64,000 nt of DNA, taken from Betaproteobacteria bacterium (GTDB lineage: Bacteria > Pseudomonadota > Gammaproteobacteria > Burkholderiales > Rhodocyclaceae). The notes below the pieces were generated by a model. The model saw only the letters and a program-made list of their open reading frames with translations, was not told where the DNA came from and did not search any database. Shown here one piece after another: positions 1 to 64,000 of the stretch (positions are counted from its first letter, which is position 1; every line of letters begins with the position of its first letter). Made by a program: the position numbers and the translations under genes. The stretch is from the NCBI GenBank assembly GCA_009779265.1, contig WREP01000007.1:1-64000 (forward strand), read 5' to 3'.

Positions 1-156
1 ACGAACGAACTCTGAATGGTTCTTGCGCCGAGCGATTTCATGGCGTAAAGCCGTCTTCACCAAGGCAGTCAGACTTTCCCCGTCTTGCAGGGATTGCTCA
101 ACCTCATGGCGAAATCCAGGGTCTATCCGAACGGGGGGAAGTGTGGCAGTTTTCAT
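1..156 (-). CDS. Ribbon-helix-helix type antitoxin (YlcI/YnfO-like), 3' part beyond the window
   Basis: The minus-strand frame opens with ATG at 154-156 and stays open to the left edge, giving 52 residues beginning MKTATLPPVRIDPGFRHEV. A short beta strand (TLPPVRIDP) followed by helices carrying GESLTALVKTALRHEIARRK is the layout of small ribbon-helix-helix antitoxins that bind their own promoter. Such proteins normally sit just upstream of a RelE/ParE-type toxin, which would lie outside the window to the left. The family call rests on pattern resemblance only, and the gene is incomplete. Confidence 0.55.
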   Translation of the reverse strand, partial: MKTATLPPVRIDPGFRHEVEQSLQDGESLTALVKTALRHEIARRKNHSEFVR

Positions 157-379
157 GTCCGACAGCGTATAGCGAACGTGATGCAAAATCAAACTGGATC
201 GCGTCTCGGCTTGGCTCACAGCTTGGTTGCGTGCATCAAAACCACGCCAGCGCCTTGCAGCGGAGGGAGTAACCGGCAGCACGGCGCTGGTTTTCTCCCT
301 CCCCCTCGCGGGGGAGGGAAGCAAAGGCGTGTTTCTGCGGCGCGATTTGTGGCCACAGGCCGGTTACTGCTCTCCCATC
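157..379. repeat. Intergenic region with one GC-rich palindromic (REP-like) unit
   Basis: The gap between the antitoxin and the macroglobulin gene holds a palindrome at about 297-319, in which a C-rich arm and a G-rich arm meet at a central TCGCGG. The same core recurs at 42.2-42.4 kb and 44.8-44.95 kb. It lies just past the stop of the upstream minus-strand gene and could act as a transcript-end hairpin. I see no gene in the rest of the gap. Confidence 0.6.
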
Positions 380-3300
380 CTACTCTTTCGCCTTCTCCAC
401 CCCATCCGTCACCGTCAGCATGTTCTCGCCGCCGGTGCTGCCGTAGACGTCGGGGCGGTACATGTCTTCGGCGTAGAGGGGCGGGAAGATGAATTTGCCG
501 GGGGTGACGACGCGGGCGCGGTAGAAGAAGGTCATGTTGCCTTGCAGCCGGGCGGCGACGACGAAGCGGTCGTCGCGGAACTCGACGTGGCTGATGTTCC
601 GGTTCTGCATCGCCGCGGCGGGATTGACGTTGTTGATCGTCACGCTGTCCAGACCCTCGCCCTGAGCGATGTTGAGATTCTCGATTTCCAGACCGGCGGG
701 GATGCGGTCGACGACCATGCCGCTGGGGATGACTCCCGAGTAGCGGTTAACATTGACGTTGATGCGGACGATGACCGATTCGCCGACGCGCAGCGGACGA
801 TCCTTCAGTGGCTTGCCGTCGGCTTCGAACAGATCGCGGCTGAGGCGGATGTCCTGGTCGCGGCTGGCCGGCATCTTGACCGGGTTGCCGGCGAGGCTGA
901 GTTGCAGGTAGAGCTTTTCGCCGTGCGTGTTTTTAACGCGCAGGCCGCCCTGCACGGCCGCCGCCGCTACGGGCCGGATCAGGCTGCCGGCGCCGCGAAT
1001 GCTTTCCGGCTTGTCCTTTTCGCTCACTTCCGCCGTCCACTCGTCCCCGCCGCCGCCGACAAAATCGCGGCCAAGCAGGAAGAGGGCGAGTTTTTCCTGG
1101 GTGCTGGTGTAGCGGTTTCTATCCAGTTCGCCGGCGACGATGGCGACCAGATTGGCCTGCCCTTCGATCTTCAGCTTGTTGCGTTCGAGCAGCACGTAGG
1201 AGAGCGCCGCGTCGCGCAGCGGGCTGCCGTAGTCGCCCCACCAGTAGCCGTTGTCGCGGCCTTTTTTGACGCCTTCGGCGAGCGCGGTCTGGGCGCGGGT
1301 TTCGTCGCCCATCAGTTTCAGGGCCAGACCGAGATGGACCAGGGCCAGGCCGGAATGCGCCTGCTCGCGCACCTCGAACATCTGGCGCAGGGTGGACAGC
1401 GGCGCCTTGGCCTCGCGGGCCAGCACATAGGCGCCGTAAGCGAGCACGCCGAAGCGGCCGCTGCCGCCGTAGCGAGTGTCCTGCCAGCCGTTTTCGTTGT
1501 AGACGATGCGGCCCGTGGGCAGGCCGGCGACGCCTTCCTGCAAATACTTGAGCAGGAATTCCTGGGCCTTGGTCTGCATCGCCTCCGGCACCGGGAAGCC
1601 CTGTTCGCGCGCATCGAGCAGGAAGTTGCCGACATAGGCCGAGAGCCAGTACTCGTATTCGGAAACATTGCCCCACAGGCTGAAACCGCCGTTCGGCGCT
1701 TGCATGGCACCGAGCCGGGCGAAGGATTTTTCCAGCATGGCCGTCCGCTCATCACGGCTGAAAGGCTTGAGGCCAAAGAGCTTGGCCCCCTCCTCGTCGA
1801 TCAGGACGTGCGGGTAGGAGGTGCTGGTGGTCTGTTCGGCGCAGCCGTAGGGATAGGTGAGCAGCCCCTGGATGGCGTTGCGCACGTCGATCGGCGCTTT
1901 GTCGGAGATCGTCAGATGCGCCTGCACCGTGCTCGGGATGAGGCCGTCGAGATCGGCCTCGCGGATTTCCAGCGTTTCGCCCGGCGCTACCGCCAGCGAT
2001 TTGAGCGTGTGCCGCTGCGGCGTCGCGGCTTGGACTTGCAGGCCGAAGCTGCGTTCCAACTTGAGCGCGCTGCCGCCGCTGCCGGCGACATGCACCCGGA
2101 CATCGGTCAGGCCGATGGCCTGGCCAGCTTCGAGGGCAAAGCGCAGGGTTTTCTTCTGCTCATCCTTGAGTTCCACTTCGCGCTCGGCGTTGTGAATTTT
2201 CAGGCCATCTGCGTTCTCGACGCGCACCTTGAACTTTTGCGCGGCGCCGGAAAGGTTGTGCAGATCGAGGGCGATGGTCGCCTGATCGCCGATGGTCAAA
2301 AAGCGCGGCGTCAGCAATTCGGCAACCAGCGGCGCGGCGACGATGGTTTCGCGCTCGGCGTTGCCGAAGCGGTCGGCGCTGGCGGCCACCGCCATGAGGC
2401 GCAGGGCGCCGTTGAAGTCGGGCACAGCGAGCGCGATTTCGGCCTCGCCCTGGGCATCGAGCTGAACCGGACCGGAGAACAGGTCGATCAGGCGGACTTT
2501 CTTGGGCGGGCTGGCGGTATCTTCCTGCGCCGCGTCGCCGCCGAACTTGAGCTTGCCCTTGCGGCCGGCCATTTTCTCGATCAGCCGACCATAGACATCG
2601 TACTGGTCGGCGCCGTAGCGCAGCTTGCCGAAGAAGGCGGCGAACGGGTCGGGCGTGGCGAAGCGGGTGATGTTGAGAATGCCGACATCGACGGCGGACA
2701 GCGTAACGAAGGCCGCCTGGCCGCCGAGATCGGGCACCTTGACCTTGACCTTGAGGGGCGAGTCGGGCGCTATTTTCGTTGGCGCTTCAAGATTCACCGC
2801 CAGCTTGCGCTCGCCGCGTTCGAGCGGCAGGTGGGCGAGGCCGAGCGCCCGCGCCGGAGTCACTTTCTCGCCGCCGCCGCCCGGACGCAGCACGATCACC
2901 GAAACATAGAGATCGTGGCGCTGCCACGCCTTGTCCACCGGAATGTCGATGGTCGTGCCATCGAGCGCGACGGACGCGCGCTTCAGCCACAGGGTGCGGT
3001 CGCTCTCGACGGTAATCAGCGCCTCGCCGGCATGCGGCGGAGTGATGGTCAGTTTGGCGGTTTCCCCCTCGCGGTAGGCCGGCTTGTCGAATTTGAGCGC
3101 CACACGGTCGGGGCGGATGCCCTGGGTCTCGTCGCCGCGAGCGCTCCAGCCGGCGTAGAAGCGGAATTTGGCGGTTTCCTCGGTATCCGGGTCGAAAATT
3201 TCCAGGCGATAGCGGCCGTATTTGACCGGCACGCCCAGCTTGCCGCGCCCGCCCTCGGGAATGCTGAGGGTGGCGGTGCTGACCAGTTCGTCGGTTTCGG

Positions 3301-5524
3301 TGAAGCCCGAGTTCCACCCGCGCTGGTCGTCGAAACGCCAGTAATAGTCGCGGTTCTCGCGGAACAGGCGAACCGGCAGATCAGCCCCGGCGCTGAGCTT
3401 GCCGGCGGCGTCGGCGCGCACCACCTCGAACTGGACGACGCTACCCTCGCGGGCGTAGTCGCCGGTGAACAGGGGACGGATGCCGACCAGTACCGGCGCC
3501 GGCCAGACGATGCGTTCAAAATTGCGCACCACCGGCCGGCCGCCGCTTTCGAGCAGGCTCAGGGTGGTGTTCACGACGGTCGGCGAGCGCTTGCCCTGGG
3601 CTGGCTCAAGATCGACGGCGAGCGTCAGCTCGCCCTTTTCGTCGAGTTCGGACGACGGCAGTTCGATACGCTGGCGCTGGCTGTCCTCGCTGCTGTCACC
3701 GAATTCGAAACCGGGCAACTGTTTCGCCAGCGGGTTTTTCTGGCGATAGAAGTGGGCGACGCCGAGCAACTGGTTACCCGCCGCCGGAGCGCCGTAGAGA
3801 TAGCTGCCCTTGACATTGATGCGCAGGATTTCGTCGGGACTGACGGTGGTTTGCGGGCTGTCCAGATCGAGCTTCATGCGTTCCGGCAGGAATTCCTCGA
3901 CATTGAAGCGGAAGCCAACGGTAGCCAGTTTGTCCGCCGGGTCGGTGCGCAATTCCAGATTCCACGAGCCGGTCGGGGCATCGACCGGCAGTTCGATGTT
4001 CTGCCGGTAGTAGCCGGTCAGTTTGGCCTCGGGCTGCCAGGTCGCGGTGAACTGGCTCTTGCCGTCCGGGCGCTTGAGAATAGCCTGGATCGGCTGGGCC
4101 GGCAGCAGGTGGCCGTCGGCATCGCGCGCCAGCACGGAGAGGTCGAAACTCTCGCCGGGCCGGTAGAGATTGCGCCCGGCGTAAGGGAAAAGGCGCGCCG
4201 GTTTGCCGGGCAAGCCGGCGACGTCGTATTCGGAAAGGTCGAGCGCCGGCTCCTTCAGCGTGATCATCGACACCTGCTGGCCGTGGCGGGCGACGACAAC
4301 CTTGGCCGTAGCCGGCCGCTCGGCGAAGGCGGCCCGCCCGTCGCCGTCGGTTTCGCCACGGGCGACGACCTTGCCATGCTCGTCGAGCCAACTCACTTCA
4401 ACGCCGGACACCGCCTTGCCGCTGGTCAAGGAACTAACGTAGGCATCGGCCCCCTTGGCGAACAGCCGGGTGGCGAGGCCGAGATCGCTGACGTAGAAAT
4501 AGGTGACCTGGTAATCGTAACGGAAGCGGTTGGGCTGGCTCATTACCGCGATGTAAATGCCGGGCTCGCGCAATTCCTTGATGTCCTCGACCGGCAGGAA
4601 GGTGACGGCGCGCTTGTCGGCCTGCTGCTCGGTGAGGAAGCGGCCGACGTAAACGCTGTCGGTCAGCTTGTTGAGATTGTCCAACTGCCAGTTGTTGACG
4701 GCGCCTTGAAGATTGGTGGCGCGCCAGTCGTAGTATTCGTAATCGCCCTCGCCCTCGTCCTCGTCATCGCCGCCGACGCGGTGCTGGGGCTGGGTGCGCG
4801 AACCGCTGATGACCTTGTCGAGAAAGCGCGGCAATTGATCCGCCTTGACGCGCAGGAATTGCACGTCGACCTCCGGCACATTGACGGTAATCACCGGCAG
4901 GCCGCCATTCTGCTTGGCCGGCAGCACCATGCCGCGGCTGGCGAAGTAATAGGCCGGCGCGACGATGGGGGTAACGAGCGCGTAGCGGCCTTCCTCGTTC
5001 AGCTTCTCGCCGGCCGCCGAGGGCAGGCCGGCGGCGACGCGGACGACATAGCGGGTCTGCGGTTTGATGTGCGGAAAATACAGGAGGCGCGGATTGTCGC
5101 CGACGACCCAGGCCCCCTTGACCAGCTTGCCGCCGTCGATGGCGACATCATCGGGATCGCTGCTGACCTGCGCCGCGGTCGTATTCGTCCGCTCTTCGCG
5201 CCCTTCGTACTCCTCGTCATCGTGCCTGTCGCGCGGCTTCAGGTCGCCAGGGCGCGGCGGCATTTCAAAGACCTGGATGAGTTCGTCGTAAGTCTTGCCG
5301 CGCGCCAGGGGGTGCGTGAAACTCAAGGCCAGCGCGGGCGAACCGTCGAATTCCCGATTGGCGAAATCGGCAATCTCGAAGGGCCCGGAGACGCTTTCCC
5401 CGGCATCCGGCTGCCCTGTCCCTGTCCTGTTGGACAGATAGTAGAAACCTGCCCCCACAATAGCGGCAACGATCAAGAGCAGCGCAACGACCCCGATACC
5501 CCGGTGCAAGGATGGACGCGACAT
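380..5524 (-). CDS. Bacterial alpha-2-macroglobulin (YfhM-type), thioester protein
   Basis: This protein of about 1714 residues belongs to the large bacterial alpha-2-macroglobulins, periplasmic protease traps thought to guard the cell envelope. The N-terminus is MSRPSLHRGIG followed by one hydrophobic segment (about residues 11-28). No lipobox cysteine is visible, so it is probably anchored by an uncleaved signal. MG-type beta domains follow, for example GRNLYRPGESFDLSVLARD. The thioester motif GCAEQ is intact at Cys1228-Gln1231, after YPY, and helical TED repeats follow. I chose the start at 5524 over an upstream in-frame ATG because the residues in between look non-coding. The usual partner pbpC is not adjacent. 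A long open frame on the opposite strand is a composition artefact. Confidence 0.93.
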   Translation of the reverse strand: MSRPSLHRGIGVVALLLIVAAIVGAGFYYLSNRTGTGQPDAGESVSGPFEIADFANREFDGSPALALSFTHPLARGKTYDELIQVFEMPPRPGDLKPRDRHDDEEYEGREERTNTTAAQVSSDPDDVAIDGGKLVKGAWVVGDNPRLLYFPHIKPQTRYVVRVAAGLPSAAGEKLNEEGRYALVTPIVAPAYYFASRGMVLPAKQNGGLPVITVNVPEVDVQFLRVKADQLPRFLDKVISGSRTQPQHRVGGDDEDEGEGDYEYYDWRATNLQGAVNNWQLDNLNKLTDSVYVGRFLTEQQADKRAVTFLPVEDIKELREPGIYIAVMSQPNRFRYDYQVTYFYVSDLGLATRLFAKGADAYVSSLTSGKAVSGVEVSWLDEHGKVVARGETDGDGRAAFAERPATAKVVVARHGQQVSMITLKEPALDLSEYDVAGLPGKPARLFPYAGRNLYRPGESFDLSVLARDADGHLLPAQPIQAILKRPDGKSQFTATWQPEAKLTGYYRQNIELPVDAPTGSWNLELRTDPADKLATVGFRFNVEEFLPERMKLDLDSPQTTVSPDEILRINVKGSYLYGAPAAGNQLLGVAHFYRQKNPLAKQLPGFEFGDSSEDSQRQRIELPSSELDEKGELTLAVDLEPAQGKRSPTVVNTTLSLLESGGRPVVRNFERIVWPAPVLVGIRPLFTGDYAREGSVVQFEVVRADAAGKLSAGADLPVRLFRENRDYYWRFDDQRGWNSGFTETDELVSTATLSIPEGGRGKLGVPVKYGRYRLEIFDPDTEETAKFRFYAGWSARGDETQGIRPDRVALKFDKPAYREGETAKLTITPPHAGEALITVESDRTLWLKRASVALDGTTIDIPVDKAWQRHDLYVSVIVLRPGGGGEKVTPARALGLAHLPLERGERKLAVNLEAPTKIAPDSPLKVKVKVPDLGGQAAFVTLSAVDVGILNITRFATPDPFAAFFGKLRYGADQYDVYGRLIEKMAGRKGKLKFGGDAAQEDTASPPKKVRLIDLFSGPVQLDAQGEAEIALAVPDFNGALRLMAVAASADRFGNAERETIVAAPLVAELLTPRFLTIGDQATIALDLHNLSGAAQKFKVRVENADGLKIHNAEREVELKDEQKKTLRFALEAGQAIGLTDVRVHVAGSGGSALKLERSFGLQVQAATPQRHTLKSLAVAPGETLEIREADLDGLIPSTVQAHLTISDKAPIDVRNAIQGLLTYPYGCAEQTTSTSYPHVLIDEEGAKLFGLKPFSRDERTAMLEKSFARLGAMQAPNGGFSLWGNVSEYEYWLSAYVGNFLLDAREQGFPVPEAMQTKAQEFLLKYLQEGVAGLPTGRIVYNENGWQDTRYGGSGRFGVLAYGAYVLAREAKAPLSTLRQMFEVREQAHSGLALVHLGLALKLMGDETRAQTALAEGVKKGRDNGYWWGDYGSPLRDAALSYVLLERNKLKIEGQANLVAIVAGELDRNRYTSTQEKLALFLLGRDFVGGGGDEWTAEVSEKDKPESIRGAGSLIRPVAAAAVQGGLRVKNTHGEKLYLQLSLAGNPVKMPASRDQDIRLSRDLFEADGKPLKDRPLRVGESVIVRINVNVNRYSGVIPSGMVVDRIPAGLEIENLNIAQGEGLDSVTINNVNPAAAMQNRNISHVEFRDDRFVVAARLQGNMTFFYRARVVTPGKFIFPPLYAEDMYRPDVYGSTGGENMLTVTDGVEKAKE

Positions 5525-5656
5525 CGACTTCTCCCCAAGGCCCGAGCCGGTGAACGGTGACGGGCAAAAAGATCGAGGCTGGATTATGACACGGCTTCGG
5601 GGCCGTGAACGCAGCTTGGACAAGCCGCGTAGCGGCGTGCCCAGCCAAGGGAAGAT

Positions 5657-5998
5657 TCAGGCCTTGCGCACGAACTCCGATTTCAGTTGCATGGCACCGA
5701 TGCCGTCGATTTTGCAGTCGATGTCGTGGTCGCCCTCGACTAGGCGGATGTTCTTGACCTTGGTGCCGACCTTGACCACGGCCGACGAGCCCTTGATTTT
5801 CAAATCCTTGATCACCGTCACGCTGTCGCCGTCCTGCAGCACGTTGCCGTTGGCGTCCTTCCACACGCGGGCCGCTTCGGCCGGCCCGTCGACGGCCTGC
5901 GGATGCCACTCGTGGGCGCATTCGGGGCAGATGTAAAGGGAGGCGTCCTCGTAGGTGAAGGGGGATTGGCATTGCGGGCATGGGGGAAGGGAAGGCAT
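5657..5998 (-). CDS. phnA: PhnA/YjdM family zinc-ribbon protein
   Basis: 113 residues. The N-terminal zinc ribbon has two CxxC knuckles (CPQC near residue 8 and CPEC near residue 24). The C-terminal PhnA domain contains [20 protein letters not shown] and [17 protein letters not shown]. The family is named from the phn region of E. coli but is not required for phosphonate breakdown, and its biochemical role is unsettled. The length matches the family. It is transcribed in the same direction as the macroglobulin gene, 132 bp upstream of it, so the two are probably separate units. Confidence 0.92.
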
Positions 5999-6010
5999 CG
6001 GTTTTCCTTG

Positions 6011-6115
6011 TCAGTAGTCTTCTTCGCCGCCCATCAGAGTGGGCAGCAGGATGGCGGCGCGGGAGAGCGCGGCCGGCAGGCAGTCCAGCAGTTTGGGGCG
6101 GAAAACGATCTCCAT
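6011..6115 (-). pseudogene. Possible N-terminal remnant of a SulP-type anion permease
   Basis: A 34-codon minus-strand frame starts with MEIVFRPKLLDCL, which resembles the conserved cytoplasmic start of SulP/SLC26 permeases (FRPKLLDxL). After that it diverges into a short hydrophobic stretch and stops. No later SulP sequence is present. It ends 12 bp before phnA. It may be debris from a deleted transporter gene or a chance match in a short frame. Confidence 0.3.
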
Positions 6116-6140
6116 GGGGGCGTGAAAGCGAATCCGAGAA

Positions 6141-6377
6141 TTATGAGCGATTAGCGCGCCATTCGCCCCGGATGCGGGCCACGGCCCAGAGCAGCACGGC
6201 GCTGCCGCCGGCCGCGCAGGCCACCGCTTCCGCCAGCGAAGCGGGCACGCCAGCAAGGATGGCGCCCTTGCCGGCGACAAACCAACTGCCGCCGAGGATG
6301 GCGCAAAACAGGCCGAAAAACCCCGCCAAGGCGAGCAGTACGATGCGGCGGTCGAGACGAGACAAAAAAGGGCGCAT
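6141..6377 (-). CDS. Small membrane protein of unknown function
   Basis: 78 residues starting MRPFLSRLDRR. Two hydrophobic segments (about 12-34 and 38-62) are joined by a short glycine-rich turn, and the tail is basic (ARIRGEWRANRS). The start at 6377 is the ATG nearest the hydrophobic region. The frame extends further upstream, but that part overlaps low-complexity antisense sequence. I do not recognise a family. It is on the same strand as phnA. Confidence 0.5.
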   Translation of the reverse strand: MRPFLSRLDRRIVLLALAGFFGLFCAILGGSWFVAGKGAILAGVPASLAEAVACAAGGSAVLLWAVARIRGEWRANRS

Positions 6378-6949
6378 GGCGGTAGCGGAACGAAAAGACG
6401 CATGGTACCGGAGCCAGGGCGGCGCCATGCGGCTGGAGAGGGAAATATTCAACGCCAGCCGCCCGCAACCGGCTTCTTTAGAGGCCATTTATGCACAGCA
6501 ATTTGGGGAGCCAGTCAAGCCGGGCGGCAAGAGCGGGCAGAATGCCTGATTTATCCAGCATCTCAAACAAAATCAACAACTTACAAAGCCGCCCAAGATT
6601 CAGGCAATGGAAGAAAAAGCCTTACCGGCCCGGTACTTGGCGTGTGGTTCCAGCCTTGATTCACAGACTTATCCACAACTTTTGTGGATAGTCGAAAAAA
6701 CCCTGACCTGAAAATGGGATTGAGGCTTGAATTTAAAGTAAAACCTGAAGTTCTGCCTGCGGGAGGCAGGGCGATGGCTGTTGGCGTCTACTGTTGCGCG
6801 TCATCGCGCAGGGCCGCCCCGTAACCCCGCGCCCTTGTCAACATGACGCTCGCGCCCGTTTTTATTTATAGTGAGAACCTTGTCTGATCCCGGTAGTGAT
6901 CTGGCTTTCGCTTACCGGCATCCGTCGCCATCCCGCCAGCCGAGCAAGC
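6378..6949. other. Intergenic region upstream of the efflux operon
   Basis: A 570-bp gap separates divergently transcribed genes. It contains a perfect inverted repeat resembling paired DnaA boxes (6669-6690, listed separately) and a short hairpin at about 6753-6770 (CTGCCT/AGGCAG). The stretch 6690-6740 is AT-richer than its surroundings. No convincing gene was seen. It presumably holds the promoter of the efflux operon. Confidence 0.5.
6669..6690. promoter_or_regulatory. Inverted pair of DnaA-box-like sequences
   Basis: TATCCACAA (6670-6678) and TTGTGGATA (6682-6690) form a perfect 9-bp inverted repeat with a 3-base spacer. The left half, extended by one base, is TTATCCACA, the consensus DnaA box. 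The right half matches 8 of 9 positions. No replication gene is adjacent, so this could be a DnaA titration or regulatory site, or the operator of an unrelated regulator. Confidence 0.5.
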
Positions 6950-8461
6950 ATGCGCTTTTCCTTTTCTTCCACGGCGAAATTGCCGCGCGGCCTGGGGCCA
7001 CGCTGGCGCGCGCTGGGCCTCGCCGCGCTGCTGGCCGGCTGCGCCGTCGGGCCGGACTACGAACGCCCGGCGCCGCCGCCCGGCGCCGACCTGCCAGCCT
7101 TCAAGGAAAGTGGATTGTGGCAGCCGGCCGCGCCGGGGCTGGCGGCATCGGAAGCCAGCGCCCCCGGCGGCGGCTGGTGGAAGGTTTATGGCGACAGCCA
7201 GCTCGATGCGCTGGTCGACGAGGCCAATGCGGCCAATCAGAACCTGCGCCAGACCGAGGCGCAGTACCGGCAGGCGCAGGCGCTGGTGCAGGGGGTGCGG
7301 GCGAACTTTTTCCCGACCGTCGGACTGGGCGCTTCGGCGCTGCGCGGGCGCAGCATCGGCGATGGCGGGACGACCCTCGGCAACAGCCATGCGTGGTCGT
7401 TGCAGGCGAGTTGGGAGCCTGATCTCTGGGGCGGCGTGCGCCGGCGCGTCGAGGCCGCCGACGAGCAAGCCGCCGCCAGCGCCGCCGATCTGGCCGCAGC
7501 GCGGCTGACGGTGCAGGCGGCGGTGGTCAATAACTATATCCAACTGCGTCTGGCCGACGCGCAAAAGACGCTGTACGCTGACACCATCGCCGGCTACGCC
7601 AAGGCGCTGGCGCTGACGCAGGCGCAACTGCGCGCCGGTGTGGCGACGCGGGCCGACGTGGCGCTGGCCCAAAGCACGCTGGCGGCGGCGCAAGCGCAGG
7701 CGGTGGATGTCGATCTGACGCGCCGCCAGCTCGAACACGCGCTGGCCGTGCTGCTCGGACAAGCGCCGGCAGCCTTCACGCTGGAAGCGGCGCCGCTGGC
7801 GGCTGCCCTGCCCTTGACGCCGACGGGCTTGCCGGCGGATCTCTTGCAGCGCCGGCCCGACATCGCCGCCGCCGAGCGCCGCGTCGCCGCCGCCAATGCC
7901 GATATCGGCGTGGCGCAGGCGGCCTGGTTCCCGAACCTGCTGCTCACCGCCAGCGGCGGTTATCAGGGTAGCGGTTTCGGGCCGTGGTTTGCCACGCCGG
8001 ATCGCGTCTGGGCGCTGGGCGCGGCGCTGGCGGCAACGCTGTTCGACGGCGGGGCGCGCAGCGCCCAGGTGGATGCAGCGCGGGCGGCCTTCGATGCGGC
8101 GGCGGCAAATTATCGGCAAACGGTGCTGGCGGGCTTTCAGGAGGTCGAGGACAACCTGGCGGCGCTGGGCGACCTGGCGCAGGAAGCAATCGCTCAGCAG
8201 GAAGCGGCGCGCGCCGCGCATGTCGCCGAACAGGTGCTGCTGGCGCAGTACCGCGCCGGCACCACGACCTATATCGCGGTCATCACCGCCCAGGCGCAGG
8301 CGCTGGCCGCCGACCGCGCGCTGCTGCAAGTGCGCGGCCGCCAGTTCGCCGCCAGCGTGGCGCTGATCAAGGCGCTGGGCGGCGGCTGGCATGTCGATGA
8401 ACTGGCAGAGCCGCCCGCCTCCCCAACTCCCGAACAATCCACGAGCAACTCACAGCGATGA
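6950..8461 (+). CDS. RND efflux outer-membrane lipoprotein, NodT/OprM family
   Basis: 503 residues forming the TolC-like outer-membrane channel of a tripartite efflux pump. The start at 6950 gives a signal peptide ending in the lipobox LAGC (LLAGCAVGPDY), typical of NodT-type lipoproteins. Two OEP repeats follow, the second carrying LQRRPDIAAAERRVAAANADIG, with a coiled-coil-rich body (AADEQAAASAADLAAARLTV). Its stop overlaps the start of the adaptor gene (ATGA at 8458-8461), so the three pump genes form one translationally coupled operon. Placing the outer-membrane gene first is less usual than last. Confidence 0.93.
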   Translation: MRFSFSSTAKLPRGLGPRWRALGLAALLAGCAVGPDYERPAPPPGADLPAFKESGLWQPAAPGLAASEASAPGGGWWKVYGDSQLDALVDEANAANQNLRQTEAQYRQAQALVQGVRANFFPTVGLGASALRGRSIGDGGTTLGNSHAWSLQASWEPDLWGGVRRRVEAADEQAAASAADLAAARLTVQAAVVNNYIQLRLADAQKTLYADTIAGYAKALALTQAQLRAGVATRADVALAQSTLAAAQAQAVDVDLTRRQLEHALAVLLGQAPAAFTLEAAPLAAALPLTPTGLPADLLQRRPDIAAAERRVAAANADIGVAQAAWFPNLLLTASGGYQGSGFGPWFATPDRVWALGAALAATLFDGGARSAQVDAARAAFDAAAANYRQTVLAGFQEVEDNLAALGDLAQEAIAQQEAARAAHVAEQVLLAQYRAGTTTYIAVITAQAQALAADRALLQVRGRQFAASVALIKALGGGWHVDELAEPPASPTPEQSTSNSQR

Positions 8462-9645
8462 ACGCGCAAGCCACTTCCTCTCAGCCCCGGTCGCCGTTGC
8501 GCTGGGCGATTGCCCTTCTGCTCCTGCTGGCGTTGGCCTGGGGCGTCAAAGTCTTGTTCTTCCCGCCCGCGCCGCCGCCGCGCGTCGCGCCGCCGGTGCC
8601 GGTGCGCACGGCGCCGGTGCAAACGCAGGCCATGCCGATCACCCGTAACGGCCTCGGCAAGGTACTGCCGGCGATGTCGGTGACGGTGCGGGCGCGCATC
8701 GACGGGCAACTCGATAGCGTGGAATTCAAAGAGGGGCAGGATGTGCGCGCCGGCCAGTTGCTGGCGCAGATCGACCCGCGCACTTTCCAGGCGCAACTGG
8801 ATCAAAATCTGGCGCAGAAGGCCAGGGACGAGGCCCAGCTTGCCAATGCCCGCGTTGACCTCACGCGCTACGAGGAACTCATCAAGGAAGAAGCGACCAC
8901 ACAGCAAACGCTGGACACGCAGCGCGCCCTGGTGCGGCAACTGGAAGCGGCGGTGCAGACCGACGAGGCGCAGATCGCGCAGGCCCGCGTCAATTTGAGC
9001 TACACGCGCATCCACGCGCCGATCAGCGGGCGCATCGGGGCGCGTCTGGTCGATCCGGGCAATATCGTGCACGCCAGCGACCCGGGCGGGCTGCTGGTGA
9101 TCAACCAGATCGACCCGATCGCGGTGCAATTCACCCTGCCCGAAAGCGATTTTCAGGCCGTCAACCGGGCCTTGAACGCCAGCGCCACGGCGCTGACGGT
9201 GCAGGCGCTGGATCGCGACAGTCGCGAGGTGCTGGCCAGCGGCAAGCTGGTGCTGCTGAATAACCAGATCGACGCCGGCACCGGCACCATCAGCCTGAAA
9301 GCGCAGTTTGCCAACCCCGAGCACAAGCTGTGGCCGGGGCAGTCGGTCGATGCCCGCCTGATTCTGGGCGAGCGGGCGCAGGCGCTGACGGTGCCGACGG
9401 GGGCCGTGCAGCGTGGCCAGAGCGGCCTGTTTGTCTATGTGATCGAGGCTGACGACACGGCGCGCATGCAGCCGATCACGCTGGCCGACAGCGACGGCGG
9501 CATCGCCGTGGTGACGGAGGGCCTGAAGGACGGCGAGCGCGTCGTCATCGACGGCTATTACCGCCTGACGCCGGGCGGGCGCGCCGTCGAAATGCCGGCG
9601 GCGGACGCCGCCGCCCCCGCCGCCACGCAAGAAAGCGCCAAGTGA
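8458..9645 (+). CDS. RND efflux periplasmic adaptor (MFP), MdtA-like
   Basis: 395 residues of the AcrA/MdtA membrane-fusion family, which links the inner-membrane pump to the outer-membrane channel. One N-terminal hydrophobic segment (LRWAIALLLLLALAWGVKVL, about 15-34) acts as membrane anchor or signal. Next come the lipoyl half-motif VRARIDGQLDSVEFKEGQDV, an alpha-helical hairpin, the second lipoyl half (THIHAPISGRIG-like, seen as TRIHAPISGRIGARLVDPG), and the beta-barrel and membrane-proximal domains. It overlaps the preceding gene by 4 bp and the following pump gene by 4 bp (GTGA). Confidence 0.94.
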   Translation: MNAQATSSQPRSPLRWAIALLLLLALAWGVKVLFFPPAPPPRVAPPVPVRTAPVQTQAMPITRNGLGKVLPAMSVTVRARIDGQLDSVEFKEGQDVRAGQLLAQIDPRTFQAQLDQNLAQKARDEAQLANARVDLTRYEELIKEEATTQQTLDTQRALVRQLEAAVQTDEAQIAQARVNLSYTRIHAPISGRIGARLVDPGNIVHASDPGGLLVINQIDPIAVQFTLPESDFQAVNRALNASATALTVQALDRDSREVLASGKLVLLNNQIDAGTGTISLKAQFANPEHKLWPGQSVDARLILGERAQALTVPTGAVQRGQSGLFVYVIEADDTARMQPITLADSDGGIAVVTEGLKDGERVVIDGYYRLTPGGRAVEMPAADAAAPAATQESAK

Positions 9646-12600
9646 ACGTCTCGGCGCCGTTCATCCATCGTCCGATCGCCACCACGCTGCTGTCGATCGC
9701 GGTCATGCTGGTCGGCCTGGTAGCCTGGCCGCTGTTGCCGGTGGCGCCGCTGCCGCAGGTGGATTTCCCGACCATTCAGGTCTATGGCCGCCTGCCCGGC
9801 GCCAGCCCGGAGACGATGGCCGCGACCGTGGCGCAGCCGCTGGAACGCCAGTTCTCGCTGATTTCGGGCCTGACGCAGATGACCTCGACCAGCTCGCTCG
9901 GCTTCACGCAGATTACGCTGGAATTCGACCTCAACCGCAACATCGACGGCGCGGCGCTGGACGTGCAGACGGCCATCAACGCCGCTTCCGGCCAGTTGCC
10001 CAAGAACCTGCCCAGCCCGCCGAATTTTCGCAAGGTCAACCCGGCGGACGCGCCGATATTGATTCTGGTCGCGCAGTCCAAGGTGCTGCCGCTCACGCAG
10101 GTCAGCGATTATGCCGACAACGTGCTGGCGCAGCAGATTTCGCGCATCAACGGCGTCGGCCTGGTCAACGTGAACGGCCAGCAAAAACCCGCCGTGCGCA
10201 TCCAGGCCGACCCGGCCAAGCTCAAGGCCGTGGGCCTGAGCCTGGAGGACGTTCGCGCCGTCATCGCCAACACCACCATCAGCGCGCCCACCGGCACCAT
10301 CGACGGCGAGCGGCAGGCGTTCAACGTCTATACCAACGACCAGTTGCTCAACGCCGAGCCGTGGAACGACGCGATACTGGCCTGGAAAAACGGCGCGCCG
10401 ATCCGCGTGCGCGATATCGGCATCGCGGTCGATGGGCCGGAAAACAGCAAGATCGCCGCCTGGGCGAGCAACGGCGCGGCGGCGCCGGCCGACTCCACCA
10501 TCACCGACGGGCGCACCATCATGCTGGCCATTTTCAAGATGCCCGGCGCCAACGTGATCGAAACCGTAGACAGCATCAAGGCCGCGCTGCCCCGGCTGCA
10601 AGCGGCGATTCCGCCGAGCATGACGGTATCGGCGGCGATGGATCGCACCCAGACCATCCGCGCCTCGGTCAAGGAAGTGCAGCTCACGCTGATCCTCTCG
10701 ATGGCGCTGGTCGTCGGCGTGATCTTCGTGTTTTTGCGTAACGTCACCGCCACGGTGATCCCCAGCGTGACGATTCCGCTGGCCATTCTCGGCGCCGCCG
10801 CCGTGATGTATGTGCTGGACTACAGCCTGGACAACCTCTCGCTGATGGCGCTGACCATCTCCGTCGGCTTCGTCGTGGACGACGCCATCGTCATGCTCGA
10901 AAACATCTACCGCCACGTCGAAAACGGCATGAAGCCCATGAAGGCGGCGTTGCAGGGGGCAGGCGAAATCGGCTTTACCGTGATTTCCATTTCGGCCTCG
11001 CTGGTGGCGGTGTTCATCCCGCTGCTGCTCATGGGCGGCTTCGTGGGGCGGCAGTTGCGCGAGTTCGCGGTGACGGTGACGCTGACCATCGTCGTCTCGG
11101 TCGTGCTCACGCTCACGCTCACGCCCATGCTGTGCGCCAAATACCTCAAGGAGCATGGCAAAGACGGGCCGCAGCACGGCTGGCTGTTCAACCTCTTCGA
11201 GCGCGGCTTCAACGCCATGCAAAACAGCTACCGGCGCGGCCTCACGGTGGTGCTGCGCCATTCGTTCATCACGCTACTGGTGTTTTTTGCCACCGTGGTG
11301 ATCGCCGTGGGGCTGTACGTCAATATGCCCAAGGGCTTTTACCCGCAGCAAGATACGGGCTTCATCTTCGGCTCCGCCGAAGCCGCGCAGGATACGTCCT
11401 CGCAAGCCATGCACCAGCGCATCCAGCAACTGGCCGACATCGTGCGCAAGGACCCCGACGTAACCGCCTTCGCCTATCAAGCCGGCGCGTCCACCTTCAA
11501 CTCGGGCACCTTTTTCATTGCCCTCAAGCCCCTGGACGAAGGCCGCAAGGAAAGCGCCGACGAAATCATCCGGCGGCTGCGCCCGCAACTTGAAAAAGTC
11601 ACCGGCATCCGGCTGCTCATGCAGGCGATGCAGGACGTCCGCATGGGCGGGCGGCCCACCAAGACGCAGTACCAATACACGCTGGTCGATGTCAATCTGG
11701 ACGAACTCAACGAGTGGGCGCCCCGTCTGTTGCAACGCCTGGAAAAAATTCCGGTGCTTGCCGACGTGACCAGCGACCAGCAAAACGCCGCCCCCACCGC
11801 CAACGTCACCATCGACCGCGAACGTGCCGCCACCTACGGCATCACGCCCGCGCTGGTAGACGCCACCATCTACAACGCCATCGGCCAGCGCCAGGTGGCG
11901 CAGTATTTCACGCAGCTCAACAGCTACAACGTGGTGCTGGAAGTCACGCCCGAATTGCAGCGCGACCCGGCGCTGTTCGACAAGCTCTACCTCACCTCGC
12001 CCATTACCGGCGAACAGGTGCAGCTATCGACCTTTGCCAAGGTGGACACCAGCAAAACCGGCTACCTGTCGGTCAGCCACCAGGGACAATTCCCGGCGGT
12101 CACCATCTCGTTCAACCTCGCCCCCGGCGCGGCGCTGGGGCAGGCCGTCGACGCCATCCAGCAAGCGCAGGCCGAAATGGGCGCGCCGGCCACCTTGAGC
12201 GGCTCTTTCCAGGGCACGGCGGCGGCCTTCAAAGATTCGCTGCGCACCCAGCCCTACCTCATCCTCGCCGCGCTGGTATCGGTCTATATCGTGCTCGGCA
12301 TGCTCTACGAGAGCTACATCCACCCGCTGACCATCCTGTCGACGCTGCCCTCGGCCGGCATCGGCGCGCTGCTCATCCTCATGATCGGCGGTTACGACCT
12401 GTCGGTCATCGGCCTGATCGGCATCATCCTGCTCATCGGCATCGTCAAGAAAAACGGCATCATGATGGTGGACTTCGCCCTCACCGCCGAGCGCGACCAG
12501 GGCCTGTCGCCGCGCGACGCCATTTTCGAAGCCTGCCTCATGCGCTTTCGCCCCATCATGATGACCACCATGTGCGCCCTGCTCGCCGGCCTGCCGCTCA

Positions 12601-12791
12601 TGCTTGGCCAGGGCGCCGGCTCCGAATTGCGCCGCCCGCTCGGCTACGCCATGGTCGGCGGCCTCATCCTGTCGCAAATGCTGACGCTATTTACCACCCC
12701 CGTCATCTACCTCTACCTCGACCGCGCCCACCACTGGTACATGCGGCACCAAGCCGCGCGCCGGGGAAAATCGCTAACCGCCGCTGAATAG
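9642..12791 (+). CDS. RND family inner-membrane multidrug efflux pump, MdtB/MuxB-like
   Basis: 1049 residues, the full length for an HAE1 RND transporter, which exports hydrophobic compounds using proton import. The GTG start at 9642 overlaps the adaptor stop. The N-terminus reads NVSAPFIHRPIATTLLSIAV, with FIxRP as in the family. Conserved features include PLPQVDFPTIQV, the TM4 proton-relay DD pair (VGFVVDDAIVMLEN) and the second-half GIVKKNGIMMVDFAL. Only one RND gene is present, unlike mdtBC, so the pump is probably a homotrimer. No local regulator gene is seen, and the substrate cannot be inferred. Confidence 0.95.
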   Translation: MNVSAPFIHRPIATTLLSIAVMLVGLVAWPLLPVAPLPQVDFPTIQVYGRLPGASPETMAATVAQPLERQFSLISGLTQMTSTSSLGFTQITLEFDLNRNIDGAALDVQTAINAASGQLPKNLPSPPNFRKVNPADAPILILVAQSKVLPLTQVSDYADNVLAQQISRINGVGLVNVNGQQKPAVRIQADPAKLKAVGLSLEDVRAVIANTTISAPTGTIDGERQAFNVYTNDQLLNAEPWNDAILAWKNGAPIRVRDIGIAVDGPENSKIAAWASNGAAAPADSTITDGRTIMLAIFKMPGANVIETVDSIKAALPRLQAAIPPSMTVSAAMDRTQTIRASVKEVQLTLILSMALVVGVIFVFLRNVTATVIPSVTIPLAILGAAAVMYVLDYSLDNLSLMALTISVGFVVDDAIVMLENIYRHVENGMKPMKAALQGAGEIGFTVISISASLVAVFIPLLLMGGFVGRQLREFAVTVTLTIVVSVVLTLTLTPMLCAKYLKEHGKDGPQHGWLFNLFERGFNAMQNSYRRGLTVVLRHSFITLLVFFATVVIAVGLYVNMPKGFYPQQDTGFIFGSAEAAQDTSSQAMHQRIQQLADIVRKDPDVTAFAYQAGASTFNSGTFFIALKPLDEGRKESADEIIRRLRPQLEKVTGIRLLMQAMQDVRMGGRPTKTQYQYTLVDVNLDELNEWAPRLLQRLEKIPVLADVTSDQQNAAPTANVTIDRERAATYGITPALVDATIYNAIGQRQVAQYFTQLNSYNVVLEVTPELQRDPALFDKLYLTSPITGEQVQLSTFAKVDTSKTGYLSVSHQGQFPAVTISFNLAPGAALGQAVDAIQQAQAEMGAPATLSGSFQGTAAAFKDSLRTQPYLILAALVSVYIVLGMLYESYIHPLTILSTLPSAGIGALLILMIGGYDLSVIGLIGIILLIGIVKKNGIMMVDFALTAERDQGLSPRDAIFEACLMRFRPIMMTTMCALLAGLPLMLGQGAGSELRRPLGYAMVGGLILSQMLTLFTTPVIYLYLDRAHHWYMRHQAARRGKSLTAAE

Positions 12792-12831
12792 GACGCGGGC
12801 GCACGAGCAAGCACTCACGCACGGCCTTAGG

Positions 12832-13012
12832 GCAATCGCATGAATGCAATTGTCGTGGCCGCAACCCCTCCCCGACCCTCCCCTACACTGCGCGCAAGGG
12901 AGGGAGAAAACCCGTAGCGCGCGCAGGCTGCGGCTCCCTCCCTTTCGGGCAAAGCCCGAAGGGGAGGGTCGGGGAGGGGTTGTTTTTCATGGCATTGGCA
13001 TTCATGCGATCG
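12832..13012. repeat. Long imperfect inverted repeat downstream of the efflux operon
   Basis: The arms at 12863-12883 and 12961-12981 are perfect 21-bp inverted repeats (C-rich left, G-rich right). Further out, CGCATGAATGC on the left matches GCATTCATGCG on the right, giving imperfect arms of about 50 bp. A second hairpin (TTCGGGC/GCCCGAA) lies inside near 12941-12960. The right arm is followed by a T-run (12983-12987), so the structure could end transcription of the efflux operon. It resembles a mobile palindromic element. No coding capacity was seen. Confidence 0.7.
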
Positions 13013-13040
13013 CGCTGGCCTGCTTTGCCAGTCGCCCATT

Positions 13041-13071
13041 TTCGGACTAAACTAATTTGACTTAGTCCGAA
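13041..13071. promoter_or_regulatory. Operator palindrome upstream of the phd-vapC pair
   Basis: TTCGGACTAA (13041-13050) and TTAGTCCGAA (13062-13071) are perfect 10-bp inverted repeats with an 11-bp AT-rich centre. The palindrome ends just before a GGGAGG ribosome-binding site and the antitoxin ATG at 13085. This is where Phd-type antitoxins bind to repress their own operon, so autoregulation is the likely role. Confidence 0.7.
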
Positions 13072-13084
13072 CCGGGAGGCAAGC

Positions 13085-13324
13085 ATGCAATCTTTCAATA
13101 TTCACGAGGCAAAGACGCAACTCTCGCGGCTGGTCGAGCAAGCCGCCAATGGAGAAGCCTTCGTCATCGCCCGGGCGGGCAAACCGCTGGTCAAGGTGAC
13201 GGCACTGGATACGCCAAGCCAGGCGCGCCGTCTGGGTTTTTTGGCGGGCGAGATTGCCGTGCCCGAGGATTTCGACCGCATGGGCGGCGAGGAAATCGAG
13301 CGCCTGTTCGGAGGTGATGCGTGA
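13085..13324 (+). CDS. Type II antitoxin, Phd/YefM family
   Basis: 79 residues beginning MQSFNIHEAKTQLSRLVEQ, the typical Phd/YefM N-terminal DNA-binding fold (EAKTxLSxLVE, then GEAFVIARAGKPLVKV). The C-terminal tail (EDFDRMGGEEIERLF) would neutralise the toxin. A GGGAGG ribosome-binding site precedes the ATG. The stop codon overlaps the GTG start of the PIN toxin by 4 bp, so the two are translationally coupled. Confidence 0.92.
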   Translation: MQSFNIHEAKTQLSRLVEQAANGEAFVIARAGKPLVKVTALDTPSQARRLGFLAGEIAVPEDFDRMGGEEIERLFGGDA

Positions 13325-13707
13325 AGCTGCTGCTCGACACGCACCTGCTGCTATGGGCCGCCGGTCAGCCGGAGCGCTTGTCCGCCACGGCGCGGGCGCT
13401 GCTCGCAGACCCGGACAATGAACTGCTGTTCAGCGCCGCCAGCCTCTGGGAAATCACGATCAAGCAGGGTTTGGGGCGCGCCGATTTTCGCGTCGAACCG
13501 CGCCTGCTCCGGCGCGGACTCCTCGACAACGGCTACCTCGAATTGCCGGTCACGAGCGAACACGCCGTGGCTGTGGGCAGTCTGCCGGCACTCCACAAAG
13601 ACCCGTTCGACAGAATCCTCGTCGCCCAATCCCAGGTCGAAGGCATCGCCCTGCTCACCGCCGATCCGCTGGTCGCCCGCTACGCCGGCCCGATACGGTT
13701 GGTGTAG
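13321..13707 (+). CDS. vapC: Type II toxin, PIN-domain ribonuclease (VapC-like)
   Basis: 128 residues with a GTG start overlapping the antitoxin stop. The PIN acidic residues are visible: Asp in LLLDTHLLLWAA near the N-terminus, Glu in AASLWEITIK, and Asp in HKDPFDRILVAQS and TADPLV. PIN toxins cleave RNA, often tRNA or rRNA, when the antitoxin is lost. The last 57 bp, up to the stop codon, are repeated exactly at 16455-16511. Confidence 0.92.
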   Translation: MKLLLDTHLLLWAAGQPERLSATARALLADPDNELLFSAASLWEITIKQGLGRADFRVEPRLLRRGLLDNGYLELPVTSEHAVAVGSLPALHKDPFDRILVAQSQVEGIALLTADPLVARYAGPIRLV

Positions 13708-13729
13708 CGCAGTTCAAATACCGCCATTT

Positions 13730-13809
13730 CTGGATTGCTTCGTCGCTTCGCTCCTCGCAATGACGCGGCACAGAATGGCCGTCATTGCGAGCGCAGCGAC
13801 GCAATCCAG
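13730..13809. repeat. Palindromic intergenic repeat (ATTGCTTCGTCGCTTCGCTC type), copy 1
   Basis: The left arm starts CTGGATTGCTTCG and the right arm ends GACGCAATCCAG. Together they form inverted arms of about 30 bp around CGGCACAGAATGGC. It lies 22 bp after the vapC stop. A second copy, also following the same vapC tail, is at 16536-16610, showing that the tail and repeat were duplicated as a unit. Confidence 0.85.
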
Positions 13810-13924
13810 CCTGGCCGTCGCAATCTTGAAAGCGCACTCAACCCTTGCAGCATGGCGCTTGCGAACAGAGAAAAGTTCTGCCAAGCTTGTTCCTACATTA
13901 GGTAGCTCACTTTGGAGGCCCGTC

Positions 13925-14287
13925 ATGCAGGCCGTCAACATCCGCCAACTCAAAACCAATCCCAGCACGGCGCTGGCCGCCGCGCGCGAGGGTGACATGG
14001 TCGTGGTGATGAACCGCGACCATCCGCAGGCGCTGCTGGTCGATCTGGAGCAATTGGGCGTCCCCGATTTGCCGGCAGTGCGTGTGGCGCTGGCTGTTTC
14101 GCTGTTCCGCAGCGGCGCGGTGTCGGCCGGGTTTGCCGCGCGCATGGCGAGCAAGCCGCTGGCCGAAATGTTGACGCTGTTGTCCAGCCAAGGCATCCCG
14201 CTCACTGGCGCGGGCAAGGCTGCCGCTGACGAGGCGCGCGAGGAAATGCGCCGGGCGCGTGACTGGCTGATCAAGCCTGCCGCATGA
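13925..14287 (+). CDS. Antitoxin with Phd-like N-terminus and UPF0175-like C-terminus
   Basis: 120 residues. The first ~50 (MQAVNIRQLKTNPSTALAAA, then GDMVVVMNRDHPQALLVDLE) match the Phd/YefM DNA-binding fold. The remainder (RVALAVSLFRSGAVSAGFAA, then LLSSQGIPL) resembles the helical UPF0175 antitoxin fold. UPF0175 proteins commonly pair with DUF3368 PIN toxins, as here. The start at 13925 is the ATG of the Phd domain. The frame is open upstream, but that part runs through the repeat. It overlaps the toxin start by 4 bp (ATGA). Confidence 0.85.
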   Translation: MQAVNIRQLKTNPSTALAAAREGDMVVVMNRDHPQALLVDLEQLGVPDLPAVRVALAVSLFRSGAVSAGFAARMASKPLAEMLTLLSSQGIPLTGAGKAAADEAREEMRRARDWLIKPAA

Positions 14288-14793
14288 GCAGACGTGTCGT
14301 CATCGCCGATGCCGGGCCGCTGCTCGGGCTGGCGCGCATTGATTCACTCTCCTTGCTGCGCGGCCTGTTCGGGCGGGTGTGCATCACGCGCGCCGTGCAT
14401 GACGAAATCCAACCTTCCGGTGCTTCCTTTCCCGATACCCAACTGTTCTCGCACGCGCTAGCCGAAGGCTGGATCGAAGTCGTGGAAAACCCCGCCGCTG
14501 AGTGGAAGCCGCTGAACCCCGGCGTCGACGCGGGCGAAGCCAGCGCCATCCACATGGCCTGCCTCTGGCGCGACGCGGGCGATGCCGTGCTGCTGATAAT
14601 GGACGACCGCGCCGGAAGGCTGGAAGCCAAAAGCCGTGGCATCACGCTGATCGGCACAGCGGCGGTCATCGGGCTGGCAAAAAGCGCAGGCTTGATCCCC
14701 GAAGCCCGGCCATCGCTGGAGCGGTTGGCGCGGGTAGGTTATTTCATTGGGCCGTCCGTGATTACTGCGATACTGGCTGAGGTGGGCGAGTAG
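14284..14793 (+). CDS. PIN-domain toxin, DUF3368 family
   Basis: 169 residues beginning MSRRVVIADAGPLLGLARI, with the DUF3368 signature of a first acidic residue in DAGPL. Other acidic PIN positions are visible in VHDEIQ, DAGEASAIHMA and LIMDDRAGRLEAKSRGI. It is translationally coupled to the fused antitoxin upstream, so the two form a second PIN-type toxin-antitoxin pair only 0.2 kb after the first. Ribonuclease activity is inferred from the family. Confidence 0.9.
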   Translation: MSRRVVIADAGPLLGLARIDSLSLLRGLFGRVCITRAVHDEIQPSGASFPDTQLFSHALAEGWIEVVENPAAEWKPLNPGVDAGEASAIHMACLWRDAGDAVLLIMDDRAGRLEAKSRGITLIGTAAVIGLAKSAGLIPEARPSLERLARVGYFIGPSVITAILAEVGE

Positions 14794-15007
14794 CTGCGAA
14801 TCTGCCGGAAGCGCGAACCGTGTGGGCACAGGGAATTCCACAAACAAAAACGCTCAAGCGGGAGGGGCGTAGAGTTATGGTGGTTTGACCCTTATTATCC
14901 AATGGCAACCTTCACTATGGAAGAAATCGTCGCTAAAGATTAGTAAAAAGCATCTGGAATCATGGTTTGTGGCTTATAGGGGAAATTGACATCAATGAAA
15001 GAGAGCG
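14794..15007. other. Intergenic DNA before the first MITE-like element
   Basis: The base composition drops from GC-rich to clearly AT-richer at about 14870. I see no recognisable gene, hairpin or promoter here. The drop marks the left boundary of a foreign-looking segment that reaches about 16.24 kb. Confidence 0.4.
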
Positions 15008-15215
15008 CGGTAGGATGGGTAGAGCCGCAGGCGAAACCCATCGACTGATCTTTGAGGGACGATTCATTAAAATCACTCCCTTTATATGAGAAATGCTGGT
15101 GGGACTAGCGCAACCAGCTATCATTTTCGCAGAATTGATAGAGCGCCAGCGAAACCCGTCGCGGTGGCGAATCTCGAAACGATGGGTTTCGCCTTTGGCT
15201 CTACCCATCCTACCG
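15008..15215. mobile_element. MITE-like element, copy 1 (208 bp, 36-bp terminal inverted repeats)
   Basis: The left end (15008-15043, starting CGGTAGGATGGGTAGAGCC) and the right end (15180-15215) are inverted repeats matching at 34 of 36 positions. The interior has no plausible transposase. A second copy of identical length and more than 95% identity lies at 16245-16452 in the same orientation. Identity continues about 4 bp to the left and 6 bp to the right of the inverted ends. This is what a non-autonomous transposable element would look like. No target-site duplication could be assigned. Confidence 0.85.
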
Positions 15216-15363
15216 GGCTGCATTCAAGATCGGCTACGCATTAGTTTTAATAGAGCGTTGGAGATCATGGAGCGGATGGGGGAGCGAGGAGTTGTTTCGA
15301 GGGAGAGGGAGGTAGAGAGGTGAGTGGAGTGTTTAGATTTATACTTCACTCAAATAAATTTTC

Positions 15364-15957
15364 TTATGTTCGCCAAGCTCTAAGCTTTTCCGATAGGGCA
15401 GCCGATTGCACCCTCCACCCCTCGCCCTTGTTCCACTCCGGGGAAAAATTATCACAAAGCAATATATTTGCTCCAACAAACTCTACAATTTCTTTGCCTT
15501 TTCTTTCAACATTCGCCAAGTCAAAAATATTACCTAGCCCCCAATGGTCAAAACCGCGATTATAGCGGCTCCCTTTCCCGTGAAAAACAACGGCTTGCGG
15601 CCTATATTGCTTATAAGCTTGATACAGCAAATTTTGATAGCTCTTTAGCCTTCCGTCCGTTTCGGCATGATTGTCGACGCCTCGGCTTGCGATTGGACTC
15701 ATATTGCTCAGGAAATAATTCCTCCCATACCCGGCGCTCTCGGCAACTTCCTCACAACGCCTAAAAACCTCGCTTTGGTCACTCGCGGGCAGGCTGTCAC
15801 CCAAATAAAAGCTGCTTCCATTTTCAAGCAAGTACTTTGAGCACCCCTTTCCATTATACCCTTTGTTCTCACCACCCGGTTCAATCCCAATAAACCATAG
15901 ATCACTCTTAATGTTGCCGTAGCCCAACCATTGGTATTGAAATTCTTCATCATTCAT
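15364..15957 (-). CDS. Uncharacterised protein, possibly of the uracil-DNA glycosylase fold
   Basis: 197 residues with a good ribosome-binding site (AAGGAG) 8 bases before the ATG. The N-terminal LWFIGIEPGGENKG resembles motif 1 of the uracil-DNA glycosylase superfamily (GxxPG). A later AVVFHGKGSRYN follows a predicted beta strand, and LLCDNFSPEWNKGEGWR near the C-terminus sits where the superfamily has its second catalytic loop. The resemblance is weak and the function is unassigned. The gene is much more AT-rich than its neighbours and lies between two copies of a MITE-like element, which suggests horizontal acquisition. Confidence 0.6.
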   Translation of the reverse strand: MNDEEFQYQWLGYGNIKSDLWFIGIEPGGENKGYNGKGCSKYLLENGSSFYLGDSLPASDQSEVFRRCEEVAESAGYGRNYFLSNMSPIASRGVDNHAETDGRLKSYQNLLYQAYKQYRPQAVVFHGKGSRYNRGFDHWGLGNIFDLANVERKGKEIVEFVGANILLCDNFSPEWNKGEGWRVQSAALSEKLRAWRT

Positions 15958-16061
15958 TTTGCATCTCCTTGCAGTTATAGAATTGATCAGCGGCTGCCGC
16001 GGTTCGTGTGGTTACAGAAGAACAGCGACATTCATATCTATGGTACATACTTACGCAAATT

Positions 16062-16241
16062 TTAGCCACCGAAATAGTTAGACGCCTCCGCAAGATTCTC
16101 AAACCGCGCATATTCGCCGAAGAAGGCAAGGTGGACTACCCCGACGGAGCCGCTGCGCTGCTTTCCAATGAAAACTTCGGCCACGCCTTGGTTGTCCGTG
16201 TTCTTGTTGTAATACTCATCGCGGTACAACATCAGAATCAA
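16062..16241 (-). pseudogene. dnaB: dnaB 3'-end fragment (replicative helicase C-terminus)
   Basis: The minus-strand frame encodes LILMLYRDEYYNKNTD, then GVAEVFIGKQRSGSVG, then LAFFGEYARFENLAEA and a stop. This is the extreme C-terminus of replicative helicase DnaB, where family members read MLYRDEYYN...G.AEVIIGKQRNG...F.GEYTRFENLA. All upstream helicase sequence is missing. The match ends exactly where the second MITE-like element begins, so the gene was cut at that boundary. The rest of dnaB is not in the window. Confidence 0.85.
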
Positions 16242-16244
16242 GCG

Positions 16245-16452
16245 CGGTAGGATGGGTAGAGCCGCAGGCGAAACCCATCGACTGATCTTTGAGGGACGAT
16301 TCATGAAAATCACTCCCTTTATATGAGAAATGCCTGTTGGACTAGCGCAACCAGCTATCATTTTCGCAGGATTGATAGAGCGCCAGCGAAACCCGTCGCG
16401 GCGGCGATTCTCGAAACGATGGGTTTCGCCTTTGGCTCTACCCATCCTACCG
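16245..16452. mobile_element. MITE-like element, copy 2 (208 bp)
   Basis: The inverted ends are at 16245-16280 and 16417-16452. The sequence is nearly identical to the copy at 15008-15215, differing at only a few interior bases. Its left flank is the truncated dnaB fragment and its right flank is a duplicated vapC tail, so both neighbouring genes are broken at its ends. This points to recombination or insertion at the element. Confidence 0.85.
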
Positions 16453-16454
16453 GG

Positions 16455-16511
16455 CTGCTCACCGCCGATCCGCTGGTCGCCCGCTACGCCGGCCCGATAC
16501 GGTTGGTGTAG
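16455..16511 (+). pseudogene. Duplicated vapC 3' tail
   Basis: These 57 bp, ending in TAG at 16509-16511, are identical to the end of the intact PIN toxin gene at 13651-13707 and encode LLTADPLVARYAGPIRLV. The rest of the toxin gene is absent. It is followed at the same distance by the palindromic repeat that follows vapC, so a block of about 155 bp was copied. Confidence 0.92.
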
Positions 16512-16535
16512 AGCTTTATTCAAACGCCTCTATTT

Positions 16536-16610
16536 CTGGATTGCTTCGTCGCTTCGCTCCGCGCAATGACGCGGCACAGAATGGCCGTCATTGCGAGCGC
16601 AGCAATCCAG
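16536..16610. repeat. Palindromic intergenic repeat, copy 2
   Basis: Inverted arms starting CTGGATTGCTTCG and ending AGCAATCCAG surround the same CGGCACAGAATGGC centre as copy 1 at 13730-13809, with a 5-bp shorter right arm. It lies between the duplicated vapC tail and the metG stop codon and could form a transcript-end hairpin for metG. Confidence 0.85.
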
Positions 16611-16635
16611 TTGCCCGCGGTCTTGAACCGCCCCC

Positions 16636-18711
16636 TCACTTCACCCGCATACCCGGCTCGGCGCCGCTGTCGGGGGTGAGGAGGAAGATGCCCGGCGTTT
16701 GGCCGCTGTCGTCCGAGGCGGCGAGAACCATGCCTTCCGAGAGGCCGAATTTCATTTTGCGCGGGGCGAGGTTGGCGACCATCACCGTCATCCGGCCTAC
16801 CAGCGTTGCCGGGTCGTAGGCGGACTTGATGCCGGCGAAGACGTTGCGCGTTTCGCCATTGCCCAATTCCAGCGTCAGGCGCACCAGCTTGTCGGCGCCC
16901 TCGACGTGTTCGGCATTGGCAATGCGGACGACGCGCAGGTCGACCTTGGTGAAGTCGTCGATGGTGCACAGCGGCGCAGTGGCCACGGGCGGCGGCGTGG
17001 GCGCCGCGGCAACGGCAGTGGGGGCGGGAGCCGGTGCAGGCGGCGCGTCCTTGTTGGCGGCGACCAGTTGCTCGATCTGTTTGGCATCGACGCGGGTCAT
17101 CAGGTGCGTGTAGGCATTGATGCGATGACCGCCGGCCAGCAGGCTGGCGCTGTCGGCCCAGATCAGCGGGGCGATGGCGAGGAAGCTTTCGACCTTGGCC
17201 GCGAGCGCCGGCAGGATCGGCTTGAGCAGCACGGTGAGCAGACGGAAGAGGTTGAGCGCATTGCTGCACGCGACATGCAGTTCGCTTTCCCGACCGGCCT
17301 GCTTGGCCAGTTCCCAGGGCTTGACGCTATCGACGTACTGGTTGGCGGCGTCGGTCAGGGCCATGATTTCGCGCACGGCCTTGCCGTATTCGCGCCCTTC
17401 GTAGAGGTCGGCGATGCGCCCGGCGGCCTCCTGAATCGCCCGCAGCGCCGGCAGGTCGGCGGTGACGGGCGCCAACTGGCCGTTGAAGCGCTTGGCGATG
17501 AAGCCGGCGGCGCGGCTGGCGATATTGACGTATTTGCCGACCAGATCGGAATTGACGCGGGCGACGAAATCGTCGAGGTTGAGGTCGATGTCCTCCATGC
17601 TCGCCGACAGTTTGGCGGCATAGTAATAGCGCAGCCATTCAGGATCGAGGCCGGTATTCAGGTAGCTGGCGGCGGTGATGAAGGTGCCGCGCGATTTCGA
17701 CATCTTGGCGCCATCGACGGTCAAAAAGCCGTGCGCGAAAATCTTGTCCGGCGTGCGGTAGCCGGCATGGGCGAGTTCGGCGGGCCAGAACAGGGCGTGG
17801 AAATAGAGAATGTCCTTGCCGATGAAATGCACCAGCTCGGTCTCCGACCCGGGCTTGAACCATTCGTCGAAGTCGAGGCCCTGGCGGGTGCAGAAATTCT
17901 TGAACGAACCCATGTAGCCGATCGGCGCGTCGAGCCAGACATAGAAGTACTTGCCCGGCGCATCGGGAATTTCGAAGCCGAAATAGGGCGCATCGCGCGA
18001 AATGTCCCAGTCGGTCAGGCGGTTCTCGCCCGGCGCGCCGAGCCATTCCTGCATCTTGTTGGCCGCTTCCGCTTGCAGGGCGCCGTTGTCGCGGCTGGTG
18101 TAGCGGCGCAGGAAAGCTTCGCAACGCGGGTCGGAAAGCTTGAAGAAATAATGTTCGGAAGAGCGCAGTTCCGGCTTGGCGCCGGATACCGCCGAGTAGG
18201 GTTCGATGAGGTCGGTCGGGGCGTAGGCGGCGCCACAGCTTTCGCAATTGTCGCCGTACTGGTCCTGGGCGTGGCATTTCGGGCATTCGCCCTTGATGAA
18301 GCGGTCGGGCAGGAACATCGCCTTGAGCGGATCGTAGAACTGCTCGATGGTGCGCGTTTCGATCAGGCCGGCGGCCTTGAGGCGGCGGTAGATTTCGTTG
18401 GCGTATTCGCGCGTCTCGGGCGAATGGGTGCTGTAATAATTGTCGAAAGCGACGCCGAAACCGGCGAAGTCACGAGCGTGCTCGCCGTGCATGCGCTCGA
18501 TCAACTGTTCCGGCGCGATGCCCTCCTGCTCGGCGCGCAGCATGATTGGCGTGCCGTGCGTGTCGTCGGCGCAGACGTACCAGCATTCATTGCCGGCCAT
18601 TTTCTGGTAGCGGACCCAGATATCGGTCTGGATGTATTCGACCAGATGCCCGATGTGGATCGCGCCATTGGCATAAGGCAGGGCGGAGGTGACGAGAATT
18701 TTGCGCGGCAT
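16636..18711 (-). CDS. metG: Methionine--tRNA ligase
   Basis: 691 residues. Charges tRNA-Met and initiator tRNA with methionine in the cytoplasm. The start at 18711 gives [16 protein letters not shown] with the HIGH signature at residues 19-22. A zinc knuckle follows (CPKCHAQ and CESCGAAY), then the KMSKS loop ([11 protein letters not shown]), the anticodon-binding helical domain and a linker rich in Ala and Pro. The C-terminal EMAP/Arc1-like tRNA-binding domain ([20 protein letters not shown]) is a dimerising extension common in proteobacteria. It is divergent from apbC, with about 140 bp between the two start codons. Confidence 0.97.
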
Positions 18712-18852
18712 GGAAAAGGCGGAGCGAAGAAAAAAAGGGATTTTACCGCGCCCGCCGCCGATCCGGCGGGCCAATGGCCGTCATCGGAAGCCTGGGGTAT
18801 ACTGTACGAAATCACTCGGGTATTTGCCTGCCCCATGCCAACCGGAGCCTCC

Positions 18853-19944
18853 ATGAGCATTACTGAACAGCAGATCAAGACGGCGCTTGCGGGCGCGGTC
18901 GATGCCAATACCGGCAAGGATTTCGTCAGCAGCCGCGCCGTCAAAAATATTCGCATCGACGGCGCCGATGTCGCCTTCGACATCGAACTCGGCTATCCGG
19001 CCAAAACGCAGATCGACGCCATCCGCAAACAGGCAATCGCGGCCGTCAAGGCCGTGCCCGGCGTCGGCAACATTTCCGCCACCGTGACCAGCAAGATCGT
19101 CGCCCATGCCGTGCAATTGGGCGTCAAGCTCTTGCCCGGCGTCAAGAACATCATCGCCGTCGCCTCCGGCAAGGGCGGCGTCGGCAAGAGCACGACGGCC
19201 GTCAACCTCGCCCTGGCGCTGGCCCAGGAAGGCGCCTCGGTCGGCATTCTCGACGCCGACATCTACGGCCCGTCGCAACCGCAAATGCTTGGGCTGGCCG
19301 ACCAACAGCCGGAATCGCACGACGGCGAGCGCCTGGAGCCGCTGGAAGCACACGGCATCCAGGCCATGTCCATCGGCTTTCTGGTCGATGTCGAAACGCC
19401 GATGATCTGGCGCGGCCCGATGGTCGCCCAGGCGCTCGACCAGTTGCTCGGCCAGACCAACTGGCGCGACATCGACTATCTGATCGTGGACATGCCGCCG
19501 GGCACCGGCGACATCCAGTTGTCGCTGTCGCAAAAGGTGCCGCTGACCGGCGCGGTGATCGTCACCACGCCGCAGGACATCGCCCTGATCGACGCACGCA
19601 AGGGCTTGAAAATGTTCGAGAAGGTCAATGTCCCCATCCTCGGCATCGTCGAAAACATGAGCATCCACATCTGCTCCAACTGCGGCCATGAAGAACCCAT
19701 CTTTGGCGTCGGCGGCGGCGAGAAGATGGGCGCCGATTACGGCGTCGAGTTCCTCGGCAGCCTGCCGCTGGAATTGGCCATCCGCGAAATGGCCGACGGC
19801 GGCAAACCCACCGTGGTCGGCGCCCCGGACTCGCGCAGCGCCGAAATCTACCGCGCCATCGCCCGCCGCCTCGCGGTCAAGATCGGCGAAAAAGCCAAGG
19901 ACATGAGTTCCAGATTTCCCAACATCGTGGTGCAAAACACCTGA
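18853..19944 (+). CDS. apbC: Iron-sulfur cluster carrier protein ApbC/Mrp
   Basis: 363 residues. A P-loop scaffold that binds and transfers [4Fe-4S] clusters. It has an N-terminal MIP18/DUF59-like domain (about 1-90), the deviant Walker A motif GKGGVGKSTT, Walker B DYLIVDMPPGTGD and the C-terminal CSNCG, whose CxxC holds the cluster in the dimer. The start at 18853 is the ATG that begins MSITEQQIKTAL. An in-frame upstream ATG lacks conserved sequence. It diverges from metG, a frequent arrangement in betaproteobacteria. Confidence 0.96.
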   Translation: MSITEQQIKTALAGAVDANTGKDFVSSRAVKNIRIDGADVAFDIELGYPAKTQIDAIRKQAIAAVKAVPGVGNISATVTSKIVAHAVQLGVKLLPGVKNIIAVASGKGGVGKSTTAVNLALALAQEGASVGILDADIYGPSQPQMLGLADQQPESHDGERLEPLEAHGIQAMSIGFLVDVETPMIWRGPMVAQALDQLLGQTNWRDIDYLIVDMPPGTGDIQLSLSQKVPLTGAVIVTTPQDIALIDARKGLKMFEKVNVPILGIVENMSIHICSNCGHEEPIFGVGGGEKMGADYGVEFLGSLPLELAIREMADGGKPTVVGAPDSRSAEIYRAIARRLAVKIGEKAKDMSSRFPNIVVQNT

Positions 19945-20237
19945 GAAACCGCCGCGATACAGATTTTCGAACTCTTGCGCTGCATATTTACATCCGGGTT
20001 ATTTACCACAGGCGCTTGCGGCTCAAGCCTTACGCCGAGTGCGCCACAGGCGAAAAACGCCTCCGCCTCGCGGGCGCAGTAATTTGCGGTGTAGCGGCTG
20101 TTTATATCCTGATTCGCCTGTTGATCGCTTTAGCCTGCACGCTGGCGCGAGGGGCGGAGAAAAAACTTTCGTATTCAGACAAAAATATCCTAGACTCGAA
20201 ATTTTTCAAAAAACAATACTCGAAATAGGGGAATTTC

Positions 20238-21146
20238 ATGGATATCCGTCTTGGCCGCGTTCTCGTGGCGCTTCTTGTCGCGTGTCTTGCCGTTGCAGGC
20301 TCCGTGAGCTTTGCCAAACCTGCCCATCCATCCGCGGCGGCCAGCCTGGAAGCCGAGCGTGAAGCTGCCATCAAGGCGGTTAATGCGTCACAGAAATCCG
20401 GCCCTGCCGATATTCGGCTGCGCGATCAAGGGCAACTGCACCTGCCCCAGGGCTACATCTGGGTGCCTGTCCCGGCTGCCGCCCAACTGATGCGCGCCAT
20501 GGGCAACACAGTCGGCTCCAATTTCATGGGCCTGGTGTTTCCCGAAAACGGCGCCGACTGGCTGGTGGTCCTCTCCTTTGTGAACGAGGGCTACATCAAG
20601 GACGACGACGCCAAGGACTGGAAGGCGGACGAATTGCTGCAAAACCTGAAAGACGGCACGGAAGCGGCCAACGATGAACGGGTGAAACACGGTATTGCCC
20701 CGGTCGAGGTGATCGGCTGGGTGCAGTCGCCGCAATACGACGCGGCGATGCATCGCCTCGTCTGGGCGGCAAGTATCCGCGACAAAGGCGCGCGCGATAC
20801 CGAGGGGCAGGGCGTCAATTACAACACCTACGCGCTCGGGCGCGATGGCTATATCAGTCTCAACCTCGTGACGAACGCGAGCGACCTGGAAAAGTACAAG
20901 CCCGATGCCCTGACCTTGCTGGCCGCCTTGCAATACGAGGATGGCAAGCGCTATACCGATTTCAACGCATCCACCGACAAGGTCGCCGCCTACGGCCTGG
21001 CAGCGCTGGTGGCCGGCGCGGCGGCCAAAAAACTGGGCCTTTTCGCGACTCTGCTCGCGCTCTTGGCGAAGTTCGGCAAAGTCCTGATCCTCGCCGGCGC
21101 CGGCGCGCTGTGGGGCATCGGCAAATTCTTCACGCGCAAAACTTGA
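20238..21146 (+). CDS. DUF2167 family membrane protein
   Basis: 302 residues. A signal peptide (about 1-26, ending SVSFAKP) is followed by an extracytoplasmic domain containing HLPQGYIWVPVPAAAQLMRA and WVQSPQYDAAMHRLVWAAS, the conserved core of DUF2167. The C-terminus has two hydrophobic helices (about 250-295, with AKKLGLFATLLALLAKFGK). The function is unknown. It ends 7 bp before the start of a site-2-type protease gene, so the two are very likely co-transcribed and may act together on a membrane or envelope substrate. Confidence 0.9.
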   Translation: MDIRLGRVLVALLVACLAVAGSVSFAKPAHPSAAASLEAEREAAIKAVNASQKSGPADIRLRDQGQLHLPQGYIWVPVPAAAQLMRAMGNTVGSNFMGLVFPENGADWLVVLSFVNEGYIKDDDAKDWKADELLQNLKDGTEAANDERVKHGIAPVEVIGWVQSPQYDAAMHRLVWAASIRDKGARDTEGQGVNYNTYALGRDGYISLNLVTNASDLEKYKPDALTLLAALQYEDGKRYTDFNASTDKVAAYGLAALVAGAAAKKLGLFATLLALLAKFGKVLILAGAGALWGIGKFFTRKT

Positions 21147-21153
21147 GAGCGGT

Positions 21154-21855
21154 GTGGTGAAGCTGTTTCTGTTGCTCCTGCTCAAAGGGGGCAAGCTGTT
21201 CGTGAGCGGCGGCTCGATGCTGGTGTCGGTCGTCGCCTATGCCTTCGTTTTCGGCTGGCGCTACGCGGCAGGCTTCGTCGGGCTGATTTTTGTTCATGAA
21301 ATGGGCCACTATCTAGCGGCGCGCCAGCGCGGCCTCAATGTCGGCGCGCCGACCTTCATACCCTTCGTCGGCGCCTGGATCGAACTCAAGGATCTCCCCC
21401 ACGATGTCGAAACCGAAGCTTGGGTCGGCTTCGCCGGGCCTCTGCTCGGCAGCGTCGCCGCGGTGGGTTGCTACTTCGCGGCGCGAGCCTACGACAGCAA
21501 CCTGCTGCTGGCGCTGGCTTACGCCGGATTTTTCATCAATCTGTTCAACCTGATTCCCCTGTCGCCCTTCGATGGCGGGCGCATCACCGCCGTACTCTCG
21601 CCGCGCATCTGGCTGCTCGGCGTCCCTGTGCTGGCAGGGATATTCCTCTGGCGGCCAAGTCCACTGCTGATCCTGATGGCGGTTCTGGCCGCGCCCCAAG
21701 TCATGAAGGCATGGAAGCACGATCCAACCGATCCGGCAAACCAGCGCTACTACGCCGTCTCGAACGAAACGCGCCTGACCTACGCACTGTACTACCTCGG
21801 CCTGCTCGTATTCCTGGCCATCATGGCGCACGACACGCACGAAATGCTGGCCTGA
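21154..21855 (+). CDS. Site-2 protease family (M50) intramembrane metalloprotease
   Basis: 233 residues with a GTG start at 21154. The zinc-binding HExxH motif appears as FVHEMGHYLAA near residue 50, and the second metal ligand region as NLIPLSPFDGGRI (the NxxPxxxxDGG type) near residue 140. Four or more hydrophobic segments surround these motifs. There is no PDZ domain, so it is a minimal S2P-like protease rather than RseP. It is coupled to the DUF2167 gene upstream; the substrate is unknown. Confidence 0.9.
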   Translation: MVKLFLLLLLKGGKLFVSGGSMLVSVVAYAFVFGWRYAAGFVGLIFVHEMGHYLAARQRGLNVGAPTFIPFVGAWIELKDLPHDVETEAWVGFAGPLLGSVAAVGCYFAARAYDSNLLLALAYAGFFINLFNLIPLSPFDGGRITAVLSPRIWLLGVPVLAGIFLWRPSPLLILMAVLAAPQVMKAWKHDPTDPANQRYYAVSNETRLTYALYYLGLLVFLAIMAHDTHEMLA

Positions 21856-21995
21856 ACACCATACGATTGCCGGGAACGGGTGTAAGCCTTTGACGCGATG
21901 TGGCGCAGTAGGCTGATATGGAGCGAAGTGGAGTCCCGGCTTCAATCGCTGGCGGCGATGAATTTTGCAGCGCCCCACTCGCCCCGCGCAGGCTT

Positions 21996-22454
21996 TCAGC
22001 CGAAGCTTTGCTGCGGTTCCTCGCCTTCGGGCCAGTGGCGGATGTATTGTTTCAGCATCCTGTTTTCGAGATCCTGCTCTTCGAGCACCGCCTTGGCGAC
22101 ATCGAGGAAGGAAACCGCGCCTTTCAGCTTGCCGTCTTCAAGCACCGGAATATAGCGGCTGCGGTTAACCACCATCAGACGGCGCAGGTCGTTGAGGTGG
22201 GTGTCCGGCGACGCGGTGATGGGATTTTTGATCATGAAGTCGCCGATCGGCGCGTTTTCGATGTCGCGCCGCGCGTGAATCGCCGAGATCAGTTCGCGGT
22301 GCGTCAGCATGCCCGCCAATGTCTCGCCTTCCATCACCACGAGAACCCCGACATGGCGCTCGGCCATCATCGCCAGCGCGTCGGCCAGTGTTTGCCGCGG
22401 GGAAAGGGTGTGCACTTCGGTTTCCCCGAAATCGAGCATTTCGCGTACCAGCAT
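21996..22454 (-). CDS. CBS-domain pair protein
   Basis: 152 residues with two CBS motifs. The first (about 14-65) contains LADALAMMAERHVGVLVV. The second (about 77-130) contains DLRRLMVVNRSRYIPVLED. CBS pairs bind adenine nucleotides and act as energy or ligand sensors. There is no attached enzyme or channel domain, so the partner is unknown. It lies downstream of the cyanophycin synthetase gene on the same strand, about 95 bp from its stop, but a link is not shown. Confidence 0.9.
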   Translation of the reverse strand: MLVREMLDFGETEVHTLSPRQTLADALAMMAERHVGVLVVMEGETLAGMLTHRELISAIHARRDIENAPIGDFMIKNPITASPDTHLNDLRRLMVVNRSRYIPVLEDGKLKGAVSFLDVAKAVLEEQDLENRMLKQYIRHWPEGEEPQQSFG

Positions 22455-22548
22455 CCTGAAGCTCCTCTCTTGTTTTGCGGCGTGTCACGGGGACACGGCT
22501 GAATTCTTGATGTTATTCGATCCTTGGGCTTTGCGAAAGCGTGGGAAT

Positions 22549-25137
22549 TCAGCCGGCTTCGGCGATGCGGCGGGCGATGTGGGCGAGGGCTGCTTCCACC
22601 TGGTCGATGAGAATCAGGCACAGGTCGCCCTTGCCCAGGCGTTGCAGGGCGGCGTCGATGGCGGCGAATTCGCCGTCGATGGCCGCGACGTGCGCGACCC
22701 GCCGGCTGTTGGCGAGGCCGGCGCGCAGCAGGGCGATTACTTCGCCACTGGCGCGACCGCGCTGGCAGGCGTCCTCGTAGAGAATCACGTCGTCGAAGGC
22801 GGCGCCGAGAATTTCCGTCTGCTGGCGGATGTCCTCGTCGCGCCGGTCGCCTGCGCCGCTGATGACCACCGCGCGGCGGGCCGCCGGCATGCTGTCGACG
22901 GCCTTGACCAGGGCCAGCATGGCGTCGGGGTTGTGGCCGTAATCGGCGATCAGCGTCGCGCCCTGGTAATCAAAGACGTTGAAGCGGCCGGGGGCGCTCG
23001 CCGCGTCGTTGACAAAGCCGGCCAGCGCCGCCGCGATGCTGGCCCAGCCGTAGCCGAGCGCCCAGGCGGTGGCGACGGCGGCCATGGCGTTTTCGATCTG
23101 GAAGCCGATCGTGCCATTGCGCGTCAGCGGCACGTGGGCGAGCGGAATGCGGTTTTTCTTGCGGCCTTCGCCGCAGACGATGTCGCCCTTTTCGACATAC
23201 ACCACGCGCTTGCCCTGGGCGCGGTGAGTGGCCAGCACCGGATGGGCCGGGTCGAGGGCGAAGAAGATGATTTCACCGGGGCAGTGGCGGGCCATGGCCG
23301 CGACCACCGGATCGGCGGCGTTAAGCACGGCGGCGCCGGCCGGGGCGACGTTTTCGACGATGACGCGCTTGATGACGGCGAGATCGTGCACGGTGGTGAT
23401 GTAGCTGAGGCCGAGGTGATCGCCCAGCCCGATATTGGTGACGACGGCGACATCGCACATATCGAAGCCAAGCCCCTCGCGCAGGAGGCCGCCGCGCGCC
23501 GTTTCCAGCACCGCCGCGTCGACGTCGGGATGGGCCAGCACGTTGCGGGCGCTGCGCGGGCCGGAACAGTCGCCATCGTCGATGCGCTGGTTTTGCACAT
23601 AGATGCCGTCGGTGCTGGTCATGCCGACGCGCAGGCCGTTGTGCTCGAAGATGCGACCGATCAGGCGGCTGGTGGTGGTCTTGCCATTGGTGCCGGTAAC
23701 GGCGACGAGCGGGATGCGGCCATTGTCGGGCTTGCCGCCGGGGGCATCGGGATAGAGCATGGCGATGATCGCCTCGCCGACCGGGCGGCCCTTGCCGAAG
23801 GAGGGGTCGAGGTGCATGCGCAGGCCGGGGACGGCGTTGACTTCGACAATACCGCCGCCCTGCGCCTCCAGCGGTTTGAGCATGGTGTCGCAAACGACGT
23901 CGATGCCGGCGATGTCGAGACCGACCGTGCGGGCGGCGGCGATGGCGGCGGCGGCCAGTTCGGGGTGAACGTCGTCGGTGACATCGGTGGCGCTGCCGCC
24001 GGTCGACAGATTGGCGTTATTGCGCAGCACCACGCGCACGCCGCGCGCCGGCACGGAATCGGCGCTGTAGCCCTGCTCGGCGAGGCGGGCAAGGGCGATT
24101 TCGTCGAGGCGAATCCTGGTCAGCGAGGTGGCATGGCCGGCGGAACGGCGCGGATCGCTGTTGACGATGGCGACCAGTTCGCTGACCGTGTGGCTGCCGT
24201 CGCCGATGACCAGCGGCGGATCGCGCCGGGCGGCGGCGATCAGCTTGTCGCCGACGACCAGCAGGCGGTAATCGTGGCCGGGCAGATATTTTTCGACCAT
24301 GACCTGATCGCGGCAGTCGGCGGCGAGGCGGTAAGCGTGGCGCACCTGCTCTTCGCTCGTCAGGTTGACCGAAATGCCCTTGCCCTGATTGCCGTCCTGC
24401 GGCTTGACCACCACCGGCAGGTCGATTTCCCGGGCGGCGGCCCAGGCGTCGTCCTCGTCCTCGACCGGGCGGCCAGTCGGCACGGGAACGCCAGCGGCGT
24501 GCAGCAGTTGCTTGGTCAGTTCCTTGTCCTGCGCGATGGCTTCGGCGACGACGCTGGTGCAACTGGTTTCCGCCGCCTGAATGCGCTTTTGCCGGCTGCC
24601 CCAGCCGAGTTGCACGAGGCTGCCCTGGGTCAGGCGGCGGATGGGGATGCCGCGCGCCTGCGCGGCGGCGACAATGGAAGCGGTCGACGGGCCGAGGCGG
24701 ATGTCCTCGTCCAGTTCGCGCAATTCGGCGAGGCTGCCGGCGAGATCGAAAGGCGCGTCGGCCAGCGCCGCCCGGCACAGCTCCTCGGCGCGGGCGAAGG
24801 CCAGGCTTCCCACGTCTTCCTCGCTGTATTCGACGACCACCTGATAGACGCCCGGCTCGACCGTTTCCGTCGTGCGGCTGAAAGTCACCGGACAGCCGGC
24901 CTGGGCTTGCAGGCCGAGAGCGGCGAATTCGAGGGCGTGGGCCATCGACACGGTGTCGAGGTGATCGGCGGGAATCAGGTCGCCCAATTCGGGAAAGCGG
25001 GCGCGCAGGCGCTCTTCAAAGCCGGGCAGATTGGCGATGACCGTTTCGTCGCCGGGACAGGTGACGATGGCCTGGATGGCGGTGCGGCGACTCCACAAAT
25101 TGGGGCCGCGCAGGGCGCGAATGCGGGAAACGTCCAT
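22549..25137 (-). CDS. cphA: Cyanophycin synthetase
   Basis: 862 residues, full length for CphA, which polymerises Asp and Arg into cyanophycin, an insoluble nitrogen store. The N-terminal domain (about 1-160) precedes an ATP-grasp domain (about 220-475) that adds Asp, with VVVKPQDGNQGKGISVNL and IVEVNAVPGLRMHLDPS. The Mur-ligase-like domain that adds Arg has the P-loop VTGTNGKTTT at 480-489 and a complete C-terminal domain (APGRFNVFDYQG, then IADYGHNPDAM). Its start is 6 bp after the stop of the shorter paralogue, in one minus-strand operon with the ABC exporter and DUF1854 genes. Cyanophycinase genes are not in the window. Confidence 0.95.
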   Translation of the reverse strand: MDVSRIRALRGPNLWSRRTAIQAIVTCPGDETVIANLPGFEERLRARFPELGDLIPADHLDTVSMAHALEFAALGLQAQAGCPVTFSRTTETVEPGVYQVVVEYSEEDVGSLAFARAEELCRAALADAPFDLAGSLAELRELDEDIRLGPSTASIVAAAQARGIPIRRLTQGSLVQLGWGSRQKRIQAAETSCTSVVAEAIAQDKELTKQLLHAAGVPVPTGRPVEDEDDAWAAAREIDLPVVVKPQDGNQGKGISVNLTSEEQVRHAYRLAADCRDQVMVEKYLPGHDYRLLVVGDKLIAAARRDPPLVIGDGSHTVSELVAIVNSDPRRSAGHATSLTRIRLDEIALARLAEQGYSADSVPARGVRVVLRNNANLSTGGSATDVTDDVHPELAAAAIAAARTVGLDIAGIDVVCDTMLKPLEAQGGGIVEVNAVPGLRMHLDPSFGKGRPVGEAIIAMLYPDAPGGKPDNGRIPLVAVTGTNGKTTTSRLIGRIFEHNGLRVGMTSTDGIYVQNQRIDDGDCSGPRSARNVLAHPDVDAAVLETARGGLLREGLGFDMCDVAVVTNIGLGDHLGLSYITTVHDLAVIKRVIVENVAPAGAAVLNAADPVVAAMARHCPGEIIFFALDPAHPVLATHRAQGKRVVYVEKGDIVCGEGRKKNRIPLAHVPLTRNGTIGFQIENAMAAVATAWALGYGWASIAAALAGFVNDAASAPGRFNVFDYQGATLIADYGHNPDAMLALVKAVDSMPAARRAVVISGAGDRRDEDIRQQTEILGAAFDDVILYEDACQRGRASGEVIALLRAGLANSRRVAHVAAIDGEFAAIDAALQRLGKGDLCLILIDQVEAALAHIARRIAEAG

Positions 25138-25143
25138 GATTTT

Positions 25144-27168
25144 TTAGAAGCGGCTGGCGACGCCGGCCGCCTTGCGGGCGCGGCGCGGTAGCAGGGTGAA
25201 GGGATCGGCCAGATCGAGGCCGTGGGTGCGGATGCCGGTGACGAGAATGTCCTCGCTCAAGCCCAGCGCCCAGCCGGCGGCGGCGGCGGCGAGCACATTG
25301 GCGACGTCCTCGGCCTTTTTGCTCTTGCCGATGGTCGGCGCATCGCCGAGACGGCACAGACGGATTTCGTTGCCGCCGTTAAAAAGGCAGATGCGCCCAG
25401 CGCTGACGCCGACACAGCGGCGGCCGGCGGCGCGCCAGTCGGCCAGAGCAGCGGAATCGGCGGCGAAGAGAATGACTTCGCCGTCGCACAGTTCGGCGAA
25501 ATCGGCGGTCAGCGGGTCGGCGGCATTAAGCACGGCGGCGCCGGACTTGAGTACGACATCGACCTGGGTGCGGTAGGTCGAGCGCCAGGTCGTGTACAAC
25601 TCGCTGTCGTTCGGCTGGATATCCCAACGCGACAAATCTTCGAGCGCCGGCAGGACGTTGGTGACGATGCCGACCTGGCAGCGTTCGTAGGCCAGCCCCT
25701 CGCCGAGAATGACCTTGCCGCCGTTCTCGATCACCGCCGCATCGACCCCGCGATTGAGGAGAAGACGGCGGCCGTCGGCCCAATTGGCGGCATCGCCCTT
25801 GTGCATCTGGCGGCGTTCGAGAAAGAGACCATCACTGCACGCCAGGCCGACGCGCTGGCCGACGAGGTAGAGAAAATGGCCGACCAGGCGGGCCACCGCC
25901 GTCTTGCCGCGCGAGCCGGAAACGCCGACCACCGGAATGCGACCCGTCTCGCCCGCGGCGAACAGATGGTCGACGATGGCGCGGCCGACCGGGCGCGGCT
26001 GGCCGCTGCCCGGCTTGAGGTGCATGAGCAGGCCAGGGCCGGCATTGACCGCGACCACGGCGCCGTCCTGCTCGGCCAGCGGCAGGCCGATATCGCGGCA
26101 GACCAGATCGATGCCGGCAATGTCGAGGCCGACCACGCGGGCGGCCAGCGCGGCGCTGGCGGCATTGGCGGGATGCACCGCGTCGGTGCAGTCGCAGGCG
26201 GCAATGACATTGCCCCGGCTGGCGGCGGCCAGCTTGCCGCCGACGATCAGCAGGCGATGCTCGCTGCCCGGAATGGAACGCTCGACGAGCACGCCGGAAT
26301 CTTCCTCGCTGGCGCTGGCATAAGCCTTGCGCACCTCGGCGGCGCTACCGAGGTCGATGAACACGCCGCGCCCGCCGTTGCTCGACTTGAGCGCCACCGG
26401 ATAGCCGATTTCCTCGGCGGCGGCGCAGGCGTCGTCGGCGTCGCTGACTGCGCGGCCTTCCGGCGCCGGCACACCGGCCGCCGCGAGCAATTCCTTGCTC
26501 AGTTCCTTGTTGCGCGCAATGCCTTCGGCGATGGCGCTGGTGCGGTCGGTCTCGGCGGTCCAGATGCGGTGCATGGCAGCGCCGTAGCCGAACTGGACGA
26601 GGTTGCCGCCGTCGATCAGGCGGATGTGCGGAATCCCGCGTTCCTCGGCGGCCTGGACAATGGCCACGGTGGACGGGCCGAGATACTTGCGCTCGACCTT
26701 GTCGCGCAGTGGCGCGATCGCCACGGCAAGATCGAAGGCTTCGTCATGAATGGCGGCCAGCAGCAGGGCGCGGCCAATATCCAGGGCAAGCCAGGTGCAT
26801 TCCTCGTGAAAATTGCTGACCACCAATTTGTAGACGCCGCGCCGGCTCGTCTCGCGGGTGCGCCCGAAGCCGTCGGGCAGGCCGGCCAGACTCATCAATT
26901 CGAGGACGATGTGTTCGAGGATATGGCCGGCCCAGGTGCCTTCCTGAAGGCGGCGCAGAAAGCCGCCGCGCTCGCCATAGCTGCAACGGTGCTCGACAAG
27001 GCCCGGCAGCCAGGCTGCCAGACGCTCGGCGAGGCCGGGAATTTTGTTGGAGGGAAAATCCTCCAGTTCGCCAATGTCGATCCAGACTTCAATGGCGGGC
27101 CGGTAAGTCCAGATGCTCGGGCCGCGCAGGGAGAAGCGATCGAGGAAAATGATGTCTTTTTTGCTCAT
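25144..27168 (-). CDS. Short cyanophycin synthetase paralogue (CphA'/CphA2-like)
   Basis: 674 residues, homologous to the adjacent CphA but about 190 shorter. The N-terminal domain (RGPSIWTYRPAIEVWIDIG), the ATP-grasp glycine loop (SSNGGRGVFIDLGS) and a Mur-like P-loop (GVSGSRGKTAVARL, near 415-428) remain. Two segments are missing. One is about 80 residues inside the ATP-grasp domain, between KLAAASRGN and DCTDAVHPANAA. The other is most of the C-terminal Mur domain, including the equivalent of IADYGHNPDAM. In cyanobacteria short CphA2 enzymes polymerise beta-Asp-Arg dipeptides; whether this one does is unknown. It may instead assist CphA. Confidence 0.88.
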   Translation of the reverse strand: MSKKDIIFLDRFSLRGPSIWTYRPAIEVWIDIGELEDFPSNKIPGLAERLAAWLPGLVEHRCSYGERGGFLRRLQEGTWAGHILEHIVLELMSLAGLPDGFGRTRETSRRGVYKLVVSNFHEECTWLALDIGRALLLAAIHDEAFDLAVAIAPLRDKVERKYLGPSTVAIVQAAEERGIPHIRLIDGGNLVQFGYGAAMHRIWTAETDRTSAIAEGIARNKELSKELLAAAGVPAPEGRAVSDADDACAAAEEIGYPVALKSSNGGRGVFIDLGSAAEVRKAYASASEEDSGVLVERSIPGSEHRLLIVGGKLAAASRGNVIAACDCTDAVHPANAASAALAARVVGLDIAGIDLVCRDIGLPLAEQDGAVVAVNAGPGLLMHLKPGSGQPRPVGRAIVDHLFAAGETGRIPVVGVSGSRGKTAVARLVGHFLYLVGQRVGLACSDGLFLERRQMHKGDAANWADGRRLLLNRGVDAAVIENGGKVILGEGLAYERCQVGIVTNVLPALEDLSRWDIQPNDSELYTTWRSTYRTQVDVVLKSGAAVLNAADPLTADFAELCDGEVILFAADSAALADWRAAGRRCVGVSAGRICLFNGGNEIRLCRLGDAPTIGKSKKAEDVANVLAAAAAGWALGLSEDILVTGIRTHGLDLADPFTLLPRRARKAAGVASRF

Positions 27169-27245
27169 GCGAGGTTCGCCGTCTGGGTGGCAAATGCGTT
27201 TTGGGTCGCCGGCTGCGAATTATATGCGTGGTGGAAAAATCGCCG

Positions 27246-27716
27246 CTACAGGAAGCGGTCGAGCAGCTTGCGGCTCTGCCGGTCGAGCCGGCCGAGATCG
27301 CGGATGAGAAACTGGATTCCGTGGCCGTCGGCGATCAGGAGCCGGGTCGGCGACAGGCGGCGGATATCCTCCTCGCCCTTCAACACCAGCTCGCAAGCGC
27401 CGCGGTCGGTCTCCACCTGCCAGATGCTGGGGCAGGCGAAGCTCGACACGGCGTGGATGCGGGCGATTTCCGGGACGAATTCGCGGCTCGCCAGTTCCGC
27501 CGCGATCAGTTCGCGGGCCGCCGCCGGCAGTTCGGCGAGATTGTCGATCCAGGCGATTTCGTGGCCGTCGGCGCTGACCAGGGACAAGCCCTCATCGGGA
27601 GCGGCAATGGGAAAGGCGCGAACCGGCGTGACGGGAGCGAAGCGTTCGCCGTTTTCGGCAATGACGACCAGCCGGCCGTGACTGTCGCGCTCTACCTGGA
27701 TGTTGGGAAGGGGCAT
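27246..27716 (-). CDS. Cyanophycin-associated DUF1854 protein
   Basis: 156 residues from the ATG at 27716; an alternative TTG at 27728 would overlap the ABC transporter stop. DUF1854 features are visible: NGERFAPVTPVRAFPIAAPDEG, then EIAWIDNLAELP and AARELIAAELASREFVPEI. The function is unknown, but this family recurs between an ABC exporter gene and cphA genes, as here. It is soluble, with no membrane segments. Confidence 0.85.
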   Translation of the reverse strand: MPLPNIQVERDSHGRLVVIAENGERFAPVTPVRAFPIAAPDEGLSLVSADGHEIAWIDNLAELPAAARELIAAELASREFVPEIARIHAVSSFACPSIWQVETDRGACELVLKGEEDIRRLSPTRLLIADGHGIQFLIRDLGRLDRQSRKLLDRFL

Positions 27717-27724
27717 GGCCTTGC

Positions 27725-30019
27725 TCAATTCGGGATGGCCTTGGCCAGTTCGGGCGTGGACGGCAGTTCCGGCTCGTTGTCGACATTGCGTGCCTGCGCC
27801 AGATAAAGCTTGTGGTAATGGCCTTCGCTGGCCATCAGTTGATCGTGATTACCGATTTCGACAATACGGCCGCGATCCATGACCACCAGCCGGTCGGCCT
27901 TCCTGAGCGTGGACAGGCGGTGGGCAATGGCGATGGTGGTGCGGCCCTTGACCAGATTGTCGAGCGCCTTCTGGATTTCCTTCTCGGTTTCGGTGTCGAC
28001 CGCCGAGGTGGCTTCGTCGAGGATGAGGATGCGCGGGTCGATAAGCAGCGCCCGGGCGATGGAAATGCGCTGGCGCTCGCCGCCGGAAAGTCCCTGGCCG
28101 CGCTCGCCGACCAGCGAATCGTAGCCGTGCGGCAGGCGCAGGATGAATTCGTGGGCATGCGCGGCGCGGGCGGCGGCGATGATTTCGCCGCGCGTGGCCT
28201 CGGGCTTGCCGTAGGCGATGTTGTCGGCGACGGTGCCAAAAAAGAGGAAAGGCTCCTGCAACACCAGGCCGATGTGGCGGCGGTATTCGGCGACCGGCAC
28301 CGAGCGCACATCGACGCCGTCGATCACTATCTGGCCTTCGCTGACATCGTAGAAACGGCAAATGAGATTGACCAGCGTCGATTTGCCGGAGCCGCTGTGG
28401 CCGACCAGGCCGATCATCTCGCCCGGCTCAATGCACAGGTCAACGCCCTGGGTCACGGCGCGCGTGCCATAGCGGAAACTCGCCCCCCTCAGTTCGATGC
28501 GCCCGGCGACCCGTTCCAGATGCACGGGCCGGGCCGGCTCGGGCACGCTGGAAACGTGATCGAGAATGTCGAAAATGCGCTTGGTCGACGAGGCGGCGCG
28601 CTGCGTCGCCGAAACGATGCGGCTCATCGAGTCGAGGCGCGTGTAGAAGCGACCGATATAGGCAAGGAAAGCGGTCAACACGCCGACCGTCGAGTCGCCC
28701 TTGGCGATTTGCCAGATGCCGAAAACCCACACCACCAGAAGGCCGATCTCGGTAAGCAGAGTGATGGTCGGAGTGAACAGCGCCCAGGTGCGGTTGAGCT
28801 TGTCGTTCATCGCCAGGGCGCGCTCGTTGGCGGCGCGAAAACGCTCGCCCTCGCGCTTTTCCTGGGCGAACGCCTTGACCACGCGAATGCCCGGAATGGT
28901 GTCGGCAAGCACATTGGTCAACTCGGCCCAGACGCGGTCGATTTTCTCGAAGCCGGTGCGCAGTTTCTCGCGCACGATGTGGATCAGCCAGCCGATGATC
29001 GGCAGCGGCACCAGGGTCGCCAGCGCCAGCCCCGGATTGATCGAGAACAGGATGACCGACGTCATGACGATCATCAGCACATCGGTGGCGAAATTGAGCA
29101 GATCGAGCGAAAGAAAGATGTTGATGCGGTCGGTTTCGTTGCCGATGCGCGCCATCAGGTCGCCGGTGCGCTTGCCGCCGAAATACGCCAGCGACAGGCC
29201 GAGCAGATGGTCGAAAGTCTGGGTGCGCAAATCGCGGCCCATGCGCTCGGAAACCAGCGCCAGAATCCAGGTGCGCATCCAGCCGAGCAGCCAGGCCAGC
29301 AGCGCGGCCCCGAGAAGGCCGCCGAGATAGAGGGCGACCAGTTGCCAGTCGATCGGCTGGCCGTTCTGGAAAGGAATCAGCACCTTGTCCATCAGCGGCA
29401 TGGTCAGGTAGGGCGGCACCAGCGTCGCCGCCGTCGACGCCAGCGTCAGGACGAAGCCGAGCAGCAGACGGCCCTTGTATGGCCGGGCGAAGCGCCACAG
29501 GCGCAGCAGCGTCCACGTCGACGGCGCCGTCGGCGTCTCGCGGGCGCACACCGGGCAATCCTCCGCGTCGGGCGAAATCGGCGTCTGGCAGATCGGACAC
29601 GGCTCGGCGGCGGGCCGCCGCACCGGCTGGCCGCTGATCCGGCTGTCGCGGTGCAGGTCGAATTCGCCGCTCAGGCGCAGCGCCGCCAGATTGCGCGCCA
29701 GCGTATAGCGCCAGCAGGCCAAACGACCGGCGGCGTCGAACAATTCCAGCGTGCCGACGCCGGCATGGTCGTGCTGGCCGAGAGTCAGACCGGCAGCCAG
29801 ATCCCAGGAACGCGCCGACGCACCGGCGGCGCTCCAGGCAAGCAGGCGACGGTCGGTCAACAGCAAGAGGCCGGAGGCGAAAGCGAGACCTTCGTCGAGA
29901 TCGGTTTCGAGCCAGGACTGGGGCGTTTCATCGGCTTCCAGAACGGCGCTGACGGGAACCGACCACGGGGCCGGGAGCAGCGCGGCCGCACCGGCGGCGG
30001 GCAAGGTGGGGCGGGACAT
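27725..30019 (-). CDS. ABC exporter of the cyanophycin locus (fused membrane and ATPase domains)
   Basis: 764 residues. An unusual N-terminal cytoplasmic region of about 190 residues ends in a double zinc knuckle (CPICQTPISPDAEDCPVCA, about 141-159). A type I exporter membrane domain with six helices follows (about 175-470). The ATPase domain has Walker A GHSGSGKSTLV, signature LSGGERQRISIARAL, Walker B ILILDEATSA and a conserved H-loop (AHRL). It is the first gene of the cyanophycin operon and overlaps the alternative start of the DUF1854 gene. The substrate is unknown; the location suggests a role linked to cyanophycin metabolism. Confidence 0.9.
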   Translation of the reverse strand: MSRPTLPAAGAAALLPAPWSVPVSAVLEADETPQSWLETDLDEGLAFASGLLLLTDRRLLAWSAAGASARSWDLAAGLTLGQHDHAGVGTLELFDAAGRLACWRYTLARNLAALRLSGEFDLHRDSRISGQPVRRPAAEPCPICQTPISPDAEDCPVCARETPTAPSTWTLLRLWRFARPYKGRLLLGFVLTLASTAATLVPPYLTMPLMDKVLIPFQNGQPIDWQLVALYLGGLLGAALLAWLLGWMRTWILALVSERMGRDLRTQTFDHLLGLSLAYFGGKRTGDLMARIGNETDRINIFLSLDLLNFATDVLMIVMTSVILFSINPGLALATLVPLPIIGWLIHIVREKLRTGFEKIDRVWAELTNVLADTIPGIRVVKAFAQEKREGERFRAANERALAMNDKLNRTWALFTPTITLLTEIGLLVVWVFGIWQIAKGDSTVGVLTAFLAYIGRFYTRLDSMSRIVSATQRAASSTKRIFDILDHVSSVPEPARPVHLERVAGRIELRGASFRYGTRAVTQGVDLCIEPGEMIGLVGHSGSGKSTLVNLICRFYDVSEGQIVIDGVDVRSVPVAEYRRHIGLVLQEPFLFFGTVADNIAYGKPEATRGEIIAAARAAHAHEFILRLPHGYDSLVGERGQGLSGGERQRISIARALLIDPRILILDEATSAVDTETEKEIQKALDNLVKGRTTIAIAHRLSTLRKADRLVVMDRGRIVEIGNHDQLMASEGHYHKLYLAQARNVDNEPELPSTPELAKAIPN

Positions 30020-30173
30020 TCCGCGAGTATAACGGAAGGCCGGTCAGGCGCGAGCGCCACGCCTCGCCCATGCAATCGTCCTGACCACGAGGCCAGGCCA
30101 ATGCACAGGCGATCCGGCTGATAGTAATATGCGGACTTCTTGCCATCTCGCCGGGATCGAACAGGAGCTAGCC

Positions 30174-31598
30174 ATGACGTTTCGCGCTTTCACCGCCCTG
30201 CTTGGCTTGCTCGCGCTTCCGGCGCTGGCCGCCGATGACGAATCGCGCAGCACGCTCGCGGATCAGCAGAGCGTTGCCGTGACCATCTATAACGAGAATC
30301 TGGCGCTGGTCAAGGATCAGCGCAGGATTCGGCTGGGTAGCGGGCAGGTGGCGCTGGCCTTTCGCGACGTGAGTGCGCGGATGCGGCCGGAAACGGCGCT
30401 GCTGCGCAGCCTGAGCAGTCCGGGCAAGCTTTCGGTGATCGAGCAGAATTTCGATTTCGACCTGCTGACACCGCAGAAGCTGCTGGAAAAATATGTCGGC
30501 AAGACGGTCAAAATCATCACCTCGGTCAACTACAGCACCGGCGCCGAAACCAGCGAGCAGGCAGAGGTGCTGGCCGCCAACAACGGCGTGGTGCTGAAAA
30601 TGGGTGATCGCATCGAAACCGGCCATTTTGGTCGCATCGTGTACAGCGATGTGCCGGCCAATCTGCGCGACCGGCCAACGCTGGTGATGCTGCTGAACAA
30701 CGCGGGCGTGGCAGAGCAGGAGGTGGAGTTGTCCTATCTTTCCGGCGGCCTTGCCTGGAAAGCCGACTACGTCGCTGAACTGAATGCAGCGGACGACCGG
30801 ATGGATATTTCCGGCTGGGTGACGCTGACCAACACCAGCGGCGCTTCTTACCGCAACGCCAAACTGCAACTGGTGGCGGGCGATGTGAATCAGGTAAGGA
30901 ACAAGTACTTCATGGCGGCGGCTCCCAGGGAGGTATCGCGGAGCGAGGTAGCAGCACCGCCGCCGATGATGGCCGAGGAATCGCTGCTGGAATATCACCT
31001 GTACACGCTGGAGCGCCCGACGACCATCGCCGAAAACCAGACCAAGCAGGTGGCGCTGCTTGCCGCCGCTGGCGTGCCGGCGCGCAAGGAATTGCTGCTC
31101 AACGGCGCGGATTATTACTACGGCGCCAGCTATGGTGAATTGGGTCAGAAGATGAAGGCGGGCGTATTCGTCGAGTTCGACAACAAGGAAAGCGCCTCTC
31201 TCGGGATGCCGCTACCCAAGGGGATTGTCCGCGTGTACAAGAAGGATGCCGCCGGCAACGCGCAATTCGTCGGCGAGGACCAGATCGACCACACGCCGAG
31301 GAACGAAAAGGTGCGCCTCAAGTTGGGCGAGGCTTTTGACGTGACCGCCGACAAAAAACAGACCAATTTCCAAACCAAGGGCACCAGACTGTTCGAGAGC
31401 GCCTATGAAATCGTGCTGAAAAACGCCAAGAAGGAAACGGCCACTGTAACCGTGCAGGAGCCGATTCCGGGCGACTGGAAAATCCTGAATTCCAGCCATC
31501 AGCATGAGAAGGTCAGCAGCAATACCGCCGTCTGGAAAATCAACGTGCCCGCCGAGAGCAAAACCACGCTGACCTACCGCGTGCAGGTGAAATACTGA
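30174..31598 (+). CDS. DUF4139 domain-containing exported protein
   Basis: 474 residues. The start at 30174 is preceded by CAGGAG and yields a signal peptide ending ALPALAADDE. The DUF4139 fold follows, with VTIYNENLALVKDQR near the N-terminus, LPKGIVRVYKKDAAGNAQFVG in the middle and ETATVTVQEPIPGDWKI near the end. Such proteins are periplasmic or surface beta-sandwich proteins of unknown role. The gene is divergent from the cyanophycin operon, with 154 bp between start codons, and nothing in the context indicates a function. Confidence 0.88.
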   Translation: MTFRAFTALLGLLALPALAADDESRSTLADQQSVAVTIYNENLALVKDQRRIRLGSGQVALAFRDVSARMRPETALLRSLSSPGKLSVIEQNFDFDLLTPQKLLEKYVGKTVKIITSVNYSTGAETSEQAEVLAANNGVVLKMGDRIETGHFGRIVYSDVPANLRDRPTLVMLLNNAGVAEQEVELSYLSGGLAWKADYVAELNAADDRMDISGWVTLTNTSGASYRNAKLQLVAGDVNQVRNKYFMAAAPREVSRSEVAAPPPMMAEESLLEYHLYTLERPTTIAENQTKQVALLAAAGVPARKELLLNGADYYYGASYGELGQKMKAGVFVEFDNKESASLGMPLPKGIVRVYKKDAAGNAQFVGEDQIDHTPRNEKVRLKLGEAFDVTADKKQTNFQTKGTRLFESAYEIVLKNAKKETATVTVQEPIPGDWKILNSSHQHEKVSSNTAVWKINVPAESKTTLTYRVQVKY

Positions 31599-31837
31599 CG
31601 CAGCCCGGCGGAGTCTCGACCTTGGCGGGAAATCGTGGCGATGAGCTTGCTCCGCCACCCGAAGCCTGTAACAGGCGTTGATACGGGATAAGACCGCAAG
31701 CCGGCGGTTGTAAATCTCTGGCGAAGCGTCACTGTTTCAAGCTGTTTGCGCTACTCCGCAGCGGAACACAGCACCGCCGGACCGCGATCCGGGCCACGCT
31801 GGCCGCCTCTGCGGACGAGCTTGCCCCATGCCTGCAT

Positions 31838-32626
31838 TTACGCGAACAAACGGGCGAGTTCGGCGCCGGGTTTGGCGGCGCGCATGAAGGCTTCGCCGAC
31901 GAGGAAGGCGTTGACGCCGTGGCGGCGCATGCGGGTGACGTCGGCGGGCGTCTGGATGCCGCTTTCGGTGACAACGATGCGCCCGGCGGGGATGCGTTCG
32001 AGGAGGCCAAGGGTGGTATCGAGGCTGACTTCGAAGCTGCGCAGGTTGCGGTTATTGATGCCGATCAGCGGGGTTTGCAGGCTGAGGGCGGCGGTCAGTT
32101 CGTCGCCATTGTGCACTTCGACCAGCACGGCCATGCCGTAGCCGTGGGCGATGGCTTCGAGTTTTTGCATTTCGCTGACGTCAAGGGCGGCGGCGATGAG
32201 CAGGATGGCGTCGGCGCCCATGGCCCGGGCTTCGGCGACCTGCCAGGGGGCGATGATGAAATCCTTGCGCAGCGCCGGCAGGGCGCAGGCGGCGCGGGCG
32301 GCCTGGAGGTATTCCGGGGCGCCCTGGAAGTAGTCGCGGTCGGTGAGCACCGAGAGGCAGGCGGCGCCGTTTTCGGCGTAGTCGCGGGCGATGTCGGCGG
32401 GGCGGAAGTCGGGGCGGATGACGCCTTTCGACGGGCTGGCTTTCTTGATTTCGGCAATCACCGCCGGCTGGCCGGCGGCGAGTTTGGCGCGGATGGCGCC
32501 GACGAAATCGCGCGCCGCCGGTTGCGCGGCGGCCTTGGCCTGAAGCGCGGCGAGCGGCTCGACGGCTTCTCCGGCGGCGACTTCGCGGCGCTTGCTGGCG
32601 ATGATTTTGGCGAGGATGTCGCTCAT
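31838..32626 (-). CDS. trpC: Indole-3-glycerol phosphate synthase
   Basis: 262 residues. Catalyses ring closure of CdRP to indole-3-glycerol phosphate in tryptophan synthesis. A TIM-barrel with family motifs: [13 protein letters not shown] at the start, [16 protein letters not shown] (catalytic Lys), [25 protein letters not shown] and [12 protein letters not shown]. It is monofunctional, without a TrpF fusion. Its start overlaps the trpD stop by 4 bp, and it is the last gene of the trp unit in this window. Confidence 0.97.
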
Positions 32627-33651
32627 GCCACCCCCAGGCGCTGCGTGCAGTGCACGAAGTGGTCAAGGCGCTGGCGCGCGGCGCCGCTGGCGATGGCTTC
32701 GCGCGCCTGATTGATGCCGGCGCCGATACTGTCGGCGCAATTGGCGACGTAGAGCGCGGCGCCGGCATTGAGGCAGACGACTTCGCGGGCGGCGCCCGGC
32801 TGGTTGTCGAGGGCGGCGAGCAGCATGGCCTTGGATTCCTCGGCGCTGCCGACGCGCAGATTGCGCAGGGAGAGCATTTGCATGCCAAAGTCCTCGGGAT
32901 GGATTTCGTATTCGCGCACTTCGCCGTCTTTCAGTTCGCCGACCAGGGTGGCCGCGCCGAGCGAGATTTCGTCAATATTGTCCTTGCCGTACACGACCAG
33001 CACGCGCTCGGCGCCCAGGCGCTGCATGACGCGCACCTGGATGCCGACGAGATCGGGATGGAACACGCCCATCAGCGTGTTCGGCGCGCCGGCCGGGTTG
33101 GTCAGCGGGCCGAGGATGTTGAAGATGGTGCGCACGCCCATTTCGCGCCGCACGGCGGCGACATGCTTCATCGCCGCGTGGTGGTTGGGCGCGAACATGA
33201 AGCCGATGCCGGTTTCCTCGATGCAGGCGGCGACCTTGTCCGGGGAGAGGTCGATGCAAGCGCCGAGGGCTTCGAGCACGTCGGCGCTGCCGGAACTGGA
33301 CGAAACGCTGCGCCCGCCATGCTTGGCCACCTTGGCCCCGGCGGCGGCGGCGACGAAGATGGAGGCGGTGGAGATGTTGAAGCTGTGCGCGGCATCGCCG
33401 CCGGTGCCGACGATATCGACGAAATGCCGATCATAGGGCAGCTTGACCGGCGTTGCCAGTTCGCGCATAACGCTGGCCGCGGCGGCGATTTCGCCGACGC
33501 TTTCCTTCTTGACGCGCAGGCCGGTGATGATGGCCGAAATCATCATCGGCGAGACTTCGCCGCGCATGATCCGGCGCATCAGCGACACCATTTCGTCGTG
33601 AAAAATTTCCCGATGCTCGATGACCCGTTGCAGGGCGGCTTGCGGCGTCAT
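32623..33651 (-). CDS. trpD: Anthranilate phosphoribosyltransferase
   Basis: 342 residues. Transfers phosphoribosyl from PRPP to anthranilate. The PRPP/metal motifs are present: [18 protein letters not shown] (GTGGD), [21 protein letters not shown] and the [18 protein letters not shown] loop that contacts anthranilate. It is a standalone enzyme not fused to TrpG. It overlaps both trpG (upstream) and trpC (downstream) by 4 bp, so the three genes are tightly coupled. Confidence 0.97.
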
Positions 33652-34220
33652 GGGCGATGCTCCTCAAGGAAATTCCTGAACAGGTCGTGGCCGCGCTCGC
33701 TCAGGATGGATTCGGGATGAAACTGCACGCCTTCGACGGCCAGCGTTTTGTGGCGCACGCCCATGATTTCGCCGTCGGCGGTCCAGGCAGTGATGTCGAG
33801 GCAATCCGGCAGGCTTTCGCGCTCGATGGCCAGCGAGTGGTAACGGGTGCAGGCCAGCGGATTGGGCAGGCCGCGAAAAACGCCGGCATCCTTGTGCTCG
33901 ACCGGCGAAACCTTGCCGTGCATCAGGCGCTGCGCCGCCACGACCCGCCCGCCAAACGCCTCGCCGATGGCCTGATGCCCGAGGCAGACGCCAAGGAGCG
34001 GAATCTTGCCGGCGAATGCGCGGATCGCCGCCAGCGAAATGCCCGCCTGCGCCGGCATGCACGGCCCCGGCGAAATGACCAGATAACGCGGCGCCAGCCG
34101 GGCGATTTCAGCCAGCGTCACGGCATCGTTGCGAAAAACGCGCACCTCCTGCCCCAACTCGCCGAGGTACTGGACGATGTTGTAGGTGAAGCTGTCGTAG
34201 TTGTCGATCATCAGCAGCAT
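33648..34220 (-). CDS. trpG: Anthranilate synthase glutaminase subunit
   Basis: 190 residues. A class I glutamine amidotransferase that supplies ammonia to TrpE. The start [17 protein letters not shown] at 34220 has an AAAGGGA ribosome-binding site 6 bases upstream, favouring it over an ATG six codons earlier. The catalytic Cys is in [17 protein letters not shown] and the His/Glu of the triad in [11 protein letters not shown]. Its natural neighbour trpE is separated from it by a toxin-antitoxin pair. In some bacteria TrpG also serves folate synthesis. Confidence 0.95.
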
Positions 34221-34234
34221 GGGTATCCCTTTCG

Positions 34235-34552
34235 TCAAACGGCGGCCAGACGCTCTACCGTGTCGGGAAACTTCTCGACCATGCGAATCAACAAGGCCGC
34301 CTGGGCATTCGGCCTGGCCCGGCCCTGTTCCCAGTTTTCCAGCGTGCGCGGATTGGTGCGCAAGTAGCGGGCGAATACCGCGCGCGACAAGTGCAGCTTT
34401 TCGCGCAGGGACAGCAATTCGTCGGCCGTTATTTCCGGCGCTCGCACGGCTTTCACCTCCGTCGTGCGCAGGGTGATCTTGCCTTCGCGCGCGGCGGCCA
34501 GAGCATCCACGCCCTCCATCAGTTCAGCGAACAGGTTGCGCTTTCTGGTCAT
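34235..34552 (-). CDS. HigA/NadS-type helix-turn-helix antitoxin
   Basis: 105 residues. The N-terminal part ([20 protein letters not shown]) is typical of antitoxins paired with RelE-like toxins. The C-terminal HTH ([19 protein letters not shown], then [16 protein letters not shown]) belongs to the Xre/NadS group. It overlaps the toxin stop by 4 bp. The order toxin first, antitoxin second is the HigBA order. It lies inside the trp gene run, 14 bp before trpG, so transcription from the trp promoter would pass through it. Confidence 0.9.
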
Positions 34553-34890
34553 TTTCGTTTCTCCAGTTCGTCTTTCAGGGCATCGGCAAAGGCGTGTCGC
34601 TCTTTGGCCGTCATGTCGTCCATTTCATCCTTGTCGTACAGAGTGAACATCCAGAACTGCCGGCCGCCAAGCCACAGGTAGTAAATGATCCGCAGCCCGC
34701 CGCGCTTGCCCTTGCCGCGCCGGGTATCGGCAAAGCGCATTTTGCGCAAACCACCCGCGTCCTTGATGACATCGCCTGTCTCCGGGTTATCCAGCAAGGT
34801 ATTTTGCAGCCCCCGGTAGCCCTCATCGTCAAGGTAATCGGCCAAGCGGCGGGAGAAGGCTGGCAACTCAACAAAGACGGCGGATTCCAT
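34549..34890 (-). CDS. RelE/HigB-type toxin
   Basis: 113 residues of the RelE/ParE superfamily: FVELPAFSRRLADYLDDEG at the start, GLRKMRFADTRRGKGKRGG in the middle (basic RNA-binding strand) and IIYYLWLGGRQFWMFTLYDK, with a helical tail MTAKERHAFADALKDELEK. Such toxins cut mRNA on ribosomes. It lies 61 bp after the trpE stop and in the same direction, so it appears inserted in the trp operon between the two anthranilate synthase subunits. Confidence 0.9.
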   Translation of the reverse strand: MESAVFVELPAFSRRLADYLDDEGYRGLQNTLLDNPETGDVIKDAGGLRKMRFADTRRGKGKRGGLRIIYYLWLGGRQFWMFTLYDKDEMDDMTAKERHAFADALKDELEKRK

Positions 34891-34951
34891 AGCTCAAACT
34901 ATACGCAGATTGCGGATAAATACAAGGATAAAGCCACGGCGGGCCGCCGCC

Positions 34952-36439
34952 TCAGTCGATCCGCGTATCCAAACCCTGCTCGGCCAGTTCGGCGGCGCGC
35001 AGGACGGCGCGGGCCTTGTTGCGGGTTTCTTCCCATTCCGACTGCGGGTCGGAATCGGCGACGATGCCGGCGCCGGCCTGGACGTGCAGTTTGCCGTCCT
35101 TGAGCACGGCGGTGCGGATGGCGATGGCCAGATCCATGTCGCCGTGAAAGCCGAGATAGCCGACGGCGCCAGCGTAAATGCCGCGCTTGACCGGCTCCAG
35201 TTCGTCGATGATTTCCATCGCCCGCACCTTCGGCGCGCCGGAGACGGTGCCGGCCGGAAAGGTGGCCTTGAGCACGTCGAGCGCGGCGAGGCCCGCTTGC
35301 AGGCGGCCTTCAACATTGGAGACGATGTGCATGACGTGCGAGTAACGCTCGATAATCATGTTCTCGGTCAGCCTGACCGTGCCGATGCGGGCGACGCGGC
35401 CGCAATCGTTGCGGCCGAGGTCGAGCAGTTGCGTGTGTTCGGCGCGCTCTTTTTCGTCGGCCAGCAGTTCGCTGGCCAGCGCCGCGTCCTCTTCCGGCGT
35501 GACGCCGCGCTTTCTCGTGCCGGCAATGGGGCGGACGGTGACGCGGTCGCCTTCGAGGCGGACGAGGATTTCCGGCGAGGCGCCGACGACGTGGTAATCC
35601 TCGAAATCGAAATAGAACAGGTAGGGCGAGGGATTGAGGCTGCGCAACGCGCGGTAGAGGGCCAGCGGGCTGGCGGCGAAGGGCTTGCTCATGCGCTGCG
35701 AGAGCACGACCTGCATGACGTCGCCAGCGGTGATGTAATCCTTGGCCTTTCTCACCGCCGCCTTGAAGTCCTCCTCGCCAAAGAGCGAGGTGGCGGGGGC
35801 CGAGGCCGCCGGCTGTTCGCCGGGGATGCTGGCCGGCAGGCGCAGTTTGGCGAGCAGTTCCTTGAGGCGCGCGCGCGCTTTCTGGAAGGCGCCGGGGAAA
35901 CCCGGCTCGGCATACACGATCAGGGTCAGCTTGCCGGAGAGGTTGTCGACGACGGCGATTTCTTCCGATAGCAGAAGGCCGATGTCCGGCGTGCCGATGG
36001 CGTCCGGCTTGGCCGCCCCGGCCAGGCGGGTTTCGACGTAGCGCACGGTGTCGTAACCGAAGCAGCCGACCAGGCCGCCGCAAAAGCGCGGCAGGCCAGC
36101 GCCCGGCGCGGCGCGAAAACGCTGCATGTAGCTGCCGATGAAAGCCAGCGGATCGGCGTCATCCGCGCGCTCGGCAACGCGATTGCCGGTGAGCACCAGC
36201 ACCTGCCGGCCATTGACGACAATGCGCGTCGAGGCGGCCAGACCGATGATGGAATAGCGGCCGAAACGCTCGCCGCCCTGCACCGATTCGAGCAGATAGG
36301 AATAGTGGCCGCCGTTCTCGCCGCTGGTCAGCTTGAGGTAGATGGAAAGCGGCGTGTCGAGATCGGCGAAGGTTTCCAGCGTAACGGGAATACGGTTGTA
36401 ACCTTGCGCGGCAAGCGCGGCGAATTCGGTTTCGGTCAT
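34952..36439 (-). CDS. trpE: Anthranilate synthase large subunit
   Basis: 495 residues. Converts chorismate to anthranilate using ammonia from TrpG. The N-terminal feedback site carries [18 protein letters not shown], the LLES region that binds tryptophan. The chorismate-binding core shows [49 protein letters not shown] and [16 protein letters not shown]. The ATG at 36439 has GAGG upstream. It is preceded by a leader peptide and terminator-like hairpin, so it is probably controlled by attenuation. Confidence 0.97.
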
Positions 36440-36471
36440 GGGACGGCCTCGAAGCTAAGACTGGGAATGTG

Positions 36472-36492
36472 AAAAGTGCGCCGGCACGGCGC
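36472..36492 (-). terminator. Attenuator terminator hairpin upstream of trpE
   Basis: Read on the minus strand, GCGCCG (36492-36487), loop TGC and CGGCGC (36483-36478) form a GC-rich stem, followed after two bases by TTTT (36475-36472). It lies 12 bp past the leader peptide stop and 30-50 bp before the trpE start. An alternative pairing with the GGCGCC repeats inside the leader (36509-36525) is possible, as expected of an antiterminator. Confidence 0.7.
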
Positions 36493-36503
36493 GCGAACAG
36501 GAC

Positions 36504-36560
36504 TCAGGGGCGCCAGCGGCGCCAGCCTTGCCATTCGTTCCACAGTCGCGAGATCGTCAT
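36504..36560 (-). CDS. trpL: trp operon leader peptide (18 residues, 4 Trp)
   Basis: The reading frame is MTISRLWNEWQGWRRWRP followed by TGA, with Trp codons at positions 7, 10, 13 and 16. Its ATG (36558-36560) overlaps the gph stop codon as ATGA. No clear ribosome-binding site precedes it, so it may be translated by coupling to gph. A terminator-like hairpin with a T-run follows, then trpE. This is the structure of a ribosome-stalling attenuator: scarce charged tRNA-Trp would stall the ribosome and allow trpE expression. The known principle fits; the exact pairing is inferred. Confidence 0.88.
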   Translation of the reverse strand: MTISRLWNEWQGWRRWRP

Positions 36561-37255
36561 TTGTGCTTGAGGTCTAGGTCGGTGAGTGCCCGCCGGTGGG
36601 CGGCGAGCAGGTCGGATACTAGCGCATCGCAATCGGCGCTGTCCACCGGCCGGCCCTCGTTGTAGCCGTAGGGCACGCAGAAGACGGCGCAGCCGGCGGC
36701 GCGGGCCGCCTCGATGTCGTTTTTCGAGTCGCCGATATGCAGATTGCGCCACGGCGCAACACCGAACTGGCGGCAGGCGTAAAAAATCGGCTCCGGGTGC
36801 GGCTTCTTGTACGCCGTGGTATCGCCGGAAACGACGACAGCGAAGTAGTCGGCCAAACCCATGCGTTCGAGCAACGGCTCGGTGAACTGCGCCGGCTTGT
36901 TGGTCACCACGCCCAGCGGCAGGCCGCTCGCCCGCCAGGCGGCGAGTCCCTCCAGCACGCCCGGGTAGAGGCGCGTATGGCGACCGTTGGCCTCGGCATA
37001 ATGGCGCTGAAAGACGGCGATGGCAGCGGCCAGACGTATCGGCTTCGGCGCCCGGCCATGGGTCAGGCAGCGCTCGACCAGCACCGCCATGCCCTTGCCG
37101 ACGAAGCGACGCACTTCCTCCTCACTGCGCGGCGGCTCGCCCAGCTCGGCCAGCATCCGCCGACAGCCTTCGGCCAAGTCGGGAATGGTGTCGAGCAGGG
37201 TGCCGTCGAGATCGAAGGTGACGGAGAGAAAGTGCTGGCTCGTTGGCAAGGCCAA
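36557..37255 (-). CDS. gph: Phosphoglycolate phosphatase
   Basis: 232 residues. A HAD-superfamily enzyme that dephosphorylates 2-phosphoglycolate. The nucleophile motif is FDLDGTLLDTIPDLA (Asp at about 16 and 18). Motif II is GVVTNKPAQF, and motif III includes KKPHPEPIF and HIGDSKNDIEAARAAG. It follows rpe by 9 bp, and its stop overlaps the trp leader start, so rpe-gph-trp form one directional run, as in many proteobacteria. Confidence 0.95.
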   Translation of the reverse strand: MALPTSQHFLSVTFDLDGTLLDTIPDLAEGCRRMLAELGEPPRSEEEVRRFVGKGMAVLVERCLTHGRAPKPIRLAAAIAVFQRHYAEANGRHTRLYPGVLEGLAAWRASGLPLGVVTNKPAQFTEPLLERMGLADYFAVVVSGDTTAYKKPHPEPIFYACRQFGVAPWRNLHIGDSKNDIEAARAAGCAVFCVPYGYNEGRPVDSADCDALVSDLLAAHRRALTDLDLKHK

Positions 37256-37264
37256 TCCCTCGTC

Positions 37265-37972
37265 TTACCGAGCGGCGGACAAGCCGGCGCGCAGGGCCGC
37301 GACGATGGAATCGTAGCGATGCGGGTCGCTCTCCTTGCCGGCCCCGAAAATGGCCGAGCCAGCGACGAAGGTATCGACGCCAGCGCGGGCGATGTCGCCG
37401 ATATTGGCGGCATTGACGCCACCGTCGATTTCCAGGCGGATGCGCCGGCCGCTCTCGCGCTCATAAGCATCCAGCCTGGCCCGCGCCTGACGCGCCTTGG
37501 CCAGCGTCGCCGGAATGAACTTCTGGCCGCCGAAACCGGGGTTGACGCTCATCAGCAGCACCACGTCGAGCTTGTCCATGACGTAATCCATGTAATCGAG
37601 CGGCGTCGCCGGGTTGAAAACCAGCCCGGCCTGACAACCGGCATCGCGGATGAGCGCCAGACTGCGGTCGATGTGTTCGGAGGCTTCCGGATGAAAGGTG
37701 ATGATATTGGCGCCGGCCCTAGCGAAATCGGGGATGATGCGGTCGACCGGCTTGACCATCAGGTGCACGTCGATCGGCGCTTGGGTGCAGGGCCGGATGG
37801 CCTCGCAGACCAGCGGCCCGATGGTCAGATTGGGCACATAATGATTATCCATCACGTCGAAATGCACCCAATCGGCGCCAGCGGCGATAACGTTAGCCAC
37901 TTCCTCACCGAGTTTGGCAAAATTGGCCGACAATATGCTCGGCGCGATGACGTAATCTCCGACGACTGCCAT
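37265..37972 (-). CDS. rpe: Ribulose-phosphate 3-epimerase
   Basis: 235 residues. Interconverts ribulose-5-phosphate and xylulose-5-phosphate. The start at 37972 ([19 protein letters not shown]) has GGAG upstream. An in-frame ATG 39 codons earlier lies inside apaG on the other strand and is rejected. Metal and substrate residues are in [47 protein letters not shown] and [11 protein letters not shown]. It diverges from apaG across 37 bp. Confidence 0.97.
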
Positions 37973-38009
37973 GATGGCTCCTGCAAAAAAAGAAAGAGTT
38001 GATTGTCCC

Positions 38010-38393
38010 ATGCCCGACCGCCGCAAGCATCGTATCGAAGTCACCCCGGTCGCCCGTTTCCTTCCCGACCAGTCGAACCCTGAGCGCAACCGCTACCTCT
38101 TCGCCTACACCATCACCATCCGCAATCTCGGCGAAGTGGCGGCGCAACTGATATCGCGCCACTGGATCATCACCGACACCAACCAGACGGTACAGGAAGT
38201 ACGCGGCCTCGGCGTCGTCGGCCAGCAGCCGCTGCTGCAACCGGGCGAAAGCTTCCGCTACACCAGCGGCTCGCAACTGGCGACGCCGGTCGGCAGCATG
38301 CGCGGCAGTTACCAGATGCTGGCCGCCGACGGCACCCGCTTCGAGGCCGAGATACCCGAATTTGCGCTGGCCATGCCGAGAATGCTGCACTGA
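38010..38393 (+). CDS. apaG: ApaG (Co2+/Mg2+ efflux protein family)
   Basis: 127 residues, a small fibronectin-III-like beta protein. Family motifs are visible: [49 protein letters not shown] split over the middle, and [12 protein letters not shown]. The start is the ATG at 38010, [11 protein letters not shown]. The biochemical role is uncertain despite the name. Remnants of another gene follow it immediately. Confidence 0.95.
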
Positions 38394-38685
38394 GCCTGAA
38401 AAGCAGCTACTCGCTGATCGCCCCCTTCTACGACGCGGCGGTGGCACGACCGACGGCGAAGCCCGGCTGTTCAAGAAGGGCGAATTCACCGAAGCCAAGC
38501 TGCGCTTCATGATCCATGCCCTTGCTGAAAACAGGAATAGCTGCGGCAACACCATTCCGGCCGCCCACGCGGCTAGCGCGCTGTTGTGGTGCTACGGCCC
38601 GGCGCAGGATTACGGCTTCGACGAGCGAGAATACGCTCCACACCTTATGATCGCACGGGACGCGACAGTTAACAGAAAAGTATAA
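38390..38685 (+). pseudogene. Gene debris after apaG: methyltransferase N-terminus fused to unknown sequence
   Basis: Overlapping the apaG stop, a frame without ATG encodes [21 protein letters not shown]. This resembles the start of SAM-dependent methyltransferases that follow apaG in related genomes, but the homology ends after about 22 codons. A second frame (to 38685) contains GEFTEAKLRFMIHALAE and SALLWCYGPAQDYGF, which I do not recognise. Nothing downstream restores a methyltransferase. This looks like a deletion scar. Confidence 0.45.
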
Positions 38686-38756
38686 CATGTGTCGGATGTT
38701 TTTACACCATCATTTTGTCAGCGCATGTTTATCCTTAATAATCAGCAGCCTACGAT

Positions 38757-38774
38757 TGAGGCATGTTTCTTGCT
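38757..38774 (+). promoter_or_regulatory. Sigma-54 type promoter upstream of the PEP-CTERM gene
   Basis: The sequence GAGGCATGTTTCTTGCT has GG (38760-38761) and GC (38772-38773) separated by exactly 10 bases, with TTGCT at -12 and GGCATG at -24 (consensus TGGCACG-N4-TTGCW). It lies about 75 bp before the start codon of the PEP-CTERM protein. PEP-CTERM genes in betaproteobacteria are often under the PrsK/PrsR two-component system and sigma-54, which fits. Confidence 0.65.
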
Positions 38775-38846
38775 AGGTAGGCATGAAACTATGGAGGCGG
38801 CGGTTGCCGTCTTGACTTTTAGAACTTCGGATACGGGGGTCCAGCG

Positions 38847-39755
38847 ATGAAACGCACCAATGCACTGATTGTCAAAATGGCTGCTCTTGCCCTTGCGGGC
38901 GGAATGTATGGAACGGCTTCGGCTACGATAGTCGAGGGGGTCACCATGGGGGCTGGGGATTTTGTGAATGAGTTTAACAAATTTGGGGGAGTTACCGTCA
39001 CACTTCAACAGTTCTTTGACAATTCAATCTCTGGGTGGAAAGTTCTCCTTCCACAGGAGAATTCACCCTACAGAATACAGTCAATGATCTTTGATCATCA
39101 CAATATTGCTTATGACTGGAATGGCGCCTATCGTTATGGCAATGGGTTTACCACAACAAATCCCTATAATGGGCAGCATGAAAATCTCTTCATAACGCTC
39201 AAAATGTCGCCGACTATTTCCTTTAACATGTGCAATAACACTAGCTTATGCAGAGCGACGGCCAAGCTCAATTACAACGAGATCACCGGGACGACTCAAA
39301 CGGATTATAGCCCTGCTGGGAACGCTACCCTGACGGTTGGCGCAGCCTATATGTATGCCCAGTATGTTCTTGGGGCAGATTATGGCAACCCAATTAACTG
39401 GACTAATTCTCCCGCGTTTATCCAGCTGACTTATGCGGATGATAATCCGGATAGTGGGAAATGGTTCAATAGTATGAACTTTCTGCTGGATGTGAATAAT
39501 GACCCAGACTACTGGTTGGCTGCCTATGATCCGGACAAGTTTTACACGGAGATTGGGGACTACTCTGTTTTTGTGATGAACATGTACTATCCGGATAAGT
39601 CATCCATGGGGAACTTGCTTTTCCTGGCTCATATGAACCCGACGGATCCCGATCCGACCCCGGTTCCCGAACCTGCAACCTACACCATGATGCTGGCCGG
39701 TATCGGTTTGTTGGGTGCCGTTGTTCGTCGCCGCCGCAGCATGGGTCGATCCTGA
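38847..39755 (+). CDS. PEP-CTERM sorting domain protein
   Basis: 302 residues. A signal peptide (about 1-26, ending GTASA) is followed by a secreted domain rich in Asn, Tyr and Asp with one Cys pair (MCNNTSLCRA). The C-terminal sorting signal is VPEPATYTMMLAGIGLLGAV followed by RRRR. Exosortase would process it for surface or extracellular-matrix delivery. No exosortase gene is in the window. The gene is AT-richer than its neighbours. The function of the passenger domain is unknown. Confidence 0.93.
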   Translation: MKRTNALIVKMAALALAGGMYGTASATIVEGVTMGAGDFVNEFNKFGGVTVTLQQFFDNSISGWKVLLPQENSPYRIQSMIFDHHNIAYDWNGAYRYGNGFTTTNPYNGQHENLFITLKMSPTISFNMCNNTSLCRATAKLNYNEITGTTQTDYSPAGNATLTVGAAYMYAQYVLGADYGNPINWTNSPAFIQLTYADDNPDSGKWFNSMNFLLDVNNDPDYWLAAYDPDKFYTEIGDYSVFVMNMYYPDKSSMGNLLFLAHMNPTDPDPTPVPEPATYTMMLAGIGLLGAVVRRRRSMGRS

Positions 39756-39809
39756 TTCACTGATTTTCCTGCGACGCCTGCGGAACCGAAGGGGCCGCAA
39801 ACCGGGGAG

Positions 39810-39990
39810 ATGTTCCGCCAGTTGCTGGCGGAACTGATCAACGGCAAGCATGGTCAAGCTGACCGAGTTGATCGATTGGCGCGTTTTCGAGCGGGAGTGG
39901 GCGCCGCTGTTCCCGTCGAAGCGGAGCCGGCCGGCGACACCACCCCGAGCGGTGGCCGGGTTGCTGTATCTGCAAGCCGCCTTCTGGCGC
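39810..39990 (+). pseudogene. IS5-family transposase N-terminal fragment, frameshifted
   Basis: Two frames together encode MFRQLLAELINGKH and then VKLTELIDWRVFEREWAPLF and RPATPPRAVAGLLYLQ. These match the start of IS5/IS1182-type transposases (HxLVKLAxLIDW...FEREW...GRPATxPRLVAGLLYLQ). A loss of about 5 bases after NGKH shifts the frame. Everything after LLYLQ is missing and the sequence runs into an oppositely oriented IS630 fragment. Confidence 0.8.
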
Positions 39991-40002
39991 GCTGGCGCGC
40001 GG

Positions 40003-40345
40003 CATTTTTTTTCAGGCTCAAGCCCCACTTGTCGAGTTGATGCCAGAGCGCCGGAATCTTGATCTCAACCCCCATGCCGGCCAGGCGATCGCACATTTCC
40101 GCCAGTGTCAGATCGGCTTGTTCCTCAATCCAGGAACGCAAGGTCTGCTCCAGGTGCTCGATCCGGGAGCGGCGGTAGCCGCCTACTGGCAACGCCGTCC
40201 GCTGGCCCTGCTTATGCAGCCGGTCGCGCACCTGATAGACCCAACTGCGGCTGACATCAAAGCGCAAGGCAATCGCGCTGGGACGTTCGCCGCGCGCCAA
40301 CGCCGCTAGGACACGATCCCGCAAATCCTGCGAGTAGGCCGCCAT
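40003..40345 (-). pseudogene. IS630-family transposase N-terminal fragment
   Basis: The minus-strand frame starts MAAYSQDLRDRVLAALARG and continues with the helix-turn-helix SAIALRFDVSRSWVYQVRD and a second one, EMCDRLAGMGVEIKIPALW, the N-terminal DNA-binding half of IS630 transposases. It breaks off at an A8 run (GLSLKKN), where intact relatives frameshift into the catalytic DDE half. That half is absent, so the element cannot move by itself. Confidence 0.85.
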
Positions 40346-40408
40346 AAAACATCCTCCGGACAATCATGGCAATGATGATGGAATATCCACGACTGAATCA
40401 AAACAGAT

Positions 40409-40684
40409 CTACCCGGTCGCCTCGTAGCTGGCCAGCGTGACGCCAGCGTGGGTCAGCACTTCGCGCAGGGTTTTGATGTCGGCGCGCGAGCAGGTGTTGC
40501 TGTGGTGCGGGTGATGCAGGAAGCCTTCGTGGCGGTTCAGGGTGATCTTAAAACGGGCGCCGTGGGCCGGTTCGACCTCGGCGCCGAGGTGATGCAGCAG
40601 CGATTCGATTTCGCGCCAGTGGATGTTGGCCGACGGCGGATCCTGGAAAATGCTGCGCATCAGGTGCGCGTGCTTGTGGCTCAT
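40409..40684 (-). CDS. HicA-like protein, orphan
   Basis: 91 residues. WREIESLLHHLGAEVEPAHG followed by ARFKITLNRHEGFLHHPHHS resembles the HicA double-stranded-RNA-binding fold, with the HicA-type His in the last strand (LHHPHH), then a helix (ADIKTLREVLTHAG). No HicB-like gene is adjacent on either side. It may be an orphan toxin relative or a domesticated protein. The start MSHKHAHLMRSIFQDP at 40684 is the only ATG that keeps the whole domain. Confidence 0.75.
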   Translation of the reverse strand: MSHKHAHLMRSIFQDPPSANIHWREIESLLHHLGAEVEPAHGARFKITLNRHEGFLHHPHHSNTCSRADIKTLREVLTHAGVTLASYEATG

Positions 40685-40731
40685 GATGACGCTCCCGGCA
40701 AAAGGATGCCGTTATTCTATGCCGCATCGGC

Positions 40732-41247
40732 TCAGGCGAGCGCGATTTTGAGCAGTTCCAGCGCCAGCAGGGTGTAGCCGGCGGCGACCAGATCGTCGGC
40801 CATGACGCCGAAACCGTTTTTGACGTGCTGGTCGAAATAGCGTGCCGGCTGCGGTTTAACGATGTCAAAAAAACGAAAGATTTGGAAGGCTCCAAACTGC
40901 CAGTAAAAATCGTCAGGCGTCAGCAGCAACACCAGCCAGAAAGGCACGATCTCGTCCCAGACGATGCTGCCGTGGTCGGGATCGCCCAGTTTGCGGCCAG
41001 TGACGTCGATCAGCCAGATGCCGGCAAGATAAGCAGCGGCGAAAAACAAGAGCAACTGAAAGTCGCTGAAATACGGGCGAAAGAGCAGGAAACTGCCCCA
41101 CGCGAAAAGGGTGCCAAAGGTGCCGGGCGCTTTCGGGGCGAGGCCGCTGCCACAGCCGAGCGCCAGGAAATGCGCCGGATGGGCGAAGAGAAAGCGCAGG
41201 TTGGGGCGTTCAGCCAAAATGCTCGAAGCCCTTGTGTTGAAATTCAA
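40732..41247 (-). CDS. pgpA: Phosphatidylglycerophosphatase A
   Basis: 171 residues. Dephosphorylates phosphatidylglycerophosphate to phosphatidylglycerol in the inner membrane. PgpA motifs are present: LALGCGSGLAPKAPGTFGTL, DHGSIVWDEIVPFW (the acidic VxDE cluster) and FRFFDIVKPQPARYFD, with several hydrophobic segments. Its ATG lies 38 bp inside the end of thiL, an overlap suggesting coupling. A shorter start is possible. The thiL-pgpA order is common in betaproteobacteria. Confidence 0.95.
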   Translation of the reverse strand: MNFNTRASSILAERPNLRFLFAHPAHFLALGCGSGLAPKAPGTFGTLFAWGSFLLFRPYFSDFQLLLFFAAAYLAGIWLIDVTGRKLGDPDHGSIVWDEIVPFWLVLLLTPDDFYWQFGAFQIFRFFDIVKPQPARYFDQHVKNGFGVMADDLVAAGYTLLALELLKIALA

Positions 41248-42178
41248 CCGCCTGACCTTCCGGGTCGAATACCGTGACCTCGCCGGGCCGTCCGGCGGTC
41301 ATTTCGCCGATGGGCCACAGCGGCAGGTCGAGACGGGCAGCGATGGCGGCGATGGTCTGCTGTTGCGCGACCGGGGCGGTAAAGCACAGTTCGTAGTCGT
41401 CGCCGCCGGCCAACTGGCATTCGAGCGCCAGTTTGCGTAGCGCGGCGTCGTAGCTTTCGCCCTTGGGCAGATGCGGCAACTGAACCAGACGCACGGCGGC
41501 GGCGCAGCCGGACTGCCTGGCGATATGACCGAGATCGGCGAGCAGGCCGTCGGAAACGTCGATGGCGGCGCTGGCCACGCCGACCAAGGCTTGGCCGAGG
41601 GCGACGCGCGGCTGCGGCTTTTCCAGGGCGGCGATGCACAGGCGCGGCCACGGCTCGGGCAGGGCGACGCGCCCCTGCAACTGGGCCAGACCCAGGGCAG
41701 CGAGGCCGGGGCGGCCGGAAACCCAGATCTGCTCGCCAACATTTGCGGCGTCGCGGCGCAAGGCGCGGCCTGGCTCGATTTCGCCGAGGGCGGTGACACA
41801 CAGATTGAGCGGCCCGCGCGTGGTGTCGCCGCCGACCACCTCGACGCCGTACTCGCCGGCACAGGCGAAAAAGCCGTCGGCGAAAGCGGCGATCCAGCCC
41901 TCATCGGCCTCCGGCAGCGCCCCGGCGAGCGTCACCCAGCGCGGCCGGGCGCCCATCGCGGCAAGGTCGGAGAGATTGACGGCGAGCGTCTTCCAGCCGA
42001 GATTCCACGGCCCGGCGTCGGGCAGGAAGTGGGTGCCGGCGACCAGCATGTCGGTAGTCACCGCCAGTTGCATGCCGGGCGTCGGCTGCAACAGGGCGCA
42101 ATCGTCGCCGGGGCCAAGCGCCGCCGACGGGGTTGGGCGGGCGAAGTAACGGTCGATCAGCGCGAATTCGCGGGCCAT
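41210..42178 (-). CDS. thiL: Thiamine-monophosphate kinase
   Basis: 322 residues. Phosphorylates thiamine monophosphate to thiamine diphosphate. The start MAREFALIDRYFARP at 42178 is preferred over an ATG 19 codons earlier. Nucleotide- and metal-binding motifs are visible: LGPGDDCALLQP, VTTDMLVAGTHFLPD, LSDLAAMGARPRWVTL, VVGGDTTRGPL and AIDVSDGLLADLGHIA. It follows nusB on the same strand across a gap filled by a palindromic repeat element. Confidence 0.96.
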   Translation of the reverse strand: MAREFALIDRYFARPTPSAALGPGDDCALLQPTPGMQLAVTTDMLVAGTHFLPDAGPWNLGWKTLAVNLSDLAAMGARPRWVTLAGALPEADEGWIAAFADGFFACAGEYGVEVVGGDTTRGPLNLCVTALGEIEPGRALRRDAANVGEQIWVSGRPGLAALGLAQLQGRVALPEPWPRLCIAALEKPQPRVALGQALVGVASAAIDVSDGLLADLGHIARQSGCAAAVRLVQLPHLPKGESYDAALRKLALECQLAGGDDYELCFTAPVAQQQTIAAIAARLDLPLWPIGEMTAGRPGEVTVFDPEGQAVEFQHKGFEHFG

Positions 42179-42234
42179 TGATTTAGTGCACTTTTGATTC
42201 ATACGCTCACATGGCGCACGGCCATCTCCCGACA

Positions 42235-42412
42235 CCCCCCTCCCCCCTCGCGGGGGAGGGGCTGGGGGAGAGGAGGTGGGAGCAAGGGAGACGGCGGCTG
42301 GTTCGCCCTTCGCGCTTGCATACGCCGCGCGTCCTCTGTAAGGACTGACTTGAAAACCGCCTCAACCTCCCCCTCTCCCCGGCCCTCCCCCGCGAGGGGG
42401 GAGGGAGAGCAC
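42235..42412. repeat. Inverted-repeat element of about 178 bp, copy A
   Basis: The ends are near-perfect inverted repeats of about 40 bp: C-rich with central TCGCGGGG at left, and the mirror image at right, ending GGGGGGAGGGAGAGCAC. The ~95-bp spacer (GAGACGGCGGCTGGTTCGCC onward) is also shared with copy B at 44783-44959, in the same orientation. It fills the thiL-nusB gap. It is an extended REP pair or a small mobile element. No coding potential was seen. Confidence 0.85.
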
Positions 42413-42531
42413 AGGCAAGCCGCCTTGTCACCGCATTTCCCTTTACTGGATCGGTTCCTGGGTAGGGGCCGGGAGAGAGGGGCGGCAAGCGCAGGCGATT
42501 GAGATGGGTTGCCATTTCCTAAGGCAGCTTC

Positions 42532-43014
42532 TTACTTTTTCCGGCGCGCGGCGACTTCGTCCGGGCGGAGCGCGGCGGCCACCTTGTCGAGCACGCCGTT
42601 GACGTACTTGTGGCCGTCGGTGCCGCCGAAAGCCTTGGTCAGCTCGATGGCCTCGTTGATGATGACGCGGTAGGGCGTTTCCGGGTGCTTGAGCAATTCG
42701 AAGCAGCCGAGCAGCAGCACGCTGGCCTCGACCGGCGACAGCTCGCCGAAGGGGCGGTCGATATGCGCGGCAATGCGGGCGGTCAGGGCTTCCTGCTGGC
42801 TGATCACGCCGCGCAGGACTGTGGTGAAAAAGTCGCGGTCGGCCTTGGCGAAATCTTCCATTTCCGGCGCGTAGGCTTCGATGGCGGCCTCGTCGGCGCC
42901 GCCGACGCGCCACTGGTAGAGTCCCTGCAAGACGAATTCGCGGGCGCGGCGGCGGGCCGAGCGCGGCGCGGGCGGTGGCAGTTCGTGTTGGGAGTCGCTG
43001 GCGAAATCGGTCAT
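42532..43014 (-). CDS. nusB: Transcription antitermination factor NusB
   Basis: 160 residues. With NusE (S10) it binds boxA RNA for rRNA antitermination. The all-helical fold shows [19 protein letters not shown] at the start, [37 protein letters not shown], and [18 protein letters not shown] followed by [12 protein letters not shown]. It overlaps ribH by 4 bp, the usual ribH-nusB coupling. Confidence 0.96.
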
Positions 43015-43484
43015 GGGCAGAGCACTTTCTGGAGATTGGCCATTTCCACGGCGGCCTGGGCGCAGTCGGCGCCCTTCGAGCTCATGCGGACTTCCGCCTG
43101 CTCGTCGGTTTCGCAGGTGAGGATGCCGTTGGCGATGGGCACGCCGGTATCGAGTTGGACTTCCATGATGGCGCGGCAGGCGTCATTGGCAACCACCTCG
43201 AAATGATAGGTCTCGCCGCGAATCACCGCGCCAAGGGCGATCAGCGCGTCGAAATCGCCGCTCTGCGCCATGCTTTGCAGGGCCAGCGGGATTTCCAGGG
43301 CGCCGGGGACGGTGGCGATGCGCATGTCGGCATCGGCCACGCCGAGGCGCTTGAGTTCGGCGATGCAGGCGGAAAGCAGGCCCTCGCACAGCGGCCGGTT
43401 GAAGCGGCTCATGACGATGCCGACGGCAAGGCCGGCGCCGTCGAGGTCAGGGTCGTATTCGTAAACGTCGTTGAAGCGGGACAT
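43011..43484 (-). CDS. ribH: 6,7-dimethyl-8-ribityllumazine synthase
   Basis: 157 residues. Joins the pyrimidine intermediate with 3,4-dihydroxy-2-butanone 4-phosphate in riboflavin synthesis. Motifs: [56 protein letters not shown] (catalytic His region) and [19 protein letters not shown]. It is 3 bp downstream of ribBA and overlaps nusB. Confidence 0.97.
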
Positions 43485-43487
43485 GGC

Positions 43488-44603
43488 TCAAAGCTCGGCG
43501 GAAGATGAGACAAAACCGGCGACTTCGAGGCCGAAGCCGGTCATGGAAGGCATTTTGCGCGGACTGGACAAGAGGCGCATGCGGGTCACGCCGAGATCGC
43601 GCAAAATCTGGGCGCCAATGCCGTAGATGCGCGGGTCCCATTTGTGCTGCCGGCGCGGCGCATCGTCCTGGCCGGTGAGGCGGGCCAGCAGCGCCTCGCC
43701 GTCCTCCGGGCGGTGCATGAGCACGATCACGCCGTGGCCGTTTCTGGCCAGCGCCGCCTGCGCCTCGTCAATGGAGAAGGATTGCGCTTTACTGCCCGGA
43801 TCGAGGAAATCGAGTACCGACAGCGGCTCATGGACGCGCACCAGGGTTTCGCCGCCGGCCGGAATCTCGCCCTTGACCAGCGCCAGATGGGTGCCGCCAT
43901 TGGCGCGATCGACGTAGGCGTGCAGCGTGAAATCGCCGTGGGCGGTGGTGATCGGCTTGCTGGTGACGCGCTCGACCAGGGTTTCCGAAGCGGCGCGGTA
44001 GTGAATGAGGTCGGCGATGGTGCCGATTTTCAGTCCGTGGTCGCGGGCGAATTCAATCAATTGCGGCAGCCGGGCCATGCTGCCGTCCTCGTTGAGAATT
44101 TCGCAAATCACCGCCGCCGGTTCAAGGCCGGCCATCTGGGCCAGATCGCAGCCGGCCTCGGTATGGCCGGCGCGCACCAGCACGCCGCCGGGGCGGGCGG
44201 TGATGGGGAAAATGTGGCCGGGCTGGACGATATCCTCCGGCGTCGCGTTGCGGGCCACGGCGGCCTGCACGGTGCGCGCCCGGTCGGCGGCCGAAATGCC
44301 GGTGGTGACGCCCTCGGCGGCCTCGATCGAGACGGTGAAGGCGGTGCCGTAGGGCGTCTTGTTGTCGCGCGTCATCTGCGTCAGGCCGAGCTTGCGGCAG
44401 CGTTCCTCGGTCAGCGTCAAACAGACCAGGCCGCGGCAGTGGGTGACCATGAAATTGATCGCTTCCGGCGTCACGAACTCGGCGGCGACGATAAGATCGC
44501 CTTCATTCTCGCGGTCTTCCTCGTCGACCAGAATGACCATGCGGCCGGCTTTCAGCTCGGCGACGATGGCGTCGATGGGGGCAATGGTGGGATGGGGGGA
44601 CAT
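43488..44603 (-). CDS. ribB: 3,4-dihydroxy-2-butanone 4-phosphate synthase with degenerate RibA-like domain
   Basis: 371 residues. The N-terminal RibB domain (about 1-205) is complete: [53 protein letters not shown] and [15 protein letters not shown]. The C-terminal GTP cyclohydrolase II-like domain lacks the three-Cys zinc site (no GSRCLTGDxxxSxxCDC motif), keeping only late pieces such as [13 protein letters not shown]. Such hybrids are usually annotated RibB or RibBA and probably lack cyclohydrolase activity. The start at 44603 excludes an upstream frame running through a repeat element. I looked for an FMN riboswitch in the leader and found no convincing one. Confidence 0.92.
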
Positions 44604-44782
44604 GGGAAATGCGGTACGGCGAAAGGGCTGCCATTTTCGCAGAAAGCGGCGCTTGCCGGGGAAGCGCATGCATGTTCCCGGGCGAAAACTCACCGCCCCC
44701 CGTGTTCCCTCGCCCCGCTCGGCGGGGAGAGACTGATACCGCACCACACTGTCGGCTTGCGTCCCGGAACCGGAGGCTGGCG

Positions 44783-44959
44783 CCCCCCTCCCCCCTCGCG
44801 GGGGAGGGGCCGGGGGAGAGGGGGTGGTAGTAAAGGAGACGGCGGCTGGTTCGCCCATCGCGCTTGCATACGCCGCGCATCCTCTGTAAGGACAGGCTTG
44901 AACCCGCCCCAACCTCCCCCTCTCCCCGGCCCTCCCCCGCGAGGGGGGAGGGAGAGCAC
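44783..44959. repeat. Inverted-repeat element of about 177 bp, copy B
   Basis: Nearly identical to copy A at 42235-42412, in the same orientation, with about 40-bp inverted ends and a conserved central spacer containing GCATACGCCGCGCATCCTCT. It lies between ribBA and the flagellin gene. The two copies bracket nusB-ribH-ribBA. The flanking DNA of the two copies is unrelated. Confidence 0.85.
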
Positions 44960-45085
44960 CAGCAACGCGCCTTTCTTGCGATTGCCCTGGTGCGGGCATC
45001 AGTCTCTCCCCGCAAACCAACGCGGGAGAACATAAAATCACGCGGTCGCCTGGGCGGCGCTCGGATCACCGGTCGACAAAAAGCC

Positions 45086-45112
45086 TAAAGTTTTTCCGAG
45101 GCTGGCCGTAAT
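45086..45112 (+). promoter_or_regulatory. Sigma-28 (FliA) promoter for flagellin
   Basis: TAAA (45086-45089), a spacer of exactly 15 bases, then GCCGTAAT (45105-45112) match the sigma-28 consensus TAAA-N15-GCCGATAA well. It lies about 80 bp before the fliC start codon. Late-class control of flagellin by FliA is the known pattern. Confidence 0.8.
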
Positions 45113-45190
45113 CGACTCAACGGCAGGCGGAACAGGTAAATCGCCGAGCCGCCGAAACGATCAATTTTCTTTCTTAGTGGGAGGCCCAAA

Positions 45191-45997
45191 ATGCCCGGAC
45201 AAGTCATCTACACCAACACCTATACCCTGAACGCCCAACGCCATCTGAGCAAGAACTCGCTCGCCCTGTCCAGCGCCATCGAGCGCCTGTCCTCGGGTCT
45301 GCGGGTCAACTCCTCGCGTGACGACGCCGCCGGCATGGCCGTCGCCCAGCGTATGGAAGCCGATGCCCGCGGCCTCACCGTGGCCATCCGCAACGCCTCG
45401 GACGGCATCTCCTTCGGCCAGACGGCCGACGGCGCCCTCGGCACCGTGGCCAGCATCCTGCAACGGATGCGCGAACTGACGGTACAGGGCATGAGCGAAA
45501 CCATCGGTTCCGCCGAGCGTGGCTATCTGGACAAGGAATACCAGGAACTCCACAAAGAAATCACCGCACTGCAAGGCGCCTCCACGTTGAACAACCAGTC
45601 GGTCTTCGGAACCTTCAACTTCCAGGCCGGCGCCGCTTCCGGCCAATTTATACAAGGCGTCTTCACCAGCGTTGACGCTCCCGCCACCTCGTCTATCGCT
45701 GGAGCCACGACGGCTACCGCAGCAGCGGCCATGGCCGACATCGACACCGCCCTGAATGCAGTTGCCGAAGCCCGCGCCCAGGCCGGCAGCGTCATGACCG
45801 CCCTGGAGTTCCGCATCCAGCAACTGGAAACGGCCCGCGAGAACCAGTACGCCGCCCGCAGCCGCATCATGGACGCCGACTTCGCAGCGGAAACCGCCAG
45901 CATGACCCGCGCCCAGATCCTGCAACAATCCGGCACGGCGATGGTGGCCCAGGCAAACGCGATTCCGCAGAACGTACTGACGCTGCTGCGCGGCTAA
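45191..45997 (+). CDS. fliC: Flagellin (short form)
   Basis: 268 residues. The filament subunit, secreted through the flagellar type III system. The conserved N-terminal D0/D1 region is complete (LSKNSLALSSAIERLSSGLR, DDAAGMAVAQRMEADARG, ADGALGTVASILQRMRELTVQG). So is the C-terminal D1/D0 region (ENQYAARSRIMDADFAAETA, LQQSGTAMVAQANAIPQNVL). The central D2/D3 region is almost absent, reduced to about 55 residues rich in Ala and Thr, so the protein is near the minimum size for a flagellin. The ATG has GGGAGG upstream. Confidence 0.97.
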   Translation: MPGQVIYTNTYTLNAQRHLSKNSLALSSAIERLSSGLRVNSSRDDAAGMAVAQRMEADARGLTVAIRNASDGISFGQTADGALGTVASILQRMRELTVQGMSETIGSAERGYLDKEYQELHKEITALQGASTLNNQSVFGTFNFQAGAASGQFIQGVFTSVDAPATSSIAGATTATAAAAMADIDTALNAVAEARAQAGSVMTALEFRIQQLETARENQYAARSRIMDADFAAETASMTRAQILQQSGTAMVAQANAIPQNVLTLLRG

Positions 45998-46025
45998 GGC
46001 CAGGGTTTCGCCCGCTAAGGCGTAA

Positions 46026-46053
46026 TGCGCGGTGGCCGTCCGGCCGCCGCGCA
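46026..46053 (+). terminator. Strong hairpin between fliC and flaG
   Basis: TGCGCGGTGGCC (46026-46037), loop GTCC and GGCCGCCGCGCA (46042-46053) form a 12-bp RNA stem with one G-U pair. No T-run follows, so it may stabilise the fliC transcript end or give partial termination before flaG. Confidence 0.55.
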
Positions 46054-46075
46054 TCGGCTCGCAAGGAGGCACAAC

Positions 46076-46450
46076 ATGGATATCCAATCCGTCAAGACAA
46101 GCTTCACGCCCACCGTGACCTTGCCGCCCGGCGACAAGACGGCGCCAGCGGAAGCCCGCGCCGAGCGGCCGGTGGCCGAGGCCCGGGCAGCGGAAAAAAC
46201 GCCGGAAACACGGGCAAACGCGCAGGACATGGAAAAAGAGGTTCGTGAAGCGGTCGAGAACATTGAGCGATTCGTCAGCCAGAGCGCCCGCGATATCACC
46301 TTTTCCATCGACAAGGACGACGGCTTCATGGTCAGAGTCGTCGACCGCACCTCGCAGGACGTGATCCGCCAGATTCCCTCGAAAGAGGTGATCGCCATCG
46401 CCCGCGCGCTGGACAAATTGCAGGGTCTTTTCGTGCGGGACAAGATCTGA
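46076..46450 (+). CDS. flaG: FlaG family protein
   Basis: 124 residues. The N-terminal half is a low-complexity Ala/Pro/Glu region. The C-terminal FlaG domain contains ITFSIDKDDGFMVRVVDRTS and VIRQIPSKEVIAIARALDKL. FlaG proteins influence flagellar filament length. The start at 46076 follows AAGGAGG. It sits between fliC and fliD, as in many beta- and gammaproteobacteria with polar flagella. Confidence 0.93.
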   Translation: MDIQSVKTSFTPTVTLPPGDKTAPAEARAERPVAEARAAEKTPETRANAQDMEKEVREAVENIERFVSQSARDITFSIDKDDGFMVRVVDRTSQDVIRQIPSKEVIAIARALDKLQGLFVRDKI

Positions 46451-46471
46451 CCCATTCACCGGAGGCTGATC

Positions 46472-47803
46472 ATGGCCGGAACCATCTCATCCCTGGGCGT
46501 CGGCAGCGGCATCGACACCGCCTCGATCGTCGACAAGCTGATGACGCTCGAAAAGCTGCCGCTGAAGGCGCTGCAAACCAAGCAATCGGCCCTCAACACC
46601 AAGCTCTCCTCGTATGGCCAGTTGAAATCGGCCCTGGACGCCCTGCAAACGGCGGCCAAGACACTGGCCGATCCGAACAAGCTCGCCGGCCTCTCCGCCA
46701 GTTTCAGCAACACCGGCGTGCTCAAGGCCGAAACGGGTATTTTCGCCAGCCCCGGTACGTATACGATCAATGTCAGCCAACTGGCCACGGCGCAGAAGAG
46801 CTTTACCAACGCCATCACCGGCAACCCCGCATTCGGCGCCGGCACGTTGAAATTCAGCGTCGGCGGCGAGGAAAAGACGGTTGATGTCGGCGACGGCGCC
46901 AGCCTGAACGACATCCGCGCCGCCATCAATGCAGCCAATATCGGCGTTACCGCCACGGTTATTTCCGGCAACGGCGGCGACCGTCTGGTATTGAGCGGGA
47001 CGGCCACGGGCGCGGCGGGCGGATTCTCGGTCACAGCAAGCGGCGATTCCAGCCTGAATGCGCTTGTCAGTTTCGATGCGAGCCTCGGCATCGCGGCCCA
47101 GAACGCGGAACTGACAATAGACGGCGTGGCGGTCACTTCCAGCAGCAACACGCTGACCTCGGCCCTCACCGGCATGACCCTGAGCTTGACCGGTACCGGC
47201 GCAACGACGATGACGGTAGCGCGGGACGCCAACGGCGTGAGCGAGGCGGTCAACGCCTTCGTCAAGGCATTCAACGATGTCATCAGCCGGATCAAGAGCG
47301 ATACGGCCTGGGACAGCGCGAGCAAGACCGGCAAGCCGCTGAATGCCGAATCGACGGTGCGCTCGGTCATGCAAATGCTCTCCAACACCCGCAGCAGCGC
47401 CCCGGACGGTCTGGGCGATTCGGTTTTCCAAACCCTGTCGTCACTGGGTATTTCGGTCCAGAAAGACGGCCTGCTGACGGTGGACAACACCAAGCTGACC
47501 AATGCCATCAACACCTCGTTCGCCGATGTGCAGAAAACTCTTGGCGCTTTCGGTCAGGCTTTCTCGGCTACCGTGGACCAGATCAACGGTACCAATGGCC
47601 TGATCGCCAACCGGGTCAACGGCCTCAACAACTCGGTCAGGCTGTTGCAGGACGATCAGGACAAACTGCAAATGCGCCTGGACATGATCCAGAAACGCTA
47701 TCAGGCACAGTTCACGGCACTGGACACTTTGATGAGCAGCCTGCAAACTACGAGTTCGTATCTCACCCAGCAACTCGCGGCGCTGAGCAACAACAGGAAC
47801 TGA
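46472..47803 (+). CDS. fliD: Flagellar filament cap protein FliD
   Basis: 443 residues. The cap at the filament tip that helps flagellin polymerise. The N-terminal domain (GTISSLGVGSGIDTASIVDK, KLPLKALQTKQSALNTKLS) and the C-terminal domain (DRVNGLNNSVRLL-like NRVNGLNNSVRLLQDDQDKL, then RYQAQFTALDTLMSSLQ) are both recognised. An in-phase FlgL-like central part (TYTINVSQLATAQKS) is normal for the family. The start ATG is preceded by GGAGG. Confidence 0.96.
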   Translation: MAGTISSLGVGSGIDTASIVDKLMTLEKLPLKALQTKQSALNTKLSSYGQLKSALDALQTAAKTLADPNKLAGLSASFSNTGVLKAETGIFASPGTYTINVSQLATAQKSFTNAITGNPAFGAGTLKFSVGGEEKTVDVGDGASLNDIRAAINAANIGVTATVISGNGGDRLVLSGTATGAAGGFSVTASGDSSLNALVSFDASLGIAAQNAELTIDGVAVTSSSNTLTSALTGMTLSLTGTGATTMTVARDANGVSEAVNAFVKAFNDVISRIKSDTAWDSASKTGKPLNAESTVRSVMQMLSNTRSSAPDGLGDSVFQTLSSLGISVQKDGLLTVDNTKLTNAINTSFADVQKTLGAFGQAFSATVDQINGTNGLIANRVNGLNNSVRLLQDDQDKLQMRLDMIQKRYQAQFTALDTLMSSLQTTSSYLTQQLAALSNNRN

Positions 47804-47830
47804 TCGGAGCCGCCAGCACAGGACACTTTC

Positions 47831-48229
47831 ATGGGTTTTGCCCCCAATCCGATTCAGTCCTACCAGAATGTCGGTTTCGAAACCGACATTCGCGGTTCTG
47901 ATCCGCATCGTTTGATCATCCTCCTGTTCGAAGGCGCCCTCGCCGCCCTCGACCGCGCCGAGGCCGGTTTAGCCGCCAACAACTTCCTGGACAAGACCAA
48001 CGCCCTGACCCGGGCCATCGAAATCATCCTCGACGGCCTGGGCGCCAGCCTGAACATCGAGGCCGGCGGCGAGGTGGCGGCCAATCTCAAGGCCCTGTAC
48101 GACTACATGGCGTCGCGCCTGACCCATGCCAATTTCAACAACGACCTGGGCGCCATTCAGGAAGTGCGGGGACTCCTGAGCGAACTCAGCGATGCGTGGA
48201 AAGAAATTGCCCCCAAATCCGCCACCTGA
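47831..48229 (+). CDS. fliS: Flagellin chaperone FliS
   Basis: 132 residues. A four-helix export chaperone for flagellin. Family features: NPIQSYQNVGFETDIRGSDP near the start, HRLIILLFEGALAALDRAEA, and EIILDGLGASLNIEAGGEVA, then LTHANFNNDLGAIQEVRGLL. Its end overlaps the start of fliT by 38 bp. Confidence 0.95.
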   Translation: MGFAPNPIQSYQNVGFETDIRGSDPHRLIILLFEGALAALDRAEAGLAANNFLDKTNALTRAIEIILDGLGASLNIEAGGEVAANLKALYDYMASRLTHANFNNDLGAIQEVRGLLSELSDAWKEIAPKSAT

Positions 48230-48530
48230 GCCGCTACCTGAAAGCGGCGTCTGGCGGGCCAGACTGGAACGCCTGCGCGATTGCCTCGACCAGCTCGATG
48301 CCGCCATGCAGGCCGGCCACTGGGAGCAACTGGATCAACTGACGGCACAGGTAAACCGGGCCATGCGTGACTTGCGGGCGCAGCCCGCGCAGGCGGAAGC
48401 GGCCCATCTCGAAGCCCTGCGCCAGATGCTCAGTCTGATCGACACCCTGCAAACCCGCGCCGCCACCCGGCAGCAGCAAATCCAACCCCTGCTCCAAGCC
48501 TGGCGGACGGCGCAGCCCAAAACCCCATGA
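48192..48530 (+). CDS. fliT: FliT-like flagellar export chaperone
   Basis: 112 residues, mostly helical (RLERLRDCLDQLDAAMQAG, EQLDQLTAQVNRAMRDLRA, HLEALRQMLSLIDTLQTRA). Size, composition and position after fliS match FliT, the FliD chaperone, but FliT sequences are weakly conserved. The start at 48192 lies within fliS; a shorter start is possible. Its end overlaps the FliK-like gene by 4 bp. Confidence 0.7.
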   Translation: MRGKKLPPNPPPEPLPESGVWRARLERLRDCLDQLDAAMQAGHWEQLDQLTAQVNRAMRDLRAQPAQAEAAHLEALRQMLSLIDTLQTRAATRQQQIQPLLQAWRTAQPKTP

Positions 48531-49732
48531 TCCCCCCCGACCTGGCCGGCCAATTGCGGGTCACGTTGCCGCCGACGCAACAGGAGGGGCCGCAGGCGAT
48601 CATCCCGGCGCAAAAGCTGGTCGATGTCCTTTCCAACCTGACTGCGGGACAGCGGATTTTTGCCGAAATCCAGGCCATGCTGCCGAACGGCGCTTACCGC
48701 GCCGTGGTCGGCCAGCGCGATGTCACGCTCTCCCTGCCCTTCTCGGCCAAGGCCGGCGACAGCCTGGAACTGGAGGTGCTGGAAAGCAACGGCAAGCTGA
48801 CCCTGGCCTTCGTCGCCAACCGCACCACCGGCCAGCAGGCCGCCGGACAGCCAGGCGGCCAATCAGTGGCGACGACGTTGAGCCAGGCCGGCCGCCTGAT
48901 CGGCAGCCTCATCGGCCGTCTGGTCGGCGGCAATGTCGAGGGCAGCGAAGGCGGCGCGACGCGCGCCGCACCCGCCCCGCTCAACGCCAATCAACCGCTG
49001 TTGAAGGGTTTGCCCGACGCCGCCCAGTTGGCGCCGGTGCTCAAGGAAGCGTTGAGCCGGAGCGGCGTGTTTTACGAAGCGCATCAGGCGCGCTGGGTCG
49101 CCGGGCAACTGCCAACCGAGGCGCTGCGCCAGGAGCCGCAGGGCAAAACGCCGCCGACGATGCCGCCGCCGCAGCAGCCCACCGATCCGAATGCGGCAAC
49201 GCAGCCGGCGCGCGGCGAGCCGGTTCTTCGCGGCGAACAGACACCGGCAACGCAGCCGCAACCCGCCGCTCACTCGCCGGGCGCACAACCCACCGCCCAA
49301 TCGCCAAGCACGCAACCCGCCGCCCAACAGCCGGGTATGCAGCCCGGCAACCCGATTCCGCGCGAATTAACGCCCATCGTGCAGCAGCAGCTCGACGCCC
49401 TGGCGACGCAAAACTACGCCTGGCAAGGCCAGATATGGCAGGGCCAAAAGCTGTGGTGGGAGATTTCCGAGGAGGCCGACGAGGCCAAGCGCGAGGGCGA
49501 CGAGGCCGGCCAAGGCTGGCAGACCCGGCTCAAGCTCGACCTGCCCGCCCTCGGCGGCATCGAGGCCAGGCTGCGCCTGCAAGCGGGCGGACGCATCGAC
49601 ATCCAGATGATCACCGACAGCGACGAAAGCGAAGCCCGCCTGCGCGAACATCTGGACAGCCTGCGCCAAAGCTTTGCCGCCGCCGGCCTGGAACTGACCG
49701 GCTTGCTGGTTCAGCATGGCGAGCCAGCCTGA
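48527..49732 (+). CDS. FliK-like flagellar hook-length control protein (first copy)
   Basis: 401 residues. The middle (about 200-280) is low-complexity Pro/Gln/Ala with repeats such as QPAAHSPGAQPTAQSPSTQP. The C-terminal domain (WQTRLKLDLPALGGIEARLR, then QMITDSDESEARLREHLDSL) matches the Flg_hook C-terminal fold of FliK-type proteins that measure hook length. A separate typical fliK lies at 59408-60454, so this is a paralogue. It is followed by a FlhB C-domain paralogue overlapping by 17 bp, a pair seen in other betaproteobacteria. Confidence 0.8.
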   Translation: MIPPDLAGQLRVTLPPTQQEGPQAIIPAQKLVDVLSNLTAGQRIFAEIQAMLPNGAYRAVVGQRDVTLSLPFSAKAGDSLELEVLESNGKLTLAFVANRTTGQQAAGQPGGQSVATTLSQAGRLIGSLIGRLVGGNVEGSEGGATRAAPAPLNANQPLLKGLPDAAQLAPVLKEALSRSGVFYEAHQARWVAGQLPTEALRQEPQGKTPPTMPPPQQPTDPNAATQPARGEPVLRGEQTPATQPQPAAHSPGAQPTAQSPSTQPAAQQPGMQPGNPIPRELTPIVQQQLDALATQNYAWQGQIWQGQKLWWEISEEADEAKREGDEAGQGWQTRLKLDLPALGGIEARLRLQAGGRIDIQMITDSDESEARLREHLDSLRQSFAAAGLELTGLLVQHGEPA

Positions 49733-50003
49733 CGCGGCCCGCGAAGCGGTCGCTCTGGCCTACCGCCAGACCGACGCCGCGCCTCGCGTCGTCGCTCGCG
49801 GCAAGGGCTTGATCGCCGAGGAAATCATCGCCCGCGCCCGCGAACACGGCGTCTATGTGCACGAGTCGCCGGAGCTGGTGGCGCTGCTCACCCAGGTCGA
49901 CATCGACGAACACATCCCGCCGCAGTTGTACATGGCCGTGGCCGAACTGCTGGCCTGGCTGTACCGCATCGAGCATGGCGACGATGTTCCGCCGCCTATC
50001 TGA
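49716..50003 (+). CDS. FlhB C-terminal domain paralogue (EscU/YscU/HrcU family)
   Basis: 95 residues. AVALAYRQTDAAPRVVARGK and LIAEEIIARAREHGVYVHES match the cytoplasmic C-domain of FlhB, the export-gate component that switches substrate specificity. The membrane part and the self-cleaving NPTH site are absent, so it resembles the small FlhB-like proteins that can stand in for the processed FlhB C-fragment. It is coupled to the FliK-like gene upstream, consistent with a joint role in export switching. Confidence 0.88.
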   Translation: MASQPDAAREAVALAYRQTDAAPRVVARGKGLIAEEIIARAREHGVYVHESPELVALLTQVDIDEHIPPQLYMAVAELLAWLYRIEHGDDVPPPI

Positions 50004-50050
50004 AATCATTTACCATGGACTGATTTCGCCTTGCCCGCGTAAAATTTCCC

Positions 50051-50839
50051 ATGACCGAAGAGCAGCAGCCCATCCCCCATTTCGAGATTGATCGTCCCGA
50101 GTCGTTCGCCCAGTTCCTGCTCGACAATCCACGGGAAATCCTCTTCTACCTGAGGCTGCTGGCCCAACGCCGCTGCCTGCTCACCGCCTATCTCGACGCC
50201 GGCCAGCATTTCTTCCTCACCGCCATCATCGCCATCGACGAGGCCAGCGGGCAGTTTTTCCTCGATCCATCGAACCTTGCGCAAAACAACGCCGATGCCG
50301 TCGCCGCCCGGAAGGTCACGCTGCTGACCCATCTCGACCATGTGAAGATCCAGTTGCGCCTGACGGCCCTGCGCCCGGGCGTCTACCACGGCCAGCCGAT
50401 ACTCGCGGCGGCGCTGCCGGCGCGGTTGCTGCGCTTGCAGCGGCGCGAGTTCTTCCGCCTCGAACCGCCAGTGACAGCGCCGATCCTGTGCCAGGTGGCG
50501 GTAATGGCATCGGACGAGCAAACGTATCACTTGGATTTGACCCTGTCCGATATCAGCGGCGGCGGCGCCTGCCTGGTCACCGCCGCCGACAACGCCCCGC
50601 TATTCCCGCGCAACGCGCTGTTTCAGCACTGCCGCCTGGAAATTCCCGGCGAAGGCGTGATCCAGGTCAATCTGCGGGTGCGCAAGGTTTTTGAATTCTC
50701 GGCGCACGACGGTCAAAGCCATCTGCGCATCGGCTGCGAATTCGTCAATCTGCCGAGTACCCGGCTGGCCTTCATCGAACGTTACATCGCCCGCATCGAG
50801 CGCGAGCGCAAGGCGAGAACCTCGGGCCTGCCGATTTAA
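50051..50839 (+). CDS. ycgR: PilZ-domain flagellar brake protein, YcgR-type
   Basis: 262 residues. The N-terminal YcgR domain (about 15-120: ESFAQFLLDNPREILFYLRL, then LTHLDHVKIQLRLTALRPG) is followed by a PilZ domain (about 135-250). The c-di-GMP signature is present as RLQRREFFRLEPP (RxxxR) and LSDISGGGACLV (D/NxSxxG). YcgR with bound c-di-GMP slows the flagellar motor. The gene is convergent with fliE. Confidence 0.94.
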   Translation: MTEEQQPIPHFEIDRPESFAQFLLDNPREILFYLRLLAQRRCLLTAYLDAGQHFFLTAIIAIDEASGQFFLDPSNLAQNNADAVAARKVTLLTHLDHVKIQLRLTALRPGVYHGQPILAAALPARLLRLQRREFFRLEPPVTAPILCQVAVMASDEQTYHLDLTLSDISGGGACLVTAADNAPLFPRNALFQHCRLEIPGEGVIQVNLRVRKVFEFSAHDGQSHLRIGCEFVNLPSTRLAFIERYIARIERERKARTSGLPI

Positions 50840-50865
50840 ATGTTATGCAAGACGCAGGCCCTGAT

Positions 50866-51186
50866 TCAGACCTGCATATTCATCATGTCCTGGTAAGCCG
50901 TCACCAGCTTGTTGCGGACCTGAACCATTTCCTGGAAGGAAACGCTGGCCGTTTGCAGGGCGATCATCACTTCGTGCAGGTTTTGCGAGGTGTCGCCAGC
51001 GGCAAGTTTTTCCGCCATCTGGTTGGCCTGCTCCTGCGTCGCGCTGACTTTGTCGATGGAATTTTTCAACACCGCGGCAAAATCGGCGCCGCCAGCCGCC
51101 GGGGCGCTTTCCGCCGTCTTGCCGGAAGCCTGCGCCGCCGTGCTGCGTAGCACGCTCAACATATTTTCGATGCCTTGGGTGTCCAT
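50866..51186 (-). CDS. fliE: Flagellar hook-basal body complex protein FliE
   Basis: 106 residues. Connects the MS ring with the rod and is the first rod-type export substrate. The start MDTQGIENMLSVLR at 51186 has AGGAG upstream. The conserved C-terminus DTSQNLHEVMIALQTASVSF and VQVRNKLVTAYQDMMNMQV is intact. It is a single-gene unit on the minus strand with its own sigma-54 promoter, separated from fliF by fleSR. Confidence 0.96.
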   Translation of the reverse strand: MDTQGIENMLSVLRSTAAQASGKTAESAPAAGGADFAAVLKNSIDKVSATQEQANQMAEKLAAGDTSQNLHEVMIALQTASVSFQEMVQVRNKLVTAYQDMMNMQV

Positions 51187-51217
51187 GTTCTGCTCCTGAA
51201 TCTTTCGGCAAACAACA

Positions 51218-51233
51218 AGCAATTCCCGCGCCA
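51218..51233 (-). promoter_or_regulatory. Sigma-54 promoter for fliE
   Basis: Read on the minus strand, TGGCGCG (51233-51227), four bases GGAA, then TTGCT (51222-51218) match the -24/-12 consensus TGGCACG-N4-TTGCW at 11 of 12 positions with exact spacing. It lies about 35 bp before the fliE ATG. The FleR activator is encoded directly upstream. Confidence 0.85.
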
Positions 51234-51335
51234 GAATTCTTCCGTTTCCAGATCAATCGAGCGCGCGAAGGCGAAGCGCAGACAGTACTGTAGTACGGCA
51301 AGCGAAGCCGACGATCGGTTGGTCTGGGAACGGAA

Positions 51336-52682
51336 TCAGCCAGAGAAGTGGCCCTCGTCACGATACTGTTGCAGCTTGTAGCGCAAGGTGCGCTCGGAAA
51401 TGCCCAGCCGTTCAATTGCCGCCTTGCGCGAACCGCCCACTTCGGCCAGCGTGCGCAGGATGTGTTCACGTTCCAGATCCTTCATATTATCCGCCCTTTT
51501 CCCGTCTTGCAGCGGCTCGGCGGGCGCGGCGGCGGCTTCGGCCTGCGGGCGCGGCGGCCCCAGGTGCAAATGCTCGGGGCCGATCTGGCTGCCTGTCGAC
51601 AGGATCAGCGCCCGCTGGATGACGTTTTCCAGTTCACGCACATTGCCTGGCCAGTCGTGGGCCGCCAGCGCCGCTTCGGCGGCCGGCGCCAGCGCGACGC
51701 CGGGACGGCCGAGGCGACCACCGTGGTCGACAACGAAATGACGGGCGATGGCGACAACATCTTGGGGGCGATGCCGCAGGGGCGGAATGGCGACGGGAAA
51801 GACGTTGAGCCGGTAATACAGATCCTCGCGGAAACCGCCTTTGGCGACCGCTTCGGCCATGTCACGGTTGGAGGTGGCGATGATGCGGATGTCGAGCGGC
51901 ACCGGCTTTTTGCCGCCGACCCGCTCCACCTCGCGCTCTTGCAGCACGCGCAGAAGCTTGGCCTGCAAGCCGGGCGGCATTTCGGTAACTTCGTCGAGCA
52001 GCAGGGTGCCGCCCTGGGCTTGCTCGAATTTGCCGGCCTGCGCCTGCTGGGCGCCGGTGAAAGCGCCTTTTTCGTAACCGAACAGGGTCGCTTCGAGTAG
52101 GCTGTCGGGAATGGCGGCGCAGTTGATGGCGACGAACGACCCTGCCCGGCGCGCCGAATGGCGATGGATATAGCGCGCCACCACTTCCTTGCCGACGCCG
52201 GATTCGCCGGTCAGCAGCACCGTCGCATCGGTTTGGGCGACGCGCCCGGCAATGGCGAAGAGGTCGCGGCTGGCCGGATCGAGGGCGATCACGCCGCCAT
52301 CGTCGCCACCTTCGGGCAACTGGTATTTGTTGATATGGGCGAGCAGCGCCGCCGGCTCGAAGGGCTTGAGCAGAAAGTCGCAGGCGCCCGAACGCATGGC
52401 GTCGACCGCCTTGTCGACCTCGGCGTAGGCCGTCATCAGCACCACCGGCAGATGCGGCAGGCGGCGGCGGATTTCCTTGAGCAGCGCGATGCCGTCCATC
52501 GGCATCATGCGCACGTCGCTGACGACAATGGAAAAAGCCTGTTCGCCCAGCGCCTTGAGCGCCGCCTCGCCGCTGTCGACGGCGACGGCGGGGCGGCCGG
52601 CCAGTTCGAGCGTGTCGCTGATGGCTTCGCGCAGGCTGGCGTCGTCCTCGACCACCAGAATCGGCAAATGCTGTTCAGCCAT
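51336..52682 (-). CDS. fleR: Sigma-54 dependent response regulator FleR/FlrC
   Basis: 448 residues. The receiver domain (LPILVVEDDASLREAISDT; phospho-acceptor Asp in IVVSDVRMMPMDG) is followed by an AAA+ domain with Walker A GESGVGKEVVA, the sigma-54 contact motif GAFTGAQ and arginine-finger region sequences. The C-terminal Fis-type helix-turn-helix is GGSRKAAIERLGISERTLRY. It activates mid-class flagellar genes. The start at 52682 overlaps the end of fleS by 8 bp. An ORF extension upstream lies in fleS. Confidence 0.95.
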   Translation of the reverse strand: MAEQHLPILVVEDDASLREAISDTLELAGRPAVAVDSGEAALKALGEQAFSIVVSDVRMMPMDGIALLKEIRRRLPHLPVVLMTAYAEVDKAVDAMRSGACDFLLKPFEPAALLAHINKYQLPEGGDDGGVIALDPASRDLFAIAGRVAQTDATVLLTGESGVGKEVVARYIHRHSARRAGSFVAINCAAIPDSLLEATLFGYEKGAFTGAQQAQAGKFEQAQGGTLLLDEVTEMPPGLQAKLLRVLQEREVERVGGKKPVPLDIRIIATSNRDMAEAVAKGGFREDLYYRLNVFPVAIPPLRHRPQDVVAIARHFVVDHGGRLGRPGVALAPAAEAALAAHDWPGNVRELENVIQRALILSTGSQIGPEHLHLGPPRPQAEAAAAPAEPLQDGKRADNMKDLEREHILRTLAEVGGSRKAAIERLGISERTLRYKLQQYRDEGHFSG

Positions 52683-53886
52683 GCGCTTCCATTCCCGTTT
52701 CTGCCGCCAGCGGCAGGGTGATGACGAATTCGGCGCCGACGCCCGGCTCCGAGAAAAGTTCGATGCCGCCGCCATGAGCGCGGGCAACGCCGAGGGCAAT
52801 GGCCAAGCCAAGGCCGGTGCCCTGCCCCTTGGTGGTGACGAAAGGCTCGAATATGCGCGCCTGCATTGCCCGCGCGACGCCCGGCCCGCTGTCCTGCACG
52901 GCGATGACCAACTGGCCGTTGCGGCAATTGCCGGTGAGGCAAATTTTACCGCCGGCCGGCGTCGCCTGCATGGCGTTTTCCAGCAGATTGACGAGGGCGC
53001 CGGCCAAGGCTTTGCGGCTGCCGACTAGGCGCGCGCCGACGCTGGCGTCGGCGACCGTGAAGATGAGGCCGTGCTCGCGCATCAGCGGTTCGACGGTCTG
53101 CGCCGCCTCGGCCAGCAGTTCGTCGACGGCGATCACGTCGCGGCCGATGCTTTCGCCGCGCGCGAAAAGCAGCACATCCTGGATCAGCCGTTCGAGGCGG
53201 CGCAACTGGCTGCCGGCCTTGGCCGAGAAACGGGCGCGCTGCTCGTCGCCCAGCCCCGGCTGCGCCAGATTGGCGGTATGCAGGAGGGCGGCGGCCAAGG
53301 GCGTGCGCAACTGGTGCGCCAGCGCCGCCGCCATTTCGCCCATTGCCGCCAGACGCTGGCTGCGTTCCAGTTCGGTCTGCATGCGGTGCGCCTCGGTCAC
53401 GTCGTGCACCAGCATGATCTTGCCGCCGCCGGCCGCGATCAGGCTCTCGGCCATTGACACGCGGCGCTCGCCGAGCAGCCATTCGCCGACCGTCAGCGTC
53501 GGTTCGAGATGATCGCGGACGATATCGCCCCAGTGCCGGCCAACGATGTCCGAGCCGAACATGAGCAGCGCCGCCGGATTGCCGGCGACGACCAGGGCCT
53601 GGACATCGAGCAGGACGACACCGGCCGGCAGCGCATCGAGCAGGGACGACAGGCGCTTGGAGAGGGCTTCCTTTTCCTCGTACTGGCGGCGCAATTCGCC
53701 GTTGGCGATGGCCAGTTCCTCGGTCAGCGAGGCAACGCGCCCCTGCAAGGCTTCGTAAGCCTGGGTCAGCTCGGCCGAAACCTGGTTGAACAGGGCGAAA
53801 GCCCGCTGCAGATCGGCGGCCCGCTGCGGATCGGTCGTTTTACTGGCGGAAGGGGTGGCGTCGAGGCCGGGCTGTGCGGGATGCAT
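52675..53886 (-). CDS. fleS: Sensor histidine kinase FleS/FlrB
   Basis: 403 residues. Soluble (no membrane helices). The N-terminal coiled coil (QVSAELTQAYEALQGRVASL) leads into a PAS domain (LLDALPAGVVLLDVQALVVA), a HisKA domain (ALAHQLRTPLAAALLH, phospho-His) and an ATPase domain (GSRKALAGALVNLLENAMQA, DSGPGVARAMQARIFEPF, GTGLGLAIALGVARAHGG). It phosphorylates FleR. It is divergent from fliF across 107 bp that hold candidate sigma-54 sites. The start at 53886 is the first Met of the recognisable protein. Confidence 0.94.
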   Translation of the reverse strand: MHPAQPGLDATPSASKTTDPQRAADLQRAFALFNQVSAELTQAYEALQGRVASLTEELAIANGELRRQYEEKEALSKRLSSLLDALPAGVVLLDVQALVVAGNPAALLMFGSDIVGRHWGDIVRDHLEPTLTVGEWLLGERRVSMAESLIAAGGGKIMLVHDVTEAHRMQTELERSQRLAAMGEMAAALAHQLRTPLAAALLHTANLAQPGLGDEQRARFSAKAGSQLRRLERLIQDVLLFARGESIGRDVIAVDELLAEAAQTVEPLMREHGLIFTVADASVGARLVGSRKALAGALVNLLENAMQATPAGGKICLTGNCRNGQLVIAVQDSGPGVARAMQARIFEPFVTTKGQGTGLGLAIALGVARAHGGGIELFSEPGVGAEFVITLPLAAETGMEAHG

Positions 53887-53971
53887 CAAAAAGAAAGAGG
53901 GAATTCGGCCTTGGCAATAGTAGAATATTTCTCGGCGAATTTGGCTTCCTGATTGATTCTTCTTCTTTTTT

Positions 53972-53985
53972 GCAACATTCACTCC
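53972..53985 (-). promoter_or_regulatory. Possible weak sigma-54 promoter for fleSR
   Basis: On the minus strand GG (53985-53984) and GC (53973-53972) are separated by exactly 10 bases, with a good TTGCA at -12 but a poor -24 block (CGGAGTG). It precedes fleS by about 86 bp. On the plus strand TTGGCTTCCTGATTGAT before fliF is a similarly imperfect match. Neither is strong. Confidence 0.3.
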
Positions 53986-53993
53986 GGCTATTG

Positions 53994-55706
53994 ATGGCAG
54001 CGACGACCGAGACCACGGCAGACAATGTTCCGGGCGAAAACCCGGCGGAACGTTTGCGCACGGCATTCAACCGCCTGAACGAACGGCAAAAAATCTTCTT
54101 TCTGGTCGGGCTGGCCGCCATCATCGCCATCGTCGTCGGCGCCTTCTTGTGGAGCCGGCAGCCGGACTGGAAGGTGCTGTTTTCCAATTTGTCGGAAAAA
54201 GACGGCGGCGCCATTGTCGGCATTCTGGAAACGCAAAACGTTCCCCATCGCTACGGCGACAACGGCGCCCTCATGGTGCCCGCCGACCGCGTCCATGAAA
54301 TCCGCCTGAAAATGGCTTCGCAGGGCCTGCCGCGCGGCGGCCTGGTCGGCTTCGAGTTGATGGAAAACCAGAAGTTCGGCACCAGCCAGTTCACCGAGCA
54401 GGTCAATTACCAGCGCGGCCTCGAAGGCGAACTGGCGCGCACCATCCAGTCCATCGGCGCGGTGCAGTCGGCGCGCGTGCATCTGGGCATGCCCAAACCC
54501 TCGGTTTTCATCCGCGACGATTTGAAGCCGACCGCCTCGGTCATGCTCAATCTCTATCCGGGACGGGCACTGGACGGCGGCCAGATCGCCGGCATTTCGC
54601 ATCTCATTTCGTCGAGCGTGCCCAATCTGCCGATCGCCAATGTCACGGTGATCGACCAGAACGGCAACCTGCTGACGCAACTGAAGAGCGTCACCGCCGC
54701 CAGTCTCGACGCGACGCAGTTGAAATATGTGCGGGAAATCGAGGATGGCGTCATCCAGCGCATCGAAAACATCTTGAAGCCGGTGCTCGGCGCCGACAAT
54801 TACAAGGTGCAGGTCGCCGCCGATCTCGATTTTTCGCTCAGCGAGCAGACGGCGGAAACCTTCCGCCCCAACACGGCGCCGGATAGCGGCGCCATCCGCA
54901 GCCAGCAGAACAACGAAACGGCCAGCGTCAACCAGGCGGCCGGCGGCATTCCCGGCGCCCTGACCAACCAGCCGCCGGTACCGGCAACGGCGCCGCTGAC
55001 CCAGCCCAATGTCGGCGGCCTGCCCGGCGCGCCGGCAAGGCCGCCGAGGCCGGACGAGGAAAAGGGGCGCGTCGAGGTCGGCGGCATCAGCGCGCCGCTG
55101 GTCAATGCCGGGCCGCCCTTGAGCACGAGCAAGAACACGACGATCAATTACGAAGTCGACAAGACCATCCGCTACACCAAGCAGGCGATGGGCGAAATCC
55201 GCCGTCTCTCGGCGGCGGTGGTGGTCAATCACCGCAAGGGCGTCGGCAAGGACGGCAAGCCCGTCAATCTGCCGCTGCCAGAAAACGAGATGAAGCAGAT
55301 CAACGATCTGGTACGCGAGGCCATGGGCTTCAACCGCGACCGCGGCGATACGCTGTCGGTGGCCAGCGCGCCCTTCACCGAGTCGGCCAGGGGTGAGGCC
55401 ACGCTGCCGCTGTGGAAAGACCCGGAAAACATTTCGCACGCCAGGGATATCGTCAAAATCCTGATCATTGCGGCCATCATCGCCCTGCTCTACTTCAAGA
55501 TCATCCAGCCGTCGCTGCGCACCATGTTCCCGCCACCGCGCGAGGAGCCCGAAACGACGGGCAGCGCCGGCGAGGAAGGCGAGGAAGACGCCGTGGTGCA
55601 CATCGACGAATACGCGCTGAAACTGCAAAAGGCCCGCGACATCGCGCAGGGCGACCCGATGGCGGTAGCCAACATCATCAGGAACTGGATGGGAAGCAAT
55701 GGCTAG
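53994..55706 (+). CDS. fliF: Flagellar M-ring protein FliF
   Basis: 570 residues. Forms the MS ring of the basal body in the inner membrane. Two membrane segments are visible: near residues 35-55 (IFFLVGLAAIIAIVVGAFLW) and 480-500 (IVKILIIAAIIALLYFKIIQ). Between them are YscJ-type ring-building motifs (ARVHLGMPKPSVFIRDD, TASVMLNLYPGRAL, NVTVIDQNGNLLTQ) and a Pro/Ala-rich loop. The C-terminus (AQGDPMAVANIIRNWMG) binds FliG. The start at 53994 was chosen because the 40 upstream codons are not conserved. Confidence 0.97.
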   Translation: MAATTETTADNVPGENPAERLRTAFNRLNERQKIFFLVGLAAIIAIVVGAFLWSRQPDWKVLFSNLSEKDGGAIVGILETQNVPHRYGDNGALMVPADRVHEIRLKMASQGLPRGGLVGFELMENQKFGTSQFTEQVNYQRGLEGELARTIQSIGAVQSARVHLGMPKPSVFIRDDLKPTASVMLNLYPGRALDGGQIAGISHLISSSVPNLPIANVTVIDQNGNLLTQLKSVTAASLDATQLKYVREIEDGVIQRIENILKPVLGADNYKVQVAADLDFSLSEQTAETFRPNTAPDSGAIRSQQNNETASVNQAAGGIPGALTNQPPVPATAPLTQPNVGGLPGAPARPPRPDEEKGRVEVGGISAPLVNAGPPLSTSKNTTINYEVDKTIRYTKQAMGEIRRLSAAVVVNHRKGVGKDGKPVNLPLPENEMKQINDLVREAMGFNRDRGDTLSVASAPFTESARGEATLPLWKDPENISHARDIVKILIIAAIIALLYFKIIQPSLRTMFPPPREEPETTGSAGEEGEEDAVVHIDEYALKLQKARDIAQGDPMAVANIIRNWMGSNG

Positions 55707-56700
55707 CCTCGAAGAAGGACTGGAAAAGAGCGCCACCCTGCTCATCGCCCTCGGCGAGGAACAGGCGGCCGAAGTGTTGCGTCGGCTCGGCCCGCGCGAG
55801 GTGCAAAAGCTCGGCCACGCCATGGCTTCGCTGAAAACGGTAGCGCGCGCCAAGGTCGAGGGGGTGCTCGACGAATTCCACCAGATCGCCGACGAGCACG
55901 GCGTCATGAGCGTGGACACCAACGACTACATCCGTTCGGTGCTGACCAAGGCGCTCGGCGACGACAAGGCGTCCAATCTCATCTCGCGCATTTTGCAGGG
56001 CGGCGAGACCTCGGGCATCGAGGGCTTGAAGTGGATGGACGCGCCGACCGTCGCCGACCTGATCCGCAACGAGCATCCGCAGATCATCGCCACCATCCTC
56101 GTCCATCTCGAACCCGATCAGGTCAGCGAAATCCTCAACCATTTCGCCGAGCGCCTGCGCAACGACGTGGTGCTGCGCATCGCCACCCTCGAAGGCGTAC
56201 AGCCGGCGGCCCTGCGCGAGCTGAACGAAGCGATGCTGCGGCTCCTTTCCGGCTCGGCCAGCATCAAGAGCGCGGCCATGGGCGGCGTGCGCACGGTGGC
56301 GGAAATCCTCAACTTCATCGGCGCCACCAACGAAACCTCAGTCGTCGACGCCATCCGCGAATACGATCCCGACCTCGCCCAGCGCATCCTCGACGAGATG
56401 TTCGTGTTCGAAAACCTGCTCGATATCGACGACCGCTCGATCCAGTTGATCCTGCGCGAAATCCAGTCCGATTCGCTGATCCTGGCGCTCAAGGGGGCCT
56501 CGCCCGATCTGCGCGAAAAGATGTTCAAGAACATGTCGCAGCGCGCCGCCGAAATGCTGCGCGAGGATCTCGAATCCAAGGGGCCGGTGCGTCTCTCCGA
56601 AGTCGAGGCCGAACAGAAGGACATTCTCAAGATCGTCCGCCGCCTCGCCGACGAAGGCCAGATCGTGCTTGGCGGCGCTGGCGGCGAGCAGATGATCTGA
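55699..56700 (+). CDS. fliG: Flagellar motor switch protein FliG
   Basis: 333 residues. Rotor component that engages the stators. All three domains are visible: FliF-binding N-terminus ([20 protein letters not shown]), middle ([20 protein letters not shown], with the EHPQ motif), and C-terminal torque helix ([40 protein letters not shown]). It overlaps fliF by 8 bp. Confidence 0.97.
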
Positions 56701-56715
56701 TCCGGGAAAACAACT

Positions 56716-57423
56716 GTGATCATCCCCCGGGAAGAACTCGCCACTTTCCAGCGCTGGCAGGCCGATGCCTTCGACCACCAGGAGCCAGCCGCCGCGCCGC
56801 CGCCTGCGGCGGAACCCGCGCCGCCCAAACCGCCGCCGCAGGAAGAAACGGCGCCGGAACCCGCACCCGCCGTCCGCCTGCCGACCGCCGAAGAAATCGA
56901 GCGCATGCACGAGGAAGCCCACGCCGCCGGCTATGCCGCCGGCCTCGCCGAAGGGCGGGCGGCGGCGGCGGAAGAAAACCGCCAGGCCAGCGCCGAGACG
57001 GCCCGGCAACTGGACGAATTGAGCGGCGGCTTCAAGCGCGCCCTCGACCAGCTCGAACAAACGGTGGCCGATCAACTGCTCGCCCTGGCCGTCGAAATCG
57101 CCGCCCAGGTCATGCGAGGCCAGATCGCCGTGCGCGAGGACGTGCTCTTGCCCATCGTACGCGAAGCCATCGCCGCCCTGCCCTTGCACCACGAGCCGAT
57201 AGTGCTGCGTCTCAACCCAGCCGACGCCGCCAATCTGCGCCATCTCCTCGGCGACGAACCGAGCTTCGGCGACGCGCGCATCGTCGAGGACAACAGCGTC
57301 AGCCCCGGCGGCTGCCTGCTCGAAGCCGGCGCCAGCGAGATCGACGCCCGCATCGAGACGCGCTGGAAGCGCGTGCTCGCAACCATCGGCGCTTCGCCCC
57401 AGACCTGGCAGCCACAGCCGTGA
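56716..57423 (+). CDS. fliH: Flagellar assembly protein FliH
   Basis: 235 residues. Regulates the FliI ATPase at the export gate. The N-terminal third is a Pro/Ala/Glu linker, then a GxxxG-like helix ([20 protein letters not shown]) typical of FliH. The C-terminal domain contains [20 protein letters not shown] and [11 protein letters not shown]-like [20 protein letters not shown]. The GTG start at 56716 follows fliG by 15 bp. The stop overlaps fliI as GTGA. Confidence 0.9.
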
Positions 57424-58835
57424 GCGCGGCCGAATCCACGGCGACCGCCACGCCGACCGCCCGCTGGCAGAAATATCTCGACCATTGCCGCACCGCCGTC
57501 GGCAATGCCCAGCCGCTGTGGCCGGTCGGCCACCTGACCCGGATCAACGGCCTGGTCATGGAAGCCTCCGGCCTCAAACTGCCGCTCGGCAGCACCTGCC
57601 ATATCCACCCGGCGATCGGCGCCCCAGTGGAAGCCGAGGTCGTCGGCTTTGCCGGCGAAAAGCTCTACCTGATGCCTTCCGACGATCTCTACGGCCTCGC
57701 CCCCGGCGCCCGCGTCGTCGCCTTCGAGCCGCCGCACCCCCTGCCGCGCATCGGCGACCCGGCGCCACTGCGCCGTCGCGCCATCGACCGCGTCAAACAA
57801 GCCCCGGTCGGCGAGGAATTGCTCGGCCGCGTACTCGACGGCGTCGGCCGCCCGCTTGACAACAAGGGGCCAGTGCGCGCCTCGCGCACCCGGCCGCTAC
57901 AAAGCCGCCCGATCAACCCGATGTCGCGGGCGGCCATCGAACAGCCGCTCGATGTCGGCATCCGCGCCATCAACGCCTTGCTCACCGTTGGCCGCGGCCA
58001 GCGCATGGGCCTCTTTGCCGGCTCCGGCGTCGGCAAGTCGGTGCTGCTCGGCATGATGGCCCGCTACACCGGCGCCGAGGTCATCGTCGTCGGGCTGATC
58101 GGCGAGCGCGGCCGCGAGGTCAAGGAATTCATCGAGCAGATTCTCGGCGAGGAAGGCCGGCGGCGTTCCGTCGTCGTCGCCGCCCCGGCCGATACCGGCC
58201 CGCTGATGCGCTTGCAGGGCGCGGCCTACGCGACGACCATCGCCGAATATTTCCGCGATCAGGGCAAGCATGTGCTGCTGATCATGGATTCGCTCACCCG
58301 CTACGCCATGGCCCAGCGCGAAATCGCCCTGGCCATCGGCGAGCCGCCGGCAACGCGCGGCTATCCGCCCTCGGTTTTCGCCCGCCTGCCGGCCCTGGTC
58401 GAGCGCGCCGGCAACGGCCCGGAAGGCGGCGGCTCGATCACCGCCTTCTACACCGTGCTGGCCGAAGGCGACGACCAGCAAGACCCCATCGCCGACTCGG
58501 CGCGCGCCATCCTCGACGGCCACGTCGTGCTCTCGCGCACCCTGGCCGACGCCGGCCACTACCCGGCCATCGACATCGAGCAGTCGATCAGCCGGGCCAT
58601 GGTCAACCTGATCGACAGCCGCCATCTCGACCAGATTCGCAAATTCAAGGTGCTGTTCGCCCGCTACCAGCGCTCGCGCGACCTGATTTCGGTCGGCGCC
58701 TATGTCGCCGGCACGGATCCGGTGCTCGATCAGGCTATCGCCAACTATCCGAAAATGGAAAATTTTTTGCAGCAGCGCATGACCGAACAGGCGGATTTCC
58801 CCGCCAGCCGAGACGCCCTCTATTCCCTGCTCTGA
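57420..58835 (+). CDS. fliI: Flagellum-specific ATP synthase FliI
   Basis: 471 residues. The F1-beta-like ATPase of the flagellar export apparatus. Motifs: Walker [16 protein letters not shown], catalytic [20 protein letters not shown], Walker [21 protein letters not shown] and [20 protein letters not shown]. The GTG at 57420 overlaps the fliH stop; no in-frame ATG precedes the conserved N-terminal beta-barrel ([20 protein letters not shown]). Confidence 0.96.
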
Positions 58836-58857
58836 TATCAATACGACATAATAGGGA

Positions 58858-59310
58858 ATGGCCCGCCCCTTCTCCTTGCAACCCCTGCTCGAACTCATGC
58901 AAACCCGGGCCGACGAAGCCACCCGTCGGCTCGGCGAACTGATCGCCGCCGAGCAGAATCAGCGCAGCCGCCTGCAAATGCTCGAACAGTACCGCGAGGA
59001 ATACGCCCAGCGCCTGCGCGAAACCGTCGCCAACGGCGTGACCCGGCAGATTCTGCGCAATCATCAGGATTTCCTCGGCCGCATCGACGAGGCCATCGGC
59101 CAGCAGCGCATCGTCGTCGATAACTCCGAGCGCAACACGCGCGCCGGCCAGGAACACTGGCAGGAACAAAACACCCGCCTGAAGGCCATCGACACCCTGT
59201 CGCAGCGCCACGACGCGCGCGAACGCTACCGCGAGGGGCGCCAGGAACAAAAACTTCTCGACGAATTCAGCACCCGCAAATACAGCGCCGGCAAGACGGA
59301 AGAGGAGTAA
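58858..59310 (+). CDS. fliJ: Flagellar export protein FliJ
   Basis: 150 residues, almost entirely coiled coil (FSLQPLLELMQTRADEATRR, QNQRSRLQMLEQYREEYAQR, and the basic tail LDEFSTRKYSAGKTEEE). FliJ is the central stalk-like activator of FliI and escorts chaperones. The start ATG is 22 bp after fliI. It is the last gene of the fliF-J run, before a new sigma-54 promoter. Confidence 0.9.
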   Translation: MARPFSLQPLLELMQTRADEATRRLGELIAAEQNQRSRLQMLEQYREEYAQRLRETVANGVTRQILRNHQDFLGRIDEAIGQQRIVVDNSERNTRAGQEHWQEQNTRLKAIDTLSQRHDARERYREGRQEQKLLDEFSTRKYSAGKTEEE

Positions 59311-59353
59311 TTCCCTTTCTGAATCAAGCGATGAAAATGAAATAGCCGTCACC

Positions 59354-59369
59354 CGGCACGCTCATTGCT
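59354..59369 (+). promoter_or_regulatory. Sigma-54 promoter for the fliK-Q operon
   Basis: CGGCACG (59354-59360), CTCA, then TTGCT (59365-59369) match TGGCACG-N4-TTGCW at 11 of 12 positions with GG and GC exactly 10 bases apart. It lies in the 97-bp fliJ-fliK gap, about 40 bp before the fliK ATG. This places fliK to fliQ in a FleR/sigma-54 class. Confidence 0.87.
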
Positions 59370-59407
59370 TTCCTCTCAGACAAATCCATGCCATGCGAGG
59401 AAGCAAC

Positions 59408-60454
59408 ATGAGCATTACCGTCATTTCCGCCCTTCCCGGCGCTTCCCAGCCGGGTATCGCCGCGCTCGGCGGCGGCCAGCCGGGCGAGGATGCCGCTGCT
59501 GGCGGGTTCGCGGCCTTGTTGAGCGGTGAATTGCTCAGCCAGATCGGCCTCATCGCCGGCATCGGCGCCACCGACCCCAACGCCGCCGTGACCGGAAAAA
59601 CCAGCGACAAGCCGACGCCCGAGGACGATGCGGCCGCCGCGCTGCTCGCCTCGCTGTTCGGCGCCAGCGCCGGGCTGCCGCCGGAAAACCCCGCCGCCAC
59701 GACGGTCACGACCAGCATTGCGGACGCCCCGGTCAGCGCCGATCTCCCGGCGGCGCCGGTCATCGCCAGCGACCGCAGGGCGCCGCCGGAATTGCCCGCC
59801 GCCAAGACCCTGCCGCAGGGGACAGGCGGCACTGTGGAAAAATTGGCGGACAACGGCAAGGATGCCGCCGCCATGAGAGCCCCGGCGGCAAATATTGCCG
59901 GCGCCACGCCGGCCGGCGAAACGCCGACTGCCGTTAGCGGCCAGATCGCCGCTGCCAGCGCCCATGCCGCCACGACTGTCGCCCATGCCGCGCAGACCGT
60001 CGGCGCTCCGCAGCAGAGCGTCGCCGCGCCGCTGCATTCGCCCGTCTGGCCGCGCGAATTTGGCGACAAGATCGTCTGGCTGGCGCGCAACGAGCAGCAG
60101 ACGGCGCAGTTGAACATCAATCCGCCGCAACTGGGCCCCGTCCAGATCACGCTCAAGCTCAGCGGCGAGCAGGCCAGCATCGCTTTCGCCTCGCCGCACG
60201 CCGAAGTGCGTCAGGCGATCGAGAGCGCCATGCCGCAACTGAAGGACATGCTCTCCTCGGCCGGCATCAATCTCGGCCAGACCAATGTCGGCGCCAACCT
60301 GCACCAACCGCGCGGCGACACGGCCTTCGCCGCTGCGGACGGAACCCGCTTGGCGGATGAAAACGCTATACTCCCGGCCAATGAAAAGGGAGCAGGCACA
60401 GGCGGTACAGCGGTTTTGCAACGCGGACGCGGCCTGGTCGACCTGTTCGCCTGA
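59408..60454 (+). CDS. fliK: Flagellar hook-length control protein FliK
   Basis: 348 residues. The molecular ruler of hook length and trigger of the export switch. A long Ala/Pro/Thr-rich N-terminal part is followed by a conserved C-terminal Flg_hook domain (LARNEQQTAQLNINPPQLGP, then VQITLKLSGEQASIAFASPH and VRQAIESAMPQLKDMLSSAG). It is the first gene after a strong sigma-54 promoter. The frame could open 5 codons earlier, but MSITVISALPG has AGGAAG upstream. Confidence 0.92.
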   Translation: MSITVISALPGASQPGIAALGGGQPGEDAAAGGFAALLSGELLSQIGLIAGIGATDPNAAVTGKTSDKPTPEDDAAAALLASLFGASAGLPPENPAATTVTTSIADAPVSADLPAAPVIASDRRAPPELPAAKTLPQGTGGTVEKLADNGKDAAAMRAPAANIAGATPAGETPTAVSGQIAAASAHAATTVAHAAQTVGAPQQSVAAPLHSPVWPREFGDKIVWLARNEQQTAQLNINPPQLGPVQITLKLSGEQASIAFASPHAEVRQAIESAMPQLKDMLSSAGINLGQTNVGANLHQPRGDTAFAAADGTRLADENAILPANEKGAGTGGTAVLQRGRGLVDLFA

Positions 60455-60474
60455 ACTGAAAACGAGGATTGACG

Positions 60475-61029
60475 ATGGCCACCAAGGGAGCAAAACCGGC
60501 CGACGAGGGCAGCCCGCCGCCGTCGCCGAACAAGGGCAAGAAACTTCTGATCATTATTCTGGCGCTGTTCCTGCTGCTGGCGCTGCTCGGCGGCGGCCTC
60601 GCCGTCCTGCTCGCGGGCAGCAGCCATGATGAGGGCGACGACGACGAATACGTCGAGGAAGTGGCCAAGCCCAAGAAGGTCAAGAAGAAGAACGCAACGC
60701 CGGTATTCCTCAATCTTGAGCCCTTCACCGTCAATCTGATCCCGGAAACCGGCGATCAGTATTTGCAAATCAGCCTCTCGCTCGAACTCGACGACGCCGC
60801 TTCGGAAACCACCCTGAAAGCCCTGATGCCGCGCATCCGCAACAACATCACGCTGTTGCTGACCTCGAAGAAGGCTGCCGAACTCCAGACCAAGGAGGGC
60901 AAGGAAAATCTGGCGCAGGCGCTACGGGACGAGATCAACCAGGCCGTCGAGCCGTCTCATCCGGGCAAGAAGGGGCCGATCACCGGCCCGGTGGAAACGG
61001 TTTTGTTTACTTCCTTCATCATCCAGTAG
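60475..61029 (+). CDS. fliL: Flagellar basal body-associated protein FliL
   Basis: 184 residues. One N-terminal membrane helix (KKLLIIILALFLLLALLGGG, about 22-41), an acidic linker (HDEGDDDEYVEEVAKP) and the periplasmic FliL domain (FLNLEPFTVNLIPETGDQYL, then LMPRIRNNITLLLTSKKAAE). FliL surrounds stators and supports torque. It lies 20 bp after fliK and 9 bp before fliM. Confidence 0.95.
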   Translation: MATKGAKPADEGSPPPSPNKGKKLLIIILALFLLLALLGGGLAVLLAGSSHDEGDDDEYVEEVAKPKKVKKKNATPVFLNLEPFTVNLIPETGDQYLQISLSLELDDAASETTLKALMPRIRNNITLLLTSKKAAELQTKEGKENLAQALRDEINQAVEPSHPGKKGPITGPVETVLFTSFIIQ

Positions 61030-61038
61030 AAGAACGGC

Positions 61039-62055
61039 ATGGCCGGCGACTTTCTTTCCCAGGACGAGGTTGATGCCCTACTCAAGGGCGTCACCGGGGA
61101 GGCGGACGAACCCGAGGAACGCGACGGCGCCAGCGGCGAAATCCGCCCCTACAACATCGGCACGCAGGAGCGCATCGTCCGCGGTCGGATGCCGACCCTG
61201 GAGCTGATCAACGAGCGTTTCGCCCGCTACCTGCGCATCGGCCTGTTCAACTACATGCACCGCAATGCCGAGGTGTCGGTCGGCCCGATCCGGGTGCAGA
61301 AATACAGCGAATTCATCCGCAATCTGGTCGTCCCGACCAATCTCAACCTGGTCGTCGCCAAGCCCCTGCGCGGCACCTCGCTCTTCATCTTCGACCCCAA
61401 TCTGGTGTTTCTCGTTGTCGACAACATGTTCGGCGGCGACGGCCGCTTCCACACCCGGGTCGAGGGCCGCGACTTCACCGCCACCGAGCAGCGCATCATC
61501 CAGAGCCTGCTCGGCGTCGTGTTCACCGAATACAGCAAATCGTGGAAGCCGGTGTATGACATCCGCTTTGAATATGTGCGTTCGGAAATGAACTCGCAAT
61601 TCGCCAACATCGCCACGCCCTCGGAAATCGTCGTATCGACCACCTTCACGCTGGAATTCGGCGGCAGCACGGCGGACATGCACATCTGCTTCCCCTACTC
61701 CATGCTCGAACCCATCCGCGATCTGCTCTATAGCACCATGCAGAGCGACCAGCTATCGTCGGACAAGCGCTGGATCGTGACGCTGCGCAAGCAGTTGCAA
61801 GGCGCCGAAGTGGAAGTCGTCGCCCATCTCGGCCAGGGCCAGATCACCCTCGGGCAGATTCTCAAACTCAAGACGGGCGACGTCATACCGATCAACATTT
61901 CGCCGCACATCGAGGCGCTGGTCGACGACGTGCCGCTCATGGAATGTACCTACGGCCAGCAGAACGGTCAGTTTGCGCTGAAGGTCGAACGATTCATTGC
62001 CGCACCGGCCGAGGCGCCGGCGGCGGAGCCGGCGTTGGGAGAAAAACATGGCTGA
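61039..62055 (+). CDS. fliM: Flagellar motor switch protein FliM
   Basis: 338 residues. Rotor protein that binds phospho-CheY. The N-terminal CheY-binding peptide is LSQDEVDALLKGVTGE. The middle domain includes MPTLELINERFARYLRIGLF and VVDNMFGGDGRFHTRVEGRD, and the C-terminal SpoA domain LGQGQITLGQILKLKTGDVI. It overlaps fliN by 8 bp. Confidence 0.97.
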   Translation: MAGDFLSQDEVDALLKGVTGEADEPEERDGASGEIRPYNIGTQERIVRGRMPTLELINERFARYLRIGLFNYMHRNAEVSVGPIRVQKYSEFIRNLVVPTNLNLVVAKPLRGTSLFIFDPNLVFLVVDNMFGGDGRFHTRVEGRDFTATEQRIIQSLLGVVFTEYSKSWKPVYDIRFEYVRSEMNSQFANIATPSEIVVSTTFTLEFGGSTADMHICFPYSMLEPIRDLLYSTMQSDQLSSDKRWIVTLRKQLQGAEVEVVAHLGQGQITLGQILKLKTGDVIPINISPHIEALVDDVPLMECTYGQQNGQFALKVERFIAAPAEAPAAEPALGEKHG

Positions 62056-62497
62056 CGAAACAGAAAACCTGGAAAACCCGGTAACCGAGGACGACGGACA
62101 AATCAGCGAGGACGACTGGGCCGCCGCCATGGCCGAGCAGGCCGTCGCCGAGGCGGCGCCAGCGGCGGAGCCGGCCCACCAGCCGGCCGATATCTTCCCG
62201 TCCTTCAACCCGCCCGGCGGCGCTGGCGGGATGATGAACGAACTCGACATGATCCTCGACATCCCGGTGCAGATCACCGTCGAGTTGGGGCGCACCAAGA
62301 TCACCATCAAGAATCTGCTGCAACTGGCCCACGGCTCGGTCGTCGAACTCGACGCCATGGCCGGCGAGCCGATGGACGTGCTGGTCAACGGCACCCTCAT
62401 CGCCCAGGGCGAAGTCGTCGTCGTCAATGACAAATTCGGCATCCGCCTGACCGACATCATCACGCCCTCGGAGCGCATGCGCAAAATCAACCGCTGA
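62048..62497 (+). CDS. fliN: Flagellar motor switch protein FliN
   Basis: 149 residues. C-ring component. The N-terminal acidic extension (about 1-65) precedes the SpoA domain (LDMILDIPVQITVELGRTKI, then LLQLAHGSVVELDAMAGEPM and VNDKFGIRLTDIITPSERM). The start at 62048 lies within the end of fliM. Confidence 0.97.
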   Translation: MADETENLENPVTEDDGQISEDDWAAAMAEQAVAEAAPAAEPAHQPADIFPSFNPPGGAGGMMNELDMILDIPVQITVELGRTKITIKNLLQLAHGSVVELDAMAGEPMDVLVNGTLIAQGEVVVVNDKFGIRLTDIITPSERMRKINR

Positions 62498-62601
62498 ACG
62501 CTTCCGCCGGGTTTTGCGTGGCAAAGGAGAGGCCAAGCGCCGTTTCTCGCTTTTCAGGTTTAAGATAGCGCCCTGACCACATCGCATGACGGGCCTTTTC
62601 C

Positions 62602-63003
62602 TTGCCGCGCCTCATCCCCCTGTTTTTTACCCTGCCCATCCCGGCCCTCGCCGCCGAGGTAGCGGCGCCCGGCATTTCGGCCAGCACTTATGTCCAGGCC
62701 GCTCTGGCGCTGGCGCTCATCGTCGGCCTTCTCGCCGGCGCCGCCTGGCTGGCGCGCAAGGTCAGCGGCGGCAAGGGGTTCGGTCAGGGCGGCATGCGCG
62801 TCATCGGCGGCGTCGCGCTGGGGCCGCGCGAGCGCATCATGTTGCTCGAAGTCGGCGAGGAATGGCTGGTGATCGGCATCGTCCCCGGGCAAATCCGCAC
62901 CCTGCACCGCCTCGCCAAAGGCGAGTTGCCCGCCGCCGAGGCCGGCGGCCAGCCCTCCTTCGCCCAGTGGCTGCAACGCATCGGCGAGCGGAAAACGCCA
63001 TGA
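62602..63003 (+). CDS. fliO: Flagellar biosynthesis protein FliO
   Basis: 133 residues. Helps assemble the FliP-Q-R export channel. One membrane helix (YVQAALALALIVGLLAGAAW, about 30-49) is followed by a basic cytoplasmic part (LARKVSGGKGFGQGGMRVIG, then LGPRERIMLLEVGEEWLVIG). The start appears to be TTG at 62602: the frame is closed by a stop at 62587-62589 and has no ATG before the conserved part. It overlaps fliP as ATGA. Confidence 0.88.
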   Translation: MPRLIPLFFTLPIPALAAEVAAPGISASTYVQAALALALIVGLLAGAAWLARKVSGGKGFGQGGMRVIGGVALGPRERIMLLEVGEEWLVIGIVPGQIRTLHRLAKGELPAAEAGGQPSFAQWLQRIGERKTP

Positions 63004-63743
63004 GCAAGCGCCTCCCCGTCTTCCTCGCCCTGCTCCTGCCGACCGGCCTCGCCCTGGCCCAGGCCAGCGGTCTGCCGGCCATTACCAGCACGCCCACCGC
63101 CAACGGCGGCGCCACTTACTCGCTGACCATCCAGACGCTGGTGCTGATGACGGCGCTGACCTTCATTCCGGCGATGATGCTGATGATGTCCGGCTTCACC
63201 CGTATCGTCATCGTCCTCTCGCTCTTGCGCAACGCGCTCGGCACCCAGACTTCGCCGCCCAATCAGGTGGTGCTCGGCCTTTCGCTCTTTCTCACTTTCT
63301 TCGTCATGAGTCCGGTGCTCGACCGCATCTATACCGAAGCCTATGTGCCGCTTGCGGAAAGCCGCATCGACGTGATGGAGGCCGCCGACCGGGCGGTCGT
63401 GCCGCTGCGCGGCTTCATGCTCAAGCAGACGCGCGAGGCCGATCTGGCGCTCTTCGCCGGCATCGTCAAGGCCGACCGCTTCGAGACGCCGGACGACATC
63501 CCGCTGCGCGTGCTGGTGCCGGCCTTCGTCATCAGCGAATTGAAAACCGCTTTCCAGATCGGCTTCATCCTGTTCATCCCCTTCCTCGTCATCGACATGG
63601 TGGTGGCCAGCATATTGATGTCGATGGGCATGATGATGATGTCGCCGATCATGGTCGCCCTGCCCTTCAAGCTCATGCTGTTCGTGCTGGTCGACGGCTG
63701 GCATCTGGTGATCGGCTCGCTGATGCAGAGTTTCACGCCATGA
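63000..63743 (+). CDS. fliP: Flagellar type III export protein FliP
   Basis: 247 residues. Core of the export channel in the basal body. A cleavable signal peptide (MSKRLPVFLALLLPTGLALA) is followed by helices with family motifs: LTFIPAMMLMMSGFTRIVIV, LRNALGTQTSPPNQVVLGL, RIYTEAYVPLAE and FIPFLVIDMVVASILMSMGM. It overlaps fliO and fliQ by 4 bp each. Confidence 0.97.
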   Translation: MSKRLPVFLALLLPTGLALAQASGLPAITSTPTANGGATYSLTIQTLVLMTALTFIPAMMLMMSGFTRIVIVLSLLRNALGTQTSPPNQVVLGLSLFLTFFVMSPVLDRIYTEAYVPLAESRIDVMEAADRAVVPLRGFMLKQTREADLALFAGIVKADRFETPDDIPLRVLVPAFVISELKTAFQIGFILFIPFLVIDMVVASILMSMGMMMMSPIMVALPFKLMLFVLVDGWHLVIGSLMQSFTP

Positions 63744-64000
63744 CCCCGGCCATTGTCATGGAAATCGGCCGTCAGGCGATCCTGACGGTGCTTACCGTCG
63801 CCGCGCCTATCCTCCTCACCGCTCTGGCCGTCGGCCTGATTGTCAGCATTTTCCAGGCGGCGACGCAAATCAACGAAGCGACCCTGCAATTCGTACCCAA
63901 ATTCACCGCCATGTTCGTCATCCTCCTGCTGATCGGGCCGTGGATCCTGCAATATCTGATCGACTTCATCCAACGCCTGCTCGGCAGCATTCCGCAATTA
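63740..64000 (+). CDS. fliQ: Flagellar type III export protein FliQ, 3' end outside the window
   Basis: 87 residues are encoded before the right edge. FliQ is usually about 89, so only the last one or two codons and the stop are missing. Two membrane helices are visible (LTVAAPILLTALAVGLIVSI, then FTAMFVILLLIGPWILQYL), with the conserved FQAATQINEATLQFVPK between them. The ATG overlaps the fliP stop. fliR is expected next. Confidence 0.95.
   Translation, partial: MTPAIVMEIGRQAILTVLTVAAPILLTALAVGLIVSIFQAATQINEATLQFVPKFTAMFVILLLIGPWILQYLIDFIQRLLGSIPQL

Follow-up and report, generated by a model that had tools for sequence, protein, structure and literature searches.

A probable tryptophan attenuator of trpE with a predicted promoter in the last codons of gph in a Rhodocyclaceae bacterium

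The trpE gene of this Rhodocyclaceae bacterium is likely controlled by a ribosome-mediated Trp attenuator with its own σ70-type promoter, embedded in the last codons of gph, the gene upstream. Comparison with relatives points to this arrangement through a conserved leader, a promoter with codon bias, persistence in the absence of gph, and alternative RNA pairings. Codon usage in these relatives further indicates that a DNA switch has shaped the codons at the end of gph.

The window, i.e., the whole 64-kb stretch of DNA that was analyzed, carries rpe, gph, a small frame, trpE, a two-gene toxin-antitoxin-like insert, trpG, and trpD in this order on its minus strand, with gph, rpe, trpE, trpG, and trpD identified by NCBIfam (Table 1). 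The insert between trpE and trpG (window 34235-34890, minus strand) comprises a RelE-like toxin and an HTH/MqsA-like antitoxin, and by eye a promoter-like stretch precedes the pair. Only the window's own locus matched the pair among the loci up to L198, of which L119-L198 come without DNA downstream of trpE. With this pair in between, trpG may no longer be under the control of the trpE attenuator. Elsewhere, a protein encoded on the plus strand (window 38847-39755) contains a PEP-CTERM sorting signal.

Table 1 Genes, predicted promoter elements, leader, and RNA pairings of the rpe-gph-trpE region (positions in the window)
Feature	Positions	Strand	Remarks
rpe	37265-38089	minus	TIGR01163; upstream of gph on the same strand; start unsettled
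gph (phosphoglycolate phosphatase)	36557-37255	minus	NCBIfam NF009695 and TIGR01449; start codon unsettled, first TTG at 37255
-35-like hexamer TGGACA	36640-36645	minus	in gph codons Val-Asp-Ser; conserved
-10-like hexamer TAGTAT	36616-36621	minus	in gph codons CTA GTA TCC; conserved
ATGA, leader start overlapping the gph stop codon	36557-36560	minus	read directly
trpL, Trp leader peptide frame MTISRLWNEWQGWRRWRP	36504-36560	minus	Trp codons 7, 10, 13, and 16
1:2 hairpin GGCGCC-GCU-GGCGCC	36509-36523	minus	inside the leader frame; 98.4% of cells paired, 31 sequences
2:3 alternative pairing, 36514-36510 with 36492-36488	36488-36514	minus	98.7% of cells paired; 29-61% with the partner slid
3:4 hairpin (terminator-like) GCGCCG-UGC-CGGCGC	36478-36492	minus	98.7% of cells paired; -11.3 kcal/mol
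UUUU run after the 3:4 hairpin	36472-36475	minus	read directly, in ACUUUUC
trpE	34952-36439	minus	TIGR00564; GAGG at 36450-36447 before the start

The small frame MTISRLWNEWQGWRRWRP reads ATG ACG ATC TCG CGA CTG TGG AAC GAA TGG CAA GGC TGG CGC CGC TGG CGC CCC TGA (minus strand, 36560-36504), TGG accounting for 4 of its 18 codons. The first-pass annotation had described a Trp-rich frame that opens as ATGA within the gph stop codon and has no clear ribosome-binding site, and both points are borne out, the second by a predicted 16S-tail binding of +0.5 kcal/mol at the leader start vs -5.9 at that of trpE. It had also proposed checking whether the Trp codons are conserved in relatives. Using a rule that accepts frames of 6-60 codons with at least two Trp among the last 18 and at most 330 nt before trpE, and counting identical upstream regions once, we found a leader at 23/25 loci of the genus, 89/106 of the rest of the family, 45/60 of the order, and 16/28 of the class, while shuffled sequences satisfied the rule in 10%, 14%, 18%, and 19% of cases. 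With at least three Trp, the counts are 22/25, 66/106, 29/60, and 4/28 (shuffled 0%, 2%, 1%, and 4%). The two-Trp rule gave 4/9 for additional loci of the order and 26/32 for loci of named relatives, the nearest of which are Azonexus and Dechloromonas. The trp attenuator is well supported because Trp-rich frames precede trpE far above the shuffled 10-18%, and the leader very probably acts as an on-off switch for tryptophan synthesis.

The common leader of the genus has the form M-T-x-x-x-x-W-N-E-W-x-G-W-R-x-W-R-x, or a near variant, and is mostly exactly 18 codons long; some leaders, among them those of L007 and L018, have no Trp at the codon-10 position. Other types occur in the family, for example ...WAEAWPWRPWR and ...WRGWRSWPAGH. 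Leader picking was mechanical, taking the most downstream start from which every Trp codon is still included, and individual distant leaders may therefore be chance finds. By the rule, 17/106 family and 15/60 order loci have no Trp-rich frame, and in L053, L056, L188, L197, and others gph runs into trpE without a leader. The two misses in the genus are L017, which has no leader, and L020, which the rule missed because its leader frame runs into trpE. In L020 and L083 (Dechloromonas sp. SSB2), the frame continues beyond the point where leaders normally stop and overlaps trpE by 4 nt (ATGA type), which is either genuine or due to a sequencing error. The leader of L005 has extra codons and a fifth Trp codon.

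A consensus scan identified a candidate σ70-type promoter, TGGACA-18-TAGTAT, at 36645-36616, inside the last codons of gph and upstream of the leader. We discarded the idea of a distinct promoter located after gph and before the leader, as the overlapping class has no gap there. The match alone is modest (9/12 consensus positions, with 0.8 such matches expected per 2.4 kb). The gph codons that span it are GTG GAC AGC GCC GAT TGC GAT GCG CTA GTA TCC, and we compared the corresponding codons at 198 loci with a motif-bearing gph upstream of trpE (the sum of the types). The -10 site is written CTA GTA in 53/55 gph of the DALV type, contains ATA in 49/50 of the DAIV and 8/8 of the DGIV type, and is CTA CTA (29) or TTA CTA (1) in 30/30 of the DGLL type. 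Elsewhere in these genes, Leu is encoded by CTA 178 times and by TTA 197 times out of 12,125, CTA thus making up 1.5%, GTA is used for 446/9,217 Val, and ATA for 162/5,118 Ile. Read as DNA, the rare codons are TAGTAT, TGCTATAGT (an extended -10), and TACTAT. Common codons occupy the site in the DAVI (29) and DAVV (11) types, none of which come from the host family; ATA is present in 3/29 DAVI.

The -10 forms, which were chosen after seeing the sequences, are found in 128/171 upstream regions and absent from 43/171; several of the 43 show near variants by eye, and for some the scan covered the wrong stretch, no leader having been found. The strict motif TGGACA-N18-TANNNT is present at 31/32 loci that have gph upstream and a trpE at least 84% identical, the expectation from shuffled sequences being 0.0008 per region. 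The one locus without it, L061, has a different final base in the -35 hexamer. Outside this set, which represents the genus and a few neighbors, the strict motif is found at 45/187 loci with gph, 3/11 with rpe next, and 1/21 others. The two hexamers keep their spacing and are selected apart from the protein, as expected of a σ70-type promoter within coding sequence. At L056, L188, L197, L026, and L233, gph runs into trpE, the leader is absent, and the TATAGT codons are still in gph; these loci may have kept the promoter and lost, or never gained, the attenuator.

Relatives without gph at this position separate the promoter from the protein. In the set with at least 84% trpE identity, rpe is present and gph is missing before the leader at nine loci. 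Eight of these keep TGGACA-18-TAGACT or TAGTAT, now in non-coding DNA, and the ninth, L017, has neither promoter nor leader. Six genomes yielded a relocated gph copy. All six retain the residues DALV, encoded by CTG with GTC, GTG, or GTT, and none has Val-Asp-Ser at the -35 site. Since the promoter persists without gph and relocated gph drops its codons, we conclude that the promoter is selected apart from the protein. Outside the genus, 17 genomes gave mostly distant paralogues that are of little use as controls; the promoter codons are present in none of the outside-genus copies inspected, and the DAIV copy L337 reads ATC GTC. On a quickly built trpE tree of 65 rows, in which 19/62 inner branches are weakly supported, gph presence changes three times, changes that we read as losses. 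Because leaders are kept in gph-less relatives, the leader does not need gph.

Sites with Shine-Dalgarno-like strength are rare at leader starts. Predicted 16S-tail binding of -4 kcal/mol or stronger is found at 7/141 leader starts, vs 28% of random positions and 123/141 trpE starts. By spacing class, these are 0/34 overlapping, 0/27 close, and 3/38, 3/37, and 1/5 other leaders. Thus, Shine-Dalgarno sequences are rare with or without gph overlap, and their absence here is no sign of coupling. GACCTC stands directly before the leader ATG in genus loci such as L007, L018, and L078, also where gph is gone, and by eye could pair partly with the GAGG of trpE; no counterpart was found in the other leader types inspected.

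Other readings of these data have to be weighed. The rare gph codons might slow translation or serve the protein, in whose motif they lie, rather than the promoter, but the survival of the same DNA motif in non-coding DNA and its loss from all six relocated copies make this highly improbable. In the model that builds on the first-pass annotation, transcription of the trp genes would occur mainly together with rpe and gph, and the leader would need gph ribosomes that re-initiate at ATGA. The overlap in this genome, the lack of a Shine-Dalgarno sequence, and a spacing of -4 or -1 between gph stop and leader start in 34/141 leaders, across several leader types, are in keeping with such a model. 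So is the cbb3 operon of Acidithiobacillus ferrooxidans, in which cbbE, cbbZ, trpE, and trpG are reported to be co-transcribed, combining rpe and gph homologues with trpEG (PMC2942843); the word stem attenuat- is absent from the main text of that paper. However, leaders are retained at loci that have no gph, the 65-row tree shows frequent switches of spacing state (11 changes among overlapping, separate, and no leader), Shine-Dalgarno sequences are rare in every spacing class, and a promoter with codon-level conservation is located within the 3' end of gph, ahead of the leader. We therefore regard this model as quite unlikely. Neither the dependence of leader synthesis on gph translation nor the placement of the trp genes necessarily on an rpe-gph transcript found support, and, judged from the gph-less relatives, this does not appear to be a translationally coupled leader that needs its upstream gene. 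Coupling as a requirement is argued against by the leaders and promoter that survive gph absence and by the Shine-Dalgarno-poor leaders of every class.

A milder form, in which coupling acts on read-through RNA from rpe-gph, is possible. Transcripts from the gph-internal promoter and from rpe-gph read-through could pass the same attenuator, with the overlap keeping read-through under Trp control by re-initiation. The three genes lie on the same strand with short gaps, and tight spacing between gph stop and leader start recurs, but the overlap is not conserved and a promoter inside gph would also give tight spacing. This dual entry is conceivable, though we find it doubtful. The ATGA overlap comes and goes and appears optional. 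Its role would not go beyond letting ribosomes that have completed gph on a read-through transcript start again at the leader.

We examined the RNA pairings in 31 aligned sequences, out of 35 picked by leader pattern (L005, L039, L041, and L075 were left out); the pattern missed some genus members, including L061. The 1:2, 2:3, and 3:4 pairings hold in nearly all 31, as a check for alternative pairing proposed in the first-pass annotation had anticipated, with 98-99% of cells paired vs 28-61% in controls with the partner slid. Covariation for 1:2 and 3:4 is slight because the sequence is so constant: there is one two-sided change, in 3:4, and 38/500 shuffles score as high. For 2:3 it is nil in these sequences, all shuffles scoring as well. 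The leader region thus has predicted 1:2, 2:3, and 3:4 pairings that are mutually exclusive, with little covariation. Folding of the RNA, also proposed as a check, gave a mixed outcome. It recovers the 6-pair hairpin at -11.3 kcal/mol, but the energies are unexceptional, with z between -1.65 and +0.27 over five stretches. Across 140 loci, real sequences are only slightly better than shuffled ones (mean z -0.40 for downstream folding and -0.75 for pairing of leader with downstream sequence).

The GC-rich hairpin, the TTTT, and trpE do follow one another in this genome as originally described, but the U-run near the stem is not conserved. By reading, the window's own row is alone among the 31 in having UUUU within 3 nt of the stem; in L008 and L081 it lies some 6-7 nt further on, and in L061, outside the alignment, it directly follows the stem. 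A hairpin with a T-run is found in some other genera (e.g., L171 and L162), and almost no hairpin follows the leader in L040, L048, and L090. By a loose criterion, 34% of the 140 loci have a hairpin plus U-run, and over these loci we found no robust terminator signature across the family. Because the U-run is unconserved, the earlier model has little backing across the clade as regards its terminator, and termination may involve Rho or another mode. Of the ribosome-mediated attenuation originally proposed, the leader with mutually exclusive hairpins before trpE is supported. The leader might instead act through Rho-dependent or translational attenuation. The other 30 aligned rows have no U-run directly after the hairpin, some leaders are followed by little structure, and in Pseudomonas aeruginosa intrinsic terminators are reported to account for about one fifth of mRNA 3' ends (PMC8297930). 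Against this stand the UUUU after a 6-pair hairpin in this genome and the hairpin with T-run in L061 and the other genera just named. We consider this alternative rather unlikely, though worth keeping in mind.

For the attenuator with a gph-internal promoter, we infer an RNA start, transcription from the promoter, translation of the leader without a Shine-Dalgarno sequence, a response to Trp, and a mode of termination, which would combine as follows. RNA would start near 36609; because this is within gph, the transcript would be without the gph start codon. A ribosome would start the leader at 36560, in sequence rich in A and C. When Trp-tRNA is plentiful, it would reach the leader stop and cover segment 2, so that the 3:4 hairpin forms and transcription stops before trpE. 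With scarce Trp-tRNA, it would stall at a Trp codon, codon 10 being the most useful, segments 2 and 3 would pair, and trpE would be transcribed. In relatives, transcription may end through Rho or at a weak hairpin.

The trpL attenuator of the E. coli trp operon likewise consists of a short leader with Trp codons and 1:2, 2:3, and 3:4 pairings, followed by the first trp gene. In contrast to it, the Trp codons here are spaced rather than tandem, the predicted promoter is inside an upstream coding gene, the leader start lacks a Shine-Dalgarno sequence and overlaps the stop of another gene, and the U-run is poorly conserved. Pseudomonas putida is another proteobacterium with gph ahead of trpE. Attenuation of its trpE and trpGDC was reportedly described by Olekhnovich and Gussin in 2001. 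A 2004 survey of proteobacterial attenuators by Vitreschak et al. may already list beta-proteobacterial trp leaders. To our knowledge, the promoters and start signals of trp leaders are little mapped beyond enterics and a few others. In the window, no Rfam family matched at gathering score, any trp leader family included, and at E up to 5 the region 36380-36720 gave nothing beyond three microRNA and lncRNA matches at chance level. In the trpLE(G) attenuator of Sinorhizobium meliloti, the RNA begins with the leader ATG (PMC7298713). That system shares a Trp leader, attenuation, and an SD-less leader start with ours, whereas the predicted RNA here has a 5' stretch of ~50 nt of gph codons. We found no report of a trpE promoter inside gph, or of a trp leader in the host family, in the titles and abstract openings searched in the open-licence literature.

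The system would work like a classical trp attenuator, whose tested features are all found except a conserved U-run. This kind of switch is known, and we rate the promoter held in gph codons as a new arrangement. More speculatively, and in our estimation improbable as a whole, a trp promoter older than the genus may hold gph codons and even residues (Val-Asp-Ser...Ala-Leu-Val), a hold relaxed once gph moves, and read-through ribosomes may also enter the SD-less leader via the overlap with the gph stop, two transcripts thereby sharing one Trp sensor. The ATGA overlap and the missing ribosome-binding site warn against taking either as proof of coupling. The gph-less relatives constitute a natural experiment that splits protein from promoter constraint at single codons, and they yield a clear prediction for synonymous mutants.
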